DNA of 64,000 nucleotides from Phaeobacter sp. G2 (lineage in GTDB: Bacteria > Pseudomonadota > Alphaproteobacteria > Rhodobacterales > Rhodobacteraceae): contig CP104100.1 of NCBI GenBank assembly GCA_025163595.1, positions 2,542,001 to 2,606,000 of the forward strand, read 5' to 3'. The notes under the pieces were generated by a model, which did no database searches, was not told the origin of the DNA, and was given only the letters and a program-made list of their open reading frames with translations. Position numbers and translations under genes: made by a program. Below, one piece after another: positions 1-64,000 of the stretch. Every line of letters starts with the position of its first letter. Position 1 is the stretch's first letter.

Positions 1-252
1 GGTGGTTCCTCCCGTAACGGCCGCGACTCAGCGGGTCGCCGCCTCGGCGTGAAACTCTATGGTGGCCAAGCGGCCATCGCAGGTAACATCATCATTCGTC
101 AGCGCGGCACCAAGTTTTGGCCGGGTGAAGGCGTAGGTCTGGGCAAAGATCACACGATTTTTGCTGTGACTGACGGTGCTGTCACCTTCCACAAAGGCCT
201 GAAAGGCCGCACCTTTGTATCGGTTCTCCCAGTGGCGGAGGCCGCTGAGTAA
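1..252 (+). CDS. rpmA: 50S ribosomal protein L27 (5' end cut by window edge)
   Basis: The frame is open from base 1 and reads [18 protein letters not shown] onward, ending at TAA 250–252. L27 normally begins MAHKKA directly before GGSSRNGRD, so only about six residues lie outside the window. L27 is a large-subunit protein whose N-terminus reaches the peptidyl-transferase centre. A GTG inside the gene at 49 could be mistaken for a start, but the conserved N-terminal residues upstream of it rule that out. Normally rplU precedes it. A strong terminator follows 30 bases after the stop. Confidence 0.97.
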
Positions 253-281
253 ACCGAACCCACAAGGTTTTTGAAAAATCA

Positions 282-309
282 GGGGATCGGCGACAGCCGG
301 TCCCTTTTT
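282..309 (+). terminator. Rho-independent terminator after rpmA
   Basis: A nine-base stem, GGGATCGGC (283–291) with GCCGGTCCC (296–304), encloses a four-base loop and is followed directly by TTTTT. It sits in the 217-base gap between rpmA and the next gene and should end the ribosomal-protein transcript. Confidence 0.85.
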
Positions 310-469
310 CTATTTGGCGCGGTTGCGTCTGTATTGTTTTGTATTGGCGCCTTGATGAACGACCAGCCGCCCCACATCTTTTGGGGGCATGGCCTTGCTG
401 GTAGCTGGTTGCGTTCAATCTGGCAAACCCGCCGTCGTTTCCGATTTCTTTGCGAAAAGGAGCAGAGAT

Positions 470-1006
470 ATGAGTTTGGATAATGTGAAAGATCAGCAGG
501 TTATTGAAACCAGCCGGTTTGTGCTGCGCCCGCTACGGGAGGCCGACAGCGGCCTTATTGCCCTGTATATGGGTGATGAGCGCGTGGCCCGCATGACCCC
601 CTCTATTCCGCATCCTATGCCCCCCGGCGCGGTTGAGGCCTATGTCTCTCGTGCTGCTGCGCGCAAACAGGAAGAGGACATCTGGGCCATCGATGGCACG
701 CCGGATGGTGGTGAGGACCTGAAAGGGATCATCAGCCTTAAACAGATGGACCGAAACCATTCTGAGGTCAGCTTTTGGATTGCGCCCTTGTTCTGGAATA
801 CCGGCCTGGCGTCAGAGGCGGTGGAAGCCTTGGTCCAGGCGAACCCGTTGAACAATGACGCCATGTTTGCCTCTGTCTTTCAGGATAATGCGGCATCGGC
901 GCGGGTGTTGATCCATTGCGGTTTTGACTATCTGGGCGACGCCGAGAGTTTCTCGGTCAGCCGCAATGCAAATGTGCCCACCTGGACCTATAGCCGAAAA
1001 CTGTGA
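470..1006 (+). CDS. GNAT family N-acetyltransferase (RimJ/RimL-like)
   Basis: This 178-residue protein has the acetyltransferase pattern of RimJ/RimL-type GNATs: an early ETSRFVLRPLREAD strand, then EVSFWIAPLFWNTGLASEAV, which matches the beta4 and acetyl-CoA-binding region, and FQDNAASARVLIHCGFDYLG near the C-terminus. The frame is open from 389, but ATG 470 has AAGGAG just upstream, and the extra 27 residues are unlike the family. A GNAT gene between rpmA and obgE is a usual order in Rhodobacterales. The substrate is unknown; an amino acid or protein N-terminus is possible. Confidence 0.88.
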   Translation: MSLDNVKDQQVIETSRFVLRPLREADSGLIALYMGDERVARMTPSIPHPMPPGAVEAYVSRAAARKQEEDIWAIDGTPDGGEDLKGIISLKQMDRNHSEVSFWIAPLFWNTGLASEAVEALVQANPLNNDAMFASVFQDNAASARVLIHCGFDYLGDAESFSVSRNANVPTWTYSRKL

Positions 1007-1078
1007 TTGGCGCGGCTGGCGCTTTCAGGTAAGGCACGTCAAAGACAAATAGGCGGGCCCCAGCAGGGGGCTCGTTGA

Positions 1079-3264
<2,186 letters not shown>

Positions 3265-3363
3265 CCCCTCTCCTTTGGGGCTGGAAACCGGCCTGTTGCT
3301 TGCCCTAATCTTGCAGCATCAGAACGGCAGTAGCCTCTCACAGACAAGGCTTAGAAGAGACCG

Positions 3364-4629
3364 ATGACAGAGACACAAAATATCCCCGCGCTGATGATGG
3401 ATCTTGGCATTCGTGCAAAGCGGGCAGCGCAGATCCTGGCCACAGCCAGCGCTGAACGCAAACATGCTGCCCTGATTGGCGCCGCTGAGGCAGTCTGGGC
3501 GCGCCGCGGCGAGATCATTACCGCCAACGCCAAAGACCTGGACTATGGCACATCCAAGGGCCTGTCGCCCGCGATGATGGATCGGCTGATGCTGGACGAG
3601 CCCCGTATCCAATCCATCGTAGACGGGCTACGTGCCGTGGCAGAACAACCTGATCCGGTGGGTGAGGTGCTGGCAGAGTGGGAACAGCCCTCGGGCCTCA
3701 ACATTCAAAGGGTAAGAACGCCGCTTGGCGTTATTGGCGTGATCTATGAAAGCCGCCCCAATGTCACGGCAGATGCCGGGGCGCTGTGTCTGAAATCCGG
3801 CAATGCGGTGATCCTGCGCGGCGGGTCGGAGAGCTTTCATTCCAGCCAGGTCATTCATTCCTGTCTGGCCGAAGGCCTGCGCGGCGCAAACCTGCCCGAG
3901 GATGCTGTGCAACTGGTGCCAACCCGGGACCGCGCAGCGGTGCAAGAGCTGCTGACCATGACAGAATATGTTGATGTCATCGTGCCCCGTGGCGGCAAGG
4001 GCCTGGTTGGATTGGTTCAGCGCGAGGCGCGGGTGCCGGTTTTTGCCCACCTTGAGGGCATCGTGCATATCTACCTGGACAAATCTGCCGACCCCAGAAA
4101 GGCGCTCGACGTGGTGCTAAACGCCAAAACCCGTCGCACCGGGATCTGTGGCGCCGCGGAATGCCTGCTGATCCATCGCGATATCGTCGACACAATTGGT
4201 CGCGACGTACTGACCGCACTGGCGGCAGCCGGGGTGGAGATCCACGCGGCTGGCGGCCTGGTTGGCCCCGAGAGCATGGCGCCCGCAGAGGAGGCCGACT
4301 GGGGCAAAGAGTTTCTGGATAAGGTTATTGCCGCAAAGCCCGTAGCGGATATCGAGGATGCGATCGCGCATATCCGCAAATATCACTCGCAGCATACTGA
4401 TTGCATCATTACCGAGGATGAAGCTGCCGTAACTCAGTTTTTTGCTGAGCTCGACAGTGCAATCCTGATGCATAATGCCTCGACCCAGTTTGCCGATGGT
4501 GGTGAATTTGGCATGGGGGCGGAGATTGGCATTGCCACCGGCAAGATGCATGCCCGTGGCCCCGTCGGCGCTGCCCAGTTGACCAGCTTTAAATACCTGG
4601 TGCGTGGCGACGGCACAGTGCGGGCCTAG
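3364..4629 (+). CDS. proA: Gamma-glutamyl phosphate reductase
   Basis: This 421-residue NADPH-dependent enzyme reduces gamma-glutamyl phosphate to glutamate-5-semialdehyde, the second step of proline synthesis. It has the ALDH-superfamily ProA pattern: [44 protein letters not shown], and the catalytic-cysteine region [14 protein letters not shown] at about residue 258. It lies 99 bases after proB on the same strand and ends before a bidirectional terminator. Confidence 0.97.
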
Positions 4630-4675
4630 GATTTCAGGGCATCTAGATCGCCTATTACCTAATTGAAACTGCAAT

Positions 4676-4708
4676 AAAAAAGCCCCGATCAGATGATTGG
4701 GGGCTTTT
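4676..4708. terminator. Bidirectional terminator between proA and chpT
   Basis: The stem AAAAGCCCC pairs with GGGGCTTTT around a loop of about 13 bases. A T-run exits on both strands (CTTTT on plus; CTTTTTTATT on minus). It lies between the convergent genes proA and chpT and can serve both. Confidence 0.85.
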
Positions 4709-4746
4709 GCTATGATCACTTTTGTCAGGGTCTGACAGCAGGCATT

Positions 4747-5343
4747 CTAAAACCAGACTGTGACTTTCTCGTCTGTATGGTCAAAGCCCAGCTGACATTC
4801 TGCCTCTGTCGCCGCCGCCGGCAGCATGGCGAATTGCACCTGCGCCGGGGTCAAGCTGGCCGAGGTGTCGCTATCGTCGAGATAGCCCCAAAGTGATGCG
4901 TCAACAGCGACCTTACGGCCTTCGCCCACCACCGTCCATTTCCCATCTGTGCAGGTCATGGTGATCATACCGCCATAGGGCAGGGCGGTTTCCAGGCACA
5001 GCGCCGCCAGAAAGGCCATACGTACGGCGCTGCGGCTGCACCCGTCGGCGTAATCCCATTGGAACTTTAGGCGGCCAGCCTTGCTGATGTCATCCAGAAC
5101 CGAGACGATCTCTGCCCGGCCCATCTGCTGATCGCCCGCGGCGCCAAAGGCAATGCGGAAAAACCGGATGCGCGCATTGGCATTCAACACACTGTCGGAA
5201 ATCAGCTCAAGCTCCGGTCCGGCCATAGCACCGGACATTGCCAGCAGTTCCAATCCGTTGTTAATAGCGCCGACGGGGCTGATCAAATCGTGACAAATTC
5301 TGGACCCTATCAAAGCGGCCAAATTGGCGGTATCTACGGCCAT
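4747..5343 (-). CDS. chpT: Histidine phosphotransferase ChpT
   Basis: This 198-residue protein matches ChpT, which in alphaproteobacteria passes phosphate from the hybrid kinase CckA to CtrA and CpdR. The phospho-accepting histidine is His18 in LIGSRICHDLISPVGAINNG, followed by a helix pair and a degenerate ATPase-like C-terminal domain without nucleotide-binding motifs. ATG 5343 was chosen because CGGAGGAAAG precedes it and the conserved domain starts directly after; the open frame extends 37 codons further upstream without family resemblance. In Roseobacters the CtrA relay is linked to motility and gene-transfer-agent control. Confidence 0.92.
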   Translation of the reverse strand: MAVDTANLAALIGSRICHDLISPVGAINNGLELLAMSGAMAGPELELISDSVLNANARIRFFRIAFGAAGDQQMGRAEIVSVLDDISKAGRLKFQWDYADGCSRSAVRMAFLAALCLETALPYGGMITMTCTDGKWTVVGEGRKVAVDASLWGYLDDSDTSASLTPAQVQFAMLPAAATEAECQLGFDHTDEKVTVWF

Positions 5344-5370
5344 ATCTTTCCTCCGAATTGGGCCCATCAC

Positions 5371-5553
5371 ATGATCGACCTCAATGCCTTCCTTGCCCCC
5401 GGCATGCGCGTTACGCACCCGGATCATCCTGAATGGGGACCTGGAGAAGTCCAATCCAATGCAGGTGGCAAAATTACTGTCAATTTCCCGGACCAGGGAA
5501 AATTGGTCTTTGACGGGACGCGTGTTCCCTTGATTCTAGTGAATGAGGCTTAA
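5371..5553 (+). CDS. DUF3553 domain protein
   Basis: This 60-residue protein starts MIDLNAFLAPGMRV and continues HPDHPEWGPGEVQSN and GGKITVNF, the pattern of the small DUF3553 family. The fold resembles the short RNA-polymerase- or UvrD-associated Tudor-like domain, which would suggest a nucleic-acid or polymerase partner, but that is inference. The frame is open from 5290 inside chpT; ATG 5371 was preferred because the family begins there. The gene is divergent from chpT with only 27 bases between the starts, so promoters overlap. Confidence 0.85.
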   Translation: MIDLNAFLAPGMRVTHPDHPEWGPGEVQSNAGGKITVNFPDQGKLVFDGTRVPLILVNEA

Positions 5554-5660
5554 CGGTTTATGAATAGTTAAGAAACCCCAGAGAGTTTTACGAAAACCTT
5601 GCCTAATGCGCCCTTAGCGGTCTATCAGCGCCGCAAACTGATCTAGGAAAGCCCTGGTAC

Positions 5661-6422
5661 ATGGCTGAAACCCAAACTGAATTCACCGTTTCGCTGGCCA
5701 CGACCGACGCAGACCTGCGCGCGGCCCAGGCGCTTCGCTATGAGGTCTTTGTCAGCGAAATGGGCGCTGACGGCGCCCTGGTAGATCATCGCGAAGGGCT
5801 GGAGAAAGACACGTTTGATGCCTTTTGTGATCATATGATCATTCGTGAGACCGCAACAGACCGGGTGGTCGGGGTGTACCGCTTGATGCGCGCGGACCAG
5901 GCGGTCAACGCCGGAGGGTTCTATTCAGAGGCCGAATACGATCTGAGCCCACTGACCCGCTCTGGGCGGCGCTTGCTGGAACTGGGCCGGTCTTGCCTAC
6001 ATCCAGAGTTTCGCGGTGGCAAAGCCCTGTTTTATCTTTGGGTGGGTCTCAATGCCTATGTGTCTGAGCACGATATTGAAATCCTGTTTGGGACTGCCAG
6101 TTTTGCCGGCACCGACCTGAACGCGCTTTCCGGGCCATTGTCGGTGCTGAACCGGGACTACCTGGCGCCACCGCCTCTGCGGTGCAAATCCCGCAGCTAT
6201 CAGCCGATGGACCTTCTGGAGGCCAGCGCAGTAGACCGCAAGCGCGCCATGGTGGAGTGCCCGGCCTTGATCAAGGCCTATCTGCGCCTGGGCGGCACCG
6301 TGGGAGACGGTGCCTTTGTCGACCACGGGTTTAACACCACCGATGTGCTTATGATCCTGGATACCGCTCGTATGACTGAACGACAAAAGCGGTTCTACAG
6401 CACTCCAACGGCCCGGGCTTAA
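5661..6422 (+). CDS. olsB: L-ornithine N(alpha)-acyltransferase OlsB
   Basis: This 253-residue GNAT-fold enzyme of the hemolysin-like acyltransferase family transfers a 3-hydroxyacyl chain from acyl-ACP to ornithine, giving lyso-ornithine lipid. Visible family motifs are ALRYEVFVSEMGA (about residue 26), DAFCDHMIIR, VVGVYRLMR, ELGRSCLHPEFRGG and LFGTASFAGTD. The next gene, four bases downstream, encodes the second enzyme of the pathway, which supports the OlsB assignment. Ornithine lipids are phosphorus-free membrane lipids of many Roseobacters. Confidence 0.93.
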   Translation: MAETQTEFTVSLATTDADLRAAQALRYEVFVSEMGADGALVDHREGLEKDTFDAFCDHMIIRETATDRVVGVYRLMRADQAVNAGGFYSEAEYDLSPLTRSGRRLLELGRSCLHPEFRGGKALFYLWVGLNAYVSEHDIEILFGTASFAGTDLNALSGPLSVLNRDYLAPPPLRCKSRSYQPMDLLEASAVDRKRAMVECPALIKAYLRLGGTVGDGAFVDHGFNTTDVLMILDTARMTERQKRFYSTPTARA

Positions 6423-6426
6423 CAAG

Positions 6427-7254
6427 ATGTCTGCGACCTGGAATGAAGGCGAGCCCCCGGAGCCGCTGCGGATCTCGCCCTCTGGCTGGGGGCTGATCCT
6501 ACTGCGCGCCAGTGTGCTGGGAACCTTGGTGTTTGGCGGATTGATAATCCTGCTCTTGGTTCGTCTGGTCGAGCGGCCGCTCTGTGGACTGCACCGGCCT
6601 GTCACTCCCTTTATTACGCAGTTCGTTTGTCGCAATGCCTTTCGTATCCTAGGGATCGGCTTTGCGGCCCATGGCACCCTGATGAAACATCGCGGTGCCG
6701 TGGTGGCCAATCACACATCCTGGTTGGATATTTTTGCGCTTAACGCCAAAAAACGCATCTATTTTGTGTCCAAGGCTGAGGTCGCCGCCTGGCCCGGCAT
6801 TGGCTGGCTGGCCCGTGCCACTGGAACGGTCTTTATCGAACGCAACCGTGCCCGCGCAAAGGAGCAGACCGAACTGTTTGAGGCACGGCTTATGGCAGGG
6901 CATAAGCTGCTGTTTTTCCCCGAAGGCACCTCCACCGATGGGCTCCGGGTTTTGCCCTTTAAAACAACGCTTTTTGCGGCGTTTTTTGGGGAACACCTGC
7001 GGGACATTTGCTACATCCAACCGGTATCTGCAGTGTTCCATGCGCCCAAAGAGGCAGAAGAGCGGTTCTATGGCTGGTGGGGCGATATGGAGTTCGGGCC
7101 ACATCTGCTGAAAACCCTGGCCTCGCGGCGCCAAGGACGAGTTGAGCTGACCTACCACGCGCCGCTGAAGGTCAGTGATTTTGCCAATCGCAAGGCCCTG
7201 GCGGCGGAATGTGAACGTATCGTGCGACAGGGACATGCGAAGATGCGCAAATAG
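6427..7254 (+). CDS. olsA: Lyso-ornithine lipid O-acyltransferase OlsA
   Basis: This 275-residue PlsC-family acyltransferase has one N-terminal membrane segment (about 22–45, [20 protein letters not shown]). The catalytic HX4D box is NHTSWLD (about 97), and the substrate-binding box is FPEGTSTDG (about 160). It adds the second acyl chain to lyso-ornithine lipid; some homologues also acylate lysophosphatidate. The tight linkage to olsB makes the ornithine-lipid role the better reading. The transcript runs up to the rpsB promoter. Confidence 0.92.
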
Positions 7255-7257
7255 CCC

Positions 7258-7286
7258 TTGCACAGGTGGTCATCCTGGCCTATACG
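7258..7286 (+). promoter_or_regulatory. Sigma-70-type promoter of rpsB
   Basis: TTGCAC (7258–7263), a 17-base spacer, then TATACG (7281–7286). Transcription would start near 7292, giving a leader of about 120 bases before rpsB with short hairpins (for example AAACCC/GGGTTT near 7298–7317, and GGGGAGAAATCCCC). S2 is known to regulate its own message in bacteria, but no specific S2-binding element was identified here. Confidence 0.6.
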
Positions 7287-7411
7287 CGCGCCATCAAACC
7301 CGCAGGTGGGGTTTGGCCTGTCTGGGGGAGAAATCCCCAAATGGGCCGCCGGTTGGAGCAAATGCTCTGAACCCCCACCGAGGACTGAAACCGGAAACAA
7401 GGAATACAAGC

Positions 7412-8167
7412 ATGGCTCTTCCCGAGTTCACCATGCGCCAGCTGCTGGAAGCAGGCGTACACTTTGGTCACCAGACACAGCGCTGGAACCCGCGTATGGC
7501 ACCCTATATCTATGGTGCACGCAACGGCATCCACATCATGGACCTGACACAGACTGTTCCTATGCTGGACCAGGCCCTGCAGATCGTCCGCGACACCGTT
7601 GCCAAGGGCGGCCGCGTTCTTTTTGTTGGCACCAAGCGCCAGGCCACCGGCCCCATCGCCGAAGCCGCTGAAAAATCCGCACAGTACTACATGAACCACC
7701 GCTGGCTCGGCGGCACCTTGACCAACTGGAAAACCGTTTCCCAGTCGATCAAACGCCTGAAAGAAATTGACGAAAAGCTGGAAAGTGGCGCCGAAGGCCT
7801 CACCAAGAAAGAGCGTCTGGGCATGGAACGTGACCAGGGCAAACTTCAGGCCTCATTGGGCGGTATCGCCGAAATGGGCGGTGTTCCTGATCTGCTGTTC
7901 GTCATCGACGTGAAAAAAGAAGCGCTGGCCATCGCCGAAGCCAAAAAACTGGGTATCCCAGTTGTGGCAATCGTCGACACCAACTGCTCCCCTGATGGCG
8001 TTGATTTCGTGATCCCAGGCAACGATGACGCATCGCGCGCTATCTCCCTGTACTGTGACCTGGTTGCACGTGCTGCGCTGGACGGCATGTCCGCTCAGCT
8101 GGGTGCCGCCGGTGTTGACCTTGGTGCCCTGGAAGAGGCGCCTGTAGAAGAAGCAGTTGCTGAATAA
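7412..8167 (+). CDS. rpsB: 30S ribosomal protein S2
   Basis: This 251-residue S2 protein has the family markers [41 protein letters not shown] and [13 protein letters not shown]. It binds the 16S rRNA at the head–body junction and is needed for S1 recruitment. The frame is open from 7175 inside olsA, but ATG 7412 is preceded by an AAGGAA box and starts exactly at the conserved [13 protein letters not shown]. It precedes tsf as in most bacteria. An alanine/glutamate-rich tail follows residue 235. Confidence 0.98.
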
Positions 8168-8204
8168 GCACCCGCCGACGCTACCTGTCACAGTTTTGAC
8201 ATGC

Positions 8205-8226
8205 GGGGCAGGCTATCACCTGCCCC
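8205..8226 (+). terminator. Stem-loop between rpsB and tsf (attenuator-like)
   Basis: The stem GGGGCAGG (8205–8212) pairs with CCTGCCCC (8219–8226) around CTATCA. No T-run follows directly, so it probably sets the rpsB:tsf ratio or stabilises the 3' end and does not act as a full terminator. Confidence 0.6.
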
Positions 8227-8257
8227 AATTCCGTTTTGATTTGAGGAGAGCCTAAAG

Positions 8258-9133
8258 ATGGCAATCACAGCTGCACTCGTTAAAGAACTGCGCGACTCCA
8301 CCGGCGCCGGCATGATGGACGCCAAAAAAGCGCTGACCGAAACCAATGGCGACATGGAAGCCGCCGTTGACTGGCTGCGCACCAAAGGTCTGGCCAAAGC
8401 GGCCAAAAAATCCGGTCGTACCGCAGCAGAAGGCCTGGTGGCCGTTGTTGTTGAAGGCGGCAAAGGTGTTGCGGTTGAAGTGAACTCCGAGACCGACTTT
8501 GTTGGCAAGAACGCCGAATTCCAGGAAATGGTTGGCGGCATCGCCAAGGCTGCCCTGGGTGTTTCCGATGTTGAGGCGCTGAAAGCCGCTGACATGGGTG
8601 GCAAGACCGTCGAAGCCGTTATCACTGACAAGATCGCCACCATTGGTGAAAACATGTCCGTACGTCGTATGTCTGTTGCCGAAGGTGACACTGTCATCTC
8701 TTACGTCCACAATGCCGTGACTGCTGGCATGGGCAAAATCGGCGTGTTGGTTGCAATGACCGGCGGCGACGAAGCCTTTGGCAAGCAGGTAGCGATGCAT
8801 ATTGCAGCTGTGAACCCTGCAGCTCTGTCAGAAGCGGACCTGGACGCTTCGGTTGTTGAAAAAGAAAAGCAGGTTCAGATGGATATCGCTCGCGAATCCG
8901 GCAAGCCTGAGGCTGTCATCGAGAAGATGATCGTTGGTCGCATGAAGAAATTTGTTGGTGAGTCCACTCTGCTCAACCAGCCGTTTGTTGTGAACCCAGA
9001 CCTCACCGTTGAAGCAGCGGCCAAAGAAGCCGGCGCCACCATCACCGGTTTTGTACGTCTGGAAGTTGGCGAAGGCATCGAAGTCGAAAAAGAAGACTTC
9101 GCAGCTGAAGTTGCAAAAGCGGCGCAGGGCTAA
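8258..9133 (+). CDS. tsf: Translation elongation factor Ts
   Basis: This 291-residue EF-Ts is the nucleotide-exchange factor for EF-Tu. Visible motifs are [20 protein letters not shown] (UBA-like N-terminal domain), the TDFVGKN loop containing Asp and Phe that inserts into EF-Tu, and [11 protein letters not shown] 8258 has GAGGAG upstream. It ends before a strong terminator. Confidence 0.98.
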
Positions 9134-9158
9134 ACGTCCTCCCAAATATCCAAGATCA

Positions 9159-9189
9159 GGGGCTGGCGGTTTTCCGTCAGCCCCTTTTT
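9159..9189 (+). terminator. Terminator of the rpsB–tsf unit
   Basis: An eleven-base stem, GGGGCTGGCGG (9159–9169) with CCGTCAGCCCC (9174–9184), contains one G–T pair and is followed by TTTTT. Confidence 0.85.
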
Positions 9190-9646
9190 GTTTGTCGAAA
9201 TGACAGCAGGCCGGGCAAAATACGCCCTAGTTAGACTGGCTAGATTTGCCGCAACCGCAAAACCAGCCCAATATCAGCAACACACCGGCGCCAGGCGCAA
9301 GCTCTAATGCTTGGGGTATCATCGAACTCGCGAAGGAAGAGGAGCAGGTGGAGAGGCCCCATTGATGGGGATGGATGGGGCCTCTCTTTAACACGGAACT
9401 GGCGCGGAAAAATACGCGCCAGAAACCGAACAGGTCTGAGAGCCTTGGTATTGCAAGGGTCATTTCCCAAAGTTCCTAGGCCAAAGCCACCACTCACGGA
9501 ACGGTGCTATAGTGCCCGATATTTAACTTTTCGTGTAGTAGTGTTTTCCATACCCGAATGACGGCAGCTCCCCCTAGGGAAGGCACATCTAAAAGATGTA
9601 AATCATGTGTAGTTTTTGTCGATCGACCTATGACAGTAAAACTGTT
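9190..9646. other. Gene-free stretch with two strong hairpins
   Basis: No convincing gene is present between tsf and the LuxR gene; the small frames here show no family resemblance. It does contain a perfect 12-base inverted repeat, GAGAGGCCCCAT (9351–9362) with ATGGGGCCTCTC (9375–9386), then 12 bases later a perfect 8-base one, CTGGCGCG (9399–9406) with CGCGCCAG (9415–9422). On the minus strand the sequence beyond the first hairpin is very C/U-rich (ACCTGCTCCTCTTCCTTC). A structured transcript is possible, but no clear promoter was found. Confidence 0.5.
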
Positions 9647-10402
9647 TCAGTTTTCAAGCACATACATCTGGTTTTGCAGCGCCGCCTTTAGCACGGCCTG
9701 GGCACTGGTTTCCACCGATAGCGACGCCCGCGCCAGGCGAAGGTGTTTTTCTACGGTCGCCGGGGTCAGCCCCATAAGCAGAGCAATATCCTGGGTGGTT
9801 TTTCCGTCTCCGACCCATTCCAGGGCTTCGCGCTGGCGACTGGTCAGGCTGCGATTCGGCGAGTCATAGGGCAGGGTCAGGATCTTGAGATGAACCACAT
9901 TGTTCATCAGAATGACATCTTCACCATGCTCACGCCACATTTCGTCAAGATCGCTCTGGCAAATTCCGGGTTTACCAGCCAGGGAAATTGCCCCTTTGTA
10001 GCGTTTGGAAGCAGAGAAAAAACTGATGGTATATCCGGCCGTCAGCTGCATGCGTTCGTTGAATTCGATCACCTGTTTGGACGCGGGGCCCAACTGGCCG
10101 TCGTCGAGCATTTTGCGGATCATTTCCCAACTGCGGGCGCCTTCGTTCTTGAGCGCCCAGAGCACCATCGGAGCCTGGCGGTAGAGGCCCTGATCCAGGA
10201 AACCAGAAATGTATTTCTGATCATGGTTGGTCAGAATTACAAAATCGTCGGGATCACCCAGCGAAGTTTCGGTTTTGAACCGGGTATAGCCGTAGATAAG
10301 ACGGTGGAATCCATATTCTGCCATTTTCGATAAATGAGCATGCCACAGCTCTTCGATGCTTTTTGCGCCGGAAACAAAGTGAAGATATTCCAACATTGTC
10401 AT
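9647..10402 (-). CDS. LuxR-family regulator with autoinducer-binding-type domain (solo)
   Basis: This 251-residue protein has an N-terminal autoinducer-binding-type domain (about 15–165) and a C-terminal LuxR helix-turn-helix (LTSRQREALEWVGDG, then LMGLTPATVEKHLRLARASL, about 188–235). No luxI-type synthase is nearby. In AHL-binding LuxR proteins a conserved Asp-Pro contacts the ligand amide; at the matching place (residues 77–78, in LYRQAPMVLWA) this protein has Ala-Pro, so it may sense something else or nothing. The start ATG shares its A with the TAA stop of aroQ (TAATG), which implies translational coupling. Confidence 0.85.
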   Translation of the reverse strand: MTMLEYLHFVSGAKSIEELWHAHLSKMAEYGFHRLIYGYTRFKTETSLGDPDDFVILTNHDQKYISGFLDQGLYRQAPMVLWALKNEGARSWEMIRKMLDDGQLGPASKQVIEFNERMQLTAGYTISFFSASKRYKGAISLAGKPGICQSDLDEMWREHGEDVILMNNVVHLKILTLPYDSPNRSLTSRQREALEWVGDGKTTQDIALLMGLTPATVEKHLRLARASLSVETSAQAVLKAALQNQMYVLEN

Positions 10403-10854
10403 TAGCTTATATCGCTTGATTGAGACAGTTTTTGAATCAGAGCATCAATCGCCATTAAATAGCCATGAGGGCCAAAACCACATATCTGTCCGATTGCCGC
10501 CCGGGCAATATAGGACTGGTGGCGAAAGGCCTCGCGGGCATGGATATTGGACAGATGAACCTCAACCGTAGGGATCTCAACCGAGTAAATGGCATCCATC
10601 AGGGCCACAGAGGTGTGGGTATAGGCGCCAGCATTAAGAACAATGCCAGCATGTTTACCACGGGCATCATGTATGGCGTCCAGCAGAACGCCTTCGTGGT
10701 TAGATTGCAAACACTGCGCCTGAACCCCCGATTTTTGTGCATATTGAATGCAGCTGCTTTCCAGCATTTCGAGGGTTTCAGCCCCATAGACCTCGGGTTG
10801 CCGCGTTCCAAGCAGGTTGAGATTAGGACCGTTCAGTATCAATAAGCTATGCAT
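10402..10854 (-). CDS. aroQ: Type II 3-dehydroquinate dehydratase
   Basis: This 150-residue enzyme converts 3-dehydroquinate to 3-dehydroshikimate. It has all family motifs: ILNGPNLNLLGTRQPEVYG with the active-site Tyr, LNAGAYTHTSVALMDAI, VEVHLSNIHARE with the catalytic His, and FRHQSYIA. The frame is open 21 codons further upstream, but MHSLLILNGPN at 10854 is the family start. AroQ more often sits before accB–accC; here it leads a two-gene unit with a LuxR regulator, so this may be a second, specialised copy. A catabolic role in quinate use is also possible. Confidence 0.93.
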   Translation of the reverse strand: MHSLLILNGPNLNLLGTRQPEVYGAETLEMLESSCIQYAQKSGVQAQCLQSNHEGVLLDAIHDARGKHAGIVLNAGAYTHTSVALMDAIYSVEIPTVEVHLSNIHAREAFRHQSYIARAAIGQICGFGPHGYLMAIDALIQKLSQSSDIS

Positions 10855-10959
10855 TACATATCCCCTGTGTCCGAGATTAAGGTGAAACGGCAGCTTTGCA
10901 CAGTCAAAGCGAAACAATTGAACGCGGTTTTACACGCAGTATGTTGCTAATATCGCACG

Positions 10960-10995
10960 AAAAAAAGGTTGGCGTACCCAATTGGCCGCCAACCT
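10960..10995 (-). terminator. Terminator of the oxidoreductase gene
   Basis: On the minus strand AGGTTGGCG and CGCCAACCT (plus coordinates 10966–10974 and 10987–10995) form a nine-base stem followed by TTTTTTT. It lies 24 bases past the stop of the gene at 11019–12014 and 106 bases before aroQ. Confidence 0.85.
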
Positions 10996-11018
10996 GAATC
11001 TTTGCACCTTTGTTTGGT

Positions 11019-12014
11019 CTAGCTGTTGGTCAAAACCACCTTGCCCATAACACGCCTGTCCTGCATCATCTCCAACGCATCTGCGGCCTTTGTCATAGGC
11101 AAGACATCGCAAATCTGTGGCTTAATCTTGCCTGCGCCATAGAGCTCCTGCAGCTCGGTCATGTTTTCTTCATGGCCCTTGGGATCACGAAAGACCGATG
11201 CGCCCCAGAATACGCCACGAATATCGCAGCCTTTCAGCAGCGGCAGGTTCAGCGGAAGTTCCGGGATGCCGGCAGGAAAACCAACAACCAGGTAGCGCCC
11301 CAGCCATGCCATCGTCCGAAGCGCTGGTTCTGCATAGTTACCGCCCACCGCATCATAAACAACATCAACGCCAGCTTTGCCGGACAGCTCTTTGATATTA
11401 TTCGAAAACTCTTTCTGCTCATCGCGACTCATCTCGCGACTGTAGACCAGGGTTTCATCGGCGCCGATCTTCTTGCAAAAGGCTGCTTTTTCGTCGGATG
11501 ACACCGCCGCAATCACCTTTGCGCCCATGGATTTCCCCAGCTCAATTGCCGCAGCACCAACGCCGCCGGCGGCACCCAAAATCAGCAGGGTTTCCCCGGC
11601 TTTAAGCTGCGCCCGGTCCTTAAGTGCGTGATAGGAGGTGCCATAGGTAAAGACAAAACCCGCAGCATCCTGAAAAGGCATCGCGTCCGGGAACTTCACG
11701 GCCTGCTTTGCCGCCACACAGATCTGCGTGGCAAAACCTCCATGGCCGGTCAAGGCCAGCACACGGTCGCCGATTTCGTATCCGCTGACCCCCTCACCAA
11801 GGGTAGCCACCACCCCGGCAATCTCGCCACCCGGGGCAAAGGGGCGCGGCGGCTTCATCTGATAGAGATCACGAATGATCAGCGTGTCAGGGAAGTTGAC
11901 GCCAGCAGCGCGAATATCAACCAGCAGTTCACCCTTGCCAGGGCTCAAATCCGGCTGTTCGGTCCAGACAAGTGTTTGAGGTCCACCCGGGGTGGTGCTG
12001 AGCATAGATTTCAT
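11019..12014 (-). CDS. NADPH:quinone oxidoreductase-like MDR enzyme
   Basis: This 331-residue member of the medium-chain dehydrogenase/reductase superfamily is of the zinc-free quinone-oxidoreductase type. Motifs are GVNFPDTLIIRDLYQ, PFAPGGEIAGVV, GDRVLAL, GHGGFA, and the NADPH-binding LILGAAGGVGAAAIELGK (about 145). No structural or catalytic zinc cysteines are visible. It diverges from the acyl-CoA dehydrogenase operon at 12183, a common pairing in fatty-acid or acyl-CoA gene blocks, so an enoyl-CoA or enone substrate is plausible. The substrate cannot be read from the sequence. Confidence 0.85.
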   Translation of the reverse strand: MKSMLSTTPGGPQTLVWTEQPDLSPGKGELLVDIRAAGVNFPDTLIIRDLYQMKPPRPFAPGGEIAGVVATLGEGVSGYEIGDRVLALTGHGGFATQICVAAKQAVKFPDAMPFQDAAGFVFTYGTSYHALKDRAQLKAGETLLILGAAGGVGAAAIELGKSMGAKVIAAVSSDEKAAFCKKIGADETLVYSREMSRDEQKEFSNNIKELSGKAGVDVVYDAVGGNYAEPALRTMAWLGRYLVVGFPAGIPELPLNLPLLKGCDIRGVFWGASVFRDPKGHEENMTELQELYGAGKIKPQICDVLPMTKAADALEMMQDRRVMGKVVLTNS

Positions 12015-12182
12015 ATTTTTCCTTCCGGCAGCCCGGTGGCCGCCTTATGTTTCCTAAAATTACGTAAAGTCTTCTGTCCCTCAGCCGCGTTGTCAATGGC
12101 ATAGCGAAATGTAATTCTACATTGTGAAACCGCCATAGGCCATGGGAGGCTCTGGAGCGCGGGACTGAGGAGAAGACACATC

Positions 12183-13352
12183 ATGGGTGAAGTTAACGCG
12201 GGACGCGATCACGCCGAGTTTCGGCGCGAGGTCCGGGAATGGTTGGAGACAAATTGCCCGCCAGAAATGCGCGATGGTGCGGCTGGCGAGAGTTCGATCT
12301 GTTGGGGGGGGACCACTTGGGTCTTTACCTGCGATGAACAAAAGATCTGGCTGGATCGCTGCGCTGCACGTGGTTTTACCGTGCCCACATGGCCCAAAGC
12401 CTACGGCGGTGCAGGGCTTAGCCGGGATGAAGACAAAATCCTGAAGCAGGAGATGCAGGCCATCGGCGCGCGTTCGCCGCTGGATAGCTTTGGCATTTGG
12501 ATGCTTGGGCCGGCGCTTTTGAAGTTCGGTACAGAAGAGCAGAAACTGCATTACCTGCCGCCCATTGCCCGCGGCGAAATTCGCTGGTGTCAGGGCTATT
12601 CCGAGCCCGGCGCCGGCTCTGATCTGGCCGGGGTACAGACCCATGCCGCGGATCAGGGCGAGACCTGGCTGGTCAATGGGCAAAAGATCTGGACCTCTTA
12701 TGCGGATCGCGCCGATTGGATCTTTGCTCTGCTCAGAACAAACCGTGACGCCAAGAAACATCTCGGCATTTCCTTTGTCCTTATGGATATGCGCAGCCCT
12801 GGAATTACCACGCGTCCGATCCAGCTGATTTCCGGCGCGTCGCCGTTTTGTGAGACCTTTTTTGAAAATGTCGAGGTGCCAAAGACCCAAGTTGTTGGCA
12901 CCATTGATCGGGGCTGGGATGTGGCGAAATACCTGCTGACCCATGAACGCGAGATGATCAGCAATGGCGGCAATGCCATGGGATCTGGCCGTGCCCTGGG
13001 GGCGGTTTTAACCGAGAGCGAAACCGGCCAGAGCGATCCTGTGCTGCGTGGCGATGCGATGCGGGCCGAGGTGGATAGCCTGGCGATGGCGATGACCCTG
13101 GAGCGGTACAAGGATCAGGCCGAAGGCGGCCAGGGCGTTGGCGATGCCTCTGCCATGCTGAAATACATGGGAACCGAACTGAACAAGACCCGGCTTGAAC
13201 TGATCATGGCTACCGATGGGGCTGATGCATTGACCTGGGGAGACACGCCAGCATCGTCTTGGCTGCGGACCAAGGCCAACTCGATCGAGGGGGGCACCTC
13301 TGAAGTGATGCTCTCGATTATCAGCCGTCGCATTTTGAACCTTCCAGGATAA
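12183..13352 (+). CDS. Acyl-CoA dehydrogenase family protein (catalytic subunit candidate)
   Basis: This 389-residue flavoenzyme has the FAD-contact motif CQGYSEPGAGSDLAG (about 137), WTSYADRADWIF, and a C-terminal SIEGGTSEVMLSI motif (about 370). That motif carries the Glu at the place of the catalytic base of medium-chain acyl-CoA dehydrogenase. The C-terminus matches ACAD10/ACAD11- and FadE-like enzymes. It is the first gene of a six-gene unit and lies five bases before a second dehydrogenase that lacks this Glu. It may act on a substituted or branched acyl-CoA. Confidence 0.9.
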   Translation: MGEVNAGRDHAEFRREVREWLETNCPPEMRDGAAGESSICWGGTTWVFTCDEQKIWLDRCAARGFTVPTWPKAYGGAGLSRDEDKILKQEMQAIGARSPLDSFGIWMLGPALLKFGTEEQKLHYLPPIARGEIRWCQGYSEPGAGSDLAGVQTHAADQGETWLVNGQKIWTSYADRADWIFALLRTNRDAKKHLGISFVLMDMRSPGITTRPIQLISGASPFCETFFENVEVPKTQVVGTIDRGWDVAKYLLTHEREMISNGGNAMGSGRALGAVLTESETGQSDPVLRGDAMRAEVDSLAMAMTLERYKDQAEGGQGVGDASAMLKYMGTELNKTRLELIMATDGADALTWGDTPASSWLRTKANSIEGGTSEVMLSIISRRILNLPG

Positions 13353-13357
13353 GAAAC

Positions 13358-14473
13358 ATGGCAAAACTCATTCAAACAGAGGAAGAAACCCTCTTGTCAG
13401 AGGCGGCCCATGGGTTCCTCTCCAAATCCGCCCCAGTGTCGCGTCTGCGGGAAATGCGCGACAGTGGCGAGCATTCTGATCCGGCGCTTTGGCAGGAAAT
13501 GGCTGCAGCCGGCTGGGCCGGTGTATTGGTGCCCGAGGCCGCTGAAGGCTCCGATATGGGCCACGCAGCAGCCCATGTGCTGGCCCGCGAAATGGGCCGC
13601 AACCTGACTGTCAGCCCCTTTCTCAGCACCGCCGTCATGGCTGCAACCTTGCTGCGCCAATTCAGCGATGACAGCGCCACCAGCAAACTGAAACAGATCG
13701 CCGTCGGCGGACTGACCTATGCGCTGGCGTTGGATGAGACGGCAAAATTTTCGCCAGACCAGGTTGAGCTAACTGCGCAAAGCCGTGGCAACGGCTATGT
13801 GTTAAACGGTAAAAAGCGATTTGTCGTAGATGGTTGTGACGCGGACCGCATTCTGGTTTTGGCCAAAAGCGACGCGGGCCTGTGCCTGTTTGATCTGGCC
13901 AACAAGGCCCAGGGTCTGACCCAAAATGCGCTGAAAATGATCGACAGTCGTGATGCTGCGGACTTGATATTTGACGATGTCGAAGTCTCAGGCGAGGCCC
14001 TGTTGGGCGACCCCGGTGCAGGGTTTGATGTGTTGAAACCCGCGCTTGAGGCCGGACAGGCCGCATTGGCGGCTGAAACCACCGGACTGGCAGAGGCGGC
14101 ATTTTCCCTGACCACCGATTACCTGAAAGAGCGCAAACAATTTGGCATTACCATCGGCAGTTTCCAGGCGTTGCAACATCGGGCGGCGCATCTGTGGTGC
14201 GAAATCGAGCTCACACATTCTGCGGTGTTGAATGCCGGCCGTATTCTGGACGAAACTCCAGATCAGGCGACACTTGCGGTCTCGGTCGCCAAGGCGCGGG
14301 CAACGGATACGGCCCAGAAATCGGTTCAAGAAGGGGTGCAGATGCATGGTGGCATTGGCATGACCGATGAATTCGACATGGGTTTTTATATGAAACGCGC
14401 CCGGGTCGCAGCCGAATGGCTGGGGGACTATGGCTATCACGCCGGGCTGGTTGCCCAATTGCGTGGCTTCTAA
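13358..14473 (+). CDS. Acyl-CoA dehydrogenase family protein (probable partner subunit without the usual base)
   Basis: This 371-residue acyl-CoA dehydrogenase-fold protein shows the middle-domain pattern YVLNGKKRFVVDGCDADRILV and the C-terminal VQEGVQMHGGIGMTDE and YMKRARVAAEWLGDY. The C-terminus ends shortly after this and contains no YEGTSE-type motif, so the canonical catalytic Glu is missing. Pairs of adjacent acyl-CoA dehydrogenase genes where only one subunit has the base form alpha2-beta2 enzymes in steroid side-chain and related catabolism, and that arrangement is inferred here. It is followed by the SDR gene after 12 bases. Confidence 0.88.
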   Translation: MAKLIQTEEETLLSEAAHGFLSKSAPVSRLREMRDSGEHSDPALWQEMAAAGWAGVLVPEAAEGSDMGHAAAHVLAREMGRNLTVSPFLSTAVMAATLLRQFSDDSATSKLKQIAVGGLTYALALDETAKFSPDQVELTAQSRGNGYVLNGKKRFVVDGCDADRILVLAKSDAGLCLFDLANKAQGLTQNALKMIDSRDAADLIFDDVEVSGEALLGDPGAGFDVLKPALEAGQAALAAETTGLAEAAFSLTTDYLKERKQFGITIGSFQALQHRAAHLWCEIELTHSAVLNAGRILDETPDQATLAVSVAKARATDTAQKSVQEGVQMHGGIGMTDEFDMGFYMKRARVAAEWLGDYGYHAGLVAQLRGF

Positions 14474-14485
14474 GGAGAGATTGAG

Positions 14486-15301
14486 ATGCAGGATCTGTTT
14501 ACACTCAACGGCAAAACCGCACTGATCACCGGCGGCGCAACCGGCATTGGCCGGATGGCGGCTGAAGCCATGGTCCGGGCTGGCGCCCGGGTCTTGATCG
14601 CCTCGCGTAAAGGCCATGCCTGCGAAGCCGTGGCGCAAGAACTGAACGCATTGGATGCACCGGGCTCGGCCGAAGGTTTTGCCGGCGATGTCGGCACCGA
14701 AGAGGGCATCATCGCCCTGGTGGATGAGGTTAAATCCCGCACCGAACAGCTTGATATTTTGATGAATAACTCTGGTATCACCTGGGGGGCAGAGCTCAAG
14801 GACTTCCCCCATCAGGCTTGGGAAAAGGTTATGAATGTCAATGTGACTGGCGTTTTTGATCTGACCCGTCGCTTGCTGCCAATGTTGATCAAAAGCGGTG
14901 AGCTGGGAGATCCGGCGCGGGTGATCAATGTAGGCTCGGTCATGGGGGAAATCCCTATGGGGGATGGCGCCTATAGCTATTCCGCCTCCAAGGCGGCGGT
15001 CATTCATATGTCCAAAATTCTTGCCAAGGAACTGGCCCATAAGCATGTCACGGTAAATGCGCTGGCCCCTGGGCCCTTTGTTTCCAGAATGACGGCCTTT
15101 GCCACCGGCGACGAGGAAAAGCGGGAAAAAGTCGGCAACGATGTCCCCCTTGGCCGGGTTGGCTGCTACGAGGATATCGCGGGCTCTGTGTTGTTTCTCA
15201 GCGGCAAGGGCGGCGCCTATGTCACAGGGGCGGTGGTGCCGATTTCAGGTGGTATCAATGTCATGTCCGGTCAGAATATTTTTGGCAGCGTAATGGAATA
15301 G
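14486..15301 (+). CDS. SDR-family dehydrogenase
   Basis: This 271-residue classical short-chain dehydrogenase has the nucleotide motif TGGATGIGRMAAEAM (about 14), the NNSG motif, the active-site Ser in NVGSVMGEIP, and the YSASK box (Tyr about 168, Lys about 172). GGAGAG precedes the ATG. In the family this chemistry oxidises or reduces a secondary alcohol or ketone; in the operon it is a candidate for a keto/hydroxyacyl-CoA step. The exact substrate is unknown. Confidence 0.88.
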   Translation: MQDLFTLNGKTALITGGATGIGRMAAEAMVRAGARVLIASRKGHACEAVAQELNALDAPGSAEGFAGDVGTEEGIIALVDEVKSRTEQLDILMNNSGITWGAELKDFPHQAWEKVMNVNVTGVFDLTRRLLPMLIKSGELGDPARVINVGSVMGEIPMGDGAYSYSASKAAVIHMSKILAKELAHKHVTVNALAPGPFVSRMTAFATGDEEKREKVGNDVPLGRVGCYEDIAGSVLFLSGKGGAYVTGAVVPISGGINVMSGQNIFGSVME

Positions 15302-15346
15302 AAAGGTCAAAGTTGACCCGTAATATTCTGAAATAAGGAAGAAAAG

Positions 15347-16342
15347 ATGTCTTCACCCAATCAACGCCTCCCCAAGGCGCTGCAAAACCTGCGCCTGCCG
15401 CTGATCGGCTCGCCTTTGTTTATCATTTCGGTGCCTGAACTGGTGATTGCCCAGTGTAAGGCGGGCATCGTCGGCGCCTTTCCAGCGCTAAATGCCCGCG
15501 AAGGCGAGGGGGATCCGATCCTGCTGGAGGCTTGGCTCAAGCAGATCACCGAAGAGCTGGATCGCCACAATCAGGAAAACCCTGATCAGCCCGCCGCGCC
15601 CTTTGCGGTCAATCAGATCGTTCACCGCTCGAACGCGCGACTGGAACGCGACCTGGAAATCTGCAACCGCTGGAAGGTGCCGATCTGGATCACCTCGCTG
15701 GGCGCGCGTCCTGAAGTGAATGATGCGGCACATTCCTGTGGTGGCGTGGTGTTGCATGATGTGATCAACAATACCTTTGCCAAAAAGGCCATCGACAAGG
15801 GCGCTGACGGGCTGATTGCCGTGGCTGCCGGCGCTGGCGGCCATGCAGGCGAACAGTCGCCTTTTGCCTTGATCCGTGAAATCCGCAGCTGGTTTGATGG
15901 CCCGCTGGCGCTGTCCGGCGCAATCGCCAGCGGCGAAGCCCTGTTGGCGGCGCGCGCTTTGGGCGCCGATTTTGGCTATGCCGGCTCGCCCTTCATCGCC
16001 ACCCATGAGGCAAACGCCCAACAGGATTACAAACAAATGATCGTCGAAAGCGGCGCAGAGGACATTGTATATTCCTCACTCTTTACAGGTGTTTGGGGGA
16101 ACTATCTGAAGAAGTCTGTTTCTCAGGCCGGTCTGGACCCCGAAAACCTGCCCCAGGCAGATTCCTCTTCCATGAACTTTGGCAGCGGCTCTTCCAAACC
16201 AAAGGCTTGGAAAGAGATCTGGGGTTCTGGCCAAGGCATTGGCGATGTAAAATCGATCTGCTCTGCGGGGGAATTGGTAGATCGCATTGCCAGCGAATAC
16301 CACGCCGCTGGTAAAAAACTGGCTAGCGAGTTCAAGAGCTGA
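15347..16342 (+). CDS. Nitronate monooxygenase-family flavoprotein
   Basis: This 331-residue TIM-barrel FMN protein is of the nitronate monooxygenase/2-nitropropane dioxygenase family. Motifs are LRLPLIGSPLFIISVPELVIAQ, the flavin and catalytic-His region AVAAGAGGHAGEQSPFALI (about 161) and SGAIASGEAL. Family members oxidise nitronates, but many homologues in acyl-CoA clusters have no assigned reaction, and enoyl-reductase-like roles occur in related barrels. It lies in the six-gene unit, 45 bases after the SDR and two bases before the phosphatase gene. Confidence 0.88.
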   Translation: MSSPNQRLPKALQNLRLPLIGSPLFIISVPELVIAQCKAGIVGAFPALNAREGEGDPILLEAWLKQITEELDRHNQENPDQPAAPFAVNQIVHRSNARLERDLEICNRWKVPIWITSLGARPEVNDAAHSCGGVVLHDVINNTFAKKAIDKGADGLIAVAAGAGGHAGEQSPFALIREIRSWFDGPLALSGAIASGEALLAARALGADFGYAGSPFIATHEANAQQDYKQMIVESGAEDIVYSSLFTGVWGNYLKKSVSQAGLDPENLPQADSSSMNFGSGSSKPKAWKEIWGSGQGIGDVKSICSAGELVDRIASEYHAAGKKLASEFKS

Positions 16343-16344
16343 CC

Positions 16345-16995
16345 ATGGCCGAACTTCTGATTGTTCGCCATGGACAGGCCTCGTTTGGGGCCGAGAACTA
16401 TGATGATCTAAGCGACCTGGGGCGGCAACAGTCGCGCGCCCTGGGGGATACCTTACGTGCCCTTGACTGGGTCCCGGATCGGATGATCACCGGAAGCTTG
16501 ATGCGTCAAAAGCAAACCCTGGAGGAAATGGGGTTTGACGGAGCTGCAGAAGAGCATGCGGGCTGGAATGAATATGATTTTCACGACCTGCTCAACAGCC
16601 GCTATGGCGGTGTGGCCCCGGATGATGTCATCACAGATCGCAAGACGCATTTTCGTGCCCTCAGGGAAACGCTGACAGAGTGGCAGCAGGGCGGCATTGC
16701 CTCGGCGGGTGAAAGCTGGCTCAGCTTTTGCGACCGGGTTGAACGGGCCCGCCAGGCGGCGGTTTCTGATAGGGTGGAACGGGTATTGGTGGTAAGTTCG
16801 GGCGGAGCCATCGCCCGGCTGGTTGCGGACAGCCTTTCCCTGCCCAACGATCAGATGATCGCGCTGAACCTTCAGATCAAGAACACATCCACCAGCCGGT
16901 TCGTGTTCTCAAAGGAGAAGTTTTTTCTCCACGAATTCAATTCTGTGCCGCATTTTCATAACGTGGAGCGTGCGGCTCTTATGACCTATAGTTGA
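16345..16995 (+). CDS. Histidine phosphatase family protein
   Basis: This 216-residue protein begins MAELLIVRHGQASFG, the RHG phospho-histidine motif of the phosphoglycerate-mutase-like branch. It has LSDLGRQQSRALG, a conserved Glu-containing HAGWNEYDFHD segment, and a second catalytic His/Ser region VVSSGGAIARLV (the family often has SHGG; here SSGG). The exchange of that His for Ser could lower activity or point to a different role. It overlaps the operon tightly, with starts and stops two to 12 bases apart. The substrate is unknown; a phosphorylated acyl intermediate is an inference from context. Confidence 0.85.
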   Translation: MAELLIVRHGQASFGAENYDDLSDLGRQQSRALGDTLRALDWVPDRMITGSLMRQKQTLEEMGFDGAAEEHAGWNEYDFHDLLNSRYGGVAPDDVITDRKTHFRALRETLTEWQQGGIASAGESWLSFCDRVERARQAAVSDRVERVLVVSSGGAIARLVADSLSLPNDQMIALNLQIKNTSTSRFVFSKEKFFLHEFNSVPHFHNVERAALMTYS

Positions 16996-17007
16996 CAGGA
17001 ACAGAAG

Positions 17008-18036
17008 ATGAGCACAAAGACCCAGACCCTGGATCACGAGGCCGTTGGCGCCTATCTTCGCGGCCGCCTGCCGGGATTTGACAGCGATTTTGAGGTAGTG
17101 AAGTTTCAAACCGGGCAATCGAACCCCACCTTCATGTTGAAAACCACCGAAGGAAACTATGTGCTGCGGCGCAAACCTCCGGGTGTTTTGCTGAAATCGG
17201 CCCATGCGGTTGATCGTGAATTCCGGGTTCAAAAAGCTCTGGCGGACACCGACGTGCCGGTGGCCAAGATGCATCTGCTGTGCGAAGACGACGATGTCAT
17301 TGGCTCAGCCTTTTATGTGATGGATCACGTGGCCGGGCGCAACCTCACCGATCCGCGTATGCCGGACTCGGACCCGCAATCCCGCGCTGCGGTGGTAGAT
17401 GAGATGAGCCGGGTTCTGGCCTCGCTGCATCAGGTGGATATTGATGCGGTCGGCTTGGCGGACTATGGCCCTCCCGGCAACTATTTTGAGCGCCAGCTGG
17501 CGCGCTGGACCAAACAGTATCGCGCCTCGGAAACCGAGGTCATCCCAGAGATGAACGAGCTGATACAAGCCCTTGAAAAAGCGATGCCAAAAGAGGACGG
17601 ACAACGGGGTCTTGTGCACGGAGACTACCGGATCGACAATATGATCTTTGCCAGCGACGGACCAACCTGTCAGGCCGTGTTGGACTGGGAGCTGTCAACC
17701 ATTGGCCACCCCTATGCGGATCTTGCCGGGGTTATCATGCAGTGGCAAATGCCGCCGGGAAGCGAAGGCCGTGGCCTGGCGGGTATTGATCGCGCCGCGC
17801 TTGGTCTGCCTTCGGATCAGGCCTTTATCGAAAGCTATTGCAAGCGGCGGGGATTAGCCGGAATTGACAACTTTGGCTTCTATCTGTCTTTCAGCTTTTT
17901 CCGCATGGGCGGGATTTTGCAGGGCGTTCTGAAACGCGCGCTTGATGGCAATGCCTCAAACCCCGAACGCGCCGTCAAGCTGGGTGGGTTTGTGTCACTG
18001 TTTGCCCGTAGCGGTTTGGAAGCGCTGAATAAATAA
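17008..18036 (+). CDS. APH-type phosphotransferase (LvaA / ACAD10–ACAD11 kinase-domain-like)
   Basis: This 342-residue protein of the aminoglycoside-phosphotransferase superfamily carries the acyl-CoA-dehydrogenase-associated variant. It has QTGQSNPTFML (nucleotide loop), YVLRRKPPG (Lys), the Brenner box HGDYRIDNMIF (Asp about 204) and VLDWELSTIGHPYADLA (metal-binding Asp). In ACAD11 and ACAD10 this domain is fused to an acyl-CoA dehydrogenase, and in Pseudomonas putida the stand-alone LvaA phosphorylates 4-hydroxyvaleryl-CoA. Two dehydrogenases and an SDR are encoded in the same operon. It is the last gene before a terminator. Confidence 0.88.
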   Translation: MSTKTQTLDHEAVGAYLRGRLPGFDSDFEVVKFQTGQSNPTFMLKTTEGNYVLRRKPPGVLLKSAHAVDREFRVQKALADTDVPVAKMHLLCEDDDVIGSAFYVMDHVAGRNLTDPRMPDSDPQSRAAVVDEMSRVLASLHQVDIDAVGLADYGPPGNYFERQLARWTKQYRASETEVIPEMNELIQALEKAMPKEDGQRGLVHGDYRIDNMIFASDGPTCQAVLDWELSTIGHPYADLAGVIMQWQMPPGSEGRGLAGIDRAALGLPSDQAFIESYCKRRGLAGIDNFGFYLSFSFFRMGGILQGVLKRALDGNASNPERAVKLGGFVSLFARSGLEALNK

Positions 18037-18064
18037 CCTTTTGATCTATCGCATGTATCATTTG

Positions 18065-18099
18065 AAAAAATGCGGGCAACATCTGCCCGCATTTGTTTA
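18065..18099 (+). terminator. Terminator between the two acyl-CoA units
   Basis: AAATGCGGGCA (18068–18078) pairs with TGCCCGCATTT (18084–18094) around a five-base loop, followed by GTTTAC. It separates the dehydrogenase–kinase unit from the crotonase–thioesterase unit. Confidence 0.8.
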
Positions 18100-18245
18100 C
18101 CTCTCTTGGCTAGACAGGCCTGACCATGCGGTACTGCGTGGTTATACGTAGCTCTTTACCCTCGACCGGGGGCATCAGGACTGCGCAATATGTCAATCAA
18201 AGCCTTCGGCAACAGAAGGCGAACTCTGAGCAAAGGAGAGCCCGG

Positions 18246-19010
18246 ATGACAGGAAGTGATACCCTCACCACACGTGATCTTGGAGATGGGATAGTTGAGC
18301 TGCAGTTGGGCCGTGGCCCGGTCAATGCGCTGAGTGCTGCGTTCCTGATGGAATTTGCTGAACTGATCACCCGACTGGGCACGGATGACGCCGTGCGGTG
18401 CATCATTTTAAGCAGTCCTTTCAAGGTGTTTTCTGCCGGGCTTGACCTGAAGGAAGCGCAGCATTTTGATCTAGAGCAGCAACAGGCAATTGTGCGTGGC
18501 CTCAACGAAGGCTTTCTGGCGCTCTATGCCTGCCCCAAACCGGTCGTGGCCTCTGTCGGTGGGGCGGCTATTGCGGGTGGGTTGTTCTTTGTGCTTGCTA
18601 GTGATCGTCGGGTTGCCCTGAACAAATCGTCCTTTGGCCTCGCCGAGGTTCGCGTTGGGGCGGATTTCCCGGTTGGCCCATTGGAGATCGCCAAAGCAAC
18701 CCTGGACGCCGATACCCAGCGGCGCATGATGCTGACCGGCCAACCCATTGGCCCCATCGCAGCGCGTAACTTTGGCTTTATCGACATTATCGCAGACGAC
18801 CTTGAAGATCTGGCAGGCTACTCCCTGTCAGAGGCGCGCAAGCTGGCTGAGCTTCCTTCGATGGCCTATGCCTCGATCAAGCAGCAGCTCAGAGGCGAGA
18901 CAATCAAAAAGATCAAGACAGCATTGGCGGCAGGCGGCAACGCCCCTGACGGCGGCTGGTTCAACAACCAGACCGTCGCGGCCATGCAACGCATGATAGA
19001 TCAGAGATAG
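18246..19010 (+). CDS. Enoyl-CoA hydratase/isomerase family protein
   Basis: This 254-residue crotonase-fold protein shows the two oxyanion-hole segments FSAGLDLKEAQ (about 62) and VGGAAIAGGLFFVLASDRRV (about 103). The region that holds the second catalytic Glu in hydratases (usually PEIxLG) reads LAEVRVGADFPVG, so one acid is kept but the surroundings differ; isomerase or other crotonase chemistry is possible. The frame is open from 18126, but ATG 18246 has AAAGGAG upstream and starts the conserved domain. It opens the second unit of the block. Confidence 0.88.
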   Translation: MTGSDTLTTRDLGDGIVELQLGRGPVNALSAAFLMEFAELITRLGTDDAVRCIILSSPFKVFSAGLDLKEAQHFDLEQQQAIVRGLNEGFLALYACPKPVVASVGGAAIAGGLFFVLASDRRVALNKSSFGLAEVRVGADFPVGPLEIAKATLDADTQRRMMLTGQPIGPIAARNFGFIDIIADDLEDLAGYSLSEARKLAELPSMAYASIKQQLRGETIKKIKTALAAGGNAPDGGWFNNQTVAAMQRMIDQR

Positions 19011-19042
19011 CGACATAGAGGCGAATATGGGGGGTGCAGGGA

Positions 19043-20254
19043 ATGGATAAAACCCGGCTAGAGAACTTAAAGCAATGGCAGCAACGCTATGTGGATGAAC
19101 GAAAATATGCGGGCAGCTCCCTTCTGATCAATCGGGGTGGTGTTGAGCAGTATTTTCATGCGGCAGGCCGCCGGAACCTGGAAGAGAACCTGGACTTCAC
19201 CCGCGATACGCTGGTGCGGATCTATTCCATGACCAAACCTGTGACCTCTGTGGCGCTGATGATGCTGGCCGAAAAGGGGTTGTTTCACCTTGATGCGCCG
19301 GTGTCCGATTTCATTCCAGAATTCTCTCAGATGCAGGCGCTGGTACCCGGTGCCAGTTCGATCGAGCAAACCGAGCCCTCTCGGTCGCCAACCCTGCACG
19401 AACTGCTGACCCATACCGGCGGGTTAAGCTACCCGTTCAACCCCGGCATCCTGTCCCAGGCCATGGACCGTGAACAGCTGATGTTCAAACCCAACCAGGG
19501 CGATTTGGGCAAGATGGTTTCCCACCTGGCCAGCTATCCACTGGCGTTCCAGCCGGGCAGCCGCTGGGAGTATTCCGTCGGTATTGATGTCCTGGGACGA
19601 GTGGTCGAAATTGTTTCTGGTCAGACACTTGCAGAGTTCTTTGAAACAGAGATCTTCCAACCTCTGGGGATGACAGAAACTGGGTTTCGGGTTCCACGGC
19701 AGGCGGGCAACCGCTTTGCATCGCTCTATACTCCGCTGTCCGGGGACGCCATGGCGCTCAATTCCGCACAAACTGGCGGCGAGTCCCTACGCCTGACCGA
19801 TCTTTACGGCGGCTCCCCCTTTGAGACCGCCGATATGATGTCAGGTGGCGGTGGTCTGGTGGGAACCCTTGACGACTATATGCTGTTTGCCGAGATGATG
19901 CGCCAGCGTGGGCGCGGCAAGGATGGCTTTATCCTCTCGCCAAAAACCGTTGATTTTATGATGCAAAACCACCTTCCAGGTGACATTGCCTCTATGGGAC
20001 CACAAAGCTTTGCCGAACAGCCAATGGAGGGCATGGGCTTTGGCCTGGGGGGGGCTGTGGTACTGGATCCAGCCCGGGCGCGCTGCCCCGGATCTGTTGG
20101 CGATTTCAGCTGGGGCGGTATGGCCTCGACCTTTTTTTGGGTGGATCCAAAACTGGACCTATCGGTGGTCTTTTTCACCCAGCTCTCTCCTTCCAGCTCG
20201 TACCCAGCACGGGCTGAACTCAAAGCCCTGGTGCACGGAGCCATTTTGTCATGA
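19043..20254 (+). CDS. Serine hydrolase of the beta-lactamase/esterase class C fold
   Basis: This 403-residue protein has the SxxK motif SMTK (Ser62–Lys65), the second-motif Tyr in WEYSVGID (about 178), and GGAVVLDP near the C-terminus. No signal peptide is visible, so it is probably a cytoplasmic esterase or lactonase and not a penicillin-binding protein. GTG 19034 is an alternative start three codons earlier. The last four bases overlap the CoA-ligase start (ATGA), suggesting that the hydrolase supplies the acid that the ligase activates; this is inference. Confidence 0.85.
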   Translation: MDKTRLENLKQWQQRYVDERKYAGSSLLINRGGVEQYFHAAGRRNLEENLDFTRDTLVRIYSMTKPVTSVALMMLAEKGLFHLDAPVSDFIPEFSQMQALVPGASSIEQTEPSRSPTLHELLTHTGGLSYPFNPGILSQAMDREQLMFKPNQGDLGKMVSHLASYPLAFQPGSRWEYSVGIDVLGRVVEIVSGQTLAEFFETEIFQPLGMTETGFRVPRQAGNRFASLYTPLSGDAMALNSAQTGGESLRLTDLYGGSPFETADMMSGGGGLVGTLDDYMLFAEMMRQRGRGKDGFILSPKTVDFMMQNHLPGDIASMGPQSFAEQPMEGMGFGLGGAVVLDPARARCPGSVGDFSWGGMASTFFWVDPKLDLSVVFFTQLSPSSSYPARAELKALVHGAILS

Positions 20255-22212
20255 ACGAAAACCCAATCCTGTGGACCCCCACATCCGAACGCGCAGAGGC
20301 CAGCCAGCTGGCGGCCTACCAAAACTGGCTAAAGCAGACCAAAGGCCTGGATTTTGACAGCTACAACGCGCTGTGGACCTGGAGCACCACCGACTTGGAG
20401 GCGTTCTGGCAAAGCATTTGTGACTATTTTGAGCTCAAGTTCTCTGAACCGGCCAGCACTGTGCTGGAAGAGCGCAAAATGCCGGGTGCCAAGTGGTTCC
20501 CGGGAGCAAAGCTAAACTGGGCCGAAAATATCCTTGCTGCCAGAGGTGTTGCGGAGAACCATCAGGCTCTTATCATCCACTCTGAAACCTTTGGCCGCAC
20601 AGAACTTAGCCAGGGGGAGCTGCGCGCGCAGGTCGCAAGCCTGGCTGCACATCTGCGTGACATGGGGGTCGGGCAGGGGGACCGGGTCGCCGCCATCCTT
20701 CCCAACACCGAAAGCGCCATTATTGCCTGCCTTGCAGCAACCAGCCTGGGTGCCATCTGGTCTCTCTGTGCGCCAGATATGGGCCATGTTGCCATCCTCG
20801 ACAGGTTCCGACAGATCAAACCCAAGGTATTGATTTATCAGGACAGCTATATGCATGGCGGCAAAGAGATCAGCCGCAAGGACGAGATGGCAAAGGTTGT
20901 CGCGGACTTGCCGGACCTGCAGAGCCATATCTATGTCGCCGCAAATGACCAACCTCTCCCCACAGGCTCTGTCGCCTGGGAAGGCCTGTTGCATCGCCCG
21001 GCAGAGCTGACGTTTGCGCAGGTCGATTTTGACCACCCCCTGTGGATCGTCTATTCCTCTGGCACTACCGGCAACCCCAAGCCGATTGTGCACGGCCACG
21101 GCGGCATTCTGCTGGAAGGCACCAAACAATCGCTTCACCTTGATCTGAGCCCCAGCAGCCGCTTTTGCTGGCTGACCTCATCTGGTTGGATCATGTGGAA
21201 TTCGCAATTTGGGGCTATGGGGCAGGGTGCCACTGTGATGCTTTATGATCGCGCCCCTAACTATCCGGATATGTTGGATATCTGGCGGCGGGTGGCAGAT
21301 GAGAAGATGACGTATTTTGGTGCTGGCGCCGCCTTTTTCACTGCCTGCGCCAAGTCCGGGATCACCCCCGACGCCACGTTGGATCTTTCCGCTCTGGTTT
21401 CACTTGGGGCAACCGGGTCGCCGATGACCTCGGATGGGTATGACTGGGTCTATCGCGCGGTGAGCCCAGATATCTGGCTGGCGCCCATTTCTGGCGGCAC
21501 TGACTTTGGCGGCGCATTCGTCGCCGGCAACGTGATGCTGCCCGTTCGGGCCGGTGAAATGCAGGCCCGTGTGCTTGGCAATGCGGTGCGTGCCTTTGAT
21601 CCTTTTGGCGCCGAGCTGACCGGAGAGGTCGGAGAATTGGTCTGCACCGAACCTTTGCCCTCTATGCCTTTGTTTTTCTGGGGAGATGAGGACGGATCAC
21701 GCCTGTTTGAAAGCTATTTTGACACCTATCCAGGCATCTGGCGGCATGGGGACTGGATATCCTTCACCCCCGATGGTGGCTCGGTCATCTACGGACGTTC
21801 CGATGCCACGATCAACCGTCGCGGACTGCGGTTGGGGTCATCCGAAATCTATCAGGCGGTGGAGGTGCTGGCGGAGATACAGGACAGTTTGGTTGTTGAT
21901 CTGGAATTCCTTGGCAAAGAAAGCTTTATGCCGCTCTTTGTGGTGCTGACACAGCCCGGAAGCCTGGATAATACACTGAAGGATAAGATTAAATCTTCCA
22001 TCCGTCAGTTTGTATCCGCTCGCTTTGTGCCTGACGAAATTATTGAAGTGCCGGAGATTCCCCGCACGCTATCAGGCAAAAAGCTGGAAGTTCCGGTGAA
22101 AAAGCTGCTACTGGGGGGCAACCCTGCAAAGGTTGTGAACCGGGACTCGATGGTGAACCCTGACAGTTTTGATGTATTCATTGCCTATGCGAACGACCGA
22201 AATACATCTTAG
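20251..22212 (+). CDS. Acetoacetate–CoA ligase-like acyl-CoA synthetase
   Basis: This 653-residue ANL-superfamily enzyme resembles acetoacetyl-CoA synthetase. It has an N-terminal ACAS-type domain with WFPGAKLNWAENIL, the AMP-binding box IVYSSGTTGNPKPIVHGHGG (about 266), APISGGTDFGGAF, and YGRSDATINRRGLRLGSSEIY. The C-terminal catalytic Lys is in RTLSGKKLEVPVKKLLLG. It activates a short-chain keto or hydroxy acid with ATP and CoA. The start overlaps the preceding hydrolase gene by four bases. Whether acetoacetate is the true substrate here is open; another 3- or 4-oxo acid would fit the context. Confidence 0.9.
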   Translation: MNENPILWTPTSERAEASQLAAYQNWLKQTKGLDFDSYNALWTWSTTDLEAFWQSICDYFELKFSEPASTVLEERKMPGAKWFPGAKLNWAENILAARGVAENHQALIIHSETFGRTELSQGELRAQVASLAAHLRDMGVGQGDRVAAILPNTESAIIACLAATSLGAIWSLCAPDMGHVAILDRFRQIKPKVLIYQDSYMHGGKEISRKDEMAKVVADLPDLQSHIYVAANDQPLPTGSVAWEGLLHRPAELTFAQVDFDHPLWIVYSSGTTGNPKPIVHGHGGILLEGTKQSLHLDLSPSSRFCWLTSSGWIMWNSQFGAMGQGATVMLYDRAPNYPDMLDIWRRVADEKMTYFGAGAAFFTACAKSGITPDATLDLSALVSLGATGSPMTSDGYDWVYRAVSPDIWLAPISGGTDFGGAFVAGNVMLPVRAGEMQARVLGNAVRAFDPFGAELTGEVGELVCTEPLPSMPLFFWGDEDGSRLFESYFDTYPGIWRHGDWISFTPDGGSVIYGRSDATINRRGLRLGSSEIYQAVEVLAEIQDSLVVDLEFLGKESFMPLFVVLTQPGSLDNTLKDKIKSSIRQFVSARFVPDEIIEVPEIPRTLSGKKLEVPVKKLLLGGNPAKVVNRDSMVNPDSFDVFIAYANDRNTS

Positions 22213-22225
22213 AAAGATCTGCTAA

Positions 22226-23092
22226 ATGACTGACGCTGGGAGTGTTCTTCTCAATCTTCTTGATCTGGAAGAGCTCGATACCAATCTTTATCGCGGGGTT
22301 GGCTCGGGTGGAGAGACGCCCATGCGGATCTACGGTGGCCAGGTCATTGCCCAGGCCTTGGCTGCCGCCTATGCCAGTGTTCCCGAACGGTTGTGCCATT
22401 CGCTGCATGCCTATTTCATCCGGCCCGGCGACCCTAGCAAACCGGTGATCTACGAGGTAGATCCAGCCCGTGATGGCGGCAGTTTTACCACCCGTCGGGT
22501 CACCGCGATCCAGAATGGTCGCCAGATCCTGAACCTGGCAGCCTCGTTCCATTTGGTGGAGTCAGGCTGGGAACATCAGCATGAAATGCCCGATGTGCCA
22601 GCGCCAGACGGGCTGTTGTCCCGCGATGAATTGCATCGCCAGCATGCCCATCGCATCGCAGAGGATCAATATGAGGAATTCATCAAAGAGCGTCCCTTTG
22701 AAATCCGCGATATTGAGCCGCGTGATCCGCTAAATCCAGAAATCACCAGTGATATCAATCATATGTGGATAAGAATGGAGGCGGCCAAAGGGGCAGGGCC
22801 GCAGTTGCAACATGTTCTGATGGCCTATGCCTCCGACTTTGGGTTGCTTGGTTCCGCGCTGCGGCCCCATGGGCTCACCTGGCACAAGCCAGAAGCGATG
22901 ACAGCCAGTCTGGACCATGCCATGTGGTTCCATGCTCCGGTGCAGTTTGAAAACTGGCACCTCTATACAATGGATTCGCCTTTTGGCGGCGGCGGCCGCG
23001 GCTTCAATCGCGGCTCGATCTATACTCAGGACGGCCAATTGGTCGCCAGTGTCGCGCAGGAAGGACTAATGCGGCCAATCAAAGAACGATAA
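22226..23092 (+). CDS. tesB: Acyl-CoA thioesterase II
   Basis: This 288-residue double-hotdog thioesterase has YGGQVIAQALAAAYASVP, HSLHAYFIRPGDPSKPV and, near the C-terminus, LDHAMWFHAPVQFENWHLY followed by GRGFNRGSIYTQDGQLVASVAQEGLMR. That is the full set of TesB markers including the catalytic Asp/Gln/Thr regions. It hydrolyses acyl-CoA and may relieve CoA trapping when the pathway stalls. It is the last gene of the second unit and is convergent with the SDR gene at 23115. Confidence 0.93.
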   Translation: MTDAGSVLLNLLDLEELDTNLYRGVGSGGETPMRIYGGQVIAQALAAAYASVPERLCHSLHAYFIRPGDPSKPVIYEVDPARDGGSFTTRRVTAIQNGRQILNLAASFHLVESGWEHQHEMPDVPAPDGLLSRDELHRQHAHRIAEDQYEEFIKERPFEIRDIEPRDPLNPEITSDINHMWIRMEAAKGAGPQLQHVLMAYASDFGLLGSALRPHGLTWHKPEAMTASLDHAMWFHAPVQFENWHLYTMDSPFGGGGRGFNRGSIYTQDGQLVASVAQEGLMRPIKER

Positions 23093-23114
23093 AGCCCCAT
23101 CATCCTATCTCACA

Positions 23115-23882
23115 TTACATGCCACCAAAGCGGTCCCGCAGCCTTTGCATGCCAGTAATCCAACGCCCATAGTTGGAAGTCTTGGCCTGCATGTAGTCCT
23201 TCACCTGTGGATGCGGAAGAACCAGGAACTCATTGTTCTCAATCGCTTTTACACAACAGTCTGCAACCATATCCGGCTCTAGCAAACCGTCGAGACTGGC
23301 GACACTTTCCTCCAATCCACGGGTCATTTCAGATCGCACGGCCTGTGGGCAAAGAACCGAGACACCAATGCCTTGATCCCCGTAGGTGATGGCCAGCCAC
23401 TCAGCAAACCCAACTGCCGCATGTTTGGTCACCCCATAGGGCGCCGCGCCAATCTGGTTCAACAGGCCTGCCGCCGAGGCGGTGTTGAGCATGTATCCAC
23501 CACCACGTTTCAACATCAGCGGCACCAAATGACGCGAGGCCCAAACGTGGGACATCACATTGATATCCCAAATCTTTTGCCATTCATCATTGGGAACTTC
23601 AAATCCACCCTTGGTCAGTATCCCGGCATTGGAACAGAACAAATCTATCGGTGCGATGCTGTCTTCAACGGTATCAATCAGCCCCTTGATGCTGTCTTCG
23701 CTACCAGCGTCAAGATGCAGCGCGACACCTCCAATATGGTCTGCGGTCGCTTTTGCAGCTTCCAGATCAATATCAGCGCAGATCACATGGGCCGCGCCAA
23801 GATCGGCAAATTTTTCTGCCAGCCCTTTGCCAATGCCATGTCCAGCGCCGGTTACAACTATGCAACTACCCTTGATATCCAT
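23115..23882 (-). CDS. SDR-family oxidoreductase
   Basis: This 255-residue short-chain dehydrogenase has VTGAGHGIGKGLAEKF (about 11), the CSNAGI motif, NTASAAGLLNQIG with the active Ser, and the YGVTK box (Tyr about 156, Lys about 160). A C-terminal tail with YMQAKTSNYGRWITGMQRL is shared by SDRs found with fatty-acid genes. It converges on the tesB gene with 22 bases between stops. The substrate is not known. Confidence 0.88.
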   Translation of the reverse strand: MDIKGSCIVVTGAGHGIGKGLAEKFADLGAAHVICADIDLEAAKATADHIGGVALHLDAGSEDSIKGLIDTVEDSIAPIDLFCSNAGILTKGGFEVPNDEWQKIWDINVMSHVWASRHLVPLMLKRGGGYMLNTASAAGLLNQIGAAPYGVTKHAAVGFAEWLAITYGDQGIGVSVLCPQAVRSEMTRGLEESVASLDGLLEPDMVADCCVKAIENNEFLVLPHPQVKDYMQAKTSNYGRWITGMQRLRDRFGGM

Positions 23883-24229
23883 CTCTGTCGCCTTGTCCTT
23901 GGTTTTGTTGGATTAAAGGCTACTGTGGTTTTCGGGGTCTGCCAATCCGGTGTGACGGAACGGAACATCTATAATCAACATAATACCGATTATGGGGGTT
24001 TGGTGTGAAAGTTGCGAGCGCGCGTCCCCAACCAATGCCAGGCCAAAAATAAGATGCTTAACTAGCGGTGTGAAACCACTTGGTCGTCACCAAACTACAT
24101 TCAAAGCGCGCGCAACAATAGCGCCAAACCTGAGATAGCCGGCCTGTTTGCTTTGCGCAGGCAAACCTGACACGGTCAGGCATTCTCTGATACATCGGTT
24201 TCAACCCAAACGATGCAAAGGCAGTAGCA
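23883..24229. other. Intergenic stretch with an operator-like dyad
   Basis: No gene is visible in the 347 bases between the divergent SDR and VOC genes. ATAATC (23971–23976) and GATTAT (23988–23993) form an inverted repeat with an 11-base gap, about 90 bases upstream of the SDR start. This is a possible operator, but its regulator is unknown. Confidence 0.3.
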
Positions 24230-24595
24230 ATGACAGCAGCACTTGGGCGCATCATTATTTACACTCATAAGATCGAGCAAATGGTTGCGTTTTATTCCAA
24301 ACATTTTGGTTATACGCTCTCCCATATCGAGGGCGATCGGATTTTAGAACTAAAGCCAAAAGACAACGGTATTCCGATACTCTTGCACCCTGCATCCGCC
24401 AAGCAAAAGGAGGGTCAGGTTCTTGTAAAGCTGGTGTTTGATGTCAAAGACGTCCCGGCTTTTTGCGAAGCTGCGCGCGGTAACGGTTTGACGTTTGGTA
24501 CTATTTTCCAGGCTGACGGATATAGCTTTGCCAATACAAAGGATCCGTCGGGCAACACCGTTCAAGTTTCAAGCAGAGCTTTTATGCCGCTATAG
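24230..24595 (+). CDS. VOC (glyoxalase/dioxygenase-fold) family protein
   Basis: This 121-residue single-domain VOC protein begins LGRIIIYTHKIEQMVAFYSKHFGY, the classic first beta-alpha-beta unit. It then has PILLHPA, VLVKLVFDVKDVPAFCEA and a C-terminal FANTKDPSGNTVQVSSRA in which the Asp-Pro-x-Gly-Asn turn is clear. Metal ligands typical of glyoxalase I are only partly present, so the reaction cannot be assigned. The gene stands alone, converging with the SulP gene 13 bases away. Confidence 0.82.
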   Translation: MTAALGRIIIYTHKIEQMVAFYSKHFGYTLSHIEGDRILELKPKDNGIPILLHPASAKQKEGQVLVKLVFDVKDVPAFCEAARGNGLTFGTIFQADGYSFANTKDPSGNTVQVSSRAFMPL

Positions 24596-24608
24596 GTTCG
24601 CTGTGCCC

Positions 24609-26378
24609 CTAAGACGGGTCTGGCTTCTGATCCTTTGTCAGTTTTTCATAGGCACAGTTCTGCGATAGAAAAACTTCGCCGCTGAGGTCATCCAGAAAAT
24701 GGCTCCGTTTCAAACGATCCATCACCGGTCCTTTGACCTCTGACAGATGCAGCTGCACCCCAAGATCAGCAAGCTGGTGGTTGATGGCCTCAAGGGATTC
24801 CAGGGCGCTGAGGTCGATTTCATTGACAGCCGAACACATCAAGACAACGTGGCGCAACTGGCCTGCCCCGCGATGGACACGATCCAGGATCAGCTCTTCC
24901 ATGCGCCGGGCATTGGCAAAATACAGGCTCTCGTCAATCCTGAGCGTGACCAACGTCGGGTCGGTCAGCACCTGATGGCGGTCAATGTTTCTAAAATGCT
25001 GGCTCCCTGGCACCTGCCCGACCTCAGCCACATGGGGGCGCGAGGTTTTCCACAGGAACAGCGCAATCGAGGTCGCAACCCCGGCACCAACACCGGTTTC
25101 GACTCCAACCAGCAGTGTCAATACAACGGTCACAAAGACGGCGGCAAAATCTGCACGCGAATAGCTCCAGGCGGTTTTTAGGATGGAGAGATCGACCAGC
25201 GACAGAACGGCCACGATAATAGTGGCTGCCAATGTCGCGGTTGGCAGGAAATAAAGATATGGCGTCAAATAGATAGCGGCCAAAGTCAAACCAATTGCGG
25301 TCAGGGCGCCAGCCGCTGGGGTACGTGCACCGGCGTCAAAGTTCACCACCGATCTGGCAAAGCCACCGGTGACCGCATACCCCCCCGACAGAGCGGAGGC
25401 AATATTTGCGGCCCCCAGGGCTGTCAGCTCCTGATTGGGATCAATCTTTTGGCGGCGCTTGGCGGCCAGTGTCTGGGCGACAGAGACGCTTTCCACATAG
25501 CCGATGATGGTGATCAACACCGCAGGGCCAATCAGGGTGGTTAATACCGAACTGTCCAGTGTCGGCAGCCCTAAGGGCGGCAAGCCAGTTGGCACCGTCC
25601 CAACAACCGAGACCCCGAGGGCTGGCAGATCCAACCCCCAGGACAAGGCAATGGTACCAAAGACAGCAAAAACCGGGCCAACGCGCACAATAGTACCCGC
25701 TGCCAGCTTGGACAGGCCAAATTTGCCCTGCAATAGATCCGAAAGCCCAAGGCGGAGCCAGAACAAAAAGGCCAGGACACCAAGACCTAAGATAAGCGTC
25801 ACAAAATTGACCTGTCCCAGCCCCTGCCCCAGCGACCCAAGGATCTCTATCAAGTTATGCCCCGAGGCTTTGATACCCAGTATGTGCTTGGCCTGGCTCA
25901 CCGCGATCAACAGGCCTGAGGCGGTAATAAACCCTGCGATAACAGGATGTGAGAGCAGGTTTGCAACCACGCCCAGTTTCAGCGCCCCCATGGCAACCAG
26001 CAAAACCCCCGACATCAGCGCCAACACAGCTGAGGCAGCAACATAATCGGCGACACTTTCCAGCCCCAGCGATGACAGGGCCGAGGCAGACATCAAGGAA
26101 ACCACCGCGACCGGCCCCACCGCCAATACCTGTGAGGTGCCAAAGATGGCATAGGCGACCAAGGGCAGGATCGAGGCGTATAGCCCAACCTCTGCGGGAA
26201 GTCCCGCAAGCAGGGCATAGGCCAGGGATTGGGGGATCAGCATTATGGTGACAATCACCGCTGCAGTGACATCGCCACCCAGATCTTGTCTATTGTAAGC
26301 AGCGCCCCAGGTTAGGATCGGGAAAAGCCTTTTCCACTGCGGGGTGCCCGAGGCTGTTTTTGTCATTGCCGCTCTCAT
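24609..26378 (-). CDS. SulP-family anion transporter with STAS domain
   Basis: This 589-residue membrane protein has about a dozen hydrophobic segments, the SulP start pattern LGGDVTAAVIVTIMLIPQSLAYALLAGLP, and EVGLYASILPLVAYAIFGTS. A cytoplasmic STAS domain follows (about 450–575; SLYFANARRMEELIL, CSAVNEIDLSALESLEAI). Family members import sulfate, bicarbonate or other anions, often with protons or Na+. ATG 26366, four codons inside, is an alternative start preceded by GAGAGC. The region just upstream is unusually AT-rich (ATTTATTTATATGTAAAT, 26414–26436). Confidence 0.9.
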   Translation of the reverse strand: MRAAMTKTASGTPQWKRLFPILTWGAAYNRQDLGGDVTAAVIVTIMLIPQSLAYALLAGLPAEVGLYASILPLVAYAIFGTSQVLAVGPVAVVSLMSASALSSLGLESVADYVAASAVLALMSGVLLVAMGALKLGVVANLLSHPVIAGFITASGLLIAVSQAKHILGIKASGHNLIEILGSLGQGLGQVNFVTLILGLGVLAFLFWLRLGLSDLLQGKFGLSKLAAGTIVRVGPVFAVFGTIALSWGLDLPALGVSVVGTVPTGLPPLGLPTLDSSVLTTLIGPAVLITIIGYVESVSVAQTLAAKRRQKIDPNQELTALGAANIASALSGGYAVTGGFARSVVNFDAGARTPAAGALTAIGLTLAAIYLTPYLYFLPTATLAATIIVAVLSLVDLSILKTAWSYSRADFAAVFVTVVLTLLVGVETGVGAGVATSIALFLWKTSRPHVAEVGQVPGSQHFRNIDRHQVLTDPTLVTLRIDESLYFANARRMEELILDRVHRGAGQLRHVVLMCSAVNEIDLSALESLEAINHQLADLGVQLHLSEVKGPVMDRLKRSHFLDDLSGEVFLSQNCAYEKLTKDQKPDPS

Positions 26379-27129
26379 CCGTTTAACGCCCTCTGGGCCG
26401 GGAATGTTTACACATTCATTTATTTATATGTAAATAGGTGAGAGTAAACCCCTGGCGCCGACCAAAGCGAAAGAAAAGCCTTCACAGGCCCGACGAAATA
26501 TGTTAACTTATTGTAAAGATGCGATAATGTTTAGGTCTCCGGCGGGTTAGGCCTGTCAGCCTTGCGTTTTTGTGGCTGCATCTGTGCAAACTTATAGATT
26601 TATTTTTGCAAAGCTTGCCCGAGGTCGGCGCTGGCTTTCTTGCGGAGCGGCTTTCCCCATTGCATCGCTGCAAGATCACCCTGCCCTATGGCGCCGCTAA
26701 GCGCCCTCTGCAAAAATACCTGCAACAGGCGTGCCGCGCCACTCTGGTTTTGTATAATCCCGAGGTCGGCATTGGCGATGGTAACCAAATGGACCGGACT
26801 GCGACACAGCACATCCCAGGCCTGCTGCTCTCAAGCCCTTTGTTTTCAAGATAAGATCAGCAAAACTCCACCGCAGGCTGGGCCTTAGGTGGCAAAGCTA
26901 CTTGTTAAGGGTTTTGGATCCTAACCACGTCCCGGAGAGGACAAACCTCCCCGCCCATCCCTTGCAGCTTTGCCGGGATGGGCTCCCGGCCTTCGATATT
27001 TTCATAATTGCAATCAGATATTGCGCAAATGCAGGCCCGAAATAACAAAGGGCGAGGGATGGCTCATCACCCCTCGCCCAGTGTCAGAGCAAGTTTTCCA
27101 AAAACCTGTCTGTGAAAGGCGGGCTTTCC
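26379..27129. other. Gene-poor 0.75 kb stretch between SulP and gcdH
   Basis: Several short frames occur but none resembles a known family. The minus frame 26600–26812 (70 codons, GTG start) has a protein-like composition and could be a decayed gene, though no start signal supports it. The region holds the AT-rich SulP upstream sequence (26405–26440), with TTTACA and TGTAAA as a spaced inverted pair, and the gcdH terminator at 27046–27079. Confidence 0.4.
27046..27079 (-). terminator. Terminator of gcdH
   Basis: GGGCGAGGG (27050–27058) pairs with CCCTCGCCC (27071–27079). Read on the minus strand the stem is followed by TTTGTTATT. It lies 51 bases past the gcdH stop. Confidence 0.8.
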
Positions 27130-28350
27130 TTAGAAAAACGCCTGCAAACCGGTTTGAGCCCGGCCAAGGATCAGCGCATGCACGTCGTGGGTGCCCTCAT
27201 AGGTGTTAACGGTCTCCAGGTTCACCATGTGGCGAATGACGTTGAATTCCAGGCTGATGCCGTTGCCGCCATGCATGTCACGGGCATTGCGGGCAATCTC
27301 CAGCGCCTTGCCGCAGTTGTTGCGCTTGACGATAGAAATCATCTCTGGCGCAGCGTTTGCCTGATCCATCAGGCGGCCAACCCGCAAAGAGGCCTGCAAC
27401 CCGAGGGTGATTTCGGTCTGCATATTGGCGAGCTTCAGCTGGAACAATTGGGTGTTGGCCAGCGGGCGGCCAAACTGATGGCGGTCCAGTCCATATTGGC
27501 GGGCCGCATGCCAGCAGGCCTCTGCCGCGCCCATGGCGCCCCAGCTGATGCCATAGCGCGCCCGGTTCAGACAGCCAAACGGACCTTTCAGCCCCTGGAC
27601 ATGCGGCAACAGCGCCTCATCACCAACTTCAACGCCATCCATGACGATTTCACCGGTGATCGAAGCCCGCAGCGAGGCTTTGTTCTGGATCTTTGGCGCC
27701 GAGAGGCCCTTCATGCCTTTTTCCAGCACAAAGCCACGGATCTTGCCGCCGTGTTCTTCGGACTTGGCCCAAACAACAAAGACATCCGCAATCGGTGCGT
27801 TTGAAATCCACATCTTGGAGCCGGTCAGCTTATAGCCCGTCGCGGTTTTTTCGGCGCGGGTTTTCATGCCGGCGGGGTCTGAACCTGCGTCAGGCTCTGT
27901 CAGGCCAAAGCACCCGATCCATTCCCCAGAGGCCAGTTTGGGCAGGTATTTCTGACGCTGTTCTTCGCTGCCATAGGCATAGATGGGATACATCACCAGC
28001 GAGCTTTGCACCGACATCATCGAGCGATAGCCACTGTCGACGCGCTCGACCTCGCGGGCAACCAGACCGTAGGAGACATAGCCGCCGCCCAATCCGCCGT
28101 ATTCCTCGGGGATGGTGGTGCCCAGCAGACCCATTTCACCCATTTCACGGAAGATCGCAGGATCGGTTTCTTCGTTTTCATAGGCTGCAGTGACCCGTGG
28201 CTGCAGCTTTTCCTGGGCATAGGCCCGAGCGGAGGCGGTGATCATCCGCTCATCTTCGCTCAGCTGGTCGTCCATACGCAGGGGATCTTCCCAGGTGAAC
28301 CCTCCCAGATCAGGGGCGTCTTTGGCGCGCAGGCTTGGCTTATCAGTCAT
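27130..28350 (-). CDS. gcdH: Glutaryl-CoA dehydrogenase
   Basis: This 406-residue acyl-CoA dehydrogenase oxidises and decarboxylates glutaryl-CoA to crotonyl-CoA in lysine and tryptophan breakdown. Diagnostic features are the start [67 protein letters not shown] with the substrate-binding Arg, and the catalytic Glu in [21 protein letters not shown] 28350 has GAGGAT upstream; the frame continues 14 codons further without family similarity. A LysR regulator diverges from it, the usual gcdR-type arrangement. Confidence 0.95.
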
Positions 28351-28459
28351 CAAAAGATCCTCAATATTGGATTTATGGCGTGTGTTGCGCAAAGATTAAC
28401 AGCTGCCCTGACAAAAAAACAGCGAGACTTTGGCACTCAAACATGAGTAAAACTCATAC

Positions 28460-29374
28460 ATGCAACATCCCCGGCGATTCCTCCCCTCAATCTCTGCCCT
28501 GCGGGCTCTTGAAGCCCTCGACCGGCTTGGCAGTGCTTCTGCGGCAGCCGAAGAGCTGTGCCTGACCCAGGGCGCAGTTAGTCGGCAATTACAATCCCTT
28601 GAGGCGCAGCTTGGGGTGTCTTTGGTCCAGCGCGACCGCAAAAAACTGCATCTGACACCGGAGGCGGAAACCTATGCCGGCGAGATCCGCGAAGCGCTGG
28701 ACAAGATTACTCAATCCACCCTGCGTGTGCAGACGGCGCCACTGGCAGGAACCCTAAATCTGGCCATTTTGCCGGCCTTTGGGATGCGGTGGTTAATGCC
28801 GCGCCTGCCGGAATTCGCCCGCCGCCACCCCGATATCACCATCAATATGACAACCCGGCTGCAGGCTTTCAGCTTTGGCAGTGAACCTATTGATGCAGCG
28901 ATACATTTTGGAAACGCAGACTGGCCCGGAACTGATAGTCTGCTGTTGAAAAGTGAGCATCTTCTGCCGGTTTGCAGCCCGGAACTGGTGGCCGTTGGAA
29001 ACTATGTTCCCGCGCAGCAAATCCTCAAAATGCCGCTCCTGCATATTCAGACCCGCCCAAAGGCCTGGCTGGATTGGTTTAATCTCCACCAGGTTGACGC
29101 TAGCCCAGAGGAGATGGGCGGCACAATGTATGATCAATTCTCAACAATAACGCAGGCTGCGCAGCATGGGCTGGGCGTGGCCCTGATGCCGGACTATCTG
29201 GTGGAACAAGACATCGCCACCGGGCGATTGACGGCACTACAGCCGCAAACAACCGAGGCTTCCGGCGCCTATTATCTGGTTTGGCCCAAAAACAAATCCC
29301 GCGATCCGGCGTTGACGACCTTTCGTCACTGGCTAGAGGGACAGGCCCAGCCCGAAGATCCGCTGCCACGATAA
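28460..29374 (+). CDS. LysR-family regulator, probable controller of gcdH
   Basis: This 304-residue LysR protein has an N-terminal winged helix-turn-helix (LRALEALDRLGSASAAAEEL, LTQGAVSRQLQSLE, about 12–50) and a substrate-binding domain of the GcvA type (WLMPRLPEFARRHPDI, MYDQFSTITQAAQHGLGVALMP). It is divergent from gcdH with 109 bases between starts, which is where its operator should lie. Regulation of glutarate catabolism is inferred from this position. Confidence 0.9.
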   Translation: MQHPRRFLPSISALRALEALDRLGSASAAAEELCLTQGAVSRQLQSLEAQLGVSLVQRDRKKLHLTPEAETYAGEIREALDKITQSTLRVQTAPLAGTLNLAILPAFGMRWLMPRLPEFARRHPDITINMTTRLQAFSFGSEPIDAAIHFGNADWPGTDSLLLKSEHLLPVCSPELVAVGNYVPAQQILKMPLLHIQTRPKAWLDWFNLHQVDASPEEMGGTMYDQFSTITQAAQHGLGVALMPDYLVEQDIATGRLTALQPQTTEASGAYYLVWPKNKSRDPALTTFRHWLEGQAQPEDPLPR

Positions 29375-29403
29375 GGCCCGCCAGTTCACCGCAGCGGATA
29401 ACA

Positions 29404-29433
29404 AAATGGGCGCCCAAACAAGGGCACCCATTT
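29404..29433. terminator. Bidirectional terminator between the LysR gene and phoB
   Basis: AAATGGGCGCCC (29404–29415) and GGGCACCCATTT (29422–29433) form a 12-base stem with one mismatch between the convergent genes. On the minus strand TTTTGTT follows the stem; on the plus strand TTTGACTT. Confidence 0.7.
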
Positions 29434-29465
29434 GACTTCACGTCCCGTCCTGGTTCTGGCAAGAC

Positions 29466-30155
29466 TTAGCCCAAGGCGTAGCCTGCCCCGCGCACGGTTC
29501 GCACCGGGTCATCCCCGCCGAACTGGGTCAGGGCTTTGCGCAAACGGCCAATATGCACATCGACGGTCCGGGTATCGACATAGATGTCACGGCCCCAAAC
29601 CCGGTCCAGCAATTGCTCCCGGCTCCAGACACGACCTGGTTTTTCCATAAAGGTGGACAGCAGGCGAAACTCGGTTGGTCCCAGCTTAAGCGAGTTTTCC
29701 GAGCGGCTGACCTTATGGGTTTCTGCATCCAGTATGATGTCATCAAACTCCAAACGCACGCCGACGGTCGACGGGCGCACCCGGCGCAGCTGGGTACGCA
29801 CCCGCGCCATCAGCTCGATCACCGAATAGGGTTTGACCACATAGTCATCCGCGCCGGTTTCCAACCCGCGCACCTTATCGACCTCCTCGGATCGGGCCGA
29901 CAACATAATAATCGGAATGCCGCGTGTTTCAGGCCGCGTTTTCAGGCGGCGACACACCTCGATACCGCTCAGATTTGGCATCATCCAATCCAGCACGATA
30001 ATATCGGGCATGTCTTCTTCAACAAGCAGCAGGCCTTCTTCGCCGTTTTCTGCCCGGATGACGCGAAAACCATCGGCTTCCAGATTATAAGCAAGGACTT
30101 CCCGCTGCGCCAATTCATCTTCGATGATCAGGACAGTAGGCTGATCGGCAGTCAT
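29466..30155 (-). CDS. phoB: Phosphate regulon response regulator PhoB
   Basis: This 229-residue OmpR-type response regulator has a receiver domain with the phospho-acceptor Asp in IIVLDWMMPNLSG (about Asp55), the switch Thr/Ser position in IIMLSAR, and the Lys in VVKPYS. A winged-helix DNA-binding domain follows (LGPTEFRLLSTFMEKPGRVWSREQLLDRVWG, then TVDVHIGRLRKAL). It binds Pho boxes under phosphate limitation. It is the last gene of the pst–pho unit, three bases after phoU. Confidence 0.96.
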   Translation of the reverse strand: MTADQPTVLIIEDELAQREVLAYNLEADGFRVIRAENGEEGLLLVEEDMPDIIVLDWMMPNLSGIEVCRRLKTRPETRGIPIIMLSARSEEVDKVRGLETGADDYVVKPYSVIELMARVRTQLRRVRPSTVGVRLEFDDIILDAETHKVSRSENSLKLGPTEFRLLSTFMEKPGRVWSREQLLDRVWGRDIYVDTRTVDVHIGRLRKALTQFGGDDPVRTVRGAGYALG

Positions 30156-30158
30156 GGA

Positions 30159-30869
30159 TCAAAGCTCCCCGATCGCGGTGGAGGTGGTATCGGCTTTGGG
30201 CCGCTCATCCTCGGGGCGGTTACCAGTCACCAGATAGATCAGTTCCTCTGAAATAGAGGTCACATGATCGCCCATGCGTTCGATGTTTTTAGCAATAAAA
30301 TGCAGGTGCATACAGGCGGTAATGTTGCGCGGATCTTCCATCATATGCGTCAGAAACTCGCGGAACAGCGCATTGTACATCTGATCGACTTCACGGTCCC
30401 GGATGATCACATCCGCCGCCAGTTCGACATCCCGTTGGATATAGGCGTCCAACGCATCCTTGAGCATCAGTTCGACCTCGCGGGCCATTCTACGTAAGGC
30501 AGAGGAGCTGTCGGTGCTGTCATGCCACTGGATCAGCACCCCAGTGCGTTTGGCGATGTTTTTGGAGTAATCACCGATGCGTTCCAGATTGCCGGCGATT
30601 TTCATCACCGACAACACCACCCGCAAATCAACCGCGGCCGGGGCCCGCATGGCAATCACGCGGGCGGATTCTTCATTGATCAGCTCTTCCAGACCATCAA
30701 TGGCCTGATCCGCAAGACGCACCTGTTGCGCCAGCTCTTCATCCCGGGTCTCCAGCGCCCGTGCAGAATCGACGATGGCCGCTTCGACCAGTCCCCCCAT
30801 CTTCATGATCTGAGCCTGAATCGCTTCGAGATCCCGATCAAAGGCGGAGGCAATATGTTGTTCTACCAT
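30159..30869 (-). CDS. phoU: Phosphate signalling protein PhoU
   Basis: This 236-residue protein has two tandem PhoU domains, each a three-helix bundle with a metal-binding E/D-xxxD pattern (IGDYSKNIAKR; MGDHVTSISEEL). It links the Pst transporter to PhoR and keeps the regulon off when phosphate is ample. ATG 30869, with AAGGAAAAT upstream, was chosen; the open frame continues 38 codons into the pstB end. It lies between pstB and phoB, as in other alphaproteobacteria. Confidence 0.95.
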   Translation of the reverse strand: MVEQHIASAFDRDLEAIQAQIMKMGGLVEAAIVDSARALETRDEELAQQVRLADQAIDGLEELINEESARVIAMRAPAAVDLRVVLSVMKIAGNLERIGDYSKNIAKRTGVLIQWHDSTDSSSALRRMAREVELMLKDALDAYIQRDVELAADVIIRDREVDQMYNALFREFLTHMMEDPRNITACMHLHFIAKNIERMGDHVTSISEELIYLVTGNRPEDERPKADTTSTAIGEL

Positions 30870-30888
30870 GGTATTTTCCTTTGTGGGC

Positions 30889-31686
30889 TTAACCGATACG
30901 GCCTGTGATATAGCTCTCGGTGCGGGGGTCTTCGGGGTTGGTGAAAATCTGGCCTGTAGCGCCAAACTCAACCAGATTGCCAAGATGGAAGAAGGCCGTT
31001 TTCTGGCTGACCCGTGCCGCCTGTTGCATCGAGTGGGTCACGATTACCACCGAGAAATTTGACCGCAACTCGTCGATCAGCTCTTCTACCTGCGCGGTGG
31101 CAATTGGATCCAGCGCCGAACAGGGTTCATCCATCAGCAGGACTTCTGGTTCGGTGGCAATGGCACGGGCAATGCACAGACGCTGTTGCTGACCGCCAGA
31201 GAGACCGGTGCCAGGGGCATCCAACCTGTCCTTTACCTCTTCCCAAATCGCAGCCCGGCGCAGGGATTTCTCAACAATCTCATCCATTTCCGCCTTGTTT
31301 CTCGACAGACCATGAATTCGGGGACCATAGGCGACATTGTCGTAGATGGATTTTGGGAACGGATTGGGCTTTTGGAAGACCATGCCGACCTTGGCGCGCA
31401 ACTGCACCGGATCGACCCGTTTGTCATAGATGTCTTCCCCATCCAGCAGAATGTCACCCTCCACCCGGCAGACATCAATTGTGTCGTTCATCCGGTTGAT
31501 GCACCGCAAGAAAGTAGACTTTCCGCAGCCCGAGGGGCCGATAAAGGCTGTGACCGTGTTGGAGTCGATTTCGACATTCACGTTCTTGATGGCATGCGTA
31601 TCCCCATAGTAGACGTTCACGTCCCGTGCGGAGATCTTGGTGGTCATTGTGTCCAAGGTTTTATCCAACATATTCATAGTGTTCAT
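30889..31686 (-). CDS. pstB: Phosphate ABC transporter ATP-binding protein PstB
   Basis: This 265-residue ABC ATPase has Walker [10 protein letters not shown] (about 53), the signature [14 protein letters not shown] and Walker [13 protein letters not shown], with the PstB-specific CINRMND and [20 protein letters not shown]. It powers phosphate import through PstA–PstC. A strong ribosome-binding site, GGAGGTGAGG, precedes ATG 31686, but several in-frame ATGs follow within 14 codons, so the start is a little uncertain. Confidence 0.96.
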
Positions 31687-31700
31687 TTCCTCACCTCCGG

Positions 31701-33053
31701 CTACCAGCGACGCTCAAAGCGACGACGCAGTATCACCGCCACCGTGTTCATGGTTACAAGAAAAACGAGTAGGATGATAATCCCGCCCCAGGCGCGTTCA
31801 TAAAAGGCCGGGTCGGCGCGTTTGGCCCATTCGTAGATTTGTGCAGGCATTGCAGAGTTCGGGGACAACAGGCCTTCCCCGATGGTTTCAGGCGCATTGG
31901 AAGCGATAAAGCCAACCATGCCGATCAACAGCAGCGGTGCAGTTTCCCCCAGGGCCTGGGCCAGACCGATGATGGTCCCGGTCAGAATGCCAGGCGCGGC
32001 CAGGGGCAGCACGTGGTGGAAAACCGATTGCATCTTGGAAGCACCAACCCCCAGGGCCGCATCCCGGATCGAAGGCGGAACCGCCTTTAGGGCGGCACGG
32101 GTGGAGATGATGATCGTTGGCAGCGTCATCAGCGTCAGCACCAGGCCACCAACCAGCGGCGCCGACATCGGCAGATGCATATAGTTGATGAAAACCGCCA
32201 GCCCCAGAATACCGTAGACAATCGAGGGCACCGCCGCGAGGTTGGCAATGTTCACTTCAATCACATCGGTGATCCAGTTCTTGGGGGCAAACTCTTCCAG
32301 ATAGATTGAGGCGGCCACACCAATTGGCAGGGCCAGGGCCAGCACCACCAGCATCATGAACAGCGACCCCAGCATTGAAACACCCATGCCGGCAGCTTCT
32401 GGACGTTGGTCCGAGGCGTCAGAGCCGGTGATGAAGTCCAGGTTAAAGGTTTTTTCAATAACCCCAGCCGCAATCAGCGCATCCACCAGATCCAGCTGCG
32501 CCGGAGAGATATTCTTGTCATTGGCAATGCTGTCGCGGGACACCCGATCCTTTAGATAGCCGTCAACACGGCTTTGGGCCAGAAAACGAAACTCAACGGT
32601 TTCGCCAATCTGATCAGGGTTGGCCAGTACAAAGGCCCGCAGCTGCGCCACAGCGTTCTTCGACAAAAGACCCGCCATATCCTTGGATTTCAGGCTGGTC
32701 TCAATGCCCAGGTCTGAAACCGCTGTCTGCATCGCGGATTTGATCAAGGGCGCATAGCCAAAGGTGGTGACGCGCTTGATGTCTTCGATGTTGCGTTCGC
32801 CGTTTTTGTCCAGTTTGCTTTCCAGCAATTCAACATTCACGGTAATAAAGGTCTGCTGAAAGGCACCAGTGCCGCGGCCGACAATTGTGGTCACCAGAAC
32901 CAGCAGCATAATCAGGCCGACGGCGATGGCAGCAATACCATAGGCTTTGAACCGGGTTTCCGACGCGTTGCGCTTGATGGTCCGCTGGGACAGTGTCAGC
33001 AAAGAGCTCTGCGCTGGTGCGGACTGGTTCGGGGTTGAGCTGAGATCGGTCAT
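31701..33053 (-). CDS. pstA: Phosphate ABC transporter permease PstA (long form)
   Basis: This 450-residue membrane permease is much longer than the roughly 300 residues of E. coli PstA. The extra part is an N-terminal region with one membrane helix (about 36–58) and a large periplasmic section, matching the DUF3333-type extension of alphaproteobacterial PstA. The canonical permease part starts near 215 and has the EAA-like loop [21 protein letters not shown]. Its ATG overlaps the pstC stop by one base (TAATG). Confidence 0.94.
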
Positions 33054-34531
33054 TAGTCGTACTGCTCCCGATATTTGCGCACAATATAGAGCGCCAGGAC
33101 GTTTAGGCCCAGGGTAAGGACAAAGAGAGAAAGCCCGAGGGCAAAGGCTACCAGAGTTTCGGGGCTGGCAAAATCGGTATCGCCAGTCAGCTGGCTGACC
33201 ACGCGGGTGGTGATTGTTGTCATGGATTCGAAAGGGTTGGCCGAGAACTTGGCAATTGCCCCTGCCCCCATAACCACAATCATCGTCTCGCCGATGGCGC
33301 GCGAGGCCGCCAGCAGAATGGCGCCAACAATCCCCGGAAGCGCGGCCGGCAGAACCACCTGACGGATGGTTTCCGATGGGGTGGCACCAAGGCCAAGCGA
33401 GCCATCACGCAGGGATTGCGGCACGGCGTTGATAATGTCATCCGACAGCGAGGACACAAAGGGGATCAGCATGATGCCCATCACCACCCCAGCGGTCAGA
33501 ACCGAGGTCGCGCCTGTCATCCAGCTAAGCCCAAGCACACCGTCTTCACCCTGGCCGAACAGTTTGAGCAGCAGCGGACCAACCGTCAGCAGCGCAAAAA
33601 GACCATAGACGATAGTTGGGATCCCAGCGAGGATCTCAAGCAGCGGTTTGGCAAAGGAACGCACCGTGGAGCTGGCATATTCAGACAGGTAGATGGCGGC
33701 AAACAGTCCGATGGGTACCGCAACCATCAAAGCAATCGCCGAGATGTAGAGCGTCCCCCAGAGCAAAGGCAACATCGACAACTCACTGTCGCCGCGGAAG
33801 TTCGGCGCCCAGGTAGAGCCAAAGAAAAAGTCGCTCCAGGCATGCAAGCCAAAAAAGTTGATGGTCTCAAACAGCATCGACAATACGATGCCAACCGTGG
33901 TGAGGATCGCCAGCGATGCGGCCAGAATGAGCAGCGCTAGAACACCGCGTTCCACAACGTTTCGGGCACGAAACTCTTTGGTGGTACGCAGCGTAGATAG
34001 TCCAAACCCAATCAGCGCCAGGACCAGACAGACCAGGGTCATGGCGGTTGATCCCACACTGGACAACCTGCGGTAGCTTTGCGCGGCCTCCAGCACTTCG
34101 GGGCGCACTTCAGACCCCAGGGCAACCCCAACAGTACCGAGAACCGCGCGAATATCACTGGCTTCGGTATTCAGTGTGATCGACTGGCTTTTGGTCATAA
34201 CCCCCTGCAGGACAGCCTCGTCCAGGCCTTCGGCCAGGCGGCGCACGTCGCTCATCACCAGGCCAATGCTGGTGTTTTCAGGGATAAGTTCTGCGGGGAT
34301 CGTTGCCGACACCCGATTTTCAATCAGGAGAGGCTGCGCCAACAGCCAGATCATCAGGGTGATCAGGGCTGGAATAGCAACGCTCATGGCGACATTGGCG
34401 CCGTAATAGACGGGCAGTGAATGCAGTTCGCGCGGGTTTCCCTGCGCCGAGTTCAAGGCGCGACGGCGCCCGAACCAAAAGCCAAGCGCAGTAAGCGCCA
34501 GCAGGACAACGACAAGCCAGAATGTTGGCAT
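33053..34531 (-). CDS. pstC: Phosphate ABC transporter permease PstC (long form)
   Basis: This 492-residue permease is again longer than the E. coli protein (about 320). Two N-terminal helices and a periplasmic region precede the permease core, which carries the PstC motifs DFFFGSTWAPNF, YLSEYASSTVRSFAKPLLEILAGIPTIVYG and the EAA-type loop VPQSLRDGSLGLGATPSETI. It pairs with PstA to form the membrane channel. A terminator-like hairpin separates it from pstS. Confidence 0.94.
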   Translation of the reverse strand: MPTFWLVVVLLALTALGFWFGRRRALNSAQGNPRELHSLPVYYGANVAMSVAIPALITLMIWLLAQPLLIENRVSATIPAELIPENTSIGLVMSDVRRLAEGLDEAVLQGVMTKSQSITLNTEASDIRAVLGTVGVALGSEVRPEVLEAAQSYRRLSSVGSTAMTLVCLVLALIGFGLSTLRTTKEFRARNVVERGVLALLILAASLAILTTVGIVLSMLFETINFFGLHAWSDFFFGSTWAPNFRGDSELSMLPLLWGTLYISAIALMVAVPIGLFAAIYLSEYASSTVRSFAKPLLEILAGIPTIVYGLFALLTVGPLLLKLFGQGEDGVLGLSWMTGATSVLTAGVVMGIMLIPFVSSLSDDIINAVPQSLRDGSLGLGATPSETIRQVVLPAALPGIVGAILLAASRAIGETMIVVMGAGAIAKFSANPFESMTTITTRVVSQLTGDTDFASPETLVAFALGLSLFVLTLGLNVLALYIVRKYREQYD

Positions 34532-34589
34532 CTTATGCTCCGGTATGGCAGCGGCAGAAAATGGGAGCTGGATCTGGTCCAGGAATTAA

Positions 34590-34616
34590 GACTGGGGCGG
34601 AGAGCCCGCCCCAGTC
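34590..34616 (-). terminator. Stem-loop between pstS and pstC (partial terminator)
   Basis: GACTGGGGCGG (34590–34600) pairs with CCGCCCCAGTC (34606–34616), a perfect 11-base stem with a five-base loop. On the minus strand only TTAATT follows. Such elements let the binding protein be made in excess over the membrane subunits. Confidence 0.65.
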
Positions 34617-34638
34617 AAAAGCTATGTGCTGGGGGCGA

Positions 34639-35694
34639 TTAGGAGTTGCCGCCCATGGTGGCTTCGTTGGCAACCGCGTCCTGCGTGTCGCTCAGTTCTG
34701 GGTCAGCAACCAGGCCATACTCGGACAGTGGGCCATCGGGGCCGGCAACCTCATCGGAGATGAAGAACTCAGCATATTCTTTCAGGCCTGGGATCACGCC
34801 GATGTGGGCTTTTTTCACGTAGAAGAACAGGGGGCGCGACACAGGGTATTCGCCGGTGGCGATGCTTTCGGTCGAAGGCACGATACCGGACATGGTCGCA
34901 ACCTGCAGCTTGTCTGTGTTGTTCTCATAGAACGCTAGACCAAAGACGCCAATGCCGTCCTTGTTGCTTTCGATACGGGCCAGGGTCTCGGTGTAGTCGC
35001 CGTCGATGTCGACAGAAACGCCATCGGTGCGCAGCGAGATACAGGCTTTTTCAGCGGCTTTTTTCTGTGCCTTGGCGGTGTCGCCTTCGGCATGGGCCAG
35101 CAGGTGCTCGAATGCGCCGGTGGCTTCACAGCCTGCCAGGATCACTTTGTCTTCGAACACTTCACGGGTGCCGTGCTTGGTGCCAGGAATAAAGGCCTGC
35201 AGGGCCTGAGCTGGGAAAGATGGGTTCACGTCGGCCCAGGTCTTGTTTGGGTTTGGAACCATTTTACCGTCAACCAGGATCTCGTCAGACAGCGCCAGGA
35301 ACCAGTCGGTTGGGGTGTAGCCAAATTCGTTGCCGTTGATGTCGGAGGCAAAGACGATGCCATCATAGCCGATGCGCACTTCGATGATGTCGGTGACACC
35401 AGCCTCGGCGCAGGCTTTGATTTCTTTTTCCTTGATGGCGCGCGACGCGTTGGCGACGTCGATGGTGTTTTCGCCAACACCTTCACAGAACCGTTTCAGA
35501 CCAGCAGAAGAGCCACCGGATTCAACAACAGGGGTTGGGAAGTCGAAGTTTTCGCCAAAGGCTTCGGCAACGATGGAAGCATAGGGAAGAACGGTCGAGG
35601 AGCCAGCAACCTGAACCTGGTCACGCGCAGTGGCAGCCGTCGCAGTGGCGGCAGCAATGGTCAGGGCAGAAGCGGTCAGTTTCACAAAGGACAT
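34639..35694 (-). CDS. pstS: Periplasmic phosphate-binding protein PstS
   Basis: This 351-residue binding protein has a Sec signal peptide (MSFVKLTASALTIAAATATAAT) and the phosphate-contact motifs VAGSSTVLPYASIVAEAFGE, VESGGSSAGLKRFCEG and DVANASRAIKEKE of the PstS/SphX branch. ATG 35694 was preferred over ATG 35706 because GGAGA precedes it and the signal peptide begins there. A Pho box lies about 85–115 bases upstream. It delivers phosphate to PstCA. Confidence 0.95.
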   Translation of the reverse strand: MSFVKLTASALTIAAATATAATARDQVQVAGSSTVLPYASIVAEAFGENFDFPTPVVESGGSSAGLKRFCEGVGENTIDVANASRAIKEKEIKACAEAGVTDIIEVRIGYDGIVFASDINGNEFGYTPTDWFLALSDEILVDGKMVPNPNKTWADVNPSFPAQALQAFIPGTKHGTREVFEDKVILAGCEATGAFEHLLAHAEGDTAKAQKKAAEKACISLRTDGVSVDIDGDYTETLARIESNKDGIGVFGLAFYENNTDKLQVATMSGIVPSTESIATGEYPVSRPLFFYVKKAHIGVIPGLKEYAEFFISDEVAGPDGPLSEYGLVADPELSDTQDAVANEATMGGNS

Positions 35695-35777
35695 GAGAGT
35701 CTCCATGAGAGATTAAATTGTGTGACCATCCACACGATGATCATGTGCCGGTCCTAAAAGCTGCACATGAGGCTTTT

Positions 35778-35806
35778 GTGACGCGCATGTAACAGCTGTA
35801 TGACAA
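35778..35806 (-). promoter_or_regulatory. Pho box upstream of pstS
   Basis: On the minus strand three seven-base units, TTGTCAT, CTGTTAC and GCGTCAC, are each separated by four bases (ACAG, ATGC), giving the 11-base period of PhoB sites related to CTGTCAT repeats. The position, about 84 bases before the pstS start, fits activation by PhoB, whose gene is at 29466–30155. Confidence 0.8.
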
Positions 35807-36048
35807 AACCGGATCAGCGGCGATTTTTGTCACAAATCCCGCCCCTGCGTTAATCTTTGGGCCAGCATTTCTGGCAGCTGCGCAAAGACAGCACCTATAA
35901 AGGCGCGCCCGTTCAGGCCGCGCGCCGGACTGTGCGCGTTGCAAAAGATGGACAAAGCCAAAGAGGATACCCCCAAGAGCAGCGATTTCAGGTCCGCAAT
36001 AAGGGCCGGGATCAGATCTGAGGTTTGGCCTTCGGATCAGGACGGGGA
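35807..36048. other. Intergenic part between Pho box and phoR
   Basis: No gene is supported here; the short frames overlap the phoR end and have no family resemblance. phoR ends at 36049, so pstS has its own promoter region of about 350 bases including the Pho box. Confidence 0.4.
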
Positions 36049-37092
36049 TCAGGACAGGGGCAAGGTCACAGAAAAACAGGTTCCCGCGCCAAGATCGCTT
36101 TCGACCCGCAACCTGCCACGGTGGCGGTTGACGATGTGTTTGACGATGGCCAGCCCCAATCCGGTGCCCCCCATTTCGCGCGAGCGATGATTGTCAGCGC
36201 GGTAAAACCGCTCTGTCAGCCGTGGCAGGTGAATCGGATCAATGCCCGCACCATTGTCAGTGACCTGCACCCGCACCGCCGGAGCGCGCAGCGAAGGATC
36301 CCGTTCCAGCAGCTCCAGGGTCACTTCGACCTGATCGCCGCCATATTTAATGGCGTTCTCAACCAGATTGATAAAGACCTGTAGCAATTGATCCGGATCG
36401 CCAATGATCATCACCGGCACTTCGGGAGGGCTAAAATTCAGGCTGACATTGCCAGCTTCGGCAAGGGGCTGCATGGTTTTGAGCGTGGAGCAAAGATGTG
36501 CCACCAGGTCCATCTGTTCCTTGGGGCGAATGCGCTCTTTGCTCTCGACCCGGTTCAGGGACAACAAATCGCCCACCAGACGGTTCATCCGGCTGGCCTC
36601 GCCTTCCATGATGGTCAGAAAACGATCCCGCGCCGCCGGGTCATCACGTGCCGCCCCGCGCAGGGTTTCAATAAACCCCATCAGGGCGGTCAACGGCGTG
36701 CGCAATTCGTGGCTGACATTGGCGACAAAATCCCGCCGCATCTGGTTGGCCTGTTCGCGCTCTGTCACATCCTGAAAGGTGATCAGCACCGCGCCACCTT
36801 CGACAGCGCCAATGCCGACAATATAGCGCAGGTCAACCTCGTAGGTGGTATCCTGCGCCCCATCGTTTGACAGATGCCGCGCACTGCGATTGCCGCGATC
36901 CTCCAGACATTTTTCAATTGCCGCAGTAACATTGGGTTGCCGCAGGATTGTCGCAAAATGACGCCCCAGGATCTGCTCCCCCAACAGGGTAAGCCCAGGT
37001 TTGTTGGATCCGATAAAACGCTCAGTTTGATCCACCAAGACGCAAGGCATTGGAATTGCCTCAAGAAAACTCTCGATTACCTCTTGTTTCAT
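36049..37092 (-). CDS. phoR: Phosphate regulon sensor kinase PhoR
   Basis: This 347-residue histidine kinase has an N-terminal PAS domain (about 10–105), a HisKA domain with the phospho-accepting His in FVANVSHELRTPLTAL (about His136), and an ATPase domain with NLVENAIKYGG, DNGAGI and GGTGLGLAIVKHI. Unlike E. coli PhoR no N-terminal membrane helices are visible, so it is probably soluble or membrane-associated through partners; short PhoR forms like this are known in alphaproteobacteria. A TTG at 37110 extends the frame, but ATG 37092 has AGGGG upstream. Confidence 0.93.
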   Translation of the reverse strand: MKQEVIESFLEAIPMPCVLVDQTERFIGSNKPGLTLLGEQILGRHFATILRQPNVTAAIEKCLEDRGNRSARHLSNDGAQDTTYEVDLRYIVGIGAVEGGAVLITFQDVTEREQANQMRRDFVANVSHELRTPLTALMGFIETLRGAARDDPAARDRFLTIMEGEASRMNRLVGDLLSLNRVESKERIRPKEQMDLVAHLCSTLKTMQPLAEAGNVSLNFSPPEVPVMIIGDPDQLLQVFINLVENAIKYGGDQVEVTLELLERDPSLRAPAVRVQVTDNGAGIDPIHLPRLTERFYRADNHRSREMGGTGLGLAIVKHIVNRHRGRLRVESDLGAGTCFSVTLPLS

Positions 37093-37183
37093 GGCGAACC
37101 CCTGTTGCAATCCGCTTCCAATATCAGGCGAATGTAAAGCCTATGTGGCAACGCATCGCTTGCATTGGTACCGGGGGCTTTGG

Positions 37184-37705
37184 TCAGACTGGACGCATCT
37201 CATCCCGGAAGCGGCGCATGTTATCCTGATAATGCAGGGCGCTCTGGGTCAGGGTCTGGGCCAGCTCCGCAGAGACCTCGCGCACCACTTTGCCCGGCGC
37301 GCCCATGACCAGAGAATTATCCGGTATAACCTTGTTTTCGGTGATCAGCGCCCCTGCCCCGATCAGGCAGTTCTTGCCAATCTTGGCGCCGTTCAGAACA
37401 GTCGCCCCCATGCCGATCAAGCTGTTTTCGCCGATGGTACAGCCATGCAGCATGACCTTGTGGCCAATGGTGCAATTCTTGCCCACGGTCAGCGGAAAGC
37501 CCGCATCGATGTGCATGACCACGTTTTCCTGCACATTTGCGCCCTCGCAGATGCGGATCTCTTCGTGATCAGCGCGAAGGGTGCAGCCAAACCAAACCGA
37601 GGCCCCGGCCTCCAGTACCACTTTGCCCACCAGATTGGCATCCGGTGCAACCCAGGTATCGGCATGCAGTTGGGGTTGGTGTTCACCAAGAGCGTATAAT
37701 GTCAT
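37184..37705 (-). CDS. Gamma-carbonic anhydrase family protein
   Basis: This 173-residue left-handed beta-helix protein has hexapeptide repeats ([20 protein letters not shown]) and the three-histidine metal pattern in NVVMHIDAG and [12 protein letters not shown]. YrdA/PaaY-type members hydrate carbon dioxide or act as acyl-CoA hydrolases, and many have only weak activity. The start overlaps the gmk stop by four bases (ATGA), so it is co-translated with gmk. Confidence 0.92.
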
Positions 37706-38343
37706 GTCATGTCCTCAAATTCGCTTTGCAACAGGCGCACATGATCCACCAGCTGCGGCTGCTGAATACGGCGCAAACGGGTGGAGGTGATGATGGTTTT
37801 CAGCGCTTCTTCGGTGGCATCCAGATCATCATTGATCAACACATGATCATAGCTGCCCCAGTGGCTAATTTCGTCCCAGCTCTTCTCCATCCGCCGTTTG
37901 ATGGTCTCGGCATCGTCCTGTCCCCGGCTTTCCAACCGGCGCCGCAGCTCGGTGATCGACGGGGGCAACAAAAAGATCGACAATGTGTGCTGGCCCAGCT
38001 CAGAGTTGCGGATCTGCTGCGCCCCCTGCCAGTCGATGTCAAACAGCACATCCTGGCCGTCCTCGATGGCGGCGCGCACCGGCCCCTTGGGGGAGCCATA
38101 AAAATTGCCAAAGACATGCGCATGTTCCAGCATGTCATTTTCTGTAACGGCAGATTTGAAATCATCCACGGAAACAAAATGGTAATCCTGGCCGTGGACC
38201 TCACCGGGGCGTGGGTTGCGGGTGGTGGCCGAAACCGAAAACGAAATGCTGTCGTCCCAGGCGCGCAACCGCTTTGCCAGAGTGGATTTGCCCGCGCCGG
38301 AGGGCGAGGACAGGATGATCAAAAGGCCGCGCCGATCTGCCAT
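37702..38343 (-). CDS. gmk: Guanylate kinase
   Basis: This 213-residue enzyme phosphorylates GMP to GDP. The P-loop [15 protein letters not shown] is at about 11, followed by [22 protein letters not shown] (GMP-binding) and [18 protein letters not shown] precedes the ATG. It follows yicC after 19 bases, a pairing that is very common in proteobacteria. Confidence 0.97.
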
Positions 38344-38362
38344 CAGGTCTTCTCCTTTGGAG

Positions 38363-39259
38363 TTATTCTATATTTTGCACTTGTTCGCGCATTTGGTCGA
38401 TCACTGCTTTCAACTCTAGACCCACGGAGGTCAAGTCACTGTTAAGCGCTTTTGAACACAGTGTATTGGCCTCGCGGTTGAATTCCTGCATCAAGAAGTC
38501 AAACTTGCGACCCACCGCGCCGCCGGTGGCCAGCAGATCCTCAGCGGCGGCCACATGGGCTGCCAGCCGATCGATTTCTTCGGTGACATCTGATTTCACC
38601 GCCAACATCGCCAATTCCTGGGCAACCCGGTTGGCATCCGCCCCGTCCGCGTTTTCCAACACCTTGGCCAGATTGACCTTAAGCGCCGCAGCCACCAGGG
38701 GTTTGCGCGCTTCGGCGCTGTCTGCCGCCAACTGGGTCAGGCGGCTCACCTCGGCCAGTTGGTTGCGCAAGACCTGCTCCAGTGCAGCCCCTTCGGTTTC
38801 ACGCATTTGAACGAATTCAGACACAAGGCTTTCGAATTCCTTTTTCAACTCAGCAACCAAGGGCGCCGGGTCATCTTCGATTGCTGTGGTTTCCAGCACC
38901 CCGCGAATAGAAAGCAAATCCGCACCGGATGTGACCGACAAATCCACCCCGGCCGACTGGGCCAGCGCCTCTGCCTCTGCCAGGGCGGTGAGCACCGAAG
39001 CGAGCAGAGGTTTGTTCAGAGTGAGGGTTCCAGCCGCCTCTTCGCCCCGGCTGATCCGCAGCCCGAGCGAGACATTTCCCCGCGCCAGTGTGTTGCCCAT
39101 GACCTTGCGCAGGTGCACTTCCAGCCCATCCAGCCAGTCCGGCACCCGCAGGCGCAGATCCAGCCCCTTGGCGTTGACCGACCGCATTTCCCAGCTCCAA
39201 CTGTGGACCCCAAGACGCCCCTGTCCCGAGGCAAATCCGGTCATGCTTCGAATTTTCAT
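38363..39259 (-). CDS. yicC: YicC-family endoribonuclease
   Basis: This 298-residue protein begins [12 protein letters not shown] and contains [22 protein letters not shown] and a C-terminal [28 protein letters not shown], the two conserved ends of the YicC family. E. coli YicC has been shown to be an endoribonuclease that affects small-RNA turnover. The frame is open 25 codons further upstream, but the conserved start is ATG 39259. Confidence 0.94.
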
Positions 39260-39409
39260 AAACTTGTCCTTATCCAGCCAATCGCCAGCAAAATCAGGCC
39301 AAAACAGTGTCCTCAGCAGTGCCGGCACGCGCAAAAGGATAGGTGGTTATACAAAGGCGTTAACCATTGCTTTAAGTTTTAGTCCAAATTTGAATAATAT
39401 TATGGCATG

Positions 39410-39425
39410 TTAACTGCAAGGTAAC
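39410..39425 (+). promoter_or_regulatory. CtrA-box-like sequence upstream of the PAS protein gene
   Basis: TTAAC-TGCAA-GGTAAC differs by one base from the Rhodobacterales CtrA pattern TTAAC-N5-GTTAAC, and lies 85 bases before the start at 39510. A weaker half-matching site begins at 39360. The chpT gene of the CtrA relay is in the same window, but binding here is only inferred. Confidence 0.35.
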
Positions 39426-39509
39426 CATCTAAACGGTACGAATAAGGCAGTCGGCAGATTGTGTTGCGTACAAGATGGCAAATGGACCGGACAACGTAAG
39501 GAAAAGCAC

Positions 39510-40325
39510 ATGTTTTTTGGCGGCAGCAAAAACTCTAGCCAGGACAAGGGTCACAACAAGGTGGTTCCCATGACGAATTTCCGTAACACCGTTCCGGTTT
39601 CCCCCATGCGTCAGGCCGAGGCCTATTGGACCGCGCTGCGTCGCGGCGACGACATTCCCAGCCGGTCACAGATCGACCCACGCGGGTTGGAAAACATTCT
39701 GTCGCAGACATTTATACTGGAGCGTGTTGCCCCAGGCATCGCCCGCTTCCGTCTGGCCGGCCAAAAGGTCAATGAGATGGCAGGCATGGAGGTGCGCGGC
39801 ATGCCGATCACCGCCTTTTTCACCCCCGATGCCCGCAAACAGATGAGCGCCGCGCTGGAGCACATGTTTGAAGCGCCTGCCATTGTTGAGATTGAGATGC
39901 AGACCGAAGGGTCACGCCTGCGTGGTCGCCGTGAGGCCCGCATGTTGCTGCTCCCCTTGCGCAGCGACCTGGGCGATGTGAGCCGTGCACTGGGTGTTTT
40001 TGTCTCTGAGGGTAACCCGAACAAAACATCGCAGCGCTTTGCAATCACCTCGATCGAAATGCGGGCCATTGCCAAAAACACCGATGATACCGAGTTCAAG
40101 GCAAAGTCGCGCGACGCGGGTGATGTGAACAAGCCAAACCCTGAGTTTGCAGAGTTGCAAGCGCGCCTTGCTCCTGAGCCATCCATCCTGCAAGAAGCGC
40201 GTGATCTTGCCGATCTCAGGTTGAAAAAACCGGCGCGTGACACTGCGCGGACAGATGACAAAAGCAAATCAAAAGTGGCACATTTGCGGCTGGTCTCCAG
40301 CCGTGATGAAACGCCCGTTTCCTAA
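39510..40325 (+). CDS. PAS-domain protein (PAS_5 type)
   Basis: This 271-residue protein contains one PAS-type domain at about 45–165, starting PMRQAEAYWTALRRGDDIPSRSQIDP and including FILERVAPGIARFRLAGQKV and GMEVRGMPITAFF, the form abundant in Rhodobacteraceae and Caulobacter. No kinase, cyclase or DNA-binding output domain follows; the C-terminal third is charged and low in complexity. ATG 39510 has TAAGGAAAA upstream; an earlier frame start at 39459 lacks a ribosome-binding site. Role unknown, possibly a regulator that binds a partner. Confidence 0.85.
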   Translation: MFFGGSKNSSQDKGHNKVVPMTNFRNTVPVSPMRQAEAYWTALRRGDDIPSRSQIDPRGLENILSQTFILERVAPGIARFRLAGQKVNEMAGMEVRGMPITAFFTPDARKQMSAALEHMFEAPAIVEIEMQTEGSRLRGRREARMLLLPLRSDLGDVSRALGVFVSEGNPNKTSQRFAITSIEMRAIAKNTDDTEFKAKSRDAGDVNKPNPEFAELQARLAPEPSILQEARDLADLRLKKPARDTARTDDKSKSKVAHLRLVSSRDETPVS

Positions 40326-40371
40326 AATTTTAGCCTATTTCTAGTCTATTTGGTCATAGTCTAGCAATGAT

Positions 40372-40407
40372 CGCCCCGCGGAAGAATTCCCGGGGCGTTT
40401 CCCTTTT
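40372..40407 (+). terminator. Terminator of the PAS gene
   Basis: CGCCCCG (40372–40378) pairs with CGGGGCG (40391–40397), extended inward by GGAA/TTCC, followed by TTTCCCTTTT. Confidence 0.8.
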
Positions 40408-40451
40408 GAACACCCCTCAACATCGCATCGCAACACATTGTGGTTAAACAA

Positions 40452-40478
40452 AAACCGCCCCAGTTTCCTGGAGCGGTC
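40452..40478 (-). terminator. Terminator of the DAHP synthase gene
   Basis: On the minus strand ACCGCTCC and GGGGCGGT (with one G–T pair) form the stem, and TTTTTGTTT follows. It lies 30 bases past the stop codon. Confidence 0.85.
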
Positions 40479-40507
40479 TTGATTTTCTACAACCCACAGA
40501 GCGTGGC

Positions 40508-41884
40508 TCAGCTGGCTTCAGCGCTGCGTGCGCGACGCTTATTGCGCAGGTTTGACAATTCTTCTGCAACCAGAAAGGCCAGTTCCAGGGATTGGCTGGC
40601 GTTAAGACGCGGATCACAGGCGGTGTGATAGCGATCGCTCAGGTTTTCATCCGTTACCGCGCGAACACCGCCGGTGCACTCGGTTACATCCTGACCGGTC
40701 ATCTCAAAATGTACCCCGCCCGGAATGGTGCCTTCGGCGGAATGGACCGCAAAGAAGTCCTGCACTTCGCGCAACACGCTCTCAAAGGGGCGGGTTTTGT
40801 AGCCGGTAGAGGATTTCACGGTATTGCCATGCATTGGATCGCAAACCCAGGTGACATTGGCGCCCTCTTCCTCGACCGCCTTGACCAGTCGCGGCAGATG
40901 TTCTGCCACCTTGCCGGCACCAAAGCGCGCGATCAGCGTCAGCCGCCCCTCCTCATTTGATGGGTTCAGGCGCTGCATCAGCACCTTCAGGTCATCAGCC
41001 GATGTTGTCGGGCCACATTTCATGCCGATGGGATTCAGCACACCACGACAGAATTCCACATGGGCGCCGTCGGGCTGGCGGGTGCGATCCCCGATCCACA
41101 GCATATGACCGGAGCCTGCCAGCCAATTGCCAGAGGTCGTATCAAGACGGGTCAGCGCCTCTTCATATTCCAGCAACAGGCCTTCGTGGCTGGTGTAGAA
41201 TTCTACCGTCTGCAACGCATGCGCCGCATCATTGTTCACCCCGGCTGCCTTCATGAAATCCAGCGTGTCGGTGATGCGGTTGGCCATTTCGCGGTAGCTT
41301 TGGGCTTTTTCACCCTCGGTAAAGCCCAGGGTCCAGGAATGCACCTGGTTCACATCCGCATAGCCGCCGGTGGAAAAGGCCCGCAGCAGGTTGAGGGTTG
41401 CCGCCGCCTGGGTGTAGGCCTGCAACATCCGCTTGGGATCGGGAAGACGCGCGGCTTCGGTGAAGCCAAGATCGTTGATGATGTCGCCGCGATAGCTGGG
41501 CAGCTCCACCCCATCCAGGGTTTCAGTAGGCGCGCTGCGCGGTTTGGCGAATTGGCCGGCCATACGGCCCACTTTCACCACAGGAACCTTGGCGCCATAG
41601 GTCAACACCATGGCCATCTGCAGCATCACCTTGAAGGTGTCGCGAATGGCATCCGCGCTGAACTGCTCAAAGCTTTCGGCGCAGTCACCGCCCTGCAGCA
41701 AAAATGCCTCGCCGCGGCCCGCCGCTGCAAGATGTTGTTTCAAGCGCCGTGCTTCGCCGGCAAAGACCAGTGGAGGATAGCTTGAAAGCTGCGCTTCTAC
41801 GGCGCCGAGCGCCGGGGCGTCGGTGTAATCGGGCATCTGCACGCGGGGTTTGTTGCGCCAGGATGCTTTTTGCCACTCACTCAT
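40508..41884 (-). CDS. aroG: Class II DAHP synthase
   Basis: This 458-residue plant/actinobacterial-type (class II) 3-deoxy-7-phosphoheptulonate synthase condenses phosphoenolpyruvate and erythrose-4-phosphate at the entry to the shikimate pathway. Markers are [25 protein letters not shown] with the metal-binding Cys, [26 protein letters not shown] and [21 protein letters not shown] 41884 has GCGGAGAAAAG upstream; the frame continues 15 codons further without support. The aroQ of this window works two steps later. Confidence 0.96.
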
Positions 41885-42078
41885 AGCTTTTCTCCGCTTA
41901 AGAGGTCTTAATAATAGAACGGAAGCCACCTATACAAAAACGCACTCGTGCTGACCAGTTTAGATTTGCCCCTCTTGACCCGGCTTCGAACCTATGGTCA
42001 CGGTTTTCTGGTCTCACGCGGGGCTGACTTACTATTGGTCTCTCCCGGTGCATTCAAAAATTGCCAAGGATGTGCCCC

Positions 42079-43077
42079 ATGCAAACCCAAAGAAAACCGG
42101 TCGAAACATCAAAAGAGGTTTCATCCACAAGACGATATGTATTTGTTTTGCTAGAGAGATTCTCGATGCTCTCTTTTGCCTCAGCGGTTGAATGCCTGCG
42201 TATCGCCAACCGTATGGCCGGTCGCGAGGTCTATAGCTGGACCTTGCTTGGCGAGGGTGGCGAACAAGTCACCTGCTCTGCCGGCACCACCTTTGCTGTG
42301 GACGGTGATTTTGGTGATTTGCAACGCGATGACAGTATTCTCGTCTGTGCAGGAGTTAACGTTCAGGCCGCAACCAGTAAAAAACTGCTGGCCTGGCTGC
42401 GCCGTGAGGCCCGCAAGGGCGTGATGATTGGTGGCCTGTGCACCGCATCCTATGTTCTGGCGAAGGCTGGGTTGCTGGACGGAAAAAAGGCAACCATCCA
42501 TTGGGAAAACATTGACAGCTTTGCCGAAGAGTTCGAGGAAGTCACCCTCACAAAGTCCGTTTTCGTAATTGATAACAATCGCTTGTCTACGGCGGGTGGG
42601 ACGTCGTCGATTGATTTGTTGTTGAAACTCATTGCCAATGACCACGGCGAGGACCTGGCAAATTCCGTGGCGGACCAGTTGATCTATTCTTCTATCCGCA
42701 CCGATCAGGACACCCAGCGCCTGTCGGTCCCGACTCGGATCGGCGTGCGTCACCCGAAGCTGTCGATGGTGATCCAAATGATGGAAACCAATATCGAGGA
42801 ACCCATCAGCCCCTCCGTCTTGGCGCAGAATGTTGGGATGTCGACCCGGCAGCTTGAACGTCTGTTCCGCCGTTATCTGAACCGCAGCCCCAAACGCTAT
42901 TATATGGAGCTGAGGTTGCAAAAAGCCCGCAACCTGTTGATGCAGACCGATATGAGCGTGATCAATGTGGCGCTGGCCTGTGGGTTTGCCTCGCCGTCGC
43001 ATTTTTCCAAATGCTACCGGGCGCATTATGACACCACCCCCTACCGTGAGCGCGGCAGCAAATCTGGCGGGCAGTGA
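42079..43077 (+). CDS. GlxA-type regulator (DJ-1/PfpI domain plus AraC helix-turn-helix)
   Basis: This protein of about 332 residues has an N-terminal class I glutamine-amidotransferase-like domain (about 20–185; GGLCTASYVLAKAGLLDG with the nucleophile-elbow Cys, and ATIHWENIDSF). An AraC DNA-binding domain follows (SVLAQNVGMSTRQLERLFRRYLNRSPKRYY, ALACGFASPSHFSKCYRAHYDTTP). It matches GbdR/CdhR-like regulators of quaternary-amine use. Starts at TTG 42061 and ATG 42070 are possible; ATG 42079 has AAGGA nine bases upstream. It precedes an amino-acid-type ABC transporter operon on the same strand and may control it. Confidence 0.9.
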   Translation: MQTQRKPVETSKEVSSTRRYVFVLLERFSMLSFASAVECLRIANRMAGREVYSWTLLGEGGEQVTCSAGTTFAVDGDFGDLQRDDSILVCAGVNVQAATSKKLLAWLRREARKGVMIGGLCTASYVLAKAGLLDGKKATIHWENIDSFAEEFEEVTLTKSVFVIDNNRLSTAGGTSSIDLLLKLIANDHGEDLANSVADQLIYSSIRTDQDTQRLSVPTRIGVRHPKLSMVIQMMETNIEEPISPSVLAQNVGMSTRQLERLFRRYLNRSPKRYYMELRLQKARNLLMQTDMSVINVALACGFASPSHFSKCYRAHYDTTPYRERGSKSGGQ

Positions 43078-43575
43078 TTCTACCTTGAGCAAAAGCGACT
43101 GATTCTCTGGCGAGAACAGACACTTTTGCCACTTGGGGGCCGTCCCAGAGGGCTCGGCCTGTCACATTTTTTTGATCATTCTCACAGATCCTGCGCTGTG
43201 CCCGGCTTTTTTGGACACAGCAAAAGACACAGGCTTTGGCTGGTCGATTTCATCAACATATTTATTTTAAGCTTCAAGCACTTGCGGAAGCCCACCGGCT
43301 TTGACCGGCCTCCAAACGGACATTTCCGCCGTCCAACGAAAGCCCGCGAGACAAAACCAACCCCAAAGGGATGCGACGAAATGGCCATTGTTTTCTTTCC
43401 CTCTGGCGCAAAAACCTGTAGAGCATCCGCCTCATCAGGCCAGCAAAACGCTGCTGGATAAAAACAGAGCAAGTGGACATCGGGAGGGTGTCGCGAGCCA
43501 AGGGGACTTTTCTTTTCAAATCGCCTTGCCTAGGGTTCCTTATGAACAGACTTGTTCCAATAAACTGGGAGAAAT
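43078..43575. other. Upstream region of the ABC transporter operon
   Basis: No gene is supported in these 498 bases. The region presumably holds the promoter and operator of the transporter operon. No -35/-10 pair of good quality stands out. GGGAGAAAT directly before ATG 43576 is the ribosome-binding site of the binding-protein gene. Confidence 0.4.
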
Positions 43576-44772
43576 ATGATGAAAAAATTGATGATGGCCA
43601 CAGCGGCCCTCGCGCTGACTGCAGGCACCGCCTTTGCAGGCAGCCACGCCAAAGAAGTAAAGCTTGGCGTTCTGATCGGTTTCACCGGCCCCATTGAATC
43701 GCTGACCGCTGCCATGGCAGCTGGCTCGGAAATGGCGATGGATGAGGTCACCAAATCCGGCCTGCTGCTTGACGGCGCAACCGTAACCTCTGTGCGGGCA
43801 GATACAGGCTGCATCGATAACGGCCTGGCCGTAGCCAACGGTGAAAAACTGATCGCAGAAGGCGTCAATGGTATTGTTGGCGGTGACTGCTCCGGTGTGA
43901 CCGGCGCGATCCTGCAAAACGTTGCCATTCCAAACGGTATGGTCATGGTGTCCCCTTCGGCGACCTCCCCTGGCCTCTCCTCAATGGAAGACAATGGCCT
44001 GTTTTTCCGCACCTCGCCCTCTGACGCCCGTGAAGGTCAGGTAATGGCTGAGATGCTGCAGGAAAAAGGCGTTGAATCCATTGCTCTGACCTACACCAAC
44101 AACGACTATGGCAAAGGCCTAGCCGATGCGATCAAGACCTCCTTTGAGGCTGTTGGCGGTGAAGTGACAATCGTCGCCGCCCATGAAGACGGCAAGGGTG
44201 ACTATTCTGCTGAAGTGGCTTCGCTGGCCTCTGCTGGTGGCGACATTCTGGTTGTTGCCGGTTACCTTGACCAGGGCGGTCTGGGCATCATTCAGTCCTC
44301 GCTCGACTCCGGCGCCTTTGACACCTTTGGTCTGCCTGGCGGCATGATCGGTGACAGCCTGCCGAAAAACGTTGGCTCCGACCTGGACGGTTCTTACGGC
44401 CAGATCGCAGGCTCCGACAGCCAAGGTGCGGAGATCTTTGCCGAGCAAGCAAAGGCCCTGGGCTTTGACGGCACCTCTGCCTATGCCTCCGAGTCCTATG
44501 ATGCGGCGGCTTTGATCCTGCTGGCAATGCAGGCGGCCAATTCGACCGATCCTGCTGAGTACGGCGCCAAGATCATGGATGTTGCCAATGCACCCGGTGA
44601 AGTGATCAACCCCGGCGAGCTGGGCAAGGCACTGGAACTGATTGCCGCTGGCAAAGACGTTGATTTCCAGGGCGCCACCGGCGTTGAGCTGATTGGCCCC
44701 GGTGAGAGCGCAGGCTCCTACCGTGAGATCCTGGTCAAAGACGGTGTGAACACCACTGTAAAGTTCCGCTGA
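43576..44772 (+). CDS. ABC transporter substrate-binding protein (branched-chain amino acid / amide type)
   Basis: This 398-residue periplasmic binding protein has a signal peptide (MMKKLMMATAALALTAGTAFAG). It then has VKLGVLIGFTGPIESL, GVNGIVGGDCSGVTGAI and ALTYTNNDYGKGLADAIKTSF, the type I LivJ/LivK fold. The ligand cannot be read; the family takes branched-chain amino acids, urea, amides and others. A perfect hairpin after the stop separates it from the ATPase genes, as usual when the binding protein is made in excess. Confidence 0.92.
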   Translation: MMKKLMMATAALALTAGTAFAGSHAKEVKLGVLIGFTGPIESLTAAMAAGSEMAMDEVTKSGLLLDGATVTSVRADTGCIDNGLAVANGEKLIAEGVNGIVGGDCSGVTGAILQNVAIPNGMVMVSPSATSPGLSSMEDNGLFFRTSPSDAREGQVMAEMLQEKGVESIALTYTNNDYGKGLADAIKTSFEAVGGEVTIVAAHEDGKGDYSAEVASLASAGGDILVVAGYLDQGGLGIIQSSLDSGAFDTFGLPGGMIGDSLPKNVGSDLDGSYGQIAGSDSQGAEIFAEQAKALGFDGTSAYASESYDAAALILLAMQAANSTDPAEYGAKIMDVANAPGEVINPGELGKALELIAAGKDVDFQGATGVELIGPGESAGSYREILVKDGVNTTVKFR

Positions 44773-44802
44773 TCTCTTTTGTAGGATCATAAAGTCAAAG
44801 AG

Positions 44803-44825
44803 CAGCCCGGGAATTTCCCGGGCTG
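44803..44825 (+). terminator. Stem-loop between binding-protein gene and ATPase gene
   Basis: CAGCCCGGGA pairs with TCCCGGGCTG around ATT, an almost uninterrupted palindrome, followed by TTCCAAATTT. It probably acts as a partial terminator or mRNA stabiliser. Confidence 0.7.
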
Positions 44826-44873
44826 TTCCAAATTTAGTAAGCCGAAAAAAATAGCGGCAGGGGATAGAATGAT

Positions 44874-45659
44874 ATGATCGTCGTCGAGGACTTGCACAAG
44901 CACTTCGGCGGGTTCCACGCGGTTGACGGCGCCTCGCTTGAAATCGCCAAGGGCTCCATAACCGGTTTGATCGGGCCAAATGGCGCGGGAAAGACCACTC
45001 TTTTCAACGTAATAGCTGGCGTTCTTGAGCCCACATCTGGTCGCGTGACCATGGATGGGGAAGATATTACTGGCCTGCCGCCGCACGAGCTGTTTCACAA
45101 GGGGCTGTTGCGCACCTTTCAGATTGCACATGAGTTTTCTTCGATGACCTGCCGCGAGAACCTGATGATGGTGCCCGGCGCGCAATCGGGTGAAAGCCTG
45201 TGGAACACCTGGTTTGGCCGCAAGCGCATAGCCGATGAAGAGCGCGCTCTGCGGGCCAAGGCGGATGAAGTGCTTGAGTTTCTCACCATCAGCCATATCG
45301 CAGATCTGCGCGCCGGCGAGGTTTCGGGCGGCCAGAAGAAGCTGTTGGAACTGGGCCGCACCATGATGGTGGATGCCAAGATCGTTTTCCTCGACGAGGT
45401 AGGCGCCGGGGTGAACCGCACCCTGCTCTATACAATTGCGGATGCCATCAAGCGTCTCAATGAAGAGCGTGGCTATACCTTTGTGGTGATCGAGCACGAC
45501 ATGGAGTTTATCGACCGCCTGTGTGACCCGGTGATCTGCATGGCCGAGGGCAAGAAGCTGGCCGAGGGCACTTTGGCCGAGATCAAAGCCAATGAGCAGG
45601 TGATCGAGGCCTATCTGGGTACCGGGCTGAAGAACAAAGACAAGTTGGAGAAGGCCTGA
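44874..45659 (+). CDS. ABC transporter ATPase, LivG type
   Basis: This 261-residue ABC ATPase has Walker A GPNGAGKTTLFN (about 37), the signature VSGGQKKLLELGR and Walker B IVFLDEVGAGVN. The Walker B context Asp-Glu-Val-Gly replaces the more common Asp-Glu-Pro; the catalytic Glu is kept. LivG-type proteins of this family have a C-terminal BCA_ABC_TP_C-like tail, seen here as EVIEAYLGTG. It partners with the second ATPase at 45750. Confidence 0.93.
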   Translation: MIVVEDLHKHFGGFHAVDGASLEIAKGSITGLIGPNGAGKTTLFNVIAGVLEPTSGRVTMDGEDITGLPPHELFHKGLLRTFQIAHEFSSMTCRENLMMVPGAQSGESLWNTWFGRKRIADEERALRAKADEVLEFLTISHIADLRAGEVSGGQKKLLELGRTMMVDAKIVFLDEVGAGVNRTLLYTIADAIKRLNEERGYTFVVIEHDMEFIDRLCDPVICMAEGKKLAEGTLAEIKANEQVIEAYLGTGLKNKDKLEKA

Positions 45660-45680
45660 TGGGGAATTGCAAAGAAAACC

Positions 45681-45737
45681 GGGGCTCTGCCCCCGCCGCT
45701 TCGCGGCTCCCCCGAGGTATTTTTGGCAAGATGAATA
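45681..45737 (+). repeat. Intergenic repeat element, copy 1
   Basis: GGGGCTCTGCCCC and GCCGCTTCGCGGC form small palindromes, followed by CCCGAGGTATTTTTGGCAAG and ATGAA. This resembles a dispersed intergenic element known from Rhodobacteraceae genomes. A related copy in the opposite direction lies at 49361–49420 after the last gene of the operon. Confidence 0.55.
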
Positions 45738-45749
45738 GGGGCGCCGCCC

Positions 45750-46463
45750 ATGTCTGAACCCTTTTTGATTGGTGACAGCATGACTGGGGGATACGGCAAG
45801 GGGCCGGATATCCTGCATGACTGCACCATTGCTGTGAACCCCGGTGAAATTGCCGTGATTGTTGGCCCCAATGGGGCGGGCAAATCGACCGCGATGAAGG
45901 CGGTTTTTGGCATGCTGAATGTGCGCGCGGGCGCGGTGCGGTTGGGTGGTGAGGATATCACCAGTCTGAGCCCACAGGACCGGGTGATCAAGGGCATGGG
46001 GTTTGTGCCGCAGACCAGCAATATCTTTACCTCGATGACGGTGGAAGAGAACCTGGAGATGGGGGCGTTTATTCGCACCGATGACATCACTGGCACCATG
46101 GAGCAGGTCTATGATCTGTTCCCGATCCTGCGCGACAAGCGCAACCAGCCAGCCGGTGAGCTGTCTGGTGGGCAACGTCAGCAGGTGGCCGTGGGGCGCG
46201 CGCTGATGACCCAGCCCAAGGTTTTGATGCTGGATGAGCCCACCGCCGGGGTGTCGCCCATCGTCATGGATGAGCTGTTTGACCGTATCATTGAGGTGGC
46301 CCGCACGGGGCTGCCGATCCTGATGGTAGAGCAGAACGCCAAGCAAGCGCTTGAGATTGCGGACAAAGGCTATGTTTTGGTGCAGGGGCGCAATGCCTAT
46401 ACCGGCACCGGCCAAGAGCTGCTGGCCGATCCCGAAGTACGCAAATCGTTTCTGGGGGGGTGA
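45750..46463 (+). CDS. ABC transporter ATPase, LivF type
   Basis: This 237-residue ABC ATPase has Walker A GPNGAGKSTAMK (about 41), Q-loop VPQTSNIFTSMTVEENL, signature LSGGQRQQVAVGRAL and Walker B VLMLDEPTAGVSP. It pairs with the LivG-type ATPase. The next gene is not the permease but a small secreted protein gene, starting two bases after the stop. Confidence 0.93.
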   Translation: MSEPFLIGDSMTGGYGKGPDILHDCTIAVNPGEIAVIVGPNGAGKSTAMKAVFGMLNVRAGAVRLGGEDITSLSPQDRVIKGMGFVPQTSNIFTSMTVEENLEMGAFIRTDDITGTMEQVYDLFPILRDKRNQPAGELSGGQRQQVAVGRALMTQPKVLMLDEPTAGVSPIVMDELFDRIIEVARTGLPILMVEQNAKQALEIADKGYVLVQGRNAYTGTGQELLADPEVRKSFLGG

Positions 46464-46465
46464 AG

Positions 46466-46972
46466 ATGGAACCGACCTATTACTGGAAACGAAATCTGAC
46501 ACTTGCTTTGGCGTCCTTTCTGTTCTCAGCTCAAACGGCGACAGCCCTAGAGTGCCAAGTCCAGAAAACATGCTCGATCTCACTTGAGTGCTCACCGTTT
46601 AAGGTCGAGTTTGAACTAATCGAGCTGGAGACCTCAGAATCTGAAAACCTTGTGCTTATTACAAAGGTACCAAACCGAGAACGAACAGCCGTTATTCTCT
46701 CACCAGTAGATAGCTCTTCTCGATGGTTCAAAGGCGAAGTCAACGGTGAATCTATGGCGCTCTGGATAGATGAAACCCATGAGAATTTTCAGTTATTGCC
46801 AGTTGGAGAGAGTGAAGCAGAATTCGCTGCAGGGAAATGTGGTGTTGGTCTCACAAGGAATGAAAACCTGACGAACTCAAATGAAGGCTCCGGTTCCCCA
46901 AAACAACGTGCTCCCATCGACGGTGAGAGTTTGCTGCCACCGCCAAGCAGCAATTCACAGAATTCAGACTAG
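46466..46972 (+). CDS. Small cysteine-containing secreted protein inside the transporter operon
   Basis: This protein of about 168 residues has a signal peptide (MEPTYYWKRNLTLALASFLF, then SAQTATA) and mature Cys residues in ALECQVQKTC, LECSPF and KCGVGL, suggesting disulfides. The C-terminal 35 residues are Ser/Asn/Pro-rich. I do not recognise the family. The codon use and lower GC differ from the genes on both sides, and it splits the usual ATPase–permease order. GGGGGGTGAAG just before ATG 46466 is the ribosome-binding site, so it is translated with livF. Confidence 0.75.
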   Translation: MEPTYYWKRNLTLALASFLFSAQTATALECQVQKTCSISLECSPFKVEFELIELETSESENLVLITKVPNRERTAVILSPVDSSSRWFKGEVNGESMALWIDETHENFQLLPVGESEAEFAAGKCGVGLTRNENLTNSNEGSGSPKQRAPIDGESLLPPPSSNSQNSD

Positions 46973-46983
46973 AGAGATACAAC

Positions 46984-47994
46984 ATGGATCTTCTCAACGC
47001 CCTTGTGGCATTCACGAACTTCGTTGGCGTACCCGCCATCGCCTATGGCAGCCAGCTGGCGCTTGGGGCGTTGGGGGTCACGCTGATCTACAGCATCCTG
47101 CGGTTTTCCAACTTTGCCCATGGGGACACCATGGCCTTTGGCACTATGATGACCATTCTGGTGACCTGGTTGCTGCAATCCTGGGGGGTGAGCTTTGGCC
47201 CACTGCCCACGGCGCTGCTCGCCCTGCCCTTTGGCATTTTTGCAACCATGGTGTTGGTACTGCTCACGGATCGCACCGTCTATCGGTTCTACCGCGCCCA
47301 AAAGGCCAAGCCTGTGGTTTTTGTCATGGTCTCGCTGGGGGTGATGTTCATGATGAACGGCCTTGTCCGTTTTGTCATTGGGCCCGGCGATCAGCGTTTT
47401 GCCGATGGCGAGCGCTTTATCATCAAGGCGCGCGCCTTTAAGGAAATGACGGGCCTGCGTGAAGGGTTGGCGATCAAGACTTCTCAGGGCATCACTGTGG
47501 TGGCCGCCATTGTGGTTGTGGCGCTGCTGTTTTGGTTCCTCAACAAGACCCGCACCGGTAAATCCATGCGCGCCTATTCCGACAATGAAGATCTGGCGCT
47601 GTTGTCCGGCATCGATCCGGACCGGGTGGTGATGTATACTTGGCTGATCGTGGCCTCCCTGGCGACCATCGCCGGTGTGCTCTATGGCCTCGACAAGAGC
47701 TTTAAGCCCTTCACCTATTTCCAGCTGCTGCTGCCGATCTTTGCCTCGGCCATTGTTGGTGGTCTGGGCAGCCCCCAGGGTGCGATTGCGGGTGGGTTCA
47801 TCATCGCCTTTTCCGAGGTCACTATTACCTACGCCTGGAAAAAGGTGTTGGGCTATCTGATGCCGGAACACCTGGAACCCGATGGTTTGGTACAACTTCT
47901 GAGTACCGACTATAAGTTTGCGGTCTCCTTTGCGATCCTGATCATCGTCCTTCTGTTCAAGCCAACAGGGCTCTTCAAGGGGAAATCGGTATGA
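46984..47994 (+). CDS. ABC transporter permease, LivH type
   Basis: This 336-residue membrane protein of the LivH branch has about eight hydrophobic segments, LGALGVTLIYSILRFSNFAHGD near the start, and the cytoplasmic-loop region TRTGKSMRAYSDNEDLALLSGIDPDRV. It ends four bases inside the LivM-type gene (ATGA overlap). It forms the membrane channel with the next protein. Confidence 0.92.
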   Translation: MDLLNALVAFTNFVGVPAIAYGSQLALGALGVTLIYSILRFSNFAHGDTMAFGTMMTILVTWLLQSWGVSFGPLPTALLALPFGIFATMVLVLLTDRTVYRFYRAQKAKPVVFVMVSLGVMFMMNGLVRFVIGPGDQRFADGERFIIKARAFKEMTGLREGLAIKTSQGITVVAAIVVVALLFWFLNKTRTGKSMRAYSDNEDLALLSGIDPDRVVMYTWLIVASLATIAGVLYGLDKSFKPFTYFQLLLPIFASAIVGGLGSPQGAIAGGFIIAFSEVTITYAWKKVLGYLMPEHLEPDGLVQLLSTDYKFAVSFAILIIVLLFKPTGLFKGKSV

Positions 47995-49313
47995 CTGATA
48001 CTCTGAAACACAGTCTTTTGTTTGCGGTCGTGGCCGTGCTGATCCTGCTGGAAGGCCTCACGAACTGGAGCTTTTTCTCAGGCTCCTGGAACTCCTCTCT
48101 GGTGATCCTCAACATGGGGCTGATTTCGGCCATCATGGCGCTGGGGGTAAACCTGCAGTGGGGCTTTGCCGGCTTGTTCAATGTGGGCATCATGGGGTTC
48201 ACTGCTCTGGGCGGTCTCGCTGTGGTGCTGACCTCAACGCCGCCATCCCCAGGTGCCTGGAGCGCCGGAGGCCCGGGCGTTGTCATGGCACTGGTGATGG
48301 GGGCGCTGACGGTGATCTCGGCAGTTGCCGCAACCCGTTTGCTGCCCAAAGGTGGCCTGCGTACGGCGCTGATTGTGGCCATCCTGATTGTTGGGTTTGT
48401 CATCTATCGCGCCCTGTTTGACCCGTCGATTGAAGCGATCGAAGACATCAATCCGGCATTGGCGGGCAATATCGGTGGGCTTGGCTGGCCGGTGCTCTTG
48501 TCCTGGCCCATGGGCGGGCTGCTGGCAGCCGGAGCGGCCTGGCTGATTGGTAAAACGGCTCTTGGGCTGCGGTCGGACTATCTGGCGATTGCCACCCTTG
48601 GCATTGCCGAAATCATCATTGCCATCCTCAAAAACGAAGACTGGCTGTCGCGCGGCGTGAAAAACGTCGTCGGCCTGCCCCGGCCCGTGCCTTACGAGGT
48701 CGATCTGCAAAATGATCCCGCCTATGTGGACTGGTTTGCCAGTCTTGGAATGGATCCGGTTTTGGGGTCAACGCTCTACGTCAAGCTGGGCTATGCGGCG
48801 CTGTTTTCCCTGGTGCTGATCGCCTTGCTGTGGATGGCGCAGATGGCGCTCAAAAGCCCCTGGGGGCGGATGATGCGCGCCATTCGCGACAATGAGGTCG
48901 CGGCGCAGGCCATGGGCAAAAACGTCACCAAACGCCACTTGCAGATCTTTGTGCTTGGCTCGGCCATTTGCGGTATTGCAGGTGCGATGATGACCACCCT
49001 GGACGGGCAGTTGACTCCGGGCACCTATAATCCCTTGCGCTTTACCTTCCTGATCTGGGTGATGGTCATCGTTGGCGGCTCCGGCAACAACTTTGGCTCG
49101 GTGCTGGGCGGCTTCCTGATCTGGTTCCTCTGGATCAAGGTGGAACCGATGAGCCTGGAGCTGATCACCCTGCTGACCTCAGGCATGGATGAGACCAACA
49201 TGCTGCGGGAACACCTGCTGGAAAACGCCGCCCATATGCGGTTGTTCACCATGGGATTGATCCTGCTTTTGGTGCTCCGCTTCAGCCCGCGCGGCTTGAT
49301 CCCGGAGAAGTAG
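47991..49313 (+). CDS. ABC transporter permease, LivM type
   Basis: This 440-residue membrane protein has VNLQWGFAGLFNVGIMGFTALGG, the family loop SPWGRMMRAIRDNEVAAQAMGKNV, and FLIWVMVIVGGSGNNFGSVLGGF. It is longer than E. coli LivM's core because of an N-terminal extension and a loop of about 60 residues after residue 230. It completes the transporter and is followed by a strong terminator. Confidence 0.92.
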   Translation: MTDTLKHSLLFAVVAVLILLEGLTNWSFFSGSWNSSLVILNMGLISAIMALGVNLQWGFAGLFNVGIMGFTALGGLAVVLTSTPPSPGAWSAGGPGVVMALVMGALTVISAVAATRLLPKGGLRTALIVAILIVGFVIYRALFDPSIEAIEDINPALAGNIGGLGWPVLLSWPMGGLLAAGAAWLIGKTALGLRSDYLAIATLGIAEIIIAILKNEDWLSRGVKNVVGLPRPVPYEVDLQNDPAYVDWFASLGMDPVLGSTLYVKLGYAALFSLVLIALLWMAQMALKSPWGRMMRAIRDNEVAAQAMGKNVTKRHLQIFVLGSAICGIAGAMMTTLDGQLTPGTYNPLRFTFLIWVMVIVGGSGNNFGSVLGGFLIWFLWIKVEPMSLELITLLTSGMDETNMLREHLLENAAHMRLFTMGLILLLVLRFSPRGLIPEK

Positions 49314-49323
49314 CACAACAACA

Positions 49324-49354
49324 AAGGGCCGCCCAAACACCAGGGGCGGCCCTT
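49324..49354 (+). terminator. Terminator of the ABC transporter operon
   Basis: AAGGGCCGCCC (49324–49334) and GGGCGGCCCTT (49344–49354) form an 11-base perfect stem followed by GCTCTT. Confidence 0.8.
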
Positions 49355-49360
49355 GCTCTT

Positions 49361-49420
49361 GGCCCATATTTCATGTGGCGCTAAATACTCCCGCCAAAGG
49401 CGGACCCATAGGGGGCTGGC
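49361..49420 (-). repeat. Intergenic repeat element, copy 2
   Basis: On the minus strand the sequence runs GCCCCCTATGGG, CCGCCTTTGGCGG (palindrome), then GAGTATTTAGCGCCACATGAA. The order of a GC palindrome, GAGTATTT/GAGGTATTT, GCCA/GGCA and ATGAA matches copy 1 at 45681–45737. Confidence 0.45.
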
Positions 49421-49441
49421 AGTTGCCGGCCCACTATGCAC

Positions 49442-50986
49442 TTATCGTCCTTTGAACAAACCACCCAGTATGCCGCGCACCAGACGGCGGCCTGTGGTGC
49501 CTTTCAATTCCTTGATCACCGCTTCTGACATGGCAGAGGCAAAGGTATCTTTTGATCTATGCCTGCGCGCGGACGAGCGCGTAACACGGGCGCCAGAAAA
49601 CCGCCGTGCTGCATTGAATTCCCGGGCCATCGGCTCTGGCGCCGCTTCGGCCTGAACCTCAGCGACCTCAGCCTCTTGTGCTGCCTTGGCCGTGCGTGCC
49701 AGCAGAATTTCATAGGCAGAATGGCGATCCAGGGGTTTGTCGTATTTCCCCGCCATATCCGATTGCTTGAGCACCTCTGCGCGCTCCGCTTTTGTCAGCG
49801 GCCCCAACTGGCTGCTGGGCGGCCGGATCAGGGTGCGCTCAACAATGCCGGGCACGCCCTTCTTTTGCAGCATCGAGGTCACCGCTTCCCCGACGCCGAC
49901 CTCACGAATGGCATCCTCAGTCGAGAACCGCGGGTTCTCCCGATAGGTCTCTGCGGCCAGTTTCAGGTTTTTGCGATCCCGCGCGGTAAAGGCGCGCAGC
50001 GCGTGCTGGATGCGATTGCCAAGCTGTCCCAGAATATCCTCTGGAACGTCGCCCGGGCTCTGGGTGATGAAATAGATGCCAACCCCCTTGGAGCGGATCA
50101 GCCGCGCCACCTGTTCCACCTTGTCGACCAAGGCCTTGGGCGCGTCGTCAAACAACAGATGCGCCTCATCAAAGAAGAACACCAGCCGGGGCTTGTCAGG
50201 ATCGCCCACCTCGGGCAGTTCTTCAAACAGCTCGCTCAGCAGCCACAGCAGGAAGGTGGCATAAAGCTTGGGCGCGGACATCAGTTTGTCAGAGGCAAGG
50301 ATATTGACCATGCCGCGCCCGGCGCTGTCTTGTCGCATCAGATCGCTCAGCGCCAGCGCAGGCTCACCAAACAGATCCGCGCCGCCCTGGTTTTCCAGCA
50401 CCAACAGACGCCGCTGGATGGCCCCCACCGAGGCCGGAGAAACATTGCCATAGCGCAGTGATAGCTCGCCCCGGTTTTCACCAATCCAAACCAACAGCGC
50501 CTGTAGGTCCTTCAGATCCAGCAGCGGCAGGGCCTGTTCGTCCGCTAGCCGAAAGGCGATATTCAAGACCCCTTCCTGGGCTTCGCTCAGCTCCAGCAGT
50601 TGCGCCAACAGCAAAGGTCCCATCTCCGCCACCGTGGTACGCACGGGATGGCCCTGCTCGCCAAACAGATCCCAGAAGGTGACCGGACAGTCGTGGTATG
50701 TATAGGAGGAAAAACCGATTTTTTCAGCGCGGCCCACAAAGGCCGCATGGAGCTTATGGCTTGCTGTTCCCGCCTTGGCCAACCCGGAGAGATCGCCCTT
50801 TACATCCGCCAGGATTACCGGAACGCCGGCCTGGGAGAAGCTTTCAGCCAGGATTTGCAGGGTTACCGTCTTACCGGTGCCCGTGGCCCCGGCGATCAAC
50901 CCGTGGCGGTTGGCATATTTGAAACGCATCTCTTGCGGCTCAGCGTAGCCTTCGCCACCGCCACCAATAAAAATCTTGTCCGTCAT
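49442..50986 (-). CDS. HerA-like ATPase, DUF853 (YjgR) family
   Basis: This 514-residue P-loop ATPase of the HerA/FtsK class has Walker [17 protein letters not shown] (about 31), Walker [16 protein letters not shown] (about 260), [20 protein letters not shown], and the family opening [26 protein letters not shown]. It is a predicted DNA- or protein-pumping ATPase of unknown role. ATG 50986 with AAAGGAAG upstream was chosen over a longer frame. No nuclease such as NurA is adjacent. Confidence 0.9.
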
Positions 50987-51080
50987 AGTCTTCCTTTGCC
51001 CGCCAATAGACGCCTCCAACCGGCCCCATGAAGGTACAGCCGGGAATCACCCCGGGCATGTGGACTTCAAGCAAGGCCCC

Positions 51081-51108
51081 TTGAAAACCGATTATTAACT
51101 TTTATATG
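51081..51108 (+). promoter_or_regulatory. Promoter of small-RNA candidate 1
   Basis: TTGAAA (51081–51086), a 16-base spacer and TATATG (51103–51108) form a good sigma-70-like promoter in a region without genes. Transcription would begin near 51115. Confidence 0.55.
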
Positions 51109-51114
51109 CGATGA

Positions 51115-51200
51115 ATGTCATGCTCGTCCTCTCTAATCGAGACCGCGACGGGCATTTCCTCCCTGTCAGACTGGCCGTGCCCTGGGCACGGCCTTTTTTT
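51115..51200 (+). ncRNA. Small-RNA candidate 1 with anti-Shine-Dalgarno-like loop
   Basis: A predicted transcript of about 85 bases contains hairpin 1 (CGTC 51125–51128 with GACG 51147–51150, enclosing TCTC-TAATC-GAGA). A single-stranded TTTCCTCCC (51155–51163) follows, then the terminator stem GGCCGTGC/GCACGGCC (51173–51180, 51186–51193) with TTTTTTT. CCUCC-type loops are known in alphaproteobacterial trans-acting RNAs such as the alpha-r15 and CcsR groups, but this one was not matched to a named family. No open frame of note lies inside. Confidence 0.6.
51173..51200 (+). terminator. Terminator of small-RNA candidate 1
   Basis: The stem GGCCGTGC with GCACGGCC around CCTGG is followed by seven T residues. 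Confidence 0.85.
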
Positions 51201-51368
51201 GTTGTCGCCTTTGAAGGCTGAGGGGCTGGCTTGTTGTTGCTGATCAATTTCTCACCGGTTTTGCCCTCTATTTGAGCGGCCAGAGCGGGGAAAACCTCCA
51301 GGTTTGGCGGCTTTTGGCAGAAATACCGGGTAAAGCAGCTAGGTGTCACATTTTTTTGCTATTCCATG

Positions 51369-51397
51369 TTGACCCGAGCACAGGCCTTTCGTAACGT
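51369..51397 (+). promoter_or_regulatory. Possible promoter of small-RNA candidate 2
   Basis: TTGACC (51369–51374), 17 bases, then TAACGT (51392–51397). The -35 box is near consensus; the -10 box is weak. Confidence 0.4.
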
Positions 51398-51402
51398 CCT
51401 AC

Positions 51403-51472
51403 TCAATAACTAAGTCGGCCAGTCCGACGGGGAGAACTAAACAAAAAGGGAAGCCGGAGAGCTTCCTTTTTT
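51403..51472 (+). ncRNA. Small-RNA candidate 2
   Basis: A possible transcript of about 70 bases contains the hairpin GTCGG-CCAGT-CCGAC (51415–51429), a purine-rich GGGGAGAACTAAAC segment, and a terminator with GGAAGC/GCTTCC (51449–51454, 51461–51466) extended by A–T pairs into TTTTTT. It sits 200 bases after candidate 1 and 143 bases before the ialB-family gene, and is not part of its leader because the terminator intervenes. Confidence 0.45.
51443..51472 (+). terminator. Terminator before the ialB-family gene
   Basis: AAAAAGGGAAGC and GCTTCCTTTTTT form a stem with loop CGGAGA, followed by GCTTTT. Confidence 0.8.
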
Positions 51473-51615
51473 GCTTTTGTAGCAAACGCTTCACTTGTTA
51501 TTAAACTGTTTTACAAATCCTTGCCGATTTCTTGCCCGTGGCGGGATTGAGACCTGACACCCCAGTTGCAACATGGTAAAGGCTCTGCAAACGACCTGAG
51601 AATAATGAGGCATTC

Positions 51616-52251
51616 ATGATCAAGTCCCTTACGCCGATGACCCTTGCCGCCCTGCTGGCGGTAACGAGCGCCGTGTCCGCCCAGGACAGTGAAACAGCCA
51701 CCACGGACACATCCGAACCGGTTGCGCAGGCCAACGAAGCAACAGCAGACCAGGTGCTTGATCTTGGTCAGCCTGTCGATGATGGCACTCCAAAGCTTGG
51801 AGATCGCTACGCCAAAGAAACCCATGGCGATTGGGATCTGGCCTGCATTAAGACCGAAGCTGAAACAGATCCCTGTTCTTTGCTGCAAATTCTGACGGAT
51901 CCAAACGGCAATCCCATGGCCGAAGTCTCGCTGTTCCGGATTGATCAACCCGGTGGCCAGGCCGTTGCCGGTGCCACAATCATTGTTCCGCTGGAAACCA
52001 TGCTGCCCGCCGGGCTGACCATTTCGGTCGATGGCGCCCCTGGCAAGCGCTATAACTACTCTTTCTGTAACCCGCTTGGCTGCGTCGCCCAAATTGGGTT
52101 GACCCAATCGGATATCGACACCTTCAAAGCAGGCGGCGAAGCCACCATGTCACTGCGCCCCGCTCCTGCACCAGATCAGCTGGTTGAGATGAAAATGTCG
52201 CTCAAAGGCTTTACCGCTGGCTACAATGTTGTGGACGTGGTGCAGCAGTAA
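51616..52251 (+). CDS. Invasion-associated locus B (IalB) family protein
   Basis: This 211-residue exported protein has a signal peptide (MIKSLTPMTLAALLAVTSAV, then SAQD) and an acidic linker. The IalB domain follows (YAKETHGDWDLACIKTEAETDPCSLLQIL; NYSFCNPLGCVAQIGLTQSDI). Four conserved Cys residues suggest two disulfides. IalB was named for erythrocyte invasion in Bartonella, but the family is widespread in free-living alphaproteobacteria, where its role is unknown. A strong terminator follows the gene. Confidence 0.9.
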   Translation: MIKSLTPMTLAALLAVTSAVSAQDSETATTDTSEPVAQANEATADQVLDLGQPVDDGTPKLGDRYAKETHGDWDLACIKTEAETDPCSLLQILTDPNGNPMAEVSLFRIDQPGGQAVAGATIIVPLETMLPAGLTISVDGAPGKRYNYSFCNPLGCVAQIGLTQSDIDTFKAGGEATMSLRPAPAPDQLVEMKMSLKGFTAGYNVVDVVQQ

Positions 52252-52313
52252 GCTGCGCTCTTAGGCGCGTATGGCGGTTTCCGCCCCGCGCCTATTCCCT
52301 CCTCTGAACAAAC

Positions 52314-52352
52314 AAAAACCACCGCAGGTCATTCGCCTGCGGTGGTTTTTTT
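52314..52352. terminator. Bidirectional terminator between ialB-family gene and KAS gene
   Basis: AAAAACCACCGCAGG (52314–52328) and CCTGCGGTGGTTTTTTT (52336–52352) form a 15-base perfect stem. T-runs leave on both strands, serving the two convergent genes. Confidence 0.9.
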
Positions 52353-52385
52353 CTCGACCGATCTGCGCCTTTTGGACCTGGCGTG

Positions 52386-53594
52386 TTAAACACGCCCCAG
52401 GGCCAGGACAGCATTCAGGCCGCCAAAGGCAAAAGCATTGGAGAGCGCCACATCAATCCGCGCTTCGCGGGCCTGGTTTGGCACCACATCCAGGGCACAT
52501 TCCGGGTCTGGTTCTTCATAACCAATTGTCGGTGCAATCACCCCGTCCTTCAGCGCCATGATACAGGCCAACAGCTCAACAGCGCCGGTGCCGCCGATCA
52601 GATGCCCATGCATGGATTTGGTTGAAGACATCATCAGCCGATCCGCATGGGGCCCAAAGACATCCGCCACCGCAGCGCATTCGGTTTTGTCATTGGCAAC
52701 CGTTCCGGTACCATGGGCGTTGATATAGCCCACGCGCTCGCGGTCCACGCCGGCATCCTGAAGCGCGCCAGCGATGGCCCGCGCCGCCCCCTGTTTGCTG
52801 GGCATGACGATATCTGAAGCATCCGAAGACATGGCAAAGCCCAGAACCTCGCACAGGATTTCCGCCCCGCGTGCCTGCGCGTGTTCATATTCTTCAAAGA
52901 CAAAAATCCCGGCACCTTCGCCCTGAACCATGCCGTTGCGATTGGCACTAAAGGGACGGCAGGCCTTTTTCGACATCACCCGCAGCCCTTCCCAGGCTTT
53001 GACACCGCCAAAGCACAGCATGGATTCCGACCCACCGGTGATCATCGCCGGGCTCATGCCGCTGCGCACCATCTGATAGGCCTGGGCCATGGCGTGGTTG
53101 GAGGAGGCGCAGGCGGTCGAGACGGTAAAGCTGGGGCCTTTGAGATTGAATTCCATCGAGACATGGCTGGCCGCTGCGTTATTCATCAGCTTGGGCACCA
53201 CAAAGGGATGCACCCGGTTTTTGCCATCCTCATAGACCGAACGGTAATTGTCATCCCAGGTGGAGACCCCGCCGCCGGCGGTGCCGAGAACCACGCCGGA
53301 TTTGGCAGACAGTTCACCGTGGAATTCGAGCCCGGATTGCAAAATGGCTTCCTTGGCAGCGATCAGCGTAAACTGGGTGAACCGGTCATAGAGGCTCATT
53401 TGTTGCCGGTTGAACCGCCCCTCGGCCTCAAACCCGCGCACCTGGCCGCCGATCCGAATCGAGAGCCGCTCCACGTCGCGAAACTCAAGCTTGCCAATAC
53501 CGCAACGACCCTCGCGCATGGCTTCAAAGGTGGAGGCAACCGAATGCCCCAAGGCATTGATGGTCCCTGCTCCGGTAATGACAACGCGCTTCAT
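52386..53594 (-). CDS. Beta-ketoacyl-ACP synthase (FabF/NodE-like)
   Basis: This 402-residue condensing enzyme has the active-site Cys in VSTACASSNHAMAQA (about 162), the two His residues in NAHGTGTVANDKTE and STKSMHGHLIGGTGAVELL, and the glycine-rich C-terminus NAFAFGGLNAVLAL. It elongates acyl-ACP. It is encoded directly after a dedicated acyl carrier protein and lpxD, so a special acyl chain for the envelope is the likely product. It resembles secondary FabF enzymes more than the housekeeping FabF. Confidence 0.9.
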   Translation of the reverse strand: MKRVVITGAGTINALGHSVASTFEAMREGRCGIGKLEFRDVERLSIRIGGQVRGFEAEGRFNRQQMSLYDRFTQFTLIAAKEAILQSGLEFHGELSAKSGVVLGTAGGGVSTWDDNYRSVYEDGKNRVHPFVVPKLMNNAAASHVSMEFNLKGPSFTVSTACASSNHAMAQAYQMVRSGMSPAMITGGSESMLCFGGVKAWEGLRVMSKKACRPFSANRNGMVQGEGAGIFVFEEYEHAQARGAEILCEVLGFAMSSDASDIVMPSKQGAARAIAGALQDAGVDRERVGYINAHGTGTVANDKTECAAVADVFGPHADRLMMSSTKSMHGHLIGGTGAVELLACIMALKDGVIAPTIGYEEPDPECALDVVPNQAREARIDVALSNAFAFGGLNAVLALGRV

Positions 53595-53625
53595 GTCGTA
53601 TTCCCCTAGGATTCAAGCGCTGATA

Positions 53626-53883
53626 TCACGAGGGTTGTGACACTAACTTGTCAATCCCAGCGATGATGGCCGCGACATTTGAGATATCAAAATCGCTGTC
53701 TTCAGGTGTATTGGAGTTGAAGGGGATTGAGATATCAAATTCCTCTTCAATGGCAAAAATGCACTCCACCAGCCCCATGCTGTCGATCCCAAGATCCTCC
53801 AACGTGCTGGTAAGGGTTACATCCGATGGTTCAAGCAGCGCCTGTTCGGCGACAATTGCGATGACCTTGTCCTGAGTGCTCAT
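53626..53883 (-). CDS. Acyl carrier protein (specialised)
   Basis: This 85-residue carrier protein has the phosphopantetheine Ser in EDLGIDSMGLVECIFAIEEEFDISIP (Ser about 35). It differs from housekeeping AcpP, which has DSLDTVEL, and is closer in style to special carriers such as AcpXL or NodF. The C-terminal part has an acidic insert (NTPEDSDFDIS). It is positioned between lpxD and the ketoacyl synthase on the same strand. Confidence 0.88.
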   Translation of the reverse strand: MSTQDKVIAIVAEQALLEPSDVTLTSTLEDLGIDSMGLVECIFAIEEEFDISIPFNSNTPEDSDFDISNVAAIIAGIDKLVSQPS

Positions 53884-53931
53884 TCCGGCCCCCTGATCTG
53901 TGATGTCGAGGCAGATGTAGCTGCTTCAATC

Positions 53932-55005
53932 CTATTTGAAAACAGCCTTTTTCAGGTTTTCGATATCCCGCATCAGCCGTGGCAAACGCCGCTGTGCCTT
54001 GTAGATTTCCGTATGGGTTTCCATTTTGACCGCCGGGTAGCCCATGACGACCCGCCCTGCAGGCACATTGGAGATGATTTTGGTAGCCCCCCCGGCAATC
54101 ACCCCATCGCCAATAAAGATATTGTCCGCAGCGCCACATTGCCCGCCCATGACAACATTATTGCCCACCTCAACCGAGCCGGACAGGCCACATTGGCCAC
54201 AGATCAGGCAATCCCGGCCAATCCGGGTGTTGTGCCCCACATGCACCTGGTTATCCAACTTGCTGCCAGAGCCAATCTGAGTGTCGCGAATGGTGCCATT
54301 GTCGATGGTACAATTGGCACCAAGCTCCACATCGTCGCCGATCGTCACCGCCCCCAGGGAGTGTATGCGCAGCCAGCTTTGGGATTGCGCACCGCCCTGA
54401 TCGCCAACAGTTTTGCGGACGTTTTCCACCCCCGAAACCTCTGGGGTGACATAGGAAAATCCGTCACTGCCAATACGAGCACCGGGTTGGGCGCGAAAGC
54501 GATCCCCAATGCGGGCGCGCGCCCCAATCGAGACCATCTCGCGCAGCTGTGCTTGAGCGCCGATTTCGACCTCGGCACCAATATAGCAATGCGGCCCGAT
54601 GATTGAGCCAGCGCCGATTTTGGCGCCCGCGGCGATAATGCTCAGCGGGCCAACGGAAACATCTGCGCCCAGGGTAGCGCTGGGGTCGATCACCGCCGTG
54701 GGATGAATGCCGGAGGCAAATCCCTGCCCCCTATCCATCAACACTGAAACCCCACCCAAAGCCATGCGTGGACGGGTGGCGAACAGCGCTGCCTTCAGCC
54801 CCAGGGCCTGCCAGTCGGCCCCATCCCACAGCAAAGCCACCTGAGCTGCGCCGCGCGCCAAGCCTTCGGCATATTTGGCAGAAGTGGCCATGGCAAGATC
54901 TTGCGGGCCGGCATCCTGGGGCTCTGCCGCGCGGGCAATAACCAGATCCAGGTCACCCTGTGCCTCTACACCAATGGCCTCTGCGATCTCGCGAACTGTG
55001 TACAT
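53932..55005 (-). CDS. lpxD: UDP-3-O-acylglucosamine N-acyltransferase LpxD
   Basis: This 357-residue lipid A enzyme has an N-terminal uridine-binding domain (about 1–100) and a long left-handed beta-helix of hexapeptide repeats (HPTAVIDPSATLGADVSVGP; CTIDNGTIRDTQIG). The catalytic His is in the HVGHNTRIGRDCLI region. It N-acylates UDP-3-O-acylglucosamine from acyl-ACP. The TTG at 55029 lengthens the frame, but ATG 55005 fits the family start. It usually lies in the bamA–lpxD–fabZ–lpxA cluster; here it stands apart with its own carrier protein and synthase, so it may be a second copy or a special paralogue. Confidence 0.9.
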   Translation of the reverse strand: MYTVREIAEAIGVEAQGDLDLVIARAAEPQDAGPQDLAMATSAKYAEGLARGAAQVALLWDGADWQALGLKAALFATRPRMALGGVSVLMDRGQGFASGIHPTAVIDPSATLGADVSVGPLSIIAAGAKIGAGSIIGPHCYIGAEVEIGAQAQLREMVSIGARARIGDRFRAQPGARIGSDGFSYVTPEVSGVENVRKTVGDQGGAQSQSWLRIHSLGAVTIGDDVELGANCTIDNGTIRDTQIGSGSKLDNQVHVGHNTRIGRDCLICGQCGLSGSVEVGNNVVMGGQCGAADNIFIGDGVIAGGATKIISNVPAGRVVMGYPAVKMETHTEIYKAQRRLPRLMRDIENLKKAVFK

Positions 55006-55050
55006 ATCTAGGGGCCCTTTCCGGCTCAAGCTCCTGATCGGGCCCCAGAT

Positions 55051-56676
55051 TTACCCCTGAACGTCTGACAGTGACACCCCAGCCCGCTCCAGTGCAGACC
55101 AGACCTTGGCATCACGCCCATAAACATCCCGGCGGAACTCGGCCCGGCCTTTGTTGGACACATATGCGGTTCGGTAGATAATGTGAACAGGCACCTGCTG
55201 ATCCAGCTCCACCTTGGTTTCCTTACCGGATTTCAAAATGCGGTGGAAAAAGTCGATTGGGTCTTCGGTTTGTTTGGCCAGCAGCGCATAGGCAAATTCA
55301 AAAGGTTGCGCCAAACGAATACAGCCATGCGAAAAGGCGCGGACTTCGCGTTTGAACAGGCTCTTTTGTGGCGTGTCATGCAGGTAGATGTTGTATTTGT
55401 TCGGAAACATGAACTTGACCAGGCCAAGCGCGTTGCTCCGGCTGGGCGGCTGGCGCATCGCATAGGGAAAGTTGCGCGCAGTAAACTGAGAAAAATCCGT
55501 ATTGGCGCGGTTGACCACCCGGCCACGGTTGTCGGTGATCTGAATATGTCCAACCGCATTGGGATTGTTGCGCAGTTTTGGCAGATATTCCTGGGTGATA
55601 ATCGACCGCGGCACATACCAGCTGGGATTGATCACCATATGCTCCATCACATCGGAGAACTCGGGCGAGCGGCGACCAGATTGGTTTTTGCCGATGACGG
55701 AACGGGTTTCAAAGGTGATATCGCCATTGTCGATAATCTTGGCGGTAAAGTCGGTCTGGTTCACCAGAACGTGGCGCGCCCCCCGGTCCGGTGTCAGCCA
55801 GCGTTCCCGCTCCATGGCGATGATCACCGATTTCAGGCGGTCGCGCACCGGACGGTTGATTTCCTTCAGGGTGCCGCCGCCGGCAACACCGTCTACCTCC
55901 AGCCCATGGTCGGACTGAAAGCTCTCAACAGCGCGTTCAATGTTATGGTCGTAATTGGCCGTGGCGCTGCGCTCCATGTAGCCCAAAGCGATAAGCCGAT
56001 TGCGCAGAGCAACAACGTTGCGCCCGGTATCGCCGGGTTCCAGTTTGCTGCCTGAAACGGTTGGCCCCCAGCCACCCGCCGCCTGCACTTGCTCCAGACG
56101 CAGTTTTTCCCGCATCAAAGCGCGATACTGTGGCGAAGCCGGAACCAGGGTACGCATATAGGCAAAGGGTTGATTGTCCCGCATCCCCGCCAGCGCCGCC
56201 GGGCCGTCGTGATCGCGCCGCTCGCGGACCATGTCGCTGTCGATGGCAGAAGGTTTCAGCAAACCTGTCTGGACCATGGCTGCATAGTTAACAAATGCCG
56301 TGCTCAGTGCGGCCTCAACCTGGCCAAAATCTCGGGCCGTACGGGCATTCCGCATCTGCTCCACCAGAGATGCGGCAGTGCCAGATTGGTCAGGGAGCCC
56401 ATGGGCAGAGGCCTCCTCCAGCGCCCGCAATAGCGCCGCGCGCCGCTGGTTTGATGCCGCGTCACCGCCGGTCCAGAGGGCCGAATAGGTATTTTCCCGA
56501 TAAAACTGCGCAACATCATCGTTAACAGACGCAGTAGAGGCGACAGCTTGACGAAAAGCCGTGGACTGCGCGGTTGCCATGGTGCCAAAACCAAAACTGC
56601 TGATGCTGCCCAAGGCCAGGGCAAAAAGCCCATATTTAAGACGTGCAGCGCGCCTCGGGGAATTGATTTTGGTCAT
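55051..56676 (-). CDS. L,D-transpeptidase, YcbB-like
   Basis: This 541-residue exported protein has an N-terminal hydrophobic signal (about 14–36), a YcbB-type scaffold region, a peptidoglycan-binding domain (GDTGRNVVALRNRLIALGYM, about 215–275) and a YkuD catalytic domain. The catalytic domain includes MEHMVINPSWYVPRSIITQEYLPKL as a substrate lid and the catalytic AFSHGCIRLAQP (His–Gly–Cys, about 455). It makes 3–3 peptidoglycan cross-links or attaches lipoproteins. It is 45 bases upstream of lpxD on the same strand and may share its transcript. Confidence 0.92.
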   Translation of the reverse strand: MTKINSPRRAARLKYGLFALALGSISSFGFGTMATAQSTAFRQAVASTASVNDDVAQFYRENTYSALWTGGDAASNQRRAALLRALEEASAHGLPDQSGTAASLVEQMRNARTARDFGQVEAALSTAFVNYAAMVQTGLLKPSAIDSDMVRERRDHDGPAALAGMRDNQPFAYMRTLVPASPQYRALMREKLRLEQVQAAGGWGPTVSGSKLEPGDTGRNVVALRNRLIALGYMERSATANYDHNIERAVESFQSDHGLEVDGVAGGGTLKEINRPVRDRLKSVIIAMERERWLTPDRGARHVLVNQTDFTAKIIDNGDITFETRSVIGKNQSGRRSPEFSDVMEHMVINPSWYVPRSIITQEYLPKLRNNPNAVGHIQITDNRGRVVNRANTDFSQFTARNFPYAMRQPPSRSNALGLVKFMFPNKYNIYLHDTPQKSLFKREVRAFSHGCIRLAQPFEFAYALLAKQTEDPIDFFHRILKSGKETKVELDQQVPVHIIYRTAYVSNKGRAEFRRDVYGRDAKVWSALERAGVSLSDVQG

Positions 56677-57035
56677 ATTTTTAAGTCCTCAACAGCGATG
56701 AACAGTAACAATGGTAGCAGCTCTATGAATTATTGGTGAAAGACAGTCCAGAATGTCCATTCACGTTTCCGAAACCACGCTATGTCAGTGTGATTGTGGT
56801 GCGATGCTGTCGCATAAATAGGGGTAATCGACGTTACTCTTAGGGGAAATATTTACCACACGTCCCCTTTTGCGCAATTTTTTGCCGAAAATCCTCATCA
56901 ATGAGGCGGCGGGCAAAACGGACCTTGGTAATTGATTCTCACTGTGGCATACCGACCACAGGAAAAAAAACGCAGTCGGCTCGTAACATCGGGCATAGGC
57001 AGGATTAATCACGTTCGGGATGGCGTAGTTAAGAT
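56677..57035. other. Divergent promoter region between the transpeptidase and DUF882 genes
   Basis: No gene is supported in these 359 bases. Both neighbouring genes act on peptidoglycan, so shared control is possible; no clear operator or consensus promoter was identified. Confidence 0.35.
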
Positions 57036-57605
57036 ATGGCAGAACTTACTAAGACGGGCATGACCCGGCGGGCACTTCTTGGTGCATTTGCAGCAACAAC
57101 CGTAGCGGCAGCACCAACGTTTTCTAAGGCAGCAGGTTTTCTACGTGGTGGCGGTGATATCCGCCGCATTCGGATGTTTTCCGGGCGTACTGGTGAACGG
57201 CTGGATATGATCTACTGGATTGATGGCGACTACATCAAAGACGCCGTGAAAGAGATCAACTACTTCATGCGCGACTGGCGGACCGATCAGGTTAAATCCA
57301 TGGATCTGCGCACCATCGACATCATGGCAGCTTCACATAACCTGCTCGATATCTCCGAGCCCTATATGATGTTGTCCGGGTATCGTAGCCCGCAGACCAA
57401 CGCGATGCTCCGTCGGCGCTCACGCGGGGTGGCTAAGAACTCGCTGCATATGCGTGGACAGGCCGCCGATCTGCGTCTGGCATCGCGCTCCGTCACCCAA
57501 ATGGCAAATGCCGCCAAGGCCTGTCACGCTGGTGGCGTTGGCAAATACCGCGGCTCGAACTTTGTCCATATGGACTGTGGTGTCGTGCGCAGCTGGAACG
57601 GCTAA
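57036..57605 (+). CDS. Tat-exported DUF882 / M15-like peptidase
   Basis: This 189-residue protein has a twin-arginine signal (MTRRALLGAFAATTVAAAP) and the DUF882 (YcbK-like, peptidase M15A) domain. Zinc ligands are in SGYRSPQTNAM, SLHMRGQAADLR and FVHMDCG, giving the His–Asp–His set. YcbK/MepK-type enzymes cleave 3–3 cross-links in peptidoglycan, which would oppose the L,D-transpeptidase encoded divergently next to it. It precedes the tRNA-Arg gene. Confidence 0.9.
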   Translation: MAELTKTGMTRRALLGAFAATTVAAAPTFSKAAGFLRGGGDIRRIRMFSGRTGERLDMIYWIDGDYIKDAVKEINYFMRDWRTDQVKSMDLRTIDIMAASHNLLDISEPYMMLSGYRSPQTNAMLRRRSRGVAKNSLHMRGQAADLRLASRSVTQMANAAKACHAGGVGKYRGSNFVHMDCGVVRSWNG

Positions 57606-57742
57606 CACGGCGCTTTTCGTCGTTGGTTGCGATCGAGGACTGCGTCGGCTTTAGGCAGCCTTTGGCCTTGGGATGGTTTTTTTCGACGCAGGCCGTTTTG
57701 CCATTGCAGCTCAATCTCTTGGCGGTTATACCGCCGCTATTG

Positions 57743-58200
<458 letters not shown>

Positions 58201-58218
58201 GGCTTTGTTGCACAAATC
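58201..58218 (+). repeat. Left terminal inverted repeat of the IS
   Basis: 18 bases, perfect complement of 59233–59250. Confidence 0.93.
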
Positions 58219-58254
58219 GGGGCCCGAGCGCATTTCCCCTTTCCCTGGACGGAT

Positions 58255-59187
58255 TTACCCTACGGGCTCTGTGACGGGTATGCCAAGAGCGGTGTAGCGG
58301 TTTAGGACCGCGATGCGGACTTGGATTTCCGCTACCTGCCGGTCGAAGTCCCAGGCCATCAGCGATTGGCCGAGCAGCTTCACACAGTGCATCTTGGTTT
58401 CAACGCGGCTTCGGCGGTGGTATCCGCTCCATCGTCGCCACAGCGCGCGCCCTAGGTATCGTGAGGCATTGACCGCTTCGTTTCTTGCGATGGCTCCGGC
58501 GCTTGTGGGTTTCCACGGTTTGGCGTTCTTGCGCGGCGGAATGACTGCATGAGCGCCCCGTGCTGCAATCACGTCATGGCATCTGCGCGTGTCGTAGGCA
58601 CCATCGGCGGTCACTGACCCAAGGTCCTGATCTGGTGGGATTTGGTTGAGCAGTTCAGGCAACATGGGCGCATCACCGATGTTGCTGGTGGTGACCTCTA
58701 CCGCGCGAACCTCCAGCGTTTCCTCATCAATCCCGATATGTATCTTGCGCCAAATACGTCGCTTGGGGCCGCCATGCTTGCGGGCGTTCCATTCACCTTC
58801 GCCCTCTGCCTTGATGCCTGTGCTATCGATCAGAAGGTTCAGTGGGCCAGTCCCACCGAAATACGGCAAGCTCACGTTCAGCGTCTTCTGGCGGCGCCAC
58901 AGCGTACTGAAATCGGGCACGGACCAATCCAGTCCGACCAGCCGCAACAGACTCTCAACGAACCCAGCCGTCTGCCTCAGTGGCATACCGAAAAGGACTT
59001 TCATGGTCAGACAGGTCTGGATCGCGGCATCGCTGAACTTGCATTGACGACCGCGCCTGCCGGTCGGTGGCGGTGTCCAAACCATCTCGGGATCAAACCA
59101 GATCGCCAACGATCCACGCTGCTTCAGCGCGTCATTGGAAGACGACCAATTCGTGGTCTTATACTTCGTAGGGGCCCAACTGCTCAT
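58255..59187 (-). CDS. IS5-family transposase
   Basis: This 310-residue DDE transposase has an N-terminal helix-turn-helix part (CKFSDAAIQTCLTMKVLFG), the first catalytic Asp in LLIDSTGIKAEGEGEW, the second in SVTADGAYDTRRCHD, and the Glu in the RRSRVETKMHCVKLLG signature (Y-R-E-like). Frame and length are intact, so it may be active. It shares strong similarity with the decayed copy at 61546. Confidence 0.93.
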   Translation of the reverse strand: MSSWAPTKYKTTNWSSSNDALKQRGSLAIWFDPEMVWTPPPTGRRGRQCKFSDAAIQTCLTMKVLFGMPLRQTAGFVESLLRLVGLDWSVPDFSTLWRRQKTLNVSLPYFGGTGPLNLLIDSTGIKAEGEGEWNARKHGGPKRRIWRKIHIGIDEETLEVRAVEVTTSNIGDAPMLPELLNQIPPDQDLGSVTADGAYDTRRCHDVIAARGAHAVIPPRKNAKPWKPTSAGAIARNEAVNASRYLGRALWRRWSGYHRRSRVETKMHCVKLLGQSLMAWDFDRQVAEIQVRIAVLNRYTALGIPVTEPVG

Positions 59188-59228
59188 GCATCCCAGCTAT
59201 CACGCTGGATTCATACAGTGAATCCCCG

Positions 59229-59603
59229 TCACGATTTGTGCAACAAAGCCCCCCCGCGCCCAACCAACTTATATTCCATGAGATCTTTCATGGTGGCCCA
59301 ACTGCTGGAGCCAAAGGTGGTCACGCGAGAAGAACTGTCCGTGTCTTCATCACTCGTTTTGTTGCTGCGCATGGCAAAAATCGCAGCTACAAAAAATCCA
59401 ATGGGGGCGAGGGTGCTGGCAAGGATCAGCCCACCATCATGGTCCATCAAGAGCGCGCAGCCGACGGCGATAATCGCAATCACATAGCCCGCGATAGCAC
59501 GAAGTTCACGACCTTTGGGTGAGACAAGCCATCCGATGGCGTAACCAAGGGCAATAGGAACACCGAGGATCAGCGCCCTCAATAAGAATTCTTCAAAATC
59601 CAT
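59229..59603 (-). CDS. Small membrane protein truncated by the IS
   Basis: This 124-residue protein has three hydrophobic segments (about 7–26, 38–52 and 58–78) and a Ser/Asp-rich tail. The last seven residues (ALLHKS plus flank) are encoded by the IS end, so the original C-terminus is lost. I do not recognise the family. It lies 12 bases downstream of the relaxase gene on the same strand and was probably the last gene of the mobilisation operon. Confidence 0.6.
   Translation of the reverse strand: MDFEEFLLRALILGVPIALGYAIGWLVSPKGRELRAIAGYVIAIIAVGCALLMDHDGGLILASTLAPIGFFVAAIFAMRSNKTSDEDTDSSSRVTTFGSSSWATMKDLMEYKLVGRGGALLHKS
59233..59250 (-). repeat. Right terminal inverted repeat of the IS
   Basis: 18 bases, perfect complement of 58201–58218. 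Confidence 0.93.
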
Positions 59604-59615
59604 AATGTCATCCTG

Positions 59616-60884
59616 CTAAGGGGTGGGTTTTATACGTCGTGTTTTGTTCTGTGATTGGATGGCTGCCTCGGTATCTTTGAGTTTCCGAGCGCTTGAAATC
59701 AGATGGGCAAACAAGGAGCGCTGCTCTTGTTGTGTTCGCCGCAAGCGACGAAAGCCCTGCTGCAAGGATTGCCGCTCTTTCATCTGTTCCTTGACCATGA
59801 AATCGCGTTGGTCTTGGTCTCGCTTGGCGGCAAGCCGTGCTTCTCGTTCATTTTGCAAGCGAATGGATTTGTTCTTGCCCGAAAGGCCATCAAACAATCC
59901 GCGCAAACCCTTGTTCAAACGGCTGGAACGCTCTTTGGTTTCCTCAGCCCAGCGTTTGGATTGCCCATCCTTGAGCTTCAGCCGCTCAGATTTATGGGAT
60001 GTTTTCATGGCCTGATGTTCCGCGCGCAGCGGTTTGAATTCTTGCGCCTGTCGTTCTTTGACCTGAGCGATATATTCACGCATCTGCCCTGAAACACGAG
60101 AGCGGATAGAGCTGCGCGTTTCATCAACTGATGACAGATCTTCAGGAGAACCTAGCTTGGCTTTCACATCCTTGGACTTGAGGCCTGTCCATTTGGGGAT
60201 GGCGTAAACATTGCCATCGACATCCAAGGCGACGAACCCACGACGATCACCACGGGCGAGGAAGTACCCACGATCTTCAAGAGCATTTTTGAAGCCGATC
60301 TGGCTGTCACAGCGTTCCCATGAGTGCTGGAAGGCTTGTTTGATTTCACGGGGATCGACACCTTGGCGTTTGGCTTGTTGCCATTCTTCCAGTGTGAAGT
60401 TCAGTGGAGATTTGTTGCCGTAGGTTGCCAACCCGTCATGCAGCACCCAGCCATGATCCAAAAACAGATCGCGTGAGCAGTCCCGCAGCTTGTTCTTGAA
60501 GTGAGGAAGGTTGATGGCCTTCATCTCATCCACGTCAATGCGCGACCACACCACATGGGCATGACGACGGCCTTCTTTTTCATGCACCACAACAGCGCGG
60601 GGCTGACCATCCAGCCCCAGTGCTTGTTCTGCACGATCTGCGGCCTCAAGAAATTCGTCTTCGGTGGCAATGTGATCTGTGGGTGGGTTTAAACTCAAAG
60701 AGAACATGAACTGCTTACAACGGGTGGCTTTGGAAATTGCGTAGGTTTCAGCCAACGCATCATCAAGTTGATTAGTTGAAAATCCTCGCAACCCTAAACA
60801 GGTGACATGATCGTTGTCACGTTCATTCATAAGGTGATTTGCCAACGCCTTTGCGCCTGCACGTTGTGAACCTTTGAGGATCAT
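59616..60884 (-). CDS. Relaxase / mobilisation nuclease
   Basis: This 422-residue protein has an N-terminal relaxase domain with AVVVHEKEGRRHAHVVWSRID, which carries the metal-binding His-x-His motif, and KGSQRAGAKALANHLMNERD at the start. A long Lys/Arg/Gln-rich coiled region follows (about 265–420). It would nick the transfer origin of a mobilisable element. ATG 60884 overlaps the stop of the MobC gene (ATGA). A type IV secretion system is not in the window, so transfer would need a helper. Confidence 0.88.
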   Translation of the reverse strand: MILKGSQRAGAKALANHLMNERDNDHVTCLGLRGFSTNQLDDALAETYAISKATRCKQFMFSLSLNPPTDHIATEDEFLEAADRAEQALGLDGQPRAVVVHEKEGRRHAHVVWSRIDVDEMKAINLPHFKNKLRDCSRDLFLDHGWVLHDGLATYGNKSPLNFTLEEWQQAKRQGVDPREIKQAFQHSWERCDSQIGFKNALEDRGYFLARGDRRGFVALDVDGNVYAIPKWTGLKSKDVKAKLGSPEDLSSVDETRSSIRSRVSGQMREYIAQVKERQAQEFKPLRAEHQAMKTSHKSERLKLKDGQSKRWAEETKERSSRLNKGLRGLFDGLSGKNKSIRLQNEREARLAAKRDQDQRDFMVKEQMKERQSLQQGFRRLRRTQQEQRSLFAHLISSARKLKDTEAAIQSQNKTRRIKPTP

Positions 60885-61261
60885 GACTTCCCCCCCAAGG
60901 CTTCCATCAGCTTTGCCCGCATCCATGCCACTTCAGCCACAGCGCGTTTGAGGTCGTCTTCCAGTTCAGGATCAACAACCAACGTGCCGAGGTTAAGATG
61001 TTTAGCGATCTGGTTGAGGTTTTTGGCGTGCCGTGTTTGGCCGAGGCGTGCCAGCACTTCTGCAAGCAACTGTTGCTCCGCAACAGGTGGTTTCCGCCGA
61101 CTGCGATATTTAAGAGCTTCGTCGGCCAAAACCACGGACTTGATATACGACGCCAACGGCATCGCCCCAGCCTGAGCTTCAAGCTTCTGGCGCTCCTCTG
61201 GCGTAAGGCGGAGGGAAAACGGTGCAGGACGAGGTAGTTTTTGAGCAATGTGCAGGGTCAT
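60881..61261 (-). CDS. MobC-type relaxosome accessory protein
   Basis: This 126-residue protein starts like ribbon-helix-helix proteins (PAPFSLRLTPEERQKLEAQAG) and continues with ARLGQTRHAKNLNQIAKHLNLGTL, the MobC motif. It helps the relaxase open the origin of transfer, which should be just upstream (61262–61490) if present. It is translationally coupled to the relaxase and, by a four-base overlap, to a small upstream frame. Confidence 0.88.
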   Translation of the reverse strand: MTLHIAQKLPRPAPFSLRLTPEERQKLEAQAGAMPLASYIKSVVLADEALKYRSRRKPPVAEQQLLAEVLARLGQTRHAKNLNQIAKHLNLGTLVVDPELEDDLKRAVAEVAWMRAKLMEALGGKS

Positions 61262-61410
61262 GGCTTTGGCCCCCGCAACTCATATTTGTGGTCTTTGAGA
61301 ACATCATTCCATCGCTCCAGTTCTTCAAAGACAGCCTCGAAGTCAGGCGCCGAAATATCCCCAAACCCGCAGGAAAGCTGGTTCGAACCTACTCTTTCCT
61401 TGCGCGCCAG
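61258..61410 (-). CDS. Small ORF upstream of mobC, 5' end broken or non-ATG start
   Basis: An open frame of 50 codons ends APDFEAVFEELERWNDVLKDH and KYELRGPKP, with the TGA overlapping the mobC start (ATGA), which suggests real translation. No ATG, GTG or TTG start exists; CTG at 61410 is the best candidate, or the 5' part was lost. Product unknown. Confidence 0.4.
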   Translation of the reverse strand: MARKERVGSNQLSCGFGDISAPDFEAVFEELERWNDVLKDHKYELRGPKP

Positions 61411-61417
61411 AATTCAT

Positions 61418-61448
61418 AAGGCTCGACGTGTTTTTCGTCGGGCCTTTT
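61418..61448 (+). terminator. Plus-strand terminator without a gene before it
   Basis: AAGGCTCGACG (61418–61428) and CGTCGGGCCTT (61436–61446) form an 11-base stem followed by TT and, after CAC, by TTTTTTT. No plus-strand gene precedes it within the mobilisation region; the nearest upstream plus gene is the tRNA-Arg 3.6 kb away. Confidence 0.55.
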
Positions 61449-61491
61449 CACTTTTTTTGATATAGTTTCAATCACATAACCGGTCTCCCTA

Positions 61492-62602
61492 GGCTTTGCT
61501 GCGCAAATCGTCTGAAGGACAGCCTCCCCCTTTCCCCGGACGGAGTTATCCTGCGGGCTCTGTGACAGGTTTGCCAAGAGCGGTGTAGTGGTTCAAGACG
61601 GCGATCCGGATTTGGATCTCAGCGACCTGTCGGTCGAAGTCTCGGACCATCAAGGATTGGCCCAATTGCTTCACACAGTGCATCTTGGTCTCGACGCGGC
61701 TCCTGCGGTGATATCCGCTGCATCGCTTCCAAATGGTTCGATCGAGGTAGCGCGAGGCATCCACTGCATCGTTCCGAGCGATGGCTCCGGCCGTGGTGGG
61801 TTTCCACGGCTTGGCGTTCTTGCATGGCGGTATGACAGCATGGGCACCACGAGCGGCAATCGCGTCATGGCATTTGCGCGCGTCATATGCCCCGTCTGCG
61901 GTCACTGACCCCACGTCCGGATCGGGTTGGATTTGGTTGAGAAGATCAGGCAGCATTGGAGCGTCGCCAATACTGCTGGTCGTGACCTCCACGGCTCACA
62001 CTTCCAGCGTTTCTTCGTCAATTCCGATATCTATCTTGCGCCAGAGCAGACGTTTTGGACCACGATGCTTGCGAGCATTCCACTCGCCTTCGCCTTCGGC
62101 CTTGATCCCCGTGCTGTCGACAAGGAGGTTCCGTGGGCCCTTGCTACCACAATAAGGCCGGTTCACGTTCAGTGTCTTTTGACGTGGGCTCAATGTGCTG
62201 AAATCCAGCGCAGACCAATCCAGACCCGCCAAACGCAACAGGCTCTGAACGTCCCCCCCCGTTGGCCAGTGGGCTCGAACCAGTGGTGCCTTCTTATCGT
62301 TGCAAACAGAACTGCCTTGAATGAATTTGAAAACCAAGTAGGGTCGATCACGGTTCGCACAGGTACAAGTCTGCCCGACCGCATTTCGAGAACAGTTGGA
62401 AGTGAGAGTGCAGTTGTATCTGGCGCAGGGTGAAAACGTGCCCCTGATCGTGCATGTACCGGCAGATCGTGGGAAGCGGTGGGGGAAGCAGCAAGCAGGA
62501 CAGTCGTGCGGTACCTTGGCTATTGCCTGGTACTGAGGCCGCAGAACAAGTCCCTTCAGAGAAATGGGAGATGTCTCAGGTACTGATTTGTGCAACAAGG
62601 CC
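61492..62602. mobile_element. Decayed IS5-like element, second copy, with foreign block
   Basis: Imperfect ends GGCTTTGCTGCGCAAATC (61492–61509) and the complement of GGCCTTGTTGCACAAATC (62585–62602) enclose 1,111 bases. The left two thirds match the intact IS at 58201. The segment of about 62275–62570 does not match it and replaces the transposase N-terminus. The flanks show no target duplication. Confidence 0.75.
61546..62270 (-). pseudogene. Inactivated IS5 transposase remnant
   Basis: Compared with the intact transposase at 58255, the region encodes LLRLAGLDWSALDFSTL through KPVTEPAG. An in-frame TGA (61993–61995) replaces the Arg codon of the ETLEVRAVEV segment, and the N-terminal 70 or so codons are lost. 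It therefore cannot make a full transposase; it could still be moved in trans if its ends are recognised. Confidence 0.8.
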
Positions 62603-62794
62603 GTATGCTCGGCGCATTTATGCAGGGGAATCTTTTAATTTTGGCCTCCAGCCTTGTCAGCTCAGATCCGCGCAGTGAAGTCACTGATGAGGGTACTCTC
62701 TAGAGCACGATTGTAGCCAAACTTGTGATGTCGCACCGTCAAATCACGTCAAAAAGACCCCCAGGGTAATGGAAGTAACTCGAAACCTAATTCA

Positions 62795-64000
62795 ATGCCG
62801 TTTAAAGAAATAATAAAGTCTCAAACTCTGTCGGCACGTTTTTTGCGCAGCTCGGCTTGGTCGATAATAGGGTATGGCGGTGGTCAAGTTATCCGCTTCG
62901 CATCCAATCTCGTATTGACGAGAATCCTGTTCCCAGAAGATTTTGGTCTTATGGCGCTGGTGACCGTGTTCCTGGTCGGCCTCATGATGATCTCAGATGT
63001 GGGATTGTCTCCCTCTATTCAGCAGAGTTCTCGCGGCGATGACCCGGTATTTCTAGATACCGCTTGGACAATTCAAATTTTGCGCGGCCTGTTGCTTTGG
63101 GGGGCATGCTTTGTAATTGCCCCATTGGGAGCAAGGTTTTACGATTCAGAACATCTTTCTTTGATGTTACCTGTCGCTGGAATATCCTTACTTGTCGCTG
63201 GTTTCACTCCAACTCGAGTTGAGACTGCAAACAGACATCTGAAAATTGGCGTGGTGACATCCTTAGATATAGCAGCGCAATTCCTTGCGTTCGTTGCCAA
63301 TGTGGCGTTGGCATTAATACTGCAATCTGTTTGGGCGCTGGTCATTGGTACGGTTATTGGTGCAGGTGTGAGGCTGTTCTTCATGGTAGCTTTCCTGCCG
63401 GGCCACAAGAACAGAATTAGATGGGAATCAAGCACTGCCACTGAGATTGTTACTTTTGGTCGGTGGATTTTTCTCAGTACGGTATGTGGTTTTTTGCTGG
63501 TGCAGTCGGATAAAGCCATACTTGGGAAGTACATCGATTTGTATCAGCTCGGAATTTACAATATAGGATTTTTTCTAGCTTCCGTGCCACAGGCAATGGC
63601 TGCAAGTTTGATGTCACGCATCTTGATTCCTATTCACCGCGAGTGGAATCCACGTTTTTCTCATGAAAATTACACGCGGCTTAGAAAGACCCGTTTTGTC
63701 CTCACTTTTGTAACTTTGTCTCTCCAATGCGTGTTGGCCTGGTCTGGCATCTGGGTCGTGGATATATTGTATTCAGATCAATACTCTGCTGCCGGAGGTG
63801 TTCTCGTAGCAATCGCATGCATGAATACCCCTTACCTTACAGGTATGACATACGATTACGCCGCACTTGCAGCGGGCGACTCTAAGGGAATGTTCTTTCT
63901 TCAGTTAATGAAAACAATCCTTCAGCTAACTCTTTTTTCAATTGGATTTTTCTCATTTGGTCTTGTTGGCGCGCTAGCTGGCGTGTGGCTGTCGCAGCTC
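62795..64000 (+). CDS. Oligosaccharide flippase-like membrane protein (3' end outside the window)
   Basis: The frame runs open from ATG 62795 to the last base (402 codons). It begins MPFKEIIKSQTLSARFLRSS and has repeated hydrophobic segments, with WSIIGYGGGQVIRFASNLVLTR and LFPEDFGLMALVTVF, the pattern of Wzx/RfbX-type polysaccharide flippases of the MOP superfamily. It would move lipid-linked repeat units across the inner membrane for exopolysaccharide or O-antigen. Base composition is clearly lower in GC than the core genes. The ribosome-binding site is weak. An exopolysaccharide cluster probably continues to the right. Confidence 0.85.
   Translation, partial: MPFKEIIKSQTLSARFLRSSAWSIIGYGGGQVIRFASNLVLTRILFPEDFGLMALVTVFLVGLMMISDVGLSPSIQQSSRGDDPVFLDTAWTIQILRGLLLWGACFVIAPLGARFYDSEHLSLMLPVAGISLLVAGFTPTRVETANRHLKIGVVTSLDIAAQFLAFVANVALALILQSVWALVIGTVIGAGVRLFFMVAFLPGHKNRIRWESSTATEIVTFGRWIFLSTVCGFLLVQSDKAILGKYIDLYQLGIYNIGFFLASVPQAMAASLMSRILIPIHREWNPRFSHENYTRLRKTRFVLTFVTLSLQCVLAWSGIWVVDILYSDQYSAAGGVLVAIACMNTPYLTGMTYDYAALAAGDSKGMFFLQLMKTILQLTLFSIGFFSFGLVGALAGVWLSQL

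Follow-up and report, generated by a model that had tools for sequence, protein, structure and literature searches.

A block of genes in a 64,000-nucleotide stretch of Phaeobacter sp. G2 DNA (hereafter the window) encodes a kinase and acyl-CoA dehydrogenases, and it was originally predicted to degrade 4-hydroxy or 4-oxo acids in the manner of the lva operon and of ACAD10/ACAD11. The question raised by this locus is which dehydrogenase would act together with the kinase. We retain 4-hydroxy/4-oxo acyl-CoA catabolism as the best reading of the pathway class, and it is likely that the window holds half of a split catabolic island for 4-hydroxyacyl-CoA (gamma-lactone/4-oxo acid) substrates, with the kinase acting in trans. 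This reading is based on sequence, namely the assignments of the kinase and of dehydrogenases that we refer to as HCMR enzymes, the linkage of their genes in relatives, and the split itself; from these we infer all reactions in this genome, the substrates, and the roles of ACAD1, ACAD2, the NMO-like protein, QOR, and HisP. ACAD10/11 chemistry was assigned in mammals just recently (2024-2025 papers), and the genes described here would represent its bacterial form, in a gene island that exceeds the lva operon and recurs in marine Roseobacters.

The kinase and its operon

All ten open reading frames of the predicted two-block gene set were present on the + strand, and their families were confirmed by matches to NCBIfam and Pfam profiles. 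The first six genes, separated by gaps of 2-45 nt, encode ACAD1 (12183..13352), ACAD2 (13358..14473), an SDR oxidoreductase with a possible LvaD-like or 3-hydroxyacyl role (14486..15301), an NMO/FabK-type FMN protein with a GGHxG motif (15347..16342), the histidine-phosphatase superfamily protein HisP (16345..16995), and the kinase, a member of the APH family (17008..18036). They are followed by a gene of the crotonase/enoyl-CoA hydratase family (18126..19010), the true start of which, judged by eye, is probably at about 18246, as well as by genes for a serine hydrolase/esterase with a class-C beta-lactamase fold, whose SMTK was read by eye as SxxK (19034..20254), and for a protein of the acetoacetate-CoA ligase family (20251..22212; TIGR01217, 725 bits, above the cut-off of 520.9). 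The gene for a TesB-type acyl-CoA thioesterase II (22226..23092) begins just past 22212, the end of the block as first described. On the - strand, a gene of the NADPH:quinone-oxidoreductase family (MDR), QOR, occupies 11019..12014 (TIGR02824, 238 bits, under the cut-off of 296.8).

In 80 named kinase loci, which extend up to 10 kb per side, are in many cases shortened by contig ends, and had their genes scored by identity thresholds, ACAD1 and ACAD2 were each present in 34, the SDR in 47, the NMO-like protein in 38, HisP in 46, and QOR in 57. The divergent QOR gene is therefore part of the kinase-operon neighbourhood. Given that the operon arrangement is kept in relatives, it is not a product of chance. 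A scan of the sequence found 2 promoters, compared with 4.7 in shuffles, and 15 terminators, compared with 12.1. The nearest named relative is a Pseudophaeobacter MAG (99%), so that the description as a Roseobacter was right.

In mammals, a relative of the window kinase enables the burning of 4-hydroxy fatty acids. The window kinase matched mouse ACAD11 over residues 9-338 (phmmer, E=6.5e-76), with 42% identity to the ACAD11 kinase domain, and also matched 3dxp (E=1.3e-104). For ACAD11, D220 and N225 are reported as catalytic residues and R176 and R86 as contacts for CoA. The equivalents of R176, D220, and N225 in the window kinase are R162, D206, and N211, which were kept in all 122 aligned rows, and the position of R86 holds no Arg in ACAD11 itself when the offset of D220 is applied. 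With ACAD11 as the reference, we assign the window kinase to the ACAD11/LvaA type, as had been predicted; in this comparison it did not group apart.

The NMO-like protein was rejected as a true nitronate monooxygenase. Its top two matches among solved structures were FMN enoyl-ACP reductases, with nitronate monooxygenases scoring far below these, and it is likely an enoyl or enone reductase. HisP retains RHGQ: R8-H9 was found in all 55 aligned rows, and the third position of the RHG motif was G in 37 and A in 18. The column of Ser152, which on the basis of the alignment and of family knowledge we take to be that of the second active-site His of histidine phosphatases, contained Ser in 55 of 55 rows. 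The sequence [ST]SGG was present in all 18 members of a second set, six of which are among the 55 rows, and two HisP paralogues in islands carry HGG at this column. No match of HisP to solved structures was obtained at E<=0.001. For the lva cluster of Pseudomonas citronellolis LA18T, PMC6692424 describes a histidine phosphatase clustered with an LvaA homologue, and a histidine phosphatase next to such a kinase is thus not new; the examined copies of HisP appear to be without the usual second active-site His.

A probable heteromeric acyl-CoA dehydrogenase pair

ACAD1 had been predicted to be an LvaC/ACAD11-like dehydrogenase. The sequences did not bear this out: the HCMR motif was absent from the window dehydrogenases and from the scanned ACAD1 locus L023, and in the tree ACAD1 grouped with the alpha subunits of heteromeric acyl-CoA dehydrogenases, with the window pair outside the ACAD11 clade. 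The best solved relatives of ACAD1 are the heteromeric chains Tcur3483 and 4x28_A (ChsE4). By count along the alignment, E255 of ACAD1 corresponds to position 247 of 4x28_A, where E247 is presumably the catalytic residue. In heteromeric enzymes the Glu sits in the alpha subunit, according to PMC11153573. Profiles, alignment, and tree identify ACAD1 as a putative alpha (catalytic) subunit of the PimC/ChsE/IpdE type, and profiles and tree identify ACAD2 as the probable beta subunit (PimD/IpdE2-like); the two are assigned as adjacent alpha/beta genes of the PimCD/ChsE/IpdE kind, with a heterotetramer predicted. The absence of HCMR, the Glu shared with ChsE4-type alpha chains, and a clade apart from ACAD11 led us to reject ACAD1 as LvaC. 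The window pair resembles PimCD, ChsE4-ChsE5, and IpdE1-IpdE2 in the adjacency of its two genes and, by alignment, in the alpha-chain Glu base, whereas it is distant from them in sequence and is linked to a 4-hydroxyacyl-CoA kinase.

ACAD1 orthologues (E<=1e-100) were detected in 30 of 249 sampled genomes, each of which also has the kinase. Given that ACAD1/2 pairs also occur in Microvirga and Variovorax, in clusters where the annotation shows no kinase up to 9 kb away, the role of the pair need not depend on the kinase.

The strongest alternative, which we nevertheless regard as unlikely, is that a cyclic or steroid/terpenoid fragment is broken down much as in the HIP (C/D ring) pathway, with the kinase acting on a late 4-hydroxy intermediate. 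IpdC of that pathway is NMO-like, ACAD2 matches the IpdE2 model, and the best solved relatives of ACAD1 are heteromeric chains. With gene roles as given in PMC8399759, the parts that would correspond are the heteromeric dehydrogenase (IpdE1/E2, ScdC1/C2), the SDR (IpdF/ScdG), IpdC/ScdK, and the crotonase. However, the profile matches are far under cut-off, with 124.6 bits for ACAD2 against the IpdE2 model (cut-off 450) and a best NCBIfam score for the pair of 265.7 bits (cut-off 623.9). In the Sulfitobacter stretches read, moreover, no IpdA/B-like CoA-transferase product was annotated and VOC proteins were only short (123 aa).

Unlinked ACAD11-type dehydrogenases

Two HCMR enzymes are encoded elsewhere in the genome, HCMRb at C1:1679023-1680375 and HCMRa at C1:1355779-1357011, about 0.9 and 1.2 Mb from the window kinase (C1:2559008). 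HCMRa and HCMRb matched ACAD11 with E=6.9e-124 and 8.3e-119, respectively, and both carry an R-x7-HCMR motif and an Asp base, the equivalents of R626, H634-C-M-R637, and D753 of ACAD11. Together with ACAD11 they formed one clade with support of 100/100, and we assign them as the ACAD11-type dehydrogenases of this genome. The kinase and an LvaC-type gene thus do not share one operon here. HCMRa is flanked by unrelated genes.

Among the 249 genomes, the 87 with the kinase all fell within the 92 with an HCMR enzyme; the Fisher test was performed on the 92 HCMR genomes, and the positions of kinase and HCMR genes were checked in 91 of these, with the number of unlinked kinases being an upper bound. 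In a set of 61 genomes, all 28 with an HCMR enzyme fell within the 33 with the kinase. Several of the set comparisons were made by eye. Part of the co-occurrence stems from common ancestry and from the adjacency of the genes, and the p values ignore phylogeny. An HCMR gene was present in 24 of 36 family stretches read around kinases, where absences are soft because overlap rules drop some genes. In eight of the 61 genomes, each with a single kinase match, the stretch read contained no HCMR gene; seven of the eight have one elsewhere. Genome G004 contains the kinase, but it gave no HCMR match at E<=1e-70, and the 19 kb that were read there show no HCMR gene.

The kinase, ACAD1 (alpha/beta pair), and HCMRb occur together in 13 Sulfitobacter plasmid records, and in the three plasmids read, the kinase, the alpha/beta pair, and an HCMR gene lie in one island of 16-29 kb. 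Two Sulfitobacter islands contain a serine hydrolase gene followed by the ligase and TesB genes, and the transporter binding protein of the M368 island has a single match in the present genome (86%), adjoining HCMRb. At locus L177, QOR is divergent from genes for SDR, MaoC, NMO, HCMRa, and kinase, arranged in this order, with NMO on the same strand as the HCMR gene and kinase; relatives of the SDR (68%) share a stretch with the kinase and HCMR gene at L071 and L177. Co-occurrence, side-by-side genes in relatives, and plasmid islands together suggest that the kinase is tied to the unlinked HCMR enzymes. Kinase and dehydrogenase genes can live apart, and a search beside the kinase alone misses the partner enzyme.

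As a counterpoint, operon-type kinases might have adopted a new substrate. Such a repurposed kinase would act on another hydroxy-acyl-CoA, with HisP or ACAD1/2 acting on the resulting phosphate and HCMR enzymes playing no part. An HCMR gene was indeed within 10 kb of the kinase in only 6 of the 80 named loci, but all nine ACAD1-bearing genomes among the 61 retain an HCMR enzyme and the three tested active-site residues are unchanged. HCMR-adjacent and operon-type kinases (labels based on identity thresholds within 6 kb) were also intermixed (L133, L177) in a quick tree with open forks and long rows, and we consider this explanation improbable. A self-contained lva-like operon in which ACAD1 works with the kinase in the role of LvaC is highly improbable, given that, although the two genes are near each other on the same strand, ACAD1 has a ChsE4-like Glu, lacks HCMR, and lies away from ACAD11 in the tree, and the true HCMR enzymes are located elsewhere in the genome.

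A proposed split pathway and its known relatives

In the preferred reading, that of a split 4-hydroxyacyl-CoA pathway, a branched-chain-amino-acid-type ABC transporter would import the acids and CoA esters would form (genes for both at C1:1672-1684 kb), and the window kinase would phosphorylate the 4-hydroxyl of the acyl-CoA. HCMRa, HCMRb, or both (ACAD11/LvaC-type) would then eliminate phosphate through a redox-active FAD to yield a 2-enoyl-CoA, with the single kinase supplying both enzymes in trans. A hydratase, the SDR or a 3-hydroxyacyl-CoA dehydrogenase, and a thiolase would continue beta-oxidation. A thiolase gene is present in the S. pontiacus island and was not located in this genome. 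Within this pathway, ACAD1/ACAD2 may introduce a double bond into an acyl-CoA that is bulky, branched, or dicarboxylic, the NMO-like protein and QOR probably act as enone/enoyl reductases, and HisP may be an accessory of the kinase.

New candidate parts of such chemistry are the heteromeric pair, the NMO-like flavoprotein, and the phosphatase homologue, in which one active-site His appears to be replaced. A bolder and less probable reading is that a pathway of this kind is widespread in proteobacteria and in part carried on plasmids. Several ACAD11-type dehydrogenases would then depend in trans on one ACAD11-type kinase, the heteromeric enzyme would serve branched or ring-bearing 4-hydroxy acids, and HisP would be a kinase partner replacing LvaB rather than a phosphatase. 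In titles and the starts of abstracts within one open-access library, searches for a substrate or for the gene set gave nothing on these Roseobacter genes.

The lva operon of P. putida KT2440 was reportedly described by Rand et al. in 2017. It is given as lvaABCDEFG in passages of PMC6692424, PMC11342911, and PMC12440821. The present system shares with it the same kind of kinase, an SDR, and an HCMR dehydrogenase somewhere in the genome, whereas here the dehydrogenase is unlinked, the transporter is elsewhere, and a heteromeric acyl-CoA dehydrogenase, NMO, QOR, and serine hydrolase are added. In P. citronellolis LA18T, unlike here, LvaC and LvaD homologues are directly next, and the 11.1-kb table in PMC6692424 does not include the heteromeric dehydrogenase or NMO present here. 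The kinase resembles that of mouse ACAD11 in sequence, and the HCMR dehydrogenases share a clade with ACAD11; mammalian ACAD10 and ACAD11, as presented in parts of PMC12440821 and PMC11342911, are each one fused chain, whereas here the genes are separate.

Kinase and its probable dehydrogenase partner

The window kinase (17008–18036, forward strand) matched the kinase domain of mouse ACAD11 over residues 9–338 (E = 6.5e-76, 42% identity) and, at 52% identity, 3dxp (E = 1.3e-104), which was deposited as a 'putative acyl-CoA dehydrogenase'. Active-site mapping covered D220, N225 and R176 of ACAD11, taken from an excerpt of PMC12440821; R86 fell on no Arg when placed by the D220 offset. The first three residues correspond to D206, N211 and R162 of the window kinase and were invariant in all 122 aligned rows, references included. 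In the source genome, the kinase search gave the window kinase as its sole match at E ≤ 1e-40; six genes, this one among them, matched the broad APH family. Given the extent of the ACAD11 match and the three retained residues, the original prediction of an ACAD10–11/LvaA-type kinase holds, and its pathway class, catabolism of 4-hydroxy- or 4-oxoacyl-CoA, was judged right. In a kinase tree, 79 operon-type and 31 HCMR-adjacent rows (labels set by identity thresholds within 6 kb) required six label changes versus 27 in shuffles, and two HCMR-adjacent kinases (loci L133 and L177) were placed among the window-type kinases; the labels are therefore clustered, yet do not form two separate clades.

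Phosphate elimination has been tied to the ACAD11 motif R626, H634-C-M-R637 and D753 (PMC12440821, excerpt). Of the 34 ACAD matches in the genome, 30 were scanned for this motif, and two genes showed the exact R-LGPGRIH-HCMR pattern, both on contig C1: HCMRa (1355779–1357011; ACAD11 dehydrogenase domain, E = 6.9e-124) and HCMRb (1679023–1680375; E = 8.3e-119). HCMRa is flanked on both sides by unrelated genes, and HCMRb by two SDRs, a crotonase, a 3-hydroxyacyl-CoA dehydrogenase and a CoA ligase, with an ABC transporter on the opposite strand. The kinase-HCMR couple would most likely convert 4-hydroxyacyl-CoA to 2-enoyl-CoA, by analogy with ACAD10/11. Two Novosphingobium kinase neighbours (L277, 6731–7924; L279, 6483–7667) carry the variant motif RLSPARLSHCMR, without ADGPD, and perhaps represent a sister subgroup of HCMR dehydrogenases.

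Co-occurrence was scored as raw genome counts that ignore phylogeny. Of 61 family genomes, 33 have the kinase (E ≤ 1e-40); HCMRa (E ≤ 1e-70) was present in 28, every one of them among those 33 (overlap judged by eye). In four of the remaining five, a weaker HCMR gene lies close to the kinase (L089, L092, L095 and L097); for the fifth, G004, no HCMR gene was seen near the kinase or, at E ≤ 1e-70, genome-wide. Across 249 phylum genomes, all 87 with the kinase were among the 92 with HCMR (E ≤ 1e-60). Of 85 kinase matches with at least 40% identity, at least 55 lay within 6 kb of an HCMR gene and at most 30 did not, among the HCMR matches listed. In eight family genomes the kinase matched once and the surrounding stretch that was read held no HCMR gene; seven carry HCMR elsewhere (the source genome G000, G031, G038 with five copies, G041, G043, G044 and G052), the eighth being G004.

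The window dehydrogenase pair, phosphatase and gene layout

The ten ORFs at issue are present, contiguous, on one strand and of the families originally named, the first six being spaced by no more than 45 nt. By kinase, the nearest named relative is a Pseudophaeobacter MAG (99% identity). The kinase and crotonase are separated by 89 nt as called, or by about 209 nt with a crotonase start at 18246; the called start adds approximately 40 residues (18126–18245) that the family match, starting at residue 49, does not cover, and the true start is probably near 18246. In Pseudophaeobacter leonis (L105), the serine hydrolase and ligase genes each gave two matches, which suggests frameshifts or assembly errors.

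ACAD1 (12183–13352) scored best against the PimC large subunit (265.7 bits; cut-off, 623.9) and ACAD2 (13358–14473) against the PimD small subunit (187.7 bits; cut-off, 652.7), with IpdE2 also in the match list of the latter. Alignment of ACAD1 to Tcur3483 and 4x28_A, both alpha chains, shows their Glu retained as E255; the role of this residue and the alpha2beta2 architecture are described in excerpts of PMC11153573 and PMC8399759. A 32-row tree, built from ACAD11, the two window dehydrogenases and 29 ACADs drawn from 30 of the 34 Pfam matches in the genome, united ACAD11, HCMRa and HCMRb, ACAD1 with L016 and L019, and ACAD2 with L027 (support 100/100 for each). ACAD1 groups apart from ACAD11, keeps the alpha-chain Glu and lacks the HCMR motif; its proposed LvaC/ACAD11-like identity was judged wrong. 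PimCD-like pairs matter for C8–C12 dicarboxylates in beta-proteobacteria (PMC12543098, excerpt). The ACAD1/ACAD2 pair suggests that the acyl chain is, at some step, branched, cyclic or dicarboxylic. The source genome contains two further adjacent ACAD pairs: L019/L027 (C1:950650 and 951843) and L016 (C2:143975) with C2:145129; L019, L027 and L016 group with the window pair in the tree, the C2:145129 member being named by position only.

The histidine phosphatase HisP (16345–16995) is present as predicted, but a histidine phosphatase in a cluster with an LvaA homologue had already been published for P. citronellolis LA18T, with LvaB not found there according to the excerpt of PMC6692424. New here is Ser in place of HGG across operon HisPs: the column with HGG in two island paralogues is Ser in 55 of 55, and [ST]SGG occurs there in 18 of 18 of a wider, partly overlapping set. 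Another source-genome member, L272, also has SGG, so the Ser column may be a subgroup trait. HisP may be inactive or unusual; that it stands in for LvaB is a guess. Next to QOR, two Sulfitobacter islands (M368 L184, 8139–8792; L280, 8123–8779) hold a histidine-phosphatase gene that has HGG where HisP has Ser152.

Undivided islands in relatives

ACAD1 orthologues were found in nine family genomes, all with HCMR, and HCMRb at ≥77% identity in five of these nine and none of the 52 others. All 30 phylum genomes with ACAD1 orthologues carry the kinase (overlap by eye), within about 20 kb in 12 (coordinates compared by eye).

A kinase match of any strength was present in 19 Sulfitobacter plasmid records; the same 13 of these, compared by eye, hold kinase (≥70%), ACAD1 (≥68%) and HCMRb (≥83% identity). 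Three of the 13 islands were read (Sulfitobacter sp. M368, S. pontiacus S1704 and S190), and the HCMR motif was confirmed in each. In M368 and S1704, MaoC, NADP-oxidoreductase and QOR diverge from a run of ACAD1, ACAD2, two SDRs, NMO (thiolase in S. pontiacus), HisP, kinase, IclR, five ABC genes, serine hydrolase, acetoacetate-CoA ligase and TesB, followed on the opposite strand by VOC, two SDRs, HCMR dehydrogenase, crotonase, 3-hydroxyacyl-CoA dehydrogenase and ligase. The gene between SDR2 and HisP is the thiolase at L217 18138–19334 in S. pontiacus versus the NMO-like gene at L184 14129–15121 in M368. The S190 island is shorter (about 16 kb), with no HisP next to the kinase and no serine hydrolase, crotonase or ligase in the stretch read. 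The M368 transporter binding protein has one match in the source genome (86% identity), adjoining HCMRb. Transporter, CoA ligase and esterase-like hydrolase genes suggest external acids, esters or lactones as the putative input.

Kinase, ACAD1/ACAD2 and HCMR form a single cluster in Croceicoccus marinus (L182); G227 (L233) has kinase, HCMR, HisP, ACAD1, ACAD2 and SDR2 together, and at L177 QOR diverges from SDR, MaoC, NMO, HCMRa and kinase. A cytochrome P450 gene adjacent or close to that of the kinase in Novosphingobium humi (L279, 8724–9953) and Sphingobium sp. TomTYG64 (L185, 11214–12431) is a possible source of the hydroxyl.
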